DNA of 32,051 nucleotides from an uncultured beta proteobacterium. GTDB taxonomy: Bacteria > Pseudomonadota > Gammaproteobacteria > Burkholderiales > Burkholderiaceae_C. Made by a program: the position numbers and the translations under genes. Below, one piece after another: positions 1 to 32,051 of the stretch. Within the stretch, counting starts at the first letter, position 1, and each line of letters starts with the position of its first letter. The stretch covers positions 1-32,051 of the forward strand of contig CAIPBW010000171.1 in NCBI GenBank assembly GCA_903863395.1, written 5' to 3'. Under the pieces are notes generated by a model. That model saw only the letters and a program-made list of their open reading frames with translations. It did no database searches and was not told the origin of the DNA.

Positions 1-1077
1 GGCATACAACACGCCCAGGTTGTGCTGGGCCCAGGCGTGGCCCTGGGTTGCCGCCAAGGTGTACCAGTGCAGTGCCTGCGCGTGGTTTAGCTCGCCAAGC
101 GCATACTGGGCGGCTGCATCGCCCAGCTCTGCGGCCCGTTGGTAAGCCTCCAAAGCGAGGGCATCGTCCTGCGCCACGCCCTGCCCCTGGGCGTACATCA
201 GACCCAGGTAGTAATGGGCTGGCGCAAGCCCCTGTTCGGCCGCCGCCTGGTAGCACTCCAGCGCCTTGGCAAAGTCCTGCTCGCCCCCGAGCCCATCGGC
301 ATACAACACACCCAGATTGAACTGGGCATCGGCGTCGGACTGCGCGGCGGCCAACTGGAACCATTCGCGCGCAAGCGCATGGTCAAGCTCGACCCCCTGG
401 CCATTGGCATGCATGACGCCCAGGTTGTACTGGGCCGATGCATCCCCCTGGTCGGCGGCCAGGCGATACCACTTGAGCGCCTGCTCGTTGTCTTGCGCGG
501 TGCCAAGTGCACTGGCGAACATATAGCCCACACTGAACTGCCCATAGGCATGGCCCTGCCCGGCAGCCAGCTGGTACCACTTGAGGGATTGCTCCAGATC
601 TTGCTCAACGCCTTCGCCCTGGGCATACATGAAACCCAAATTGAACTGCGCCGTGGCGTCGCCCTGGTCTGCAGCCAGGCGGAACCACTTCATGGCCTGC
701 GCGTAGTCCTGCTCCACGCCTTGGCCATTGGAATACATGAAGCCCAGATTGGTTTGCACCTCGGCCAAGCCTTGGGTGGCGGCCAACCGGTACCAATGGA
801 AGGCTTCGGCAAAATCGAGCTCCACGCCTTGCCCATTGGCGTACATGAAGCCAAGGTTGTATTGGGCGGGCGCGTAGTCCTGCTGTGCTGCCAGACGATA
901 CCAGCGCAGAGCTTCGGCGTAATCCTGCTTGACGCCATGCCCATTGGCGTGCATGAAGCCAAGGTTGTTTTGGGCTGCAGCGTAGTCCAGTGTTGCCAGT
1001 GGCCGGCAAATTCTCAGGGCGTGGGCGTAGTCGCCCCGGCTGTAGGCTGCATCGGCTTCGTCGAGCAAACTTTTCAT
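1..1077 (-). CDS. Sel1-repeat (TPR-like) protein, partial; C-terminus lies beyond the left edge
   Basis: Reverse-strand reading from ATG at 1077 gives MKSLLDEADAAYSRGDYAHALRICRPLATLDYAAAQNNLGFMHANGHGVKQDYAEALRWYRLAAQQDYAPAQYNLGFMYANGQGVELDFAEAFHWYRLAATQGLAEVQTNLGFMYSNGQGVEQDYAQAMKWFRLAAD..., classic Sel1 repeats. Absent from the ORF track because it is open at the window edge. Confidence 0.88.
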   Translation of the reverse strand, partial: MKSLLDEADAAYSRGDYAHALRICRPLATLDYAAAQNNLGFMHANGHGVKQDYAEALRWYRLAAQQDYAPAQYNLGFMYANGQGVELDFAEAFHWYRLAATQGLAEVQTNLGFMYSNGQGVEQDYAQAMKWFRLAADQGDATAQFNLGFMYAQGEGVEQDLEQSLKWYQLAAGQGHAYGQFSVGYMFASALGTAQDNEQALKWYRLAADQGDASAQYNLGVMHANGQGVELDHALAREWFQLAAAQSDADAQFNLGVLYADGLGGEQDFAKALECYQAAAEQGLAPAHYYLGLMYAQGQGVAQDDALALEAYQRAAELGDAAAQYALGELNHAQALHWYTLAATQGHAWAQHNLGVLYA

Positions 1078-1098
1078 GATGCGGCCACTACCACTTTC

Positions 1099-1350
1099 TT
1101 ACGCCGGATGGTGCGCCGTGAGAAACGCCGCATGCTGCGCTGTGGCGTGGTCACGGTGGTGGGTGGAATCCACCCTGGGGCCATGGGACTGGTGCAAGGG
1201 CCACAGTTCCTTGTGCGCCGCACTGGCACGGTGGGCAAGATGGACTTGCAGCACATGCTGCGCGCTGGCTGCCTGGTGCTGCACGGTGTCTTTCGGGGGA
1301 TCGGGGTTTTGCATGGGGGAAACCTTGTCTGCCAACTCAGGCGACTCCAA
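1099..1350 (-). CDS. Possible small His/Ala-rich protein between the WDW-repeat gene and the Sel1 gene
   Basis: 83-aa ORF whose ATG overlaps the 3' end of the WDW-repeat ORF by 14 nt and fills an otherwise empty gap of about 260 nt; no recognisable domain. Confidence 0.3.
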   Translation of the reverse strand: MESPELADKVSPMQNPDPPKDTVQHQAASAQHVLQVHLAHRASAAHKELWPLHQSHGPRVDSTHHRDHATAQHAAFLTAHHPA

Positions 1351-2737
1351 ACGTCAAAGCCATGGCCTCGGAAACGGGGGCAGAACGAACGCCTTCGATC
1401 TTAATCAATAGTTCCCCCACTTGCTCCTTTGAAAGGCTGCAAATCTCGAAATCTTGATGTGCTGCAACCAGCGCCGGGTAGCACGATGCTTGAAATTGTT
1501 CGAACAATTCCGTGCTCCAAACAATCTGGCTGCAAGCGCTCAACTGTGCCCAGTTCAGCCTTTGGTCACACGCCTCAATCAGTTCCGTGCTCCAAGGTAC
1601 GCCGCCATTTTGGCTGATACTCTCCCAGTCCCAGCGCTCCTGGTAACGCGCAAGCAACTCGGCGCTCCAGTGCAGCGCCGCATTGCCACTGAGCCGCGAC
1701 CAGTCCCAGCGCTCCTGGTAACGCTCCAGCAATTCGACACCCCAGGGCAAGGCGGCGTTGCCGCTAAGTTGCTCCCAATCCCAGCGCTCCCGGTTGCACT
1801 CCAGCAGCTCAAGCGTCCAGGGCACAGCCGCATTGGCACTTAGCCGCTTCCAGTCCCAGCGCTCCTGGTAATGCGCCAGCAACTCAGCATTCCACGGCAG
1901 CGCCGCGTTGGCGCTCAGACGCTCCCAGTCCCAGCGCTCCTGGTAATGCGCCAGCAACTCAGCATTCCACGGCAGCGCCGCGTTGGCGCTCAGACGCTCC
2001 CAGTCCCAATGCCCCAGGTGACGCGCGACCAATGCCAAGCTCCAGGGCAGCGCCGCATTGCCAGAAAGACGGCCCCAGTCCCAACGCTGCCGATGCTGTT
2101 CCAGCAACTCCGCGCTCCAGGGCAGCGCGGGGTTGCCACTAAGCCAGGCAAAACTCCAGCGCGCAGAGAACCGCTGGATCAGATCGATGTTCCAGGGCAA
2201 AGAGGGATTGGCGCTTAAACCGGCCCAATCCCAGCGGTCGACGTAGTTTTCGATCAGTGCTGTGCTCCACGCCAGGCCCGCATGCCAACTCAGCCAGGCC
2301 CAATCCCAGCGGTCAACGTAGCGCTCAACCAGTTGAAAGTCCCACGGCAAACCGGTATTTCTGCGCAAGCGCGCCCAGTCCCAGCGGTCCTTGAAGTGCT
2401 CAATCAGTTCGACGCTCCAGTGCCACCCGGCATCGGCACTCAACCGGGCCCAACCAAGCTTGGAGCCCATGCGCTCCAGAGCGCAAGGGCTCCAGGCAAT
2501 GGCGCGGTTGCTGCCCAGCAGTTTCCAATCCCATTGGTCACCATGGTGCTCAATCTGCTGTGCTGTCAGCGGGTAGTGGCGCTGCACGCATTGGAAGTAC
2601 AGCTCCGGCTGGCGCTCAAAGAACTGCATCAGCTCGCTCTGGTGCAGGCTGGCCAGCGTTGTCTGCACGATATCGCAGCGCCGCACCAGCGCGCTGGAAA
2701 GCTGGTTTGCAGACGCGACGGGAATGAGTGCGCTCAC
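1337..2737 (-). CDS. Tandem WDW-repeat protein (about fourteen 25-aa repeats, consensus RWDWxxLSxNxALPWxxELLxxYQE)
   Basis: ORF 1337..2875; the likely start is GTG at 2737, which overlaps the upstream TGA as GTGA (VSALIPVASANQ...). The repeats are directly visible in the translation. Confidence 0.85.
   Translation of the reverse strand: MSALIPVASANQLSSALVRRCDIVQTTLASLHQSELMQFFERQPELYFQCVQRHYPLTAQQIEHHGDQWDWKLLGSNRAIAWSPCALERMGSKLGWARLSADAGWHWSVELIEHFKDRWDWARLRRNTGLPWDFQLVERYVDRWDWAWLSWHAGLAWSTALIENYVDRWDWAGLSANPSLPWNIDLIQRFSARWSFAWLSGNPALPWSAELLEQHRQRWDWGRLSGNAALPWSLALVARHLGHWDWERLSANAALPWNAELLAHYQERWDWERLSANAALPWNAELLAHYQERWDWKRLSANAAVPWTLELLECNRERWDWEQLSGNAALPWGVELLERYQERWDWSRLSGNAALHWSAELLARYQERWDWESISQNGGVPWSTELIEACDQRLNWAQLSACSQIVWSTELFEQFQASCYPALVAAHQDFEICSLSKEQVGELLIKIEGVRSAPVSEAMALTFGVA
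1851..2000. repeat. Two identical adjacent 75-bp direct repeats inside the WDW-repeat gene
   Basis: 1851-1925 and 1926-2000 are letter-for-letter the same (cagtcccagcgctcctggtaatgcgccagcaactcagcattccacggcagcgccgcgttggcgctcagacgctcc); identity continues 8 nt into the next unit. Confidence 0.95.
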
Positions 2738-3978
2738 GCCTGCATTTCCTGTGAAAACTGATTTAACTCCGTCATGTAGTGCTGCATTGCCGCCTTCAGA
2801 CGCTTGGCCTGCTGCGCGAACCACGCGTTCCAATCCGGCTTCGAACTGAGCTCTTTCCAACTCTTGCTTTGCCACACCGCAGCCAACTGTCGGTTTCGTT
2901 GCGCCAGCGTCTGCTGCAACTCGGCCAAGCGCTGTTGCAGTTGCTGCTTCGGATCAATGGCAGCCGACTCGACCCTGACACCCAGGCCGGTTTCAATGCT
3001 GCCCCGCAACTTCTGCAAGCCCGCAAGGTCGCTGTTCTGAAACGTGGTTTGCAACTGCTGAAAGTACCCTTGTGCGTGGCCCTTGTCCTCTTCGCGGACA
3101 CGATCGGGGTGGCACTGCATCGCCAGTTTGCGGTAGAGATGCTTGAGTTCACGCTGTTGCACCGGGTCGAGTTGCTCGGGTGCGACTTCACTGGCCTTGG
3201 CCGAGCGTGCCTCTTCGTAGTCGCGATACACGTCGTCTGCGGCTTGCGCCTGCTGGCGCTGCAAATCGTCCTGCTGGTGCTGGTACTGGGCATGGAGGTA
3301 GCGGCGCTTGAGGTCAAGGTAGCGCCGCATCAGGTCGCCAATGGCCAAATCCTGCTGGTGGTCGAACAGATGAATCTGGCGGTGAATATCGGCAATTTCG
3401 GTTTCAATCGCAACGACTCTGGCCTCGGTCATGCGAATATGCAAGCGCATTTCTTCGAGTTGCGCATCCTCGTACACGCTCAACGCAGCGCCCTGGCTCT
3501 GCCCTGCATCGCTTGAAACTTCCTCGAATCCGGTAGTCTGCGGGGTGTCACCGACCAGTGCCAGGAAACTGCGGCGCACGTAGTCTGCAATCTCGCCGTC
3601 GTGCTGCACCAGGATGGAGACCCGCGTATCGCCATCCTGAACGGCCGTCCACTGAAAATCGCCGCTGACCACCGTGAAGTCATCAATCAAACACACCGAT
3701 TCATCGCCGTCCGTGGGAATCTGCGGCAACCAGTACAGCGTTGCCCCTAACGCCGTGAGGCGCTCCCAGGCATTGGACGCGTGGCGGTTGGCGGTGCAAT
3801 CGGCAAGAACCAGTGCTACGCACACGCCCCGGCGCTGGCAGGCCACCAGCGCTTCAAACAAATCCCGGTCGGTAAACTCTTGCACCATCACTCGCACGCT
3901 GTGCCGGGCAGAGGCCAAGTGCCGTGCAATCGCGCTCGGGATTGCGGAAAAATGGGCTTCAACTTGCAAGGGCTGCAT
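2734..3978 (-). CDS. PLD-like domain (apparently catalytically degenerate) + coiled coil + J-domain protein
   Basis: N-terminus resembles the PLDc_2 fold (HLASARHSVRVMVQEFTDRDLFEALVACQRRGVCVALVLAD...CLIDDFTVVSGDFQWTAVQDGDTRVSILV) without an HxK motif; C-terminal part has a J-domain helix with intact HPD (ELKHLYRKLAMQCHPDRVREE). Confidence 0.75.
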   Translation of the reverse strand: MQPLQVEAHFSAIPSAIARHLASARHSVRVMVQEFTDRDLFEALVACQRRGVCVALVLADCTANRHASNAWERLTALGATLYWLPQIPTDGDESVCLIDDFTVVSGDFQWTAVQDGDTRVSILVQHDGEIADYVRRSFLALVGDTPQTTGFEEVSSDAGQSQGAALSVYEDAQLEEMRLHIRMTEARVVAIETEIADIHRQIHLFDHQQDLAIGDLMRRYLDLKRRYLHAQYQHQQDDLQRQQAQAADDVYRDYEEARSAKASEVAPEQLDPVQQRELKHLYRKLAMQCHPDRVREEDKGHAQGYFQQLQTTFQNSDLAGLQKLRGSIETGLGVRVESAAIDPKQQLQQRLAELQQTLAQRNRQLAAVWQSKSWKELSSKPDWNAWFAQQAKRLKAAMQHYMTELNQFSQEMQA

Positions 3979-3984
3979 CGTGCT

Positions 3985-5166
3985 TCAGTCCAGATCAACG
4001 AGATTGCGCTTCTGGCAGTCGCGTGCCATCTTTTGCGCCTGCGCAATTTGTTGCGCCGTCATTTGTTTGGCCACCAACTCGCGCCCGTTCAGGGCGTCGG
4101 GATTGCCCGCTGCTGCGGCGATGTTGAACCACATATGGGCGCGCTCATACTCCTGCAGCGTGCCCTGGCCGTTGGCGTACATCCATCCAAGATCGACCTG
4201 CGCCGGCGTAGACCCCTGCGCGGCTGACAGGCGGAACCACTTGACGGCCTCCACATAGTCCTGGACCACGCCATTCCCGCCCTGGTACATCAGGCCCAGA
4301 CTGTGCTGTGCAAGCCGATCGCCCTGCGCCGCAGCCAATTCGAACCAGCGCAAGGCCTGGCTATAACTTTGGGCAACACCCTGGCCGTTGGCATGCATCA
4401 CGCCCAGGTTGAACTGGGCATCAGCATCACCCTCAGCCGCCGCCAGGTGGTACCACTTGAGCGCCAGCGCAAAATCCGGCTCCCCGCCCTGCCCGGTGTG
4501 GTACAGCAAGGCAAGGTTGACTTGGGCAATGGTGTCACCCTGCTCGGCCGCCAGGCGATACCAGCCCAGCGCCTGTTCGCGGTTTTGCGCCACTGCACGG
4601 CCGCTCGCAAACAGCACGCCCAGGTTGTATTGCGCCGCCGCTATTGCCTGATCAGCCGCGGCCTCAAACCATTTGGTAGCCTGCTGTTCGTCGCGCTCAC
4701 CGCCCAAACCGTTAAGCAGCATGAACCCCAAGTTGAACTGGGAGCGTGCATGGCCCTGGTTGGCCGCCTGTGTATACCAATGGCGCGCCTGCAGATCGTC
4801 TTGGGCCACTCCTTTTGCCGTGGCGTACATCACCCCGAGCGCGTACTGCGCGTCGGCCGAGCCCTTGGCCGCTGCGAGTTGGTACCAGGTGAGGGTCTGG
4901 GACAAATCCTGGGTGACGCCTTGCCCCTGAGCGTACATAACGCCCAGATTGAGCTGCGCGGGCTCATAACCGCTTTGCGCCGCCAAGCCGTACCATTTGA
5001 GCGCTTCGTGGTAGTCCTGCTCTACGCCTAGACCATTGGCGTACATGAAAGCCAGATTATTTTGCGCGACGGCGCAGTCAAATGCGGGAGCAGGCTCCCA
5101 TGCAGGCAGCGTCGCAGAGGGTGCGCCAGCCTGTTTCATGGACAGATCTTCAACTAAACTGTTCAC
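3985..5166 (-). CDS. Sel1-repeat protein
   Basis: 393 aa with about nine Sel1 repeats (AQNNLAFMYANGLGVEQDYHEALKWYGLAAQSG...). Confidence 0.9.
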   Translation of the reverse strand: MNSLVEDLSMKQAGAPSATLPAWEPAPAFDCAVAQNNLAFMYANGLGVEQDYHEALKWYGLAAQSGYEPAQLNLGVMYAQGQGVTQDLSQTLTWYQLAAAKGSADAQYALGVMYATAKGVAQDDLQARHWYTQAANQGHARSQFNLGFMLLNGLGGERDEQQATKWFEAAADQAIAAAQYNLGVLFASGRAVAQNREQALGWYRLAAEQGDTIAQVNLALLYHTGQGGEPDFALALKWYHLAAAEGDADAQFNLGVMHANGQGVAQSYSQALRWFELAAAQGDRLAQHSLGLMYQGGNGVVQDYVEAVKWFRLSAAQGSTPAQVDLGWMYANGQGTLQEYERAHMWFNIAAAAGNPDALNGRELVAKQMTAQQIAQAQKMARDCQKRNLVDLD

Positions 5167-5274
5167 TGCTTTCCTCGTGACTGAGCGTGTATTTTCATCT
5201 TACCCTGTTATCATCAGCAAAGTAACAAGAGTGTCGCCGTGCTTGCTACAGTTTTGTACGTTTCTGATGGCGAC

Positions 5275-5290
5275 GCAACAGTTTGTGCCA
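5275..5290 (-). promoter_or_regulatory. Near-consensus sigma54 -24/-12-like element, reading toward the Sel1 operon
   Basis: Reverse complement is TGGCACAAACTGTTGC; matches TGGCAC...TTGC, but the GG-to-GC spacing is 11 instead of the usual 10. Confidence 0.25.
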
Positions 5291-5357
5291 ATGCTGAGTC
5301 CCACGTTTGACCAAGGTAAGCCCTTAAATTCAATTTTCGAAATATCGGAACGCCGCG

Positions 5358-6458
5358 TTGAACAACAAATACTCTAAAAACTCGCTTGCATTTATAGGGG
5401 AAAGCGACGGAGTGCGTGCACTGCGCAAGATCATTCCGGCTGTGGCGATTTCCAGTTCGACGGTGCTGATCACCGGTGAAAGTGGTACCGGCAAAGAGAT
5501 CGTTGCGCGTTCTTTGCACATTCAGTCCAACCGCTCCGACGGCAATTTCGTCCCCATCAACTGCGCGGCCATCCCCAAGGAACTGCTGGAGAGCGAACTT
5601 TTCGGACACAAAAAGGGTGCCTTCACCGGAGCCATCACCGACAAGATCGGGCGCTTCGAGCTGGCCCACGGTGGCTCGATCTTTCTGGATGAAATCGGCG
5701 ACATGTCGATGGACATTCAGGTCAAGCTGCTGCGCGTGCTGCAGGAAAAGACCATTGACCCGCTGGGCTCGGTGCGCACCATTCCAATCGACGTGCGCGT
5801 CATCGCCGCCACCCACCGCGACCTGGAAAACGAAATCAAGGAAGGCCGGTTTCGCGAAGACCTTTACTACCGGCTCAACGTCATCCCCTTGAACACGCAG
5901 CCACTGCGTGAACGCGCCAGTGACGTGCCCATGCTGCTTTCGCATTTTTCCAAAATTCATGTGGCGCCCGATCAAGATCCGATCACCTTCTCACCGGACT
6001 TCGTCCGCGCCCTGCAGGAATACGCCTGGCCGGGAAATGTGCGCGAGCTCTCCAACCTGATTGACCGATTCAGCACGCTCTTTGCTGGCCAGTGCCTCGA
6101 ATTGGGGTCGCTCCCCGCCAGCCTGCTGCCCAGAGGTCTGGCTGCCATACAAAGCGCCAGGCTCGCCGCTGGCGGCTCGGGCGAAGTGCGCGCGCCCAGC
6201 CCACTTGCAGCCGTGGTCGACGAGGCGGATTCCGGCGTCAGCGAGGTCGAGAAAATCACCATGCTTTCCCAGGCGCTGCCGATTCTCCCGCCCGAGGGCC
6301 TGTCTCTGAAGCACCGCCTGGCGGAAATTGAGCGCGATCTGATTTCCCAGGCGCTGAGCCGCACCAACGGAAATATTTCGCAAACGGCACGCATTTTGAA
6401 TCTTCAGAGAACAACGCTGATCGAGAAAATTCAAAAGTTCGGGCTGCGGCCGAGCTGA
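5358..6458 (+). CDS. Sigma54-dependent transcriptional activator lacking an N-terminal receiver domain (FleQ/FlrA-like context)
   Basis: AAA+ with Walker [15 protein letters not shown] loop, Walker [13 protein letters not shown]-terminal Fis-type HTH ([24 protein letters not shown]). TTG start at 5358. Confidence 0.93.
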
Positions 6459-6486
6459 TCGCCCGGCCCACGGCCAGATGCTGGCA

Positions 6487-7383
6487 TCAGGGTTTTTCGC
6501 CAGCCGCAGCGGCTGGAGACGTTCTCGGATATTGAACCAGGCGCTCACGCGGCTTGGGCGCAACCGGTGGCACAGCACTGGGCTGTGAACCACTGGGTGC
6601 GGTTTCGGTCGCAGGACGCTCCTTCATGTGCTTGGCCATCTCCTCCAACTCGCGGCGAATGCCTCCCGCATCGGGCAAGCTGCCTTGCAAGCGCTGGATT
6701 TGCGTTGACACCGCCTTGGTGGAATTGCTTTGCTGCGACAGTTTTGAGTTGATGTCCTCGAGCAGTCTGAGCATCTCTTTGCCCTTGTCTTCCGGGGGCT
6801 TGGGTTTGGTTTCGGACGCGGCCTGGATGCTCTTGATCACTTCGTCGATGCGCAGTTCCAGCTTGGCTTGGTTGTTACTGATGACATCCTGCTTTTGCGA
6901 AACATCCTTGATGATGTCGCTCACCGAATCAAACAGACTGACCGAAGAGTCCATGGTGATCACGCGTTTGCCTACCGCCAGAATCATGGAGTCGAGTTGC
7001 GAGACCCGATCCTGAAGACGAAAACTCAGGAAGGTAAACAGGCCCAGCGCCAGCACCAAGACGCCGCCAAACACGCCCAGCAGGATCTTGTTCATCTTCT
7101 GCTGGGACAGCGTTGTGGTCATCAGTGCCGCAGCGGCCTGGTGCATTTCCATGCCTGCTTTGGCCGCCAATGCCGCGCTGCGTGTGGCCAGTTCGGCCGA
7201 ATCGAAGATCGCCGACTTAAGTTCCTCGGCCATGAACGCGTCGTCGGCCAGTGACGCATCGCTGGCTGCTGGCTCGGTTACGACGGGCTCGCTCGGTGTT
7301 GGTGCGGCTGGCGCAACTGGCGCGGCCGGTGCCGCAGCACCAGTGTGCTCAGCTTCAGCATGGGGAGTGGTTTCTGTGGTCAT
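6487..7383 (-). CDS. Single-TM, coiled-coil protein of unknown function
   Basis: 298 aa; Ala/Pro-rich N-terminus, one TM (ILLGVFGGVLVLALGLFTFLSF), long heptad-like C-terminal part. Confidence 0.75.
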   Translation of the reverse strand: MTTETTPHAEAEHTGAAAPAAPVAPAAPTPSEPVVTEPAASDASLADDAFMAEELKSAIFDSAELATRSAALAAKAGMEMHQAAAALMTTTLSQQKMNKILLGVFGGVLVLALGLFTFLSFRLQDRVSQLDSMILAVGKRVITMDSSVSLFDSVSDIIKDVSQKQDVISNNQAKLELRIDEVIKSIQAASETKPKPPEDKGKEMLRLLEDINSKLSQQSNSTKAVSTQIQRLQGSLPDAGGIRRELEEMAKHMKERPATETAPSGSQPSAVPPVAPKPRERLVQYPRTSPAAAAGEKP

Positions 7384-7422
7384 AGGGTCACCTGGAGTTG
7401 GGGTCCGACTGCTTGCTCAGGT

Positions 7423-7833
7423 TCAAATGCCTGCATTCATCAACTTCTCAAGTTCGTTGAGTTTCGCGCGCACCTTGTCGTTTTCTATTTTCAAATGAAT
7501 CAGGCGCGCCGGGAAATCCATCTCCGGTTGAACCTTGGCAACAACAACCGGCGCAGGCTTTTCCTCGACGGGCATGGGTGCAGCCACTTCGACAACTGCC
7601 GGCGCTACAACGTCCAAGGTCGGTTCGACCCCATGTGGCGTGGCAATCGGAGGTGGAACTTCTACGCGTCGGTCGTTAAAGGATTCCGCGGCATGGAAGG
7701 AATCCGGCTCGACGTACAACTGCTCAACGATCATTGAGTGTGCTGCAACCGCCTTCTTCTTGGCCGGTTGGTTGGTGTCTTCTGCGCCTTCTGCGCTGGG
7801 GTCCTGATTGCGGACAAATTGAGATTCAGCCAT
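7423..7833 (-). CDS. Hypothetical protein, Pro/Val-rich with a short C-terminal coiled coil
   Basis: 136 aa ORF; its start touches the 3' end of the SPOR gene (7833), co-directional with the fli operon. Confidence 0.65.
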   Translation of the reverse strand: MAESQFVRNQDPSAEGAEDTNQPAKKKAVAAHSMIVEQLYVEPDSFHAAESFNDRRVEVPPPIATPHGVEPTLDVVAPAVVEVAAPMPVEEKPAPVVVAKVQPEMDFPARLIHLKIENDKVRAKLNELEKLMNAGI

Positions 7834-9242
7834 CAGTTTTTCTCCTTGCGTTTTGCCGTACCGGTATCGGCGGGTGGTGGTGGAGTCAACTGCTCCTTGA
7901 TGGATAGCGCTGTGCGAACCCGCACATCCTTGGGAATGCCGCCGCGCTCGATAAAGCGCCCGACCTCGGCAGCCGAATCAAACGGGCCCGACACCATGAC
8001 GTATTGGGGTGACTCCTGGTTGGGCACATAGGTTGCAACCAATTGCACATTCGTCAACTCAGGATGCCGACGCATCCAAAGCACGGCCTCCTGGTAGTTG
8101 GAAATGGCAACATGCTGGATCAGCAGCGTATCGCGGGGCATCTTTTCGATCCATGACTGACCCGCGGACACGTCCAGCGGCAGATTGAACGCTTTCTCCT
8201 GGACATCTGCCTTGATCGCCCCGGCCGCATCGGGGGCCTTGTCGGAAGCATTCGGAGCGCCTGCCGCGACAGGCACCGCGCTGCTGGGCACCAGCGGCGC
8301 AACGGCAGCGGCTGCAGTGGATGAGTCGATTGCTGGCACCTGCGTGTTGCCCGGTTTGGCCGCGCTACTTTCGCCCGCCATGGGGTTGTTGCCGGAGAAC
8401 AGCGCTGCCCAACTCCAATTGAGCCGCGACCCGGCTGAGGAGACGTGGAACATGGCCGTCAACAGGAACGAAATCGTCAGCATCCCAACGCCCGCAAGAA
8501 TCCAGCGCCAAGCCGCGCGCCTGGAAAGCACTTGCTCCGTCTCTGGCGCTGCTGCTTGCGCCGCCGCAGCCGGCGCTGGCGTTGCAGCCGGTGCCGTGGG
8601 TGGTGAAACAGGATCGGGCTGAGAGGGCCTGGCAGCCGCGAGGGACAACTTCTTCAACAAAGCCTTGACTGCGCCTTCGCGCCCCTCCACCCGGGCTTCT
8701 TCCAGCATGCTCTGAGCCTGTTCGGGCGTCGGCGGCTCGATTTCCCAGGTCAAGATACTGCGTCCAAAAGAACTCAGCAGACCGGGTTTCTTGCTCGCCA
8801 CCGTCATCAGCAGAACGACGCGAATATTGGCTGCAGGAAAATGTTGCACCAGGCGCGCCAGTAGTTCTACCTCATGGTCTGGCAGCGCGCTGGTGTCGTG
8901 CACGATCCAGATGCGCGGCGCCGCCACGGCAACCTTGCCATCCATCGCATCTTGTATCGAGCTGTTGACCAGCACTTCGTTGAAGCGCGCCAGCAAGGCT
9001 TCCGGGCTGGCCGGGAAATAGACTTCAACCGCAAAGTCGGGCGCCACCTGGCGCAAGCGCGCAAGCAGCATGGTGTTGTAATGGTCAAGGATTGCTTCGT
9101 GGGTGCTGACCAGCGACAAACTCCTGCCATCAAGCGTCAGGGCAGCAACATAGCCCTCGAGTCGCAAGCGATCGACCGACCGAAAAAAGAACGGCGGTGA
9201 ATTCGAGATATGGTCTTCTGCCGTACGTAGCGACATGTTCAT
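7833..9242 (-). CDS. Degenerate ExeA/DamX-like ATPase fold + TM + SPOR-like C-terminal domain
   Basis: N-terminus resembles an AAA/ExeA-type domain without a visible GxxxxGK[ST]; TM WILAGVGMLTISFLLTAMFHV; C-terminus SWIEKMPRDTLLIQHVAISNYQEAVLWMRRH...YVMVSGPFDSAAEVGRFIERGGIPKDVRVRT is SPOR-like. ATGA overlap with flhB. Confidence 0.7.
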   Translation of the reverse strand: MNMSLRTAEDHISNSPPFFFRSVDRLRLEGYVAALTLDGRSLSLVSTHEAILDHYNTMLLARLRQVAPDFAVEVYFPASPEALLARFNEVLVNSSIQDAMDGKVAVAAPRIWIVHDTSALPDHEVELLARLVQHFPAANIRVVLLMTVASKKPGLLSSFGRSILTWEIEPPTPEQAQSMLEEARVEGREGAVKALLKKLSLAAARPSQPDPVSPPTAPAATPAPAAAAQAAAPETEQVLSRRAAWRWILAGVGMLTISFLLTAMFHVSSAGSRLNWSWAALFSGNNPMAGESSAAKPGNTQVPAIDSSTAAAAVAPLVPSSAVPVAAGAPNASDKAPDAAGAIKADVQEKAFNLPLDVSAGQSWIEKMPRDTLLIQHVAISNYQEAVLWMRRHPELTNVQLVATYVPNQESPQYVMVSGPFDSAAEVGRFIERGGIPKDVRVRTALSIKEQLTPPPPADTGTAKRKEKN

Positions 9243-10402
9243 GGTGATGCGCCCTGTTTCGAAACGAGGTGACCGTCTGTATCAAACAGCATGGACGCCG
9301 GAACCTTCGGAGCCGGTCTGGCCATGGGTGCCATACCGGGTTGAACTTGCCCCAAACCAAAGACGTATGCAATGACCTGGGCCACTGCAAAGTAGAGTGC
9401 ATCCGGAATCGGTTGATCCAGATTGGTGGTGAAATACAGCGCACGCGCCAGTTCCGGCGCGGCAAAGATCTCCACGCTGTGGTTCTTGGCTTCGGTACGG
9501 ATGCGCAAGGCCATGTGGTCGGCACCTTTGGCCAGCAAAATGGGGGCACCGTCAGAAGTGGGATCGTAGGAAAGCGCAACCGCAAAGTGTTCGGGGTTGG
9601 TGATGATGACGTCGGCCTCCTTGACCTTTTGCATCATCCGGACGTTGGCCACCTCGCGCTGGCGCCTGCGAATCTGGGCCTTGACTTCGGGGCGACCTTC
9701 GGTGTCTTTCATCTCGTCTTTGATTTCCTGCTTGGTCATGCGCAGGCGCTTGTTGTAGGTGTAGCGCTGATACGGCACATCGATCAAGGCGATGAACACC
9801 AGGCTAAAGGTGAGCCATAACGCTGCCTCGCTGATGAGTGAGCCCGCAAGGGAAAGCCCGGGCTTCAACGACATCGAACCCAGCAGCAGCAGTTCTTCAG
9901 AATGTTTTTCCACCTGCATCCACAGAACCACCGAAACGATGGAAACCTTGAGCAGGGATTTGAGCAGTTCCACCGCCGCCGTGGGTCCGAACATCCTCTT
10001 GAAGCCCGACATCGGGCTGAGCTTGGAGAATTTAGGCATGAGCGCATCGATGGAGAAGATGTACCCCCCGGTGGCACCCGCCGAAAGCACCGCCACCACC
10101 AGGACCACCAGCATCACCGGCAACAGCAACATAAAGGCATGCGTCAACTGGCTGGCAAATACCGCTGGCAAAAGCGCCGGCGTTTCCATCAGCTTGCGGT
10201 CGAACGTGAACCCGGCCGAAAAATAGCCCGCCAACGACGTCATCAACGTACCCCCCATCATGAAGAACATGGTGGTGGCAGCCAGCGTGACCGCAGCGGC
10301 GGAGAGTTCGACCGAGCGCGCAACTTGGCCTTCGTCACGCGCGCGACGCAGCCGCCGCGCGGTCGGTTGTTCGGTGCGTTGGGAGCTGTCGTCGTCAGAC
10401 AT
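9239..10402 (-). CDS. flhB: Flagellar export switch protein FlhB
   Basis: DDDSSQRTEQPTARRLRRARDEGQVARSVEL...VITNPEHFAVALSYD (NPEH autocleavage variant of NPTH). Confidence 0.97.
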   Translation of the reverse strand: MSDDDSSQRTEQPTARRLRRARDEGQVARSVELSAAAVTLAATTMFFMMGGTLMTSLAGYFSAGFTFDRKLMETPALLPAVFASQLTHAFMLLLPVMLVVLVVAVLSAGATGGYIFSIDALMPKFSKLSPMSGFKRMFGPTAAVELLKSLLKVSIVSVVLWMQVEKHSEELLLLGSMSLKPGLSLAGSLISEAALWLTFSLVFIALIDVPYQRYTYNKRLRMTKQEIKDEMKDTEGRPEVKAQIRRRQREVANVRMMQKVKEADVIITNPEHFAVALSYDPTSDGAPILLAKGADHMALRIRTEAKNHSVEIFAAPELARALYFTTNLDQPIPDALYFAVAQVIAYVFGLGQVQPGMAPMARPAPKVPASMLFDTDGHLVSKQGASP

Positions 10403-10417
10403 TTTGATAGCCCCCGT

Positions 10418-11188
10418 TCATTGGATGCCCACCACGCTGCGCACTTGCACAAAGCCCTGCATCCAGAGCCACTGAATGCGTGCGGCGATACTGGGCAAGG
10501 CAAGCATCAGGACAGCAAAGCCCGCCACAATCATGGCCGGGAATCCGACCGAGAAGATGTTCAGACTCGGTGCCGCACGCGTGGCAACACCCAGACCAAT
10601 GTTGATAAACAGCAGCGTCACCATGACCGGCAAGGCCGTTAACACCGCACCCATGAATATCATCGAACTCCAGGTCACCAGATGGGCCCACGCTCCCTGG
10701 CTAACCAAAGGCGCGCCAATGGGCATGCTGGTAAAGCTTTCGATCACCAGGCCGAGCAAGAGCGCGTGCCCGCCCAGGCCGACAAAGATCAGGGTCGAAA
10801 GGATGAGAAGAAACTGCGCCAACACCGGGACGTTGCCCAGATTCGGGTCGATCATGTTGGCAAAAGACAGGCCTACTGCGTTGGAAATCGACTGGCCTGC
10901 CACCAGCAGGGCAGACGTGACCACCTGCAACGTCAGACCCATGAGCAAGCCGATGGCAATCTGGTTGAATATCTCCACTGTGCCCTCGGCGGAGACCGGG
11001 TCAATGTGGGGCCAGGTGTGCAGGGGATAAACCAGCCAGGTGAGTGACAGTGCCAGCAGAATGCGGATTCTCAGGTTCAGTGCACGCAAGGAGAAAATGG
11101 GCGCAGCCATCAACAGGGCCGATATTCTCAACATCGGCCAAAGGAACGAATAGAACCGTTCGACAATATCTGCTGCGAGCAGATTCAT
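10418..11188 (-). CDS. fliR: Flagellar biosynthetic protein FliR
   Basis: Position after fliQ; hydrophobic protein with FliR-like sequence (MLRISALLMAAPIFSLRALNLRIRILLALSLTWLVYP). Confidence 0.95.
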   Translation of the reverse strand: MNLLAADIVERFYSFLWPMLRISALLMAAPIFSLRALNLRIRILLALSLTWLVYPLHTWPHIDPVSAEGTVEIFNQIAIGLLMGLTLQVVTSALLVAGQSISNAVGLSFANMIDPNLGNVPVLAQFLLILSTLIFVGLGGHALLLGLVIESFTSMPIGAPLVSQGAWAHLVTWSSMIFMGAVLTALPVMVTLLFINIGLGVATRAAPSLNIFSVGFPAMIVAGFAVLMLALPSIAARIQWLWMQGFVQVRSVVGIQ

Positions 11189-11206
11189 GGTGCGCGCCCT
11201 TGCTAC

Positions 11207-11476
11207 TCAATTGAACAGGGTCGGAATGCGGTGCAGAATGCCGCGCGTGTAGTCCACCAGCATGCCGAGTTGCCAACCGCCCACGATCGACAAGGTGATG
11301 GCCAGTGCTGCCACCTTGGGAATGAAACTCAGGGTGGCCTCGTTGATCGAGGTGGCTGCCTGGAAAATGCCAATCACCAACCCCACCGCCAAGCCCACGC
11401 CCAGCAAGGGTGCCGAGATGATGACCGTCATCCAGAGTGCCTGATGCCCCAGATCCACCACGGTTGCAATGTCCAT
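11207..11476 (-). CDS. fliQ: Flagellar biosynthetic protein FliQ
   Basis: 89 aa, two TMs; GLVIGIFQAATSINEATLSFIPK is the FliQ signature. Confidence 0.96.
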   Translation of the reverse strand: MDIATVVDLGHQALWMTVIISAPLLGVGLAVGLVIGIFQAATSINEATLSFIPKVAALAITLSIVGGWQLGMLVDYTRGILHRIPTLFN

Positions 11477-11486
11477 TGTCAGCCCC

Positions 11487-12221
11487 TTACGTAGTTACAA
11501 AACTGGCGGCCAGAGAACCCATCACCAGGCTCCAGCCATCCACCAGAACAAATAGCATCAGCTTGAAGGGCGTCGATATCATCATGGGCGAGAGCATCAT
11601 CATGCCCATGGACATCAGCACACTGGCGACGATCAGGTCAATCACCACAAACGGGATGTAGATCAGAAAGCCGATGGAAAAAGCGCTCTTGAGTTCGGAC
11701 GTGATAAAGGCTGGCACCAGGGTGGTAAACGGAACCGCCTCGCCCCCTGCCACCTCGCCCTTGTGGGCCATTTCCATGAAGACGGCGATATCGTCTTCGC
11801 GGGTCTGCTTGAGCATGAAGCCACGGATGGGCTCCTCGGCAGCGGCCAGCGCCTTGTCAAAACTCATGCCCTGGTGCAAGTAGGGTTGCAAGGCGTTCTG
11901 GTACACGTCGTTGAGCACCGGCGACATGATGAACAGCGTCAGGAACAGCGACAGGCCGACCAGCACCGCGTTGGGCGGGGTTTGCCCGGTGCCCAGTGCC
12001 TGGCGCAGGATCGACATCACCACAATGATGCGAACAAAGGAGGTCATCATCAGCAACAGTGACGGCAGCAAGGTGATGGTCGTCATCAACGCCAGCAACT
12101 GCAGCGACAGGCTGTACTGCGTGTCCTTTCCAATGCCGGTGACGTTGACCATGGGCAGGCCTTGCGCCAGGGCTGCCACAGGTGCGATCAGGACAGCAGC
12201 GAGAATGAGTTTACGCAACAA
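11487..12221 (-). CDS. fliP: Flagellar biosynthetic protein FliP
   Basis: TSFVRIIVVMSILRQALGTGQTPPNAVLVGLSLFLTLFIMSPV is the FliP signature. Confidence 0.97.
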   Translation of the reverse strand: MLRKLILAAVLIAPVAALAQGLPMVNVTGIGKDTQYSLSLQLLALMTTITLLPSLLLMMTSFVRIIVVMSILRQALGTGQTPPNAVLVGLSLFLTLFIMSPVLNDVYQNALQPYLHQGMSFDKALAAAEEPIRGFMLKQTREDDIAVFMEMAHKGEVAGGEAVPFTTLVPAFITSELKSAFSIGFLIYIPFVVIDLIVASVLMSMGMMMLSPMMISTPFKLMLFVLVDGWSLVMGSLAASFVTT

Positions 12222-12510
12222 GGTCGCTCTCCGGTGCTGCTGGCGTGTCGTCCCAATGGCCCAGCGCAGTAAATTGACCTGCCGTGATGCCCACCAAAAC
12301 TTCTTTGGAACCTACGCGCAGCAGGGATATTTTTTGACGTGGGCCAATGCTGATGGTCTCCAACAACTGCAGTCGACTGCCTGATTGCTGCACCCTTTGC
12401 ATTCCCTTTAACCGCCGCAGCAGCCACAGCAGCCCCAGCAGGAGCGCCAGCACCAACGCCATGCTACCGATGTAGCGAAACCAATCGAATCCCATGGCAC
12501 CGGTTGACAT
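12211..12510 (-). CDS. fliO: Flagellar protein FliO
   Basis: Small TM protein between fliN and fliP (GSRLQLLETISIGPRQKISLLRVGSKEVLVGIT). Start refined to MSTGAMGF at 12510; the track start at 12552 overlaps fliN. Confidence 0.88.
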   Translation of the reverse strand: MSTGAMGFDWFRYIGSMALVLALLLGLLWLLRRLKGMQRVQQSGSRLQLLETISIGPRQKISLLRVGSKEVLVGITAGQFTALGHWDDTPAAPESDLVA

Positions 12511-12517
12511 GATTCGC

Positions 12518-12826
12518 CTAGAGATTCTTGATGCGCTCGGTCGCGGGGACAACGCGTGTCAGGCGGACACCGTAGCGCTCATTGACCAGTACCACCTCGC
12601 CCTGTGCGACCACCGTGTTGTTGACCAGCAGGTCCAAGGGCTCACCGGCAAGGCGGTCGAGTTCGACCACGCTGCCTTGGGTCAGGCGCATCAGATCCTT
12701 GATCTTGATCTGGGCGCGCCCCACCTCGAAGGACAGGGTAACGCTGATGTTTTGAAGCACATCCGAATTGATCTGATTGGGATCGGTGGCTGTGGCGACA
12801 CTGCTGTCTGTGGTGGTATCGTTCAT
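12518..12826 (-). CDS. fliN: Flagellar motor switch protein FliN
   Basis: SpoA-type domain: ISVTLSFEVGRAQIKIKDLMRLTQGSVVELDRLAGEPLDLLVNNTVVAQGEVVLVNERYGVRLT. Confidence 0.97.
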   Translation of the reverse strand: MNDTTTDSSVATATDPNQINSDVLQNISVTLSFEVGRAQIKIKDLMRLTQGSVVELDRLAGEPLDLLVNNTVVAQGEVVLVNERYGVRLTRVVPATERIKNL

Positions 12827-12844
12827 TTCAGTCTTCCTGGTATT

Positions 12845-13846
12845 TCATTGCGCGCCCGGCACGACGGCGCGCTCAATCTGGACCGCTGTCTGCGTACCCA
12901 AGCTGCCGACATGCACATCAAAGGCATGGATGCCGTTGACATTCATGGACGCCAAATCGGGCTTCTTGAAATGCAGAACATCGCCGACCTGCATGGCTTC
13001 GAGTTGGCGCAAGGTGATGGGCAAGGTTCCAAAGATGACGCTGGCCTGCAGACAGGCTTCGCTCACCGCGCTGTCCAACTGGTCGTACCACTGTTTGTCT
13101 GATTCCTCGTTGCCTTCACCGGTCTGCACGCGGCTGCTGAGCAGTTCGCGCACCGGCTTGAGCGAGGCGTAGGGATTGACGAAGTCGATAAACCCAAGCG
13201 TCTTGGCCGTGCCTTCGGTCTCAAACCGGCTCACAACGACGAGGTCGTTTTCGTCAGCTATTTGGGCGAATTGCGGATTGATTTCGGAGCTCACCAGCTC
13301 GAAGTCGATGCCCAGCAAGGGAGACCAGGCGTCTTTCAGGGTTCTGAACGAGACATCCAGAATCATCTTGATGATGCGGGTTTCCGTCGGTGTAAACATG
13401 CGCCCGGGCGACAGGTTACCCACAGCGCCGCTACCAAAGCCGCCAAAGAAACTCACCAGCGAGCTAAACACAATGCTCGGGTCGATGACGACCAGCGAGT
13501 AGCCTCTGAGCGGATTCATTCGCACCACGTTGACCGACAGCGGCGCGTTCAGGCCCTTGATGTAATCGCCAAAACGGACGATCTGCACCTTGGTGGAGTT
13601 GATACGCGGACTGGTTCGCAAGACCTCCATCAAACTCAGTCTGAAGAGGCGGATGAAACGCTCGTTGATCATGTCGATCGACGAGACATTCACCCCCAGG
13701 TTGCTGTTCTCGGTTGCCAGGTCATGCTTCTTGACCCGCGCAGCAGTGTTGAAGCCCGTGTCTACCGCGATGGAGCCGTCATTGACGCCCTCGGTGAGCG
13801 CCGACATCTCTTCGGGACTGAGCAGGTTGTTGGCCATCGCAATCAA
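12845..13846 (-). CDS. fliM: Flagellar motor switch protein FliM
   Basis: LSPEEMSALTEGV N-terminus plus FliM core (VNVVRMNPLRGYSLVVIDPSIVFSSLVSFFGG). 13846 is the track start; an internal Met (MANNLLS) may be used. Confidence 0.96.
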   Translation of the reverse strand: MIAMANNLLSPEEMSALTEGVNDGSIAVDTGFNTAARVKKHDLATENSNLGVNVSSIDMINERFIRLFRLSLMEVLRTSPRINSTKVQIVRFGDYIKGLNAPLSVNVVRMNPLRGYSLVVIDPSIVFSSLVSFFGGFGSGAVGNLSPGRMFTPTETRIIKMILDVSFRTLKDAWSPLLGIDFELVSSEINPQFAQIADENDLVVVSRFETEGTAKTLGFIDFVNPYASLKPVRELLSSRVQTGEGNEESDKQWYDQLDSAVSEACLQASVIFGTLPITLRQLEAMQVGDVLHFKKPDLASMNVNGIHAFDVHVGSLGTQTAVQIERAVVPGAQ

Positions 13847-13866
13847 AATTCGTACGTCAGGCAGCT

Positions 13867-14580
13867 TTATTGCACGATGAACGAGGTGAAGTGAACTTCT
13901 TCAATGCCACCAAAGTCCTCGTACTTCTCAATCAAGCCGTTCATGGCATCACGGATGCGCACTGCCAAATCCTTGCGGAAATCGGGCTTGGCTATATCAG
14001 CCTCGGTAGTCACACGCATCACGTCCATGACCACAGAGCGGATCGCAAACTCGTGCTTCTTGACGTTGGTGACAACGCGCTCGTCATAGCGCGTCATGAT
14101 GGCAATCTGCACCGACATCACCTTGCGTGAACCCGATACATTGACCAGAAATTCGCGCTCAAGCTGGTGGTAGGTGTACTCAAAGCGTGCCTGTTCGGGC
14201 GACTTGGACTTCATCTTTCCGCCAGGACCGTCTTTGCTGGCCTTCTTGGGGGCACCATGGGCATCGGCTGCAGGGGCACCATGTGGATCGGCAGCGGGTG
14301 CACCGTGGGCATCGGCTTTGGGTGCGCCGTGGGCGTCCGCAGCAGGTGCGCCGTGGGCATCGGCCGCAGGCGCTCCGTGGCCGCCACCGCCGCCAGCTTC
14401 AGCGTCGAGCATTTCATCGGCCGAGGGTGGCGGCTTGTGTGAAAACTGACCGGTAGCAAACAGCGTCCCGACCACAGCGCCCACGACAAGAAGCAGCACC
14501 ACCACCACGGCGATGATGATCATCACAATGGGTTTCTTGCTTTTCGGTTTTTCTTCCGGGGTAGGAGTTTCTTCAGCCAT
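13867..14580 (-). CDS. fliL: Flagellar basal body-associated protein FliL, with a His/Ala/Pro repeat linker
   Basis: N-terminal TM, repeat linker, FliL-like C-terminal domain (FLVNVSGSRKVMSVQIAIMTRYDERVVTNVKKHEFAIRSVVMDVM), upstream of fliM. Confidence 0.93.
   Translation of the reverse strand: MAEETPTPEEKPKSKKPIVMIIIAVVVVLLLVVGAVVGTLFATGQFSHKPPPSADEMLDAEAGGGGGHGAPAADAHGAPAADAHGAPKADAHGAPAADPHGAPAADAHGAPKKASKDGPGGKMKSKSPEQARFEYTYHQLEREFLVNVSGSRKVMSVQIAIMTRYDERVVTNVKKHEFAIRSVVMDVMRVTTEADIAKPDFRKDLAVRIRDAMNGLIEKYEDFGGIEEVHFTSFIVQ
14248..14379 (-). repeat. 24-nt (8-aa) tandem repeat encoding HGAPAADA in FliL
   Basis: HGAPAADA HGAPAADA HGAPKADA HGAPAADP HGAPAADA HGAP in the translation. Confidence 0.9.
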
Positions 14581-14621
14581 GTAACACCTCGTCTTTACGA
14601 ATCAAATCAATGCACACACCA

Positions 14622-16793
14622 TCAAGCCAGGACGTCGAGCCCATCGGATGCGGTCGAAGTACTCCCTAAGGAATTCACACCGGATACCACTTCGCCTTCG
14701 TCGCTTCGGCTGGCGCCCGAGGATCCTTTGAAAGATCTTCCGGGTGTCGGATTTCCGTCACGTTTGCTGGTCTGGTCTCCGCCTACCCATACGTTAGCAA
14801 CAGACATGCCAGACTGCGCCAGTGCGTCCTTGAGTCGCACAGCACCTTGAAGAATGAGGTCGCGCGTCATGCCGTTATCAGAGGAAAACGAGGCGTCCAG
14901 GGCACCCGCATGCATGGCCAACGCCACGTCGATACGTCCCAAGGCCTCGGGTTTTAGACGCAACTCCAGCTTCCACTCGCCGCGCTCGATTTGCGAGAGC
15001 ATGCGTTCACCCAGTGCCTGCCCGACGCGATCGGCCAACTGCTGGTATTGCGCGCTACGCTGGGTAGCCAAGTCTCTTTCTGACAGTGGCTCCGCGCCAG
15101 AGCCTGTGGCCGGATTGAGCGCAGCCGGTTTGCCCGATTCTGCGGGGACGGTGTTGAACGCCACCCCTGCCCCATTGGTGTCTGAAGCCGGGGAGATGAA
15201 GCTGCTCTCCACACTCTCCAACAGTGTGGAAGGTGCATCAATGGTCAGCGTTTCCCAGGGTTTGTCCAGGGTTGTATGCGCCAGGTCTGTGCTGCTGGCC
15301 ACCGACGAAATCGCGGACCAACGCGCCTTTTGGGAACTGCCCGACATCAGCGCAAGACGCCGCGTAATCTCCTGACTTTGAACGTCCATCCGTACCCGCA
15401 TGGCAACTTGCATCACCTCATCGGAACTCGCGGACACAGGGTCGGTAACCACCGTGCTGGACGGCTTGACCACTGGCTGCGACTGGGCATCAATTTGCAT
15501 GGAAACCAGGGACGCAATCAGTGGATCGACGGGCTTGGCCAATGGAATCGGTGCCGGTGCCATCGGAAGTTCTGTGGCCTGCGCGCGGCTAGTATTGACT
15601 GAGCCAACAGAATTCAAGGCCACAGGTGCACCCTGATCGGCAACGTTGGGCTTCACCGGCGCTGGCGACACCTCCGCCTGTGACAAAGGTGGGGCCACCA
15701 TACCCAGCGCAGCCGCCAGACCCAAGGCAATCCTGATAGATTCTTCTGCGGCACTTTGCTCCTGCGCCTGAGCCAGGGAATCAGCCTGTGTATCTGGCTG
15801 CGTCGACACCTTTGGCGCGACCGATGCCTGGGCGGGTCGGCCGTTTGACGGAGCCGTCGGTGCCAGGTTCAAGGCGACTTCTGTGGCGTTCAGTGAGGCA
15901 CTTGACTCGGGCAATTTGCTCGGCAATACACCGCCTTTTCCCGCCGAGGGTGGGGCCGAGGGTAAAGCCGACAGCTGGGCCCGCTGCAAACCTGCAGGCA
16001 AAGCCCCTGCCTGCGGCATTGGAGGCAGATCAAGGGGGTCTGCCAGGGCACCGGCGGTGCTTGGAACTGCAACTGGCGCCGGTTCAAGAATCGAACCCGC
16101 CAAGCCGGTGAGCGCACTCAAGCTGCTGACGGTACTTGGCACAGCGGCTGACTTGGGCTCTGGCGCCCGACCCAGCAAATCTGCCAGCGTCAGGGTGCTG
16201 TCCACCACCGCCTGGGGCGGGTATTTTCCGGTAAGTTCGGTCGGGCCCGGGGCGGCTTCTGCAACCGTACTCCCAAAGAGGGTTCTGACCGCCTCTTCAT
16301 CCAAACCCTGGGCGCGCGCAAAGGACGCCAGGCTGTTGAGGTCGGGCAAAGGCGCCGCCGTCGTGATGAGATTCATCTTCGGCCCGATGGAGACCAGTTG
16401 CAAATCGACCTGAGCGGACGCCGGAGCGGCAAGATCTTGCCGCAGCTGCCCCATCATCTGACCGTTGAACAGGTCCGCAAAGCCGGTCTTGGCGGGTGGC
16501 ACGCTTACTGCTGGATTGCCTTGTGCAAGCGCGTCCCACGAGGAAGCAGATTGATTGGCAACCGTAAAAAATTGATTTGCATCCACAGCTGTTTGCCCTT
16601 GAAGGTAGCGCCATCGTGGCGGAGGCCAAACACCATGCAAGAAGCGTGACTGGACAGGATTTGCCGCTCTGGTGCCGCCCGCTCTGGCGACCGGCCCCGT
16701 GTCAAAAATGGATGGCATGGAGCTTGCGTTAAAGCCATGCAGATTTCCATCCAACCCTGTAATCGAGCCCTCAAGCCCGCTTAAACGACCCAT
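14622..16793 (-). CDS. fliK: Flagellar hook-length control protein FliK
   Basis: Long low-complexity protein with C-terminal Flg_hook domain (ERGEWKLELRLKPEALGRIDVALAMHAGALDASFSSDNGMTRDLILQGAVRLKDALAQSGM). Exact start uncertain. Confidence 0.9.
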   Translation of the reverse strand: MGRLSGLEGSITGLDGNLHGFNASSMPSIFDTGPVARAGGTRAANPVQSRFLHGVWPPPRWRYLQGQTAVDANQFFTVANQSASSWDALAQGNPAVSVPPAKTGFADLFNGQMMGQLRQDLAAPASAQVDLQLVSIGPKMNLITTAAPLPDLNSLASFARAQGLDEEAVRTLFGSTVAEAAPGPTELTGKYPPQAVVDSTLTLADLLGRAPEPKSAAVPSTVSSLSALTGLAGSILEPAPVAVPSTAGALADPLDLPPMPQAGALPAGLQRAQLSALPSAPPSAGKGGVLPSKLPESSASLNATEVALNLAPTAPSNGRPAQASVAPKVSTQPDTQADSLAQAQEQSAAEESIRIALGLAAALGMVAPPLSQAEVSPAPVKPNVADQGAPVALNSVGSVNTSRAQATELPMAPAPIPLAKPVDPLIASLVSMQIDAQSQPVVKPSSTVVTDPVSASSDEVMQVAMRVRMDVQSQEITRRLALMSGSSQKARWSAISSVASSTDLAHTTLDKPWETLTIDAPSTLLESVESSFISPASDTNGAGVAFNTVPAESGKPAALNPATGSGAEPLSERDLATQRSAQYQQLADRVGQALGERMLSQIERGEWKLELRLKPEALGRIDVALAMHAGALDASFSSDNGMTRDLILQGAVRLKDALAQSGMSVANVWVGGDQTSKRDGNPTPGRSFKGSSGASRSDEGEVVSGVNSLGSTSTASDGLDVLA

Positions 16794-16827
16794 GACCGCA
16801 CTGGCCCTGTCATCTATTCGACATCAC

Positions 16828-18906
16828 ATGTCGAAATTCAACTACACCGACCTGAGCATCCCGGCTCTGGTGTTGTTGATCATGGGCATGCTGGTACTGC
16901 CCTTGCCGGCGTTCTTGCTGGATGTGTTGTTCACGTTCAACATCACGTCGGCCGTTCTCATCATCATGATTGCCATCGGCACGCGCAAGCCCTTGGATTT
17001 CTCGTCATTCCCTTCCGTTTTGCTGTTTGCCACCATGCTGCGGCTGGCGCTCAACGTCGCATCCACCCGCGTCATCCTGGTCAACGGCCACGAAGGCCAC
17101 GACGCCGCCGGCAAGGTGGTTGCGGCATTCGGGGAATTTGTGATCGGCGGCAACTATGTGGTGGGCTTCATCATTTTTGCCATCCTGATGGTGGTCAATT
17201 TTGTCGTGGTCACCAAGGGCGCTGGGCGGGTGTCCGAGGTCAATGCGCGCTTTACGCTGGACGCCATGCCGGGCAAGCAAATGTCCATCGATGCCGACCT
17301 CAACGCCGGTGTGATAGACCAGGAAACCGCCAAGCGCAGGCGTGCCGAACTGGCCCAGGAGTCCGACTTCTTTGGCTCCATGGACGGCGCATCCAAGTTT
17401 GTCAGCGGCGATGCCATCGCCGGGCTGCTGATCCTGATCATCAACCTGATCGGCGGGCTTGCCGTGGGGATTGGCCAGCACGGCCTGTCACTGAGCGAAG
17501 CCGGACGGATCTATTCCCTGCTGACCATCGGTGACGGCCTGGTGGCGCAAATCCCATCGCTGCTGTTGTCCCTGGCCACCGCCATCGTCGTCACCCGCGT
17601 CACGACCGCAGAGTCGATGACCGAGCAGGCCGGAAGCCAGTTGGGCAACCCTTCGGCGCTGTTTGTCACCTCCAGCATCATCGCCATCCTTGGCATGGTT
17701 CCGGGCATGCCGCATCTGGTATTTATCACTCTTGCCGCGCTTTCGGCAGGGTTGGGAATAGTCGCCCTGCGCAAGCAAACCGGGCTCAGTGCCCCCAGCG
17801 CAGCAGAAGCGGCGGCCAGCGCCGCACTGGAACAACCCAAGGAATTGGAATGGGACGACCTTGACCAGGTTGACCTGGTCGGCCTGGAAATCGGCTATGG
17901 CCTGATTCCCCTGGTCAACCCGGAAACGGGCGGTCAGTTGATGACGCGCGTCAAAGGCGTACGCAAGAAACTATCGGCAGAGCTGGGCTTCCTGATCCAG
18001 CCGGTTCGCATCCGCGATGCGCTCAGCATCGACCCCGACAGCTACCACATTGTCTTGAAGGGCGTCATCCGTGGACGCGGCAAGATCAAGGTGGGTCGCG
18101 AGATGGCGATCAATCCGGGGCAAGTCTATGGCGTACTGGAAGGCATTCCCACCCAGGAGCCTGCCTTCGGCCTTGACGCGGTGTGGATTGAACCGTCGCA
18201 GCGCGACCACGCCCGCACCCTGGGCTACACTGTGGTGGATGCCACCACGGCCGTTGCCACCCACCTGAACAAGGTTCTGCGCGACAACGCTTCCGACCTG
18301 CTCAGCCACGATGAAGTGCAGCAGTTGCTTGACAAGCTGTCCGCCAAGTCGCCCAAGCTGGTGGAAGATCTGGTCCCTGGAAAACTATCCCTGGGTGTTC
18401 TTACCCGCACGCTGCAAAACCTGCTCAACGACTCGGTTTCCATCCGTGACATGCGCACCATTGTCGAAACCCTCTCCGAGGTCAGCGCGCGTACGCAGGA
18501 CCCTGAACAGCTCACCTCGATGGTTCGCCCCCGTCTGGGCCGGATGATCGTGCAAGGCCTGGTGGACGAGAAGAATGTGCTGTCGGTCATGACCCTGGAC
18601 CCCTCGCTTGAGCAACTCCTGCACAACGTGCTGCAGCAAAACTCCCAGGTACCGGGGCAAAGCGTGGTGATGGAGCCGGGCCTGGCCGAGCGCCTTTTTG
18701 GCGCGCTGCGCGAGGGTGCCAAGGCCGTCGAAGAGCAAGGCCAATCCGCTGTATTGGTGGTCTCGCCCGCAATTCGGCCCTGGCTTGCCAAAGCGGTTCG
18801 CTACCGCGTCAACGAATTGATGATCCTTTCGTACAGCGAAATTCCGGATGACCAGGCAGTCAAGGTCATTCACACCGTTCACGCCGAGCCCAAGACCACG
18901 TCCTAA
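16828..18906 (+). CDS. flhA: Flagellar biosynthesis protein FlhA
   Basis: LVLPLPAFLLDVLFTFNITSAVLIIMIAIGTRKPLDFSSFPSVLLFATMLRLALNVASTR. Likely start MSKFNYTDLS at 16828 (alternative ATG at 16792). Confidence 0.97.
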   Translation: MSKFNYTDLSIPALVLLIMGMLVLPLPAFLLDVLFTFNITSAVLIIMIAIGTRKPLDFSSFPSVLLFATMLRLALNVASTRVILVNGHEGHDAAGKVVAAFGEFVIGGNYVVGFIIFAILMVVNFVVVTKGAGRVSEVNARFTLDAMPGKQMSIDADLNAGVIDQETAKRRRAELAQESDFFGSMDGASKFVSGDAIAGLLILIINLIGGLAVGIGQHGLSLSEAGRIYSLLTIGDGLVAQIPSLLLSLATAIVVTRVTTAESMTEQAGSQLGNPSALFVTSSIIAILGMVPGMPHLVFITLAALSAGLGIVALRKQTGLSAPSAAEAAASAALEQPKELEWDDLDQVDLVGLEIGYGLIPLVNPETGGQLMTRVKGVRKKLSAELGFLIQPVRIRDALSIDPDSYHIVLKGVIRGRGKIKVGREMAINPGQVYGVLEGIPTQEPAFGLDAVWIEPSQRDHARTLGYTVVDATTAVATHLNKVLRDNASDLLSHDEVQQLLDKLSAKSPKLVEDLVPGKLSLGVLTRTLQNLLNDSVSIRDMRTIVETLSEVSARTQDPEQLTSMVRPRLGRMIVQGLVDEKNVLSVMTLDPSLEQLLHNVLQQNSQVPGQSVVMEPGLAERLFGALREGAKAVEEQGQSAVLVVSPAIRPWLAKAVRYRVNELMILSYSEIPDDQAVKVIHTVHAEPKTTS

Positions 18907-18930
18907 ACCTAGCTACAAGAGATTCATTCC

Positions 18931-20190
18931 ATGGAACTCCAAAGAATATTGGCACCCGACACCCGCAGCGCCACCGACAAGGCCACGGCCCTGTTTGGTC
19001 AGGACGTGCTGGTCATTTCCAACCACCGCGTCAATGGGCAAACCGAATTGGTCATCGCGGTCGATATCCATGAGCAGCTCTCGCAGGTGCGCCAGGACCT
19101 GGCCGTGCGCCCTCAGTCGGACTTTGGCGAGCAGTTGGCACGCTCGCAGCAGCAACTCAGCCCCGCCAAGGACAAAAGCGCGCGGGAACCGAATTGGCAA
19201 ACCAATGAAGATGAACGTGACTACCTGCGGGGTCGCGAAATCGTCGACCTGGTGCGCGACGAACTCGCCGCCATGCGGCGCGAATTCAACCTCGGACAAC
19301 AAACCGCCGCCTGGCAAGCCAGCCTGACACCGGCGGCCGAACTGGTACCGCTGTTTACCGCACTCACCGACGCGGGCATGCCCACGGGCTTGCGCACGCT
19401 GCTGCTCGACACCATCAAGGACATCCCCACCGAACAGGAAGCTATTACTGCCATCCAGAACCAGCTCAGCCACAGCCTGGCACGGCCCTCAGCGCCGATG
19501 CCGCAGAAAGGCGTGCACCTGATTGCCGGGCCCACGGGAGCGGGCAAGACCACGATGGCCGCCAAGATTGCCAACGACGCGGCGGCCAAAATTGGCCAAA
19601 AGGGCGTAGCCATCATCAATTACCAGGATCTGCGCTTTGGTGCCTGGAGCCAAACCCAGATGCTCTCAGCCCAGATCGGCGTGGATTGCTTCCGTGCCGA
19701 CGACGCGGCCACGTTACGCCTGCTGCTCAACGAGCTCTCGCAGCGCAGCCTGATCCTGATTGATACCCCCGGAGTGCAAATGGGCGCCCGCGTCGCAGAA
19801 GTGATGAGCGTCTGCCCAAGCTGCAAATGCCACGCCATCGTGCCCGCCGACGCCTCGTCGGCAACGCTCAAACGCGTGCTCCAGGCACCTGCCGCCAAGT
19901 GGGACAGTTTGATGGTCAGCAAAATGGACGAGTCGTCCCAACCATGGCCTCTGCTGGAGTTTATGTGCCATAATTCTTTGAGGATATCCGCAGGGAGTGA
20001 TGGCGATCACATTGGCAATTTGAAGCACGACCTGACTACGAATTCGTTGCTTTGCAAGGCTATCGCAAACTTCTCGCATGTAGCTGCGCAACCGATGCCC
20101 GCAGACATGGAACTTCAGGTTGAGGCGGTCGCATCACAAAGAATATTTATACCGAGTACCCCCAGAAGTATTCGGGGACCGTTCAACTGA
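18931..20190 (+). CDS. flhF: Flagellar SRP-like GTPase FlhF
   Basis: Follows flhA; P-loop GPTGAGKTTMAAKIA, LILIDTPG, SKMDE; 419 aa. Confidence 0.9.
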   Translation: MELQRILAPDTRSATDKATALFGQDVLVISNHRVNGQTELVIAVDIHEQLSQVRQDLAVRPQSDFGEQLARSQQQLSPAKDKSAREPNWQTNEDERDYLRGREIVDLVRDELAAMRREFNLGQQTAAWQASLTPAAELVPLFTALTDAGMPTGLRTLLLDTIKDIPTEQEAITAIQNQLSHSLARPSAPMPQKGVHLIAGPTGAGKTTMAAKIANDAAAKIGQKGVAIINYQDLRFGAWSQTQMLSAQIGVDCFRADDAATLRLLLNELSQRSLILIDTPGVQMGARVAEVMSVCPSCKCHAIVPADASSATLKRVLQAPAAKWDSLMVSKMDESSQPWPLLEFMCHNSLRISAGSDGDHIGNLKHDLTTNSLLCKAIANFSHVAAQPMPADMELQVEAVASQRIFIPSTPRSIRGPFN

Positions 20191-20210
20191 AATAAACCGA
20201 TGGTAGACAC

Positions 20211-21029
20211 ATGAATAAGCCTGTGCGTACGGAAGTCATAGGCATCGCCAGTGGCAAAGGTGGCGTGGGGAAAACCACGATAGCGGTCAACCTGGCGATT
20301 GCATTGCGCCAAAAGGGATATCGCGTCATGCTGTTCGACGGGGATCTGGGGCTGGCCAATGCCCAGATCGCCATGGGCTGCACCTGCCCCTATAACCTGG
20401 GCCACTTTTTAAGCGGTCAAAAAACCCTGCAGGAAATAACCGTGATGTCGCGCCACGGCGTGCTGTTGATCCCGGGCTCATCGGGTGCCATGGAAATGGC
20501 GGCCCTGTCGGAATTGCAGGCATCACGAATTGTCCAGGCGTTCAGCGCCCTGGATGACGAACTGGACTTCCTGATTGTGGACATGGCCGCTGGAATATCA
20601 CCCTCGGTTCTGTCTTTTATGGCAGCCTGCCAGCGCCGCTTCATCGTGGTTCGCGACGACCCCTCCTCGATTGCCGATGCCTATGGCACGATCAAGGTGC
20701 TGATCCAGAACTACGACCTCAACGAGATCTATCTGATACCCAATGCGGTCAGCAGCCAGGCCGAAGGCCAGGGCCTGTCCAAGCGCATCAACAACGTCTG
20801 TGCCCAGTTTCTCAATTACACCACCCGGTACTTGTGTTCGATCGAAAACGACGAACTGATACTGGCAGCCCACAAGCGCTATGAACCGGTGATGGAGTTT
20901 GCGCCGCGCAGCGGCGCTGCCCGCGACTTCAACCGCTTGGCCGACGCGAGTTGCGAACTGCCGGAAATCAACCAACTGTCGGGTGGCATGCAGTTCTTTG
21001 TGGAACGGTTAGTGAGATTCAGGGCTTAA
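20211..21029 (+). CDS. flhG: MinD-like ATPase FlhG (FleN)
   Basis: IGIASGKGGVGKTTIAVNLAIALRQKGYRVMLFDGDLGLANAQIAMG deviant Walker A; follows flhF. Confidence 0.95.
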   Translation: MNKPVRTEVIGIASGKGGVGKTTIAVNLAIALRQKGYRVMLFDGDLGLANAQIAMGCTCPYNLGHFLSGQKTLQEITVMSRHGVLLIPGSSGAMEMAALSELQASRIVQAFSALDDELDFLIVDMAAGISPSVLSFMAACQRRFIVVRDDPSSIADAYGTIKVLIQNYDLNEIYLIPNAVSSQAEGQGLSKRINNVCAQFLNYTTRYLCSIENDELILAAHKRYEPVMEFAPRSGAARDFNRLADASCELPEINQLSGGMQFFVERLVRFRA

Positions 21030-21034
21030 ATCGC

Positions 21035-21775
21035 ATGGCAGTGTCGACCCGCCTATACGAAGATGTTCACAACAACAGCGAAGCACTGGTGTTGGCGCAT
21101 TTGGGCATGGTCAAACGCGTGGCCCTGCACCTCAAGGTCAGAATCCCGCCTTTCATGGAGTTGGACGAACTGATACAGGTGGGCATGATTGGCCTGCTTG
21201 AAGCGGCACGCGCCTATATTCCTGCCAAGGGAATCGATTTCGAGAATTTCGCACTCAGCCGGGTACGCGGTGCCATTTTGGACGAAGTGCGGCAAATGTC
21301 TTTTCTTCCGCGATCGGCTACGGCGTTCAACAAGTCCGAAAACCAGGCCAACAACCACCTCTCTTCCGTGCTGGGCCGAGCCCCCACCCAAGCGGAACTT
21401 GCCGAACATATGGGCGATGACCTGGATGTATTCCAGAAGAAGCGGGGCAAAGCCAAGCGTTTTGAGACCTTTTCGATGGAAGTCATGGCCGATCAGGTGA
21501 TGAACATCGCCGACGAGTCCTCGCGCCAACCGGAAGTCATTTTTGAGCACAAAGAGTTCATGCAGGCCGTCACCAGCGCCATCGAGGAGTTGCCCGAGCG
21601 CGAGCATCTGCTCATGTCCTTGTACTACGTGGAAGAGCTCAACCTCAAGGAAATCGGCGAAACCCTGGGGGTGACCGAGTCCCGTGTGAGCCAACTCCTT
21701 TCCGCCACCGTGAAAAAGCTACGCGCCAGCCTGCAGATCGACCAGATCACGGCTGACAGGGCGCGCGCGTCCTAG
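21035..21775 (+). CDS. fliA: Flagellar sigma factor sigma28 (FliA)
   Basis: Sigma70 family regions 2-4: DELIQVGMIGLLEAARAYIPAKGIDFENFALSRVRGAILDEVRQMSFLPRS...ALREHLL-type region 4 NLKEIGETLGVTESRVSQL. Start at 21035 avoids overlap with flhG. Confidence 0.95.
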   Translation: MAVSTRLYEDVHNNSEALVLAHLGMVKRVALHLKVRIPPFMELDELIQVGMIGLLEAARAYIPAKGIDFENFALSRVRGAILDEVRQMSFLPRSATAFNKSENQANNHLSSVLGRAPTQAELAEHMGDDLDVFQKKRGKAKRFETFSMEVMADQVMNIADESSRQPEVIFEHKEFMQAVTSAIEELPEREHLLMSLYYVEELNLKEIGETLGVTESRVSQLLSATVKKLRASLQIDQITADRARAS

Positions 21776-21813
21776 CGCCCACCGCGATTTTTCCGCTGTT
21801 TGGGCCGCTCGGC

Positions 21814-21840
21814 TCAAGTTTCTTGCTGATGGTCCGATTC
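21814..21840 (+). promoter_or_regulatory. Candidate sigma28 (FliA) promoter for fliS
   Basis: TCAAGTTT-N11-TCCGATTC against TAAAGTTT-N11-GCCGATAA; correct spacing, 40 nt upstream of the fliS ATG. Confidence 0.55.
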
Positions 21841-21879
21841 CTTGCGTGTACAGGAATTCATCAGTAGGAGCTCAAAATC

Positions 21880-22296
21880 ATGCGTGTTCACTTCAAAGCC
21901 ATGGAATCTTATGGCCCAGGCAATGCCGCAGCGCAAGCAGCAACGGCTAATCGTGTTGACCTGATCCAGATGCTGTTCGATGGACTTCTTGAAAGTCTTA
22001 CCGCGGCCCAGGGCCACCTCCAGCGCGGAGCGATCCAGGAAAAAGGCAAGTGCCTCGCGCGCGCAAGCCGCATCGTGGTCGGCCTGCAAAGCTCTCTCGA
22101 CTTTGAAAAGGGTGGCGAACTGGCCCAGAACCTCAACGAGCTTTACAGCTACGTGACGCGCCGCCTGCTGCATGCCAACGCCCGCAATGACGCACAGGCG
22201 CTGTCCGAAGTGCTCGGGCTGATGGGTGACATTCGCCAAGCCTGGGCAGAGGTGCCCTCGCTCGTTCCACCGCAGATTCTCGGCACGCTGCACTGA
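21880..22296 (+). CDS. fliS: Flagellin chaperone FliS
   Basis: YGPGNAAAQAATANRVDLIQMLFDGLLESLTAAQGHLQRG...LARASRIVVGLQSSLDFEKGGELAQNLNELYSYVTRRL. Confidence 0.93.
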   Translation: MRVHFKAMESYGPGNAAAQAATANRVDLIQMLFDGLLESLTAAQGHLQRGAIQEKGKCLARASRIVVGLQSSLDFEKGGELAQNLNELYSYVTRRLLHANARNDAQALSEVLGLMGDIRQAWAEVPSLVPPQILGTLH

Positions 22297-22375
22297 GTCG
22301 GCGCCATCGACAACAAGTTCAGACCTACCCCCCCACGGCTGACTTGCATCGCCATCGCCACATTTAGGAACCATC

Positions 22376-23239
22376 ATGTTCGGCATCATCGGAATCGTGT
22401 TTTTGCTTGTCTGCGTGTTCGGCAGCTTTGTCGTAGGCGGGGGCAACATGAAACCGTTTATCCACGCGGCCCCGATTGAGGGCTGGTGTATTTTCGGCTC
22501 TGCCATCGGCGGCATGCTGATCGGCAACAGCGCCGACGTGGTCAAGGCGGTGCTCGCGGGCATTGGGCGCTGCTTCAAGGGCTCCAAATACCACAAGGAA
22601 GACTACCTCAACACCATCTTCTGCGTCTCCAAGGTCATGAAGACGCTCAAGTCCGAAGGTGCCGTGGCCCTGGAAGCCCACATCGAAACCCCCGAGTCCA
22701 GCGCCATCTTCAGCGAATACCCCAAGCTCTTGGCCGACCATGCCTTGCTGCACCTGATTACCGACACCGTGCGCTTGATGGTGGTCTCGCAAGGCACGCT
22801 CAGCCCGATGGCAGTGGAAGAAGTGATGGACACCGCCATCAAAACCCACCACCACGACGAACTCAAGGCCTCGGACGCCATTGCCACCCTGGCTGGCGCC
22901 TTGCCTGCGCTGGGGATTGTGTCCTGCGTGATGGGCGTGGTGAAAACCATGGACAACATTGACCAGCCACCCGCCATCTTGGGTGGCTTGGTGGGTGCGG
23001 CCCTGGTGGGTACGTTTATCGGGGTGTTCCTGGCTTACGGCTTTTTCGAGCCCTTTGCCAAGCGCTTGTCGCAAGTGATTGAAGACGAGTCCTGCATGTA
23101 CCACGTGGTCAAGCAAATCATCATCGGCACCATGCACGGGCATCCCATGCCACTGATTCTGGAAGCGGCGCGCGTGGCTATCAGCCACCACAACCAGCCC
23201 AGTTTTGCCGAAGTCTTTGACGGCATGCGAGGTAAGTAG
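22376..23239 (+). CDS. motA: Flagellar stator protein MotA
   Basis: ALPALGIVSCVMGVVKTMDNIDQPPAILGGLVGAALVGTFIGVFLAYGFFEPFA. Confidence 0.97.
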   Translation: MFGIIGIVFLLVCVFGSFVVGGGNMKPFIHAAPIEGWCIFGSAIGGMLIGNSADVVKAVLAGIGRCFKGSKYHKEDYLNTIFCVSKVMKTLKSEGAVALEAHIETPESSAIFSEYPKLLADHALLHLITDTVRLMVVSQGTLSPMAVEEVMDTAIKTHHHDELKASDAIATLAGALPALGIVSCVMGVVKTMDNIDQPPAILGGLVGAALVGTFIGVFLAYGFFEPFAKRLSQVIEDESCMYHVVKQIIIGTMHGHPMPLILEAARVAISHHNQPSFAEVFDGMRGK

Positions 23240-23241
23240 CC

Positions 23242-24234
23242 ATGGCTGATTCGGAAGAGTCCCCAAAAGCCCCGCCCGAGGCAGTACCCCCCACGGATGA
23301 GGCCAGCGCAGAAGGCGACAAGCCGGCGGTGCCGGAGGGCTTAGCGCCCATCATCGTCATCAAGAAGATTCAGGCCGGTCACGCCGGTGCCCACGGCGGT
23401 GCCTGGAAGATTGCCCTGGCGGACATGATGACGGCCATGATGGCTTTCTTCTTGCTGATGTGGATTCTGGGTGCCACCAACGAATCGCAGCGCAAGAGCG
23501 TTGCCGATTACTTCAAGCCCACCTCGCACAGCGAAGTCACGATGGGCAAGCTCGCCGGCTCCAACGGCATCATGGGCGGCAAGTCCATCATCGACACCGA
23601 CGGTTTTCCCTTCACTGCACGCCAAACTGCCCCGCTGCAGCGCCTGACGCCGCGCTCTGAAGGTGGTCCGACCGAGAACGACCCCTCGCCCAACAGCGAA
23701 AACGCCCGCGATAGCGACCAGATCAGCCAGGCCGAGAAGCGCAAGATTGTCGAAGAGGCCGACCAAAGCAACTTTGACAAGCTCGAAAAAGAGGTGAAGG
23801 AGCACCTTGCAGAGAATCCAAAGCTGGAAAAGATTCAAGACCAGGTGAAATTTGTACGCGAAAAGGAGGGCCTGCGCATCGAGATCATCGACAAGGCCGA
23901 CTTTGCCATGTTCGCCCTGGGTACCAGCCAACTCGAACCCAAGGCGCAAGCGCTGATCGAGGAAGTCTCTCGCTCACTGGCCAGCATGCCCAACAAGCTC
24001 AGCATTCGGGGGCATACGGACAGCGTAGCGTTCGCCAATTCACAAGGTCGCAATAACTGGTCGCTCTCGGCTGAGCGGGCAGAGTCAACACGCGCCTTGC
24101 TGGAGCACCGCGGTGTCGGCACGAAACGCTTCGCGCAAATCGAAGGCGTTGCAGACACCGATCCGTACAACCCCAACGATCCCAAAGATCCGCGTAATCG
24201 CCGCATCAACATCACGGTGCGCTACCGCGATTGA
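23242..24234 (+). CDS. motB: Flagellar stator protein MotB
   Basis: GGAWKIALADMMTAMMAFFLLMWILGATNESQRKSVADYF plus OmpA-like C-terminus (LSIRGHTDSVAFANSQGRNNWSLSAERAESTRALLEHRGV). Confidence 0.97.
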   Translation: MADSEESPKAPPEAVPPTDEASAEGDKPAVPEGLAPIIVIKKIQAGHAGAHGGAWKIALADMMTAMMAFFLLMWILGATNESQRKSVADYFKPTSHSEVTMGKLAGSNGIMGGKSIIDTDGFPFTARQTAPLQRLTPRSEGGPTENDPSPNSENARDSDQISQAEKRKIVEEADQSNFDKLEKEVKEHLAENPKLEKIQDQVKFVREKEGLRIEIIDKADFAMFALGTSQLEPKAQALIEEVSRSLASMPNKLSIRGHTDSVAFANSQGRNNWSLSAERAESTRALLEHRGVGTKRFAQIEGVADTDPYNPNDPKDPRNRRINITVRYRD

Positions 24235-24263
24235 CCCGTCCGCCCCTCAACCGGAGTCACGTT

Positions 24264-24962
24264 ATGGATGAGCCAGCAACACCGCCAGCGGTGCCGGAAA
24301 AATTGTTTACGTTTCAAGACTATCTCTTTCTGAGTTATCTTGCTTTTTGCATGTTCTGCGTGGCCTGGGTTGGGCGCATGGCCTACAACGAGGGCATGCA
24401 CAACGAGATCACCAAACGCAACGGTGAACAGTGGGCCAAATGGTTCACCGAAGCTTCCCCGGAACGTGTCAAACCCGACTTTGCGCTCGCGGCCTGCAGC
24501 ACCGCCGCGCCCCCGGTAGTCGCACCCGTGGCGGCCACCCCGGCAACACCCGAAACTGCGGCGACCAATCCAGCATCGGAGGTCCCCTCCGAAGCCACTG
24601 GGGGTGCCATCCCTGTGCCGGTTGAGCCAAAGCCGGTAGAGGCCGCACCTCCCGCACCGCCGGTAAAAGCCTGGGGACCGTGCCAGCAAGCTTTGACGGC
24701 CAAAGGCGGGCCGCTGGCCGACATGATCAATCCTTTTAGCAATCAGCCCGTTGCTTTGGTCGCCAAGTGCGACATGACCGACCGCTCTCTGGCTGGCGCT
24801 CTGGTTCTGGAAAAAATACAGAACACGCCGCCAGGTTCCGCCATCTCGACCATCACTTCGCAGTTGGTCGAAACCGACCCGATCGACCAGAAGATGCAAC
24901 TCCGGATCACGGTCTGCGACAAGGGTGCCTACCCGATTCGCATTGCCGAACTCGACTTCTGA
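24264..24962 (+). CDS. Single-TM protein of unknown function with Pro/Ala-rich linker, between motB and the channel gene
   Basis: Start refined to ATG at 24264 (MDEPATPPAVPEKLF); TM DYLFLSYLAFCMFCVAWVG; C-terminal presumably periplasmic domain with CQQ...KCDMTD...TVCDKG. Confidence 0.75.
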   Translation: MDEPATPPAVPEKLFTFQDYLFLSYLAFCMFCVAWVGRMAYNEGMHNEITKRNGEQWAKWFTEASPERVKPDFALAACSTAAPPVVAPVAATPATPETAATNPASEVPSEATGGAIPVPVEPKPVEAAPPAPPVKAWGPCQQALTAKGGPLADMINPFSNQPVALVAKCDMTDRSLAGALVLEKIQNTPPGSAISTITSQLVETDPIDQKMQLRITVCDKGAYPIRIAELDF

Positions 24963-24972
24963 GGAACGTACC

Positions 24973-26604
24973 ATGGAAACCGCCAACAACCTCTCCAAAA
25001 TTCATGGTTACAACAGCAAAGCGAACATATCGCATGACATGCCGGTCCGCAAATGGATCTACAGCTGGCTGCTCGACCCGACGGTGCCGGGCAACTACCA
25101 AAAATCCATTGACCGCTGGATTGCGATCCTGATCATCACCAACCTGATCGTGCTTTTGTTTGAGCACGTTCCAGCGATCTACGAGCCCAACAAAGTTCTG
25201 TTTCACGCCTTCGACGTATTTTCGGTAGCGATCTTCACCGTTGAATACTTCCTGCGGCTCTACCTGGCACCGGAAGACCACGAGTTCAAAGGCAAGGGGT
25301 ACTCCCACCTGCGCTATATCTTCAGCCCCTTTGCGCTGATCGACTTCATGGCAGTCGCCCCGTTCTACCTGCAAGCATTCATTCCCGTGGACCTGCGCAT
25401 GTTGCGGTTCTTGCGGCTGCTCAGAATCTTGAAACTGTTTCGGGTGCTGATTCCGGCCATTAAACAGTTTGTCATTGCCAATAAGGGCCGCACGTTCCGC
25501 AAAAAAGTGCATGCCTTGATATTCCCGAGCCCCTACGGTGGCGCCCTGCAAGGCATGTTTGACAACTTCATCGTGCTGTGGGTGGTGATCTCGGTGGTGG
25601 CCGTGGTGCTGGAGTCGGTGCAAAGCATCCACTACCACCTGAACCTGCAATTCATCATTCTTGATGCGGTAGCCGTGGGCGTTTTTACCCTGGAGTACAA
25701 CATGCGGCTGTTTTGCTGCGTGGAAGAACCGCGTTACCAGGGTGAAATTATGGGGCGGTTCAAGCAAGGCGGCGAGACCACCGCCATCATCGATCTGTTG
25801 GCGATCGTGCCCTTCTATCTGGAAGCCTTCCTGCACCACTTGTTCGACTTGCGGTTTTTGCGGGTATTCCGGCTGCTGCGGCTGCTCAAGCTCACACGCT
25901 ACACCGGTGCCACCAAGACCCTGACCCAGGTGATCGTGCGCGAGTGGCCCGTGCTTGCCGCATCGGCCTTCGTCATGATGCTGCTGGTGGTCCTTACCGC
26001 CAGCCTGGGCTACCTGTTTGAGCACGAGGCGCAACCTGACAAGTTCGAAAACATTCCCCAGTCAATTTACTGGGCCGTCATTACACTGGCATCGGTGGGT
26101 TACGGAGACATTTCGCCAGTGACCCCGATGGGGCGGATCATGACCATCGTGCTGGCGTTGTTGGGTATCGGTATCTTTGCCATCCCCGCGGCTTTGCTGT
26201 CCTCGGCCTTCAGTGATCAGTTGCGCATCGAACGCGAAACCCTGCGCGACGAGGTTTACCACATGCTCGCCGATGGAACCATTTCCGAGCATGAGGCGGA
26301 CAAGATCAACGCCGAAGCCAAACGCCTGCACTTGAGTGAAGATGAAGTCAAACGCATGATTGACAAGGCCAAGCGCGAGCGGGAATTAAAAGACGACGTC
26401 TCCACGCTTCCGATACACAAAATAGCGGCCACCCCGGAGCACGCGGTGGAGCACTTCAAGTTCATGCTCTCCCAGATCCGCCAGTTGGGCATCATGGCCG
26501 ACGCTGAAAAGTTCCAGGCCGCAGCCGTCAAGAATGACCGCCTGACGAGTACCGAAATGGCCCTGTGGCAACAGATTCAAGGAAAATCAGCGCCGCCTGG
26601 CTGA
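24973..26604 (+). CDS. Voltage-gated K+ channel-like protein with two tandem voltage-sensor domains and one pore
   Basis: Two S1-S4 modules, each with an FTxEYxxRL S2 and an Arg-rich S4 (LRMLRFLRLLRILKLFRVL at 25393-25449; LRFLRVFRLLRLLKLTRY at 25849-25902); one pore loop with TLASVGYGD at 26083-26109. Confidence 0.92.
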   Translation: METANNLSKIHGYNSKANISHDMPVRKWIYSWLLDPTVPGNYQKSIDRWIAILIITNLIVLLFEHVPAIYEPNKVLFHAFDVFSVAIFTVEYFLRLYLAPEDHEFKGKGYSHLRYIFSPFALIDFMAVAPFYLQAFIPVDLRMLRFLRLLRILKLFRVLIPAIKQFVIANKGRTFRKKVHALIFPSPYGGALQGMFDNFIVLWVVISVVAVVLESVQSIHYHLNLQFIILDAVAVGVFTLEYNMRLFCCVEEPRYQGEIMGRFKQGGETTAIIDLLAIVPFYLEAFLHHLFDLRFLRVFRLLRLLKLTRYTGATKTLTQVIVREWPVLAASAFVMMLLVVLTASLGYLFEHEAQPDKFENIPQSIYWAVITLASVGYGDISPVTPMGRIMTIVLALLGIGIFAIPAALLSSAFSDQLRIERETLRDEVYHMLADGTISEHEADKINAEAKRLHLSEDEVKRMIDKAKRERELKDDVSTLPIHKIAATPEHAVEHFKFMLSQIRQLGIMADAEKFQAAAVKNDRLTSTEMALWQQIQGKSAPPG

Positions 26605-26615
26605 TCTGAGCAGCC

Positions 26616-26628
26616 CCTGAAATTCAGG
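26616..26628. repeat. Short perfect inverted repeat CCTGAA-A-TTCAGG
   Basis: Read directly; lies between the channel gene and the 26645 gene. Confidence 0.4.
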
Positions 26629-26644
26629 TACATTCGTGCCTGAA

Positions 26645-27034
26645 ATGAACAAGGTACTTTTGCTGTTGTCCGCCGCCCTTGCCTGCAGTTCTGCCGGAGC
26701 TGCCTGGGTGGAGATCGGTGCCAACGAAACCGGCACGTTTTACGTGGACTACCCGAGCATGCAGCGCGACGGTGACATCGTGAAGATGTGGTACCTGGTC
26801 GATTTCAGAAAACCCCAGCTCGACAGCAACAACATTCGCTACCTGTCCTCCAAAGACCAGAGCGAGTACGACTGCAAGCAAGAGCGCTCACGCACGGTGT
26901 ACTACAACAACTACAGCGACAACATGGGCCGCGGAAGAATCACCTTCACGCTCAAGGACCCATTTCAATGGCGTCCCGCCGCGCCAGACACCATCGCCGG
27001 CGCCTTGCTGAAAATCGCCTGTACCAAGAAATAG
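26645..27034 (+). CDS. Secreted surface-adhesin-E-like small protein
   Basis: Signal peptide MNKVLLLLSAALACSSAGA; WVEIGANETGTFYVDYPSMQRDGDIVKMWYLVDF...SSKDQSEYDC resembles the adhesin protein E-like family. Confidence 0.65.
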   Translation: MNKVLLLLSAALACSSAGAAWVEIGANETGTFYVDYPSMQRDGDIVKMWYLVDFRKPQLDSNNIRYLSSKDQSEYDCKQERSRTVYYNNYSDNMGRGRITFTLKDPFQWRPAAPDTIAGALLKIACTKK

Positions 27035-27050
27035 CCACCGCGGCCTAACG

Positions 27051-27125
27051 GCCTCGCGATGATGAGCGGGAGTAGCCTTGCGAGGATGAAAGGCTGTCAT
27101 TGCGAGCGAAGCCATCTGCCCCAGT
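27051..27125. repeat. Possible degenerate intergenic palindromic element
   Basis: CCTCGC...GCGAGG inverted arms followed by TCATTGCGAGCGAAGCC, resembling common 'TCATTGCGAGCGAAGCGAAG' intergenic repeats. Confidence 0.3.
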
Positions 27126-27195
27126 GCCATCGGCACCCACATACCGCCTCGCATAAAACATCACTGCGGCACAAAACCGCAGCAACAGCTGCTAC

Positions 27196-27681
27196 CTATT
27201 TGCAGTTCACAAACTTTCTCTGCTGGCACTCCATCGCCAACTTCTTGGCTTGGGCGAACTGGTCCAGGTTCAAAAGCTTTTCCACCTCGTCACGCTGCTT
27301 TGCGGCTTCTGCGTTCCCCGCGGCTGCGGCCAGATCGCTCCACATATAGGCGCGGACCAAGTCCCTCTCAACGCCTCGGGCATAGATGTACATGTAGCCC
27401 AATTTGTGCAGTGCCCGGGGTTCGCCCTGCTCCGCAGCCAACCGGTACCACTTGATAGCCGTCACATAGTCTTGCGGCACACCCTGGCCTTGCGCGTACA
27501 TGGCGCCCATGATCGACTGCCCCCTGGCTTCCCCGCGCAGGGCGACAATGCGCCACTTCTGGACGGCGGTAACGTAATCCTGTCGCTCGTAGGCGGAGTA
27601 ACCGTCTTCCCATTCACCGGCGTGGGCCGAAAAACAGACCAGCGTAACCAGAATCAGCAAAGCAAGAGACAGCTTTTTCAT
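27196..27681 (-). CDS. Small secreted Sel1-repeat protein
   Basis: Signal peptide MKKLSLALLILVTLVCFSAHA plus Sel1 repeats (AQGQGVPQDYVTAIKWYRLAAEQGEPRALHKLGYMY). Confidence 0.85.
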   Translation of the reverse strand: MKKLSLALLILVTLVCFSAHAGEWEDGYSAYERQDYVTAVQKWRIVALRGEARGQSIMGAMYAQGQGVPQDYVTAIKWYRLAAEQGEPRALHKLGYMYIYARGVERDLVRAYMWSDLAAAAGNAEAAKQRDEVEKLLNLDQFAQAKKLAMECQQRKFVNCK

Positions 27682-27682
27682 C

Positions 27683-28213
27683 TCAAAACGGTGCCTTGAT
27701 CAGTTGCCCGCAATAGCCTTTGATGATTTCCAGCTTGCGCCCATCCTTCACCGTCAACTGGTCGATAAACTCGCCTGTATCACGGTCAAAGGTAAATTGC
27801 TCGCCGGTCACCATCGTGCCAAAACGCTCAAACATGGCGGGACGACTGACCATGACCTTGCTGCCTTTGACTGTGAGGGCACCCTTGCGCGACTCGGAAA
27901 TGGAAAATATGCCCTGGTACCAACCGGCCCCGGCCTTGTAGTCAATTCCGGCCGCGGCCATCTCCTTGTACACCTTGTGCTGCGCGTCCGGCGTGTCGCC
28001 AGGAACCGAATAGTTGAGGTCGCAGATCATCGTGATTTCCTCGTCCGCATATTTGGCCTTGCCCGCCCTCGCCCCTTGCTGCGCAGACTGGGAGTCAGCG
28101 CCCTTCAACCCGATCCATCCAGCGGCAAACATCAGGCCGAAAACAGCTACAAGCAAAACGGCCGTGCCCAGCGCTGCAATAAATGCGGTTCGAAATGTCT
28201 CGTTTTTTTCCAT
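27683..28213 (-). CDS. Membrane-anchored protein of unknown function
   Basis: 176 aa, N-terminal TM FIAALGTAVLLVAVFGLMFAAGWIG; one nt from the Sel1 gene, probably co-transcribed. Confidence 0.7.
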   Translation of the reverse strand: MEKNETFRTAFIAALGTAVLLVAVFGLMFAAGWIGLKGADSQSAQQGARAGKAKYADEEITMICDLNYSVPGDTPDAQHKVYKEMAAAGIDYKAGAGWYQGIFSISESRKGALTVKGSKVMVSRPAMFERFGTMVTGEQFTFDRDTGEFIDQLTVKDGRKLEIIKGYCGQLIKAPF

Positions 28214-28376
28214 GATGGTGTACTTTTTAGAAGAACTGCAGGGGGGGTGGCAAGAAAAACAGCGCTACCCGGTTACACCCACTACATCGGCACATCGTAC
28301 CGGGAATTTAGCCAGATACTCTGGTAATCTCAAGTTCGCCGCCCGATTCCTCCTCTGGCGTTGAAACACCACAGCA

Positions 28377-29198
28377 TTGAATCCACCCACCTTCATCATC
28401 AAATGGCCGCTGCCGGCACTGGCCGTGTGGGCCATGAGCTGGCTGGCCTACACCGTCTTGCTGGCCCAGGGCGTCTCGACCGTGGCCGCCGTGCTGCTGG
28501 CTTGCCTGCTCGGGCTGGGCGCAACTGCAGTGGCGCGCTGGAAGGGCTTTTCGCGCGCGCGCCAAGTCGCCCTGGTACTGGGCTTTCCCATTTCCGTGCT
28601 TTTGACCGGTATCACCGCCGCCAGCGCCTGGCTTTGGCTGCTGCCGTTGGCGCTGGCGCTCTTGGTGTACCCGGTTCATACCTGGGGCGATGCGCCGGTG
28701 TTTCCAACCCCCTTGCACGCCTTGCGGGAGCTACCCCACCACGCCAAGCTGCCCGACACTGCGCTCATTCTGGACGCCGGCTGTGGTGCCGGTGATGGCC
28801 TCAAGGCACTGCATCTGGCCTACCCCGCCTGCCGCTGCGTCGGCATCGAGTTCAGCCGCCCGCTGCGCGTGCTGGCGGCGCTGCGTTGCCCCTGGGCCCA
28901 GGTTCGCCTGGGCGACATCTGGCAAGACGACTGGCGCGCCTACGACATGGTCTATCTGTTTCAACGGCCCGAAACCATGCCGCGCGCGGTGGCCAAGGCC
29001 CGCGCAGAAATGCGCCCCGGTGCGTGGCTGGTCAGTCTGGAGTTTGCTGCAGCTGAACTGCAACCCACGGCCGTAGCCTATGCCAGCCCGCAGCGACCCG
29101 TCTGGATGTACCAAAGCCCATTTCAGGATCCCGCGCGGCCAACAGCCAAAAGGGGCAAGCGCCAATCGCGCAAAGAATTGGGTATAGTCACTAGATGA
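28377..29198 (+). CDS. Membrane-anchored class I SAM-dependent methyltransferase-like protein
   Basis: Several N-terminal hydrophobic segments, then ALILDAGCGAGDGLKALHLAYPACRCVGIEFS (motif I). TTG start. Confidence 0.75.
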   Translation: MNPPTFIIKWPLPALAVWAMSWLAYTVLLAQGVSTVAAVLLACLLGLGATAVARWKGFSRARQVALVLGFPISVLLTGITAASAWLWLLPLALALLVYPVHTWGDAPVFPTPLHALRELPHHAKLPDTALILDAGCGAGDGLKALHLAYPACRCVGIEFSRPLRVLAALRCPWAQVRLGDIWQDDWRAYDMVYLFQRPETMPRAVAKARAEMRPGAWLVSLEFAAAELQPTAVAYASPQRPVWMYQSPFQDPARPTAKRGKRQSRKELGIVTR

Positions 29199-29605
29199 AC
29201 AAGGAAACCAGCACCCCAACTCGCGCATCTGTGCGGCCCAAGGTCCTGATTGCTGACGACGGTGCCTATATCCGCCGCCTGCTCAACCTGCGCCTGGGCA
29301 ACCAGTACGAGATTATTGAAGCCGACGATGGCGTTGGCGCTTTGCGCGCGGTGGAGCTACACCTACCGCAGGTCGTTCTGCTTGACATCATGATGCCCGG
29401 CGAAATTGATGGGCTGCAGGTGCTCAAGGCCATCAAGGGTGACCCCCGTCTCAAGCACATTCATGTGGCGATGGTCACGGCACGCGGACAGACCAAGGAC
29501 GGCACCAATGCGCGCAAATGTGGTGCCGACGCCTATTTCGTGAAACCCTTCAGCCCGCGCGAAGTCGTGGCCTGGGTTGACAGCAAGCTGCCCGTGCAGC
29601 AGTAG
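29195..29605 (+). CDS. Single-domain response regulator (CheY-like)
   Basis: VLIADDGAYIRRLL...VVLLDIMMPGEIDG...MVTARG...YFVKPFSPREV. ATGA overlap with the methyltransferase gene. Confidence 0.93.
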   Translation: MNKETSTPTRASVRPKVLIADDGAYIRRLLNLRLGNQYEIIEADDGVGALRAVELHLPQVVLLDIMMPGEIDGLQVLKAIKGDPRLKHIHVAMVTARGQTKDGTNARKCGADAYFVKPFSPREVVAWVDSKLPVQQ

Positions 29606-29671
29606 CACCACCCACTTCAACCCACCGAACACAGCCGTGTTCAGAGCCTCTTTGTTGACACAGGAAACCCC

Positions 29672-29899
29672 ATGCACAAGCTTCTCGCCACGCTCGTTAT
29701 CAGCCTCGGCACCATGACCGTCTTTGCCCAAGCTACGACGCCAGTGGCTCCTTCCGTTCCCGCCGCGCCCGCCGTAGCCCCTGCAGCCGCACCTGCGCCC
29801 AGCCCCGCAAGCACGACCAAGGCCACCAAGGCTTCCGCCCACAAGGTCAAGAAGGCGGCCAAGAAGCGCAGCTCCAAGAAACACGCAGCGAAAAAGTGA
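29672..29899 (+). CDS. Small secreted Ala/Pro-rich protein with Lys-rich C-terminus
   Basis: Signal peptide MHKLLATLVISLGTMTVFAQ, PA-rich middle, KVKKAAKKRSSKKHAAKK tail. Confidence 0.7.
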   Translation: MHKLLATLVISLGTMTVFAQATTPVAPSVPAAPAVAPAAAPAPSPASTTKATKASAHKVKKAAKKRSSKKHAAKK

Positions 29900-29919
29900 T
29901 GCCTGTCCGCGTCCCGGCC

Positions 29920-30375
29920 ATGAAGCCCCTCCACGCGGCACTGCTCGCTTGCGCGGCGATTCTGTCCACCCCTGCCAGCGCGCAGGAAGGGCCGCAACTG
30001 AACTTGCCACGCGTGCAACTCACGGCGGGGTTTCACCAGATTGACACCCAGGTGGCGACCACGCCCGACGAACAGGCGCTGGGGCTCATGTTTCGCAAGG
30101 AGATGCCGCAGCACGAGGGCATGCTTTTCGTTTTTCCAAGCGCGCGCCAGCAGTGCTTCTGGATGAAGAACACGCTCATCCCCCTCACAGCCGCCTTTGT
30201 GGCAGACGATGGCACCATCGTCAACCTGGAGGACATGAAGCCTCAAACCACGCAGTCGCATTGCTCAAAGAAGCCAGTGCGATTTGTGCTCGAAGTCAAC
30301 CAGGGCTGGTTTGAAAGAAAAGGCCTCAAGGCCGGCACCAAACTCTCGGGACGACCTTTCGCCAACCCACAGTAA
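29920..30375 (+). CDS. DUF192 family secreted protein
   Basis: ATTPDEQALGLMFRKEMPQHEGMLFVFPSARQQCFWMKNTLIPLTAAFVADDGTIVNLEDMKPQT is DUF192-like. Start refined to MKPLHAALLACAAILSTPASAQ. Confidence 0.88.
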   Translation: MKPLHAALLACAAILSTPASAQEGPQLNLPRVQLTAGFHQIDTQVATTPDEQALGLMFRKEMPQHEGMLFVFPSARQQCFWMKNTLIPLTAAFVADDGTIVNLEDMKPQTTQSHCSKKPVRFVLEVNQGWFERKGLKAGTKLSGRPFANPQ

Positions 30376-30425
30376 ACTGCAGCCACCGCCGGATTTCATA
30401 ACACCGATTCAAAGGACGACACCCC

Positions 30426-30671
30426 ATGGCTCTGTTCATTACCGAAGACTGCACAGCGTGTGACGCGTGCAAGCCGGTCTGCCCCAACGAAGCGATCCGC
30501 GCCGGAGACCCGCTCTACATCATCGACCCGGCGCGCTGCACCGAGTGCGTGGGCGCAGAAGACGAGCCCCAATGCAAGATCGTCTGCCCCGCAGACTGCA
30601 TTTCGCAGCATCCTGATTACCCCGAGACTGCAGACCAGTTGCTGCAAAAGTACGAACGCCTGCACAGCTAA
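30426..30671 (+). CDS. YfhL-type 2x[4Fe-4S] ferredoxin
   Basis: MALFITEDCTACDACKPVCPNEAIRAGDPLYIIDPARCTECVGAEDEPQCKIVCPADCI. Confidence 0.93.
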   Translation: MALFITEDCTACDACKPVCPNEAIRAGDPLYIIDPARCTECVGAEDEPQCKIVCPADCISQHPDYPETADQLLQKYERLHS

Positions 30672-30715
30672 AGCGGCACCCAGGCTGGCCGGATGCGCTC
30701 TGGCCTAGTTTGGCG

Positions 30716-31990
30716 TCAGTAGGTTTCCAGGTGCAGGCGGCCCTGCGTCTTGAGCGCACTGGCCACCGTGTCCCACGACTGCCCCGCTTGCTGCGCCACG
30801 TCGCGCAGCGCCAGCACCACGCCCTCCTCCATGCTCTTGAGGCCACAGACAAAGAAGTAGGCGTTGGGGTCGGCCAGCAATGCAGCCAGGTCGGGCGCGC
30901 GCTCGCGCAGCAGGTCCTGCACGTAGCGCTTGGGTTGGCCCGGCGTGCGCGAGAACGCAAAGTTGATGTCGATGAAGTCCTTGGGCAGATTCTGCAAGGG
31001 CCCGAAATACGGCAAGTCTTCCTTGGTGCGTGCGCCAAAGAACAGCAGCAGTTTGCCTGCATCGAACTTGCCCGATTGCCGCAGACGGCGACGCCACTCG
31101 GTCATGGCGCGCATCGGGGCACTGCCCGTGCCGGTGCAGATCATGACAATGCTGGAGCGCGGGTGGTTGGGCATCAAGAAGCTCGCGCCAAACGGCCCGG
31201 TCACCTGGACCGTGTCGCCCTTTTGCAGGTCGCACATGTAGTTCGACGCCACGCCGCGCACCGGGTTTCCCTGGTGGTCTGCGAGCACACGCTTGACCGT
31301 CAGCGACAAATTGTTGTAACCCGGTCGCTCGCCATTGCGCGCGCTCGAAACCGAGTACTGCCGGGGATGGTGCGCGCGCCCCTGCTCGTCCACGCCGGGC
31401 GGAATTATGCCGATGGACTGCCCCTCGAGCACCGGAAACGGCATGGTTCCGAAATCGAGCACGATATGGTGCGTGTCGTACTCGCGCCCGACTTCGGTCA
31501 CACGCACATTGCCCGCCACTGTGGCGCTGATGAACGGCTGCGCAGCGCGTGGGCCGTAGAGGTTGGTGTAGGCGTGCGCGGCCGACCAGGGCGGCACGCT
31601 GCTGCCAAACGATGCACCGTGAAACACTGGTTCGAGCGCTGCATCGCTAAACCCGCTGGTTGTTTCCACCACGCTCGCTGGTGCAGGCTCGGCAGCCAGC
31701 CCGGCTTCTGCCAGTTGCTCGGCACTGAGCGCCTGGGGCAGTTCATCCCACAGAAACTGCTCACTGACCGAGTAGGCACGCGCGCGCGGCATGCTGCGCC
31801 AGTTGTCGATCGCCCCGGTCGGGCAAGGCGAAATGCAGTCCATGCACCGGTCGCACTTTTGCGCGTCCACCACGTAGTTGCGTGCGTCGTGGGTGATCGC
31901 ATGCACCGGACAAATGGCTTCGCAGGTGTTGCACCGGATGCAGATCTCCGGGTCAATCAGATGCTGCTCGATGGCGGTGGCTTCGGTCAT
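30716..31990 (-). CDS. boxA: Benzoyl-CoA 2,3-epoxidase reductase component BoxA
   Basis: [59 protein letters not shown], two 4Fe-4S motifs, then FAD/NADP reductase module ([20 protein letters not shown]). Confidence 0.93.
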
Positions 31991-32001
31991 GGCGCTAAGG
32001 T

Positions 32002-32051
32002 TTAGTTGAATCGGACGTACTCAAAATCCACGGGCTGGCGGTTGATGCCCA
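32002..32051 (-). CDS. boxB: 3' end of the gene upstream of boxA, probably boxB (partial)
   Basis: Reverse frame gives ...[15 protein letters not shown]-stop; position upstream of boxA matches the box operon. Confidence 0.6.

Follow-up and report, generated by a model that had tools for sequence, protein, structure and literature searches.

A bacterial Kv-type channel family with two voltage-sensor domains and a single pore per subunit, and its conserved upstream partner gene

The channel gene at 24973-26604 of the window, that is, of the whole 32,051-nucleotide stretch of DNA from an uncultured freshwater beta proteobacterium that we analysed, encodes a subunit in which two voltage-sensor domains (VSD1 and VSD2) stand in front of one pore with a K+ filter sequence. 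Both sensors are conserved among the relatives of the channel, and its constant neighbour is the gene at 24264-24962, not motAB. The protein is rather probably a voltage-gated member of the Kv superfamily of K+ channels that has as many as eight sensors and an accessory subunit of its own: its subunits would form a tetramer, conduct K+, respond to voltage, bind the partner and act on membrane potential or motility.

A central question of channel biophysics is what number of sensors acts on a single pore and in what way their movements sum. The present channel is natural and conserved, and each of its pores is served by twice as many complete sensors as usual, an arrangement that, to our knowledge, has otherwise been made solely by engineering. 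With it come an undescribed family of partner proteins and a sister lineage that has lost the pore and kept sensor and partner. Channel and partner are small bacterial proteins that suit expression, cryo-EM and electrophysiology, and they may offer a handle on the sensing of membrane voltage in bacteria.

Layout of the channel gene and its protein

The open reading frame is intact: a ribosome-binding-like GAGGAA precedes the ATG at 24973, the stop codon ends at 26604, and the product has 543 amino acids. Its parts are the following.

24973..26604, + strand: dual-VSD, single-pore K+ channel gene (intact open reading frame, PF00520 twice, PF07885 once, 92 distinct full-length relatives)
25099..25452, + strand: VSD1, aa 43-160, S1-S4 with no pore behind (AlphaFold2 helices 43-63, 74-101, 119-136 and 141-169; Pfam match to the VSD only)
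25393..25443, + strand: S4 of VSD1, aa 141-157 (charges R142, R145, R148, R151, K154, R157)
25453..25542, + strand: linker with pre-S1 helix, aa 161-190, connecting the two sensors (invariant columns P161, N170, R176, A181, G190)
25543..25908, + strand: VSD2, aa 191-312, leading by way of the S4-S5 linker into the pore (full Pfam Ion_trans match at aa 195-416; AlphaFold2 helices)
25849..25899, + strand: S4 of VSD2, aa 293-309 (charges R294, R297, R300, R303, K306, R309)
25909..26226, + strand: S4-S5 linker, S5, pore loop and S6, aa 313-418 (PF07885 at aa 336-413; lowest dN of the segments)
26083..26109, + strand: selectivity filter TLASVGYGD, aa 371-379 (T371, S374, G376, Y377, G378 and D379 in 92/92 relatives)
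26227..26601, + strand: cytoplasmic helical C-terminus, aa 419-543 (from profile HMM comparison with single-VSD channels and pore-dead derivatives)

The Pfam family Ion_trans (PF00520) matches this frame twice, the first time over a VSD only (profile positions 4-112, 59 bits) and the second time over a full VSD and pore (profile positions 3-236, 110 bits), and Ion_trans_2 (PF07885) matches once, at the single pore. The AlphaFold2 model of the monomer has a mean pLDDT of 79.3, about 80-94 in VSD1 and only 46-65 around the filter. It predicts a bundle of four helices (aa 43-169) and a second such bundle (190-311) with a short helix between them (175-183), and then S5, pore helix and S6; in this model no pore-like segment follows VSD1, and a linker of about 30 residues is found there instead. 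The order VSD1, pore-less linker, VSD2, one pore had been proposed in the initial annotation, and it is borne out by Pfam, by AlphaFold2 and by the 92 relatives. The open reading frame coordinates given there are exact and the quoted motifs (S2 signature, S3 Asp, periodic S4 Arg/Lys, TLASVGYGD) are all present. A pore (S5-P-S6) after VSD1, which would have overturned the proposal, is excluded by the model together with Pfam, and the fusion of two genes by frameshift or misassembly by the 92 distinct full-length relatives.

Both VSDs contain the charge-transfer set of Kv channels, namely E64/E214 in S1, F88-E91/F238-E241 in S2, D124/D274 in S3 and six basic residues in each S4, so that the S1-S4 sensor with its periodic S4 Arg/Lys, S2 acidic residue and S3 Asp is found twice per chain. 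The filter has Ser at the first site of the TxGYG-type K+ signature. VSD2 and the pore together read as a standard Kv subunit, with an RRRRKR S4, F-x-x-E in S2, D in S3 and the filter TxxSVGYGD. The best match among PDB sequences is KCNQ4 (E 7e-26), the best fold matches are KCNQ4 and Kv4.2, and the nearest solved relatives by both sequence and fold are the human Kv7, Kv4 and Kv1-type channels. However, members of the Kv superfamily (KCNQ/Kv7, Kv4, Kv1/Shaker, bacterial KvAP) have one VSD per pore, whereas here a second complete VSD stands in front. Two-pore channels and the tandem Kv channels described in eukaryotes (PMC7576140) also have two VSDs per chain, but they repeat the whole six-helix unit, with a pore after each VSD, and here the VSD alone is repeated. 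Hv1-like proteins, which consist of a VSD only, have no pore, whereas PF07885 is present here. Judged by these features, the protein is a member of the superfamily of voltage-gated K+ channels that departs from the others in the ratio of VSDs to pores. That VSD1 could be a proton channel seems unlikely, since the full set of Kv countercharges is present.

The suggestion that no characterised bacterial channel has this layout agrees with our search, which found no bacterial dual-VSD channel in the literature that it covered, most subscription journals and preprints lying outside; that two sensors with one pore is a new layout among searchable bacterial channels is thus supported. The window's own genome (G000, 3.44 Mb in 568 contigs) has no further Ion_trans gene. 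Single-VSD Kv-like channels of the same or related bacteria (L121, L140, L064) are about 300-340 amino acids long and have a related VSD, pore and early C-terminus, with HMM matches that stop by about model position 491. They differ in lacking the last domain of about 60 residues, which is unmatched in the single-VSD channels examined, and no partner gene was seen beside them. The same C-terminal region is common to the pore-dead derivatives described below (match 475-537).

Conservation, origin and distribution

The scan of 85,462 species genomes returned 170 relatives, of which 80 loci were kept. Nearly all are from Burkholderiales, and many come from lake or river metagenomes, judged by their titles. 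Most genomes with the channel are metagenome-assembled (MAGs); isolates include Limnohabitans sp. 2KL-17 (L051) and T6-20 (L073). The search for homologs with two VSDs and one pore yields 92 distinct full-length relatives, which share 53-84% identity with the window's channel and all have its layout, and the layout is intact in about 100 loci, two isolates among them. These intact relatives and isolates, together with the complete plasmid of Gemmobacter discussed below, rule out a frameshift, a chimera or a MAG artefact, and the conserved layout shows that this kind of channel exists in nature.

Across the 92 relatives, the RRRRKR charge ladder of Kv channels, the Glu of S2 and the Asp of S3 are retained in both sensors. 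In the S4 of VSD1, R148, R151, K154 and R157 are found in 92/92, R142 in 86/92, and position 145 is R or K in all 92; in the S4 of VSD2 the six charges are R or K in 92/92, R309 being K in three. D140 and D292 are unvarying, and so are the filter residues T371, S374, G376, Y377, G378 and D379 (92/92). Within the window's clade, the mean dN is 0.034 for VSD1, 0.068 for VSD2, 0.020 for the pore, the lowest, and 0.134 for the C-terminus. Since dN is low where dS is mostly above 0.5, VSD1 is under strong constraint; by this measure it is as constrained as VSD2, and hence no relic.

A tree of 121 columns was built from 26 VSD1, 26 VSD2 and 43 single-VSD sensors. In it, each of the two sensors of the dual channels forms one clade (100/99), and the two clades are sisters (97/75), the support for the joint clade being moderate and the columns few. 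The simplest reading of these sister clades, and one that fits them, is a single old internal duplication of the VSD before the family spread.

The distribution was searched with profile A3, which spans VSD1 and VSD2. Of 100 genomes from the window's genus, 34 have a dual channel, which a contig end truncates in G044; the order adds one further genome among 299. In samples of a few hundred genomes each, 369 from the class and 349 from the phylum, no match spans both VSDs apart from the window's own: the matches cover one sensor only. A tblastn search against 72,556 plasmids gave one distant dual form among the best of 97 plasmid matches. This protein, WP_159082572 (L165:4842-6317), is encoded on plasmid NZ_CP028919.1 of the alphaproteobacterium Gemmobacter aquarius, is annotated merely as "ion transporter", and is 36% identical over residues 33-418. 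The S4 of its VSD1 is thinned and partly neutralised, with fewer charges, which suggests that a working VSD1 is not universal. No partner gene was found beside it.

The upstream partner, motAB and the pore-dead derivatives

Near its start, on the minus strand, the window encodes a protein (1337-2875) that consists of many imperfect repeats of the type WDWxxLSxNAALPWxxELLxxYxERW; its neighbours are a protein with a J-domain-like HPD motif (2734-3978) and a Sel1-like repeat protein (3985-5166). The window also takes in the last part of a flagellar gene cluster. Its MotA, MotB, FliS and FliR were identified by profile; FlhF and FleN/FlhG by profiles of GTPase or ParA-type domains and by position; and FlhB, FliP, FliM, FliL, FliK, FlhA and FliA by reading the sequence. 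Three genes lead up to the channel.

22376..23239, + strand: motA, context (TIGR03818, 321.6 bits)
23242..24234, + strand: motB, context (MotB_plug and OmpA; ends 29 nt before the start of the partner gene)
24264..24962, + strand: conserved partner, 232 aa (neighbour in 97/103 loci; AlphaFold2 model; no database family)

The gaps in the series motA, motB, partner, channel are 2, 29 and 10 nt, and neither a sigma-70-like promoter nor a plus-strand terminator-like hairpin was found between motB and the channel start. The initial annotation missed that the gene between motB and the channel, immediately 5' of the latter, is the conserved partner. It is present in 97 of the 103 loci whose upstream sequence reaches 350 nt or more; in this set a few loci are the same contig twice and three are the window itself: BLAST finds it in 96 and an HMM in one more (L110). 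It is always on the same strand, and its distance to the channel ranges from -34 to +85 nt. All 34 dual-channel genomes of the genus have the partner, against 1 of 66 others (P = 6e-26, uncorrected for descent), and the dual channel of G1001, a genome from another family, is likewise preceded by it. It was undetected in six loci (L017, L020, L045, L079, L098, L100), and is therefore not strictly required by the channel. In two of these, both outside the motAB group, the channel has genes for K+ transporters beside it, as read from the sequence, a setting that favours the K+ channel reading: a Kup-like gene in L098, and TrkA/TrkH-like genes in L100.

The AlphaFold2 model of the partner (pLDDT 88.8) predicts one N-terminal helix, at 17-67 and with its transmembrane part first, followed by a four-stranded sheet. 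Cysteines C78, C140, C169 and C218 are invariant; together with the N-terminal anchor they suggest a periplasmic beta domain. No relatives were found in Pfam, NCBIfam or the PDB sequences. A long helix and a sheet bring to mind a pilin-like fold, a reading rejected after a Foldseek search of the PDB that gave no match below E 0.3. Among the accessory subunits of Kv channels, KCNE and DPP6/DPP10 cross the membrane with one helix. By analogy, the partner is likewise single-pass and would be expected to act with a Kv channel, but no similarity of its sequence or fold to any solved protein was found.

The initial annotation also asked whether such channels recur beside motAB. They do so in seven distinct loci besides the window (L033, L034, L035, L036, L037, L044, L060), where motB adjoins the partner-channel pair, in most cases with motA too; however, most loci lie elsewhere, and in Limnohabitans, Polynucleobacter and most others the channel is away from motAB. 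With seven distinct loci against 97 of 103 for the partner, motAB is rejected as the conserved neighbour. Genome G062, conversely, has a window-type motAB with neither partner nor channel behind it. The presence of MotA is no guide to motility: it is found in 20/20 dual-channel genomes tested, but also in 48/49 good-quality genomes of the genus. It is only the type of MotA that correlates. The window's type, with a lower score and a model end at 279, is found in 28/34 dual-channel genomes against 7/66 others (P about 1e-12, with partial matches sorted by hand and uncorrected for phylogeny). Two MotA1 genes, unlike in type, are present in the window's genome, G000:C78:2401-3249 (388 bits) and 22376-23239 (321 bits), and the dual channel accompanies the second.

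Seven genomes of the same genus (L158-L164) contain a divergent partner, scoring about 130-143 bits, that lies directly behind motB in six of the seven; in L164 the contig begins just upstream. Beside it is a derivative of the channel, readable in six genomes (L161 is cut by a contig end), of about 370-400 residues, with examples at L160:4227-5378 and L163:4380-5495. These derivatives align to VSD2, S5, S6 and the specific C-terminus, and have neither VSD1 nor a selectivity filter. Their reading frames are intact. Three regularly spaced arginines are kept in S4. The counter-charges are exchanged: S1 and S2 have Asp in place of Glu, and S3 has Glu in place of Asp. Their pairwise dN/dS, about 0.15-0.37, argues against plain decay; at the motAB site, a pair of sensor and partner has thus outlasted the conduction path. 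Of the proposed link with motility through motAB, what remains is a flagellar connection that is partly supported, by the derivatives behind motAB and by the MotA type, and that is weakened by an adjacency to motAB in only seven distinct loci.

Proposed function and alternatives

We favour a tetrameric, K+-selective channel whose subunit would have been born from one internal duplication of the voltage sensor; with two sensors per subunit, the tetramer would have eight. VSD2, in the ordinary Kv position, would open the pore through the S4-S5 linker. VSD1, a complete second sensor outside the core of VSD2 and pore, most likely tunes gating, either by adding to the charge moved or by setting a second voltage threshold, and it is possibly the docking place of the partner, a putative dedicated accessory subunit with a disulfide-stabilised periplasmic domain. 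On depolarisation, K+ efflux would steady or restore the membrane potential, which powers the stators and flagellar export; in the window's lineage this role may be tied to the flagellar cluster. Three systems are close to parts of this scheme. Flagellar export in Salmonella is voltage dependent (PMC8179193). In E. coli biofilms, one of the two hyperpolarisation events depends on the K+ channel Kch (PMC11928028). NaVBP, a voltage-gated Na+ channel of alkaliphilic Bacillus, has a role in motility (Ito et al. 2004, as cited in PMC4225499); it differs from the dual channel in carrying Na+, in having one VSD per subunit, and in being thought to feed ions to the stators. We take all three as analogies, and not as evidence on the window's channel.

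The docking place could be the whole role of VSD1: it would be a membrane module that holds the partner and does not sense, leaving VSD2 alone to gate as in an ordinary Kv channel. That partner and channel are almost inseparable speaks for this, as does the conserved linker between the sensors (P161, N170, R176), which might be expected of a docking surface. However, 92 relatives preserve the six S4 charges, the S2 Glu and the S3 Asp of VSD1, beyond the needs of docking, and the pore-dead derivatives have a partner without VSD1, so that something other than VSD1 must hold it there; we consider this reading unlikely. Another reading, in which a common K+ channel serves osmotic or K+ homeostasis and its extra VSD arose as a neutral duplication that was fixed in one group, agrees with a restricted, patchy distribution and with the modest known roles of bacterial Kv-type channels generally. 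It sits badly with a VSD1 that is intact down to 53% identity, with a very low dN at near-saturated dS in the window's clade, and with a conserved partner that accompanies the channel, and we give it very little credence.

The derivatives bear on a further alternative, a voltage-signalling device for the flagellar motor, in which sensor movement would be passed through the periplasmic domain of the partner to MotB or the cell wall, conduction being secondary. The series motB, partner, channel in the window and seven other distinct loci points this way, and so do derivatives that lost filter and VSD1 and kept, at the dN/dS given above, a VSD and the specific C-terminus; NaVBP (Ito et al. 2004, as cited in PMC4225499) is a bacterial precedent for a voltage-gated channel that acts on motility. 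But most loci are not near flagellar genes, G062 has motAB without partner or channel, and the dual channels show no variation in the filter, and we regard this as improbable. Equally improbable is the conjecture that the eight-sensor channel and its disulfide-bonded partner form a voltage-sensing module able to work without ion flow, and that one lineage gave up pore and VSD1 and kept the remaining sensor and the partner behind motAB, where they would report membrane voltage to the stator.

Some genomes hold more than one channel gene. In L057, L063, L064, L067, L068, L070, L077, L082-L084, L099 and L107, the dual channel occurs with two single-VSD channel genes of about 300 amino acids. In L064 this pair has the filters TSGYGN and ISGWGN, against SVGYGD, and a pore helix one residue shorter; with such altered filters, channels of this type may not be K+ selective. 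Genome G030 contains three copies of the partner-channel pair (contigs C204, C161 and C8), with channels 79-83% identical to the window's, and in C161 and C8 MotA matches lie directly upstream of the pair.
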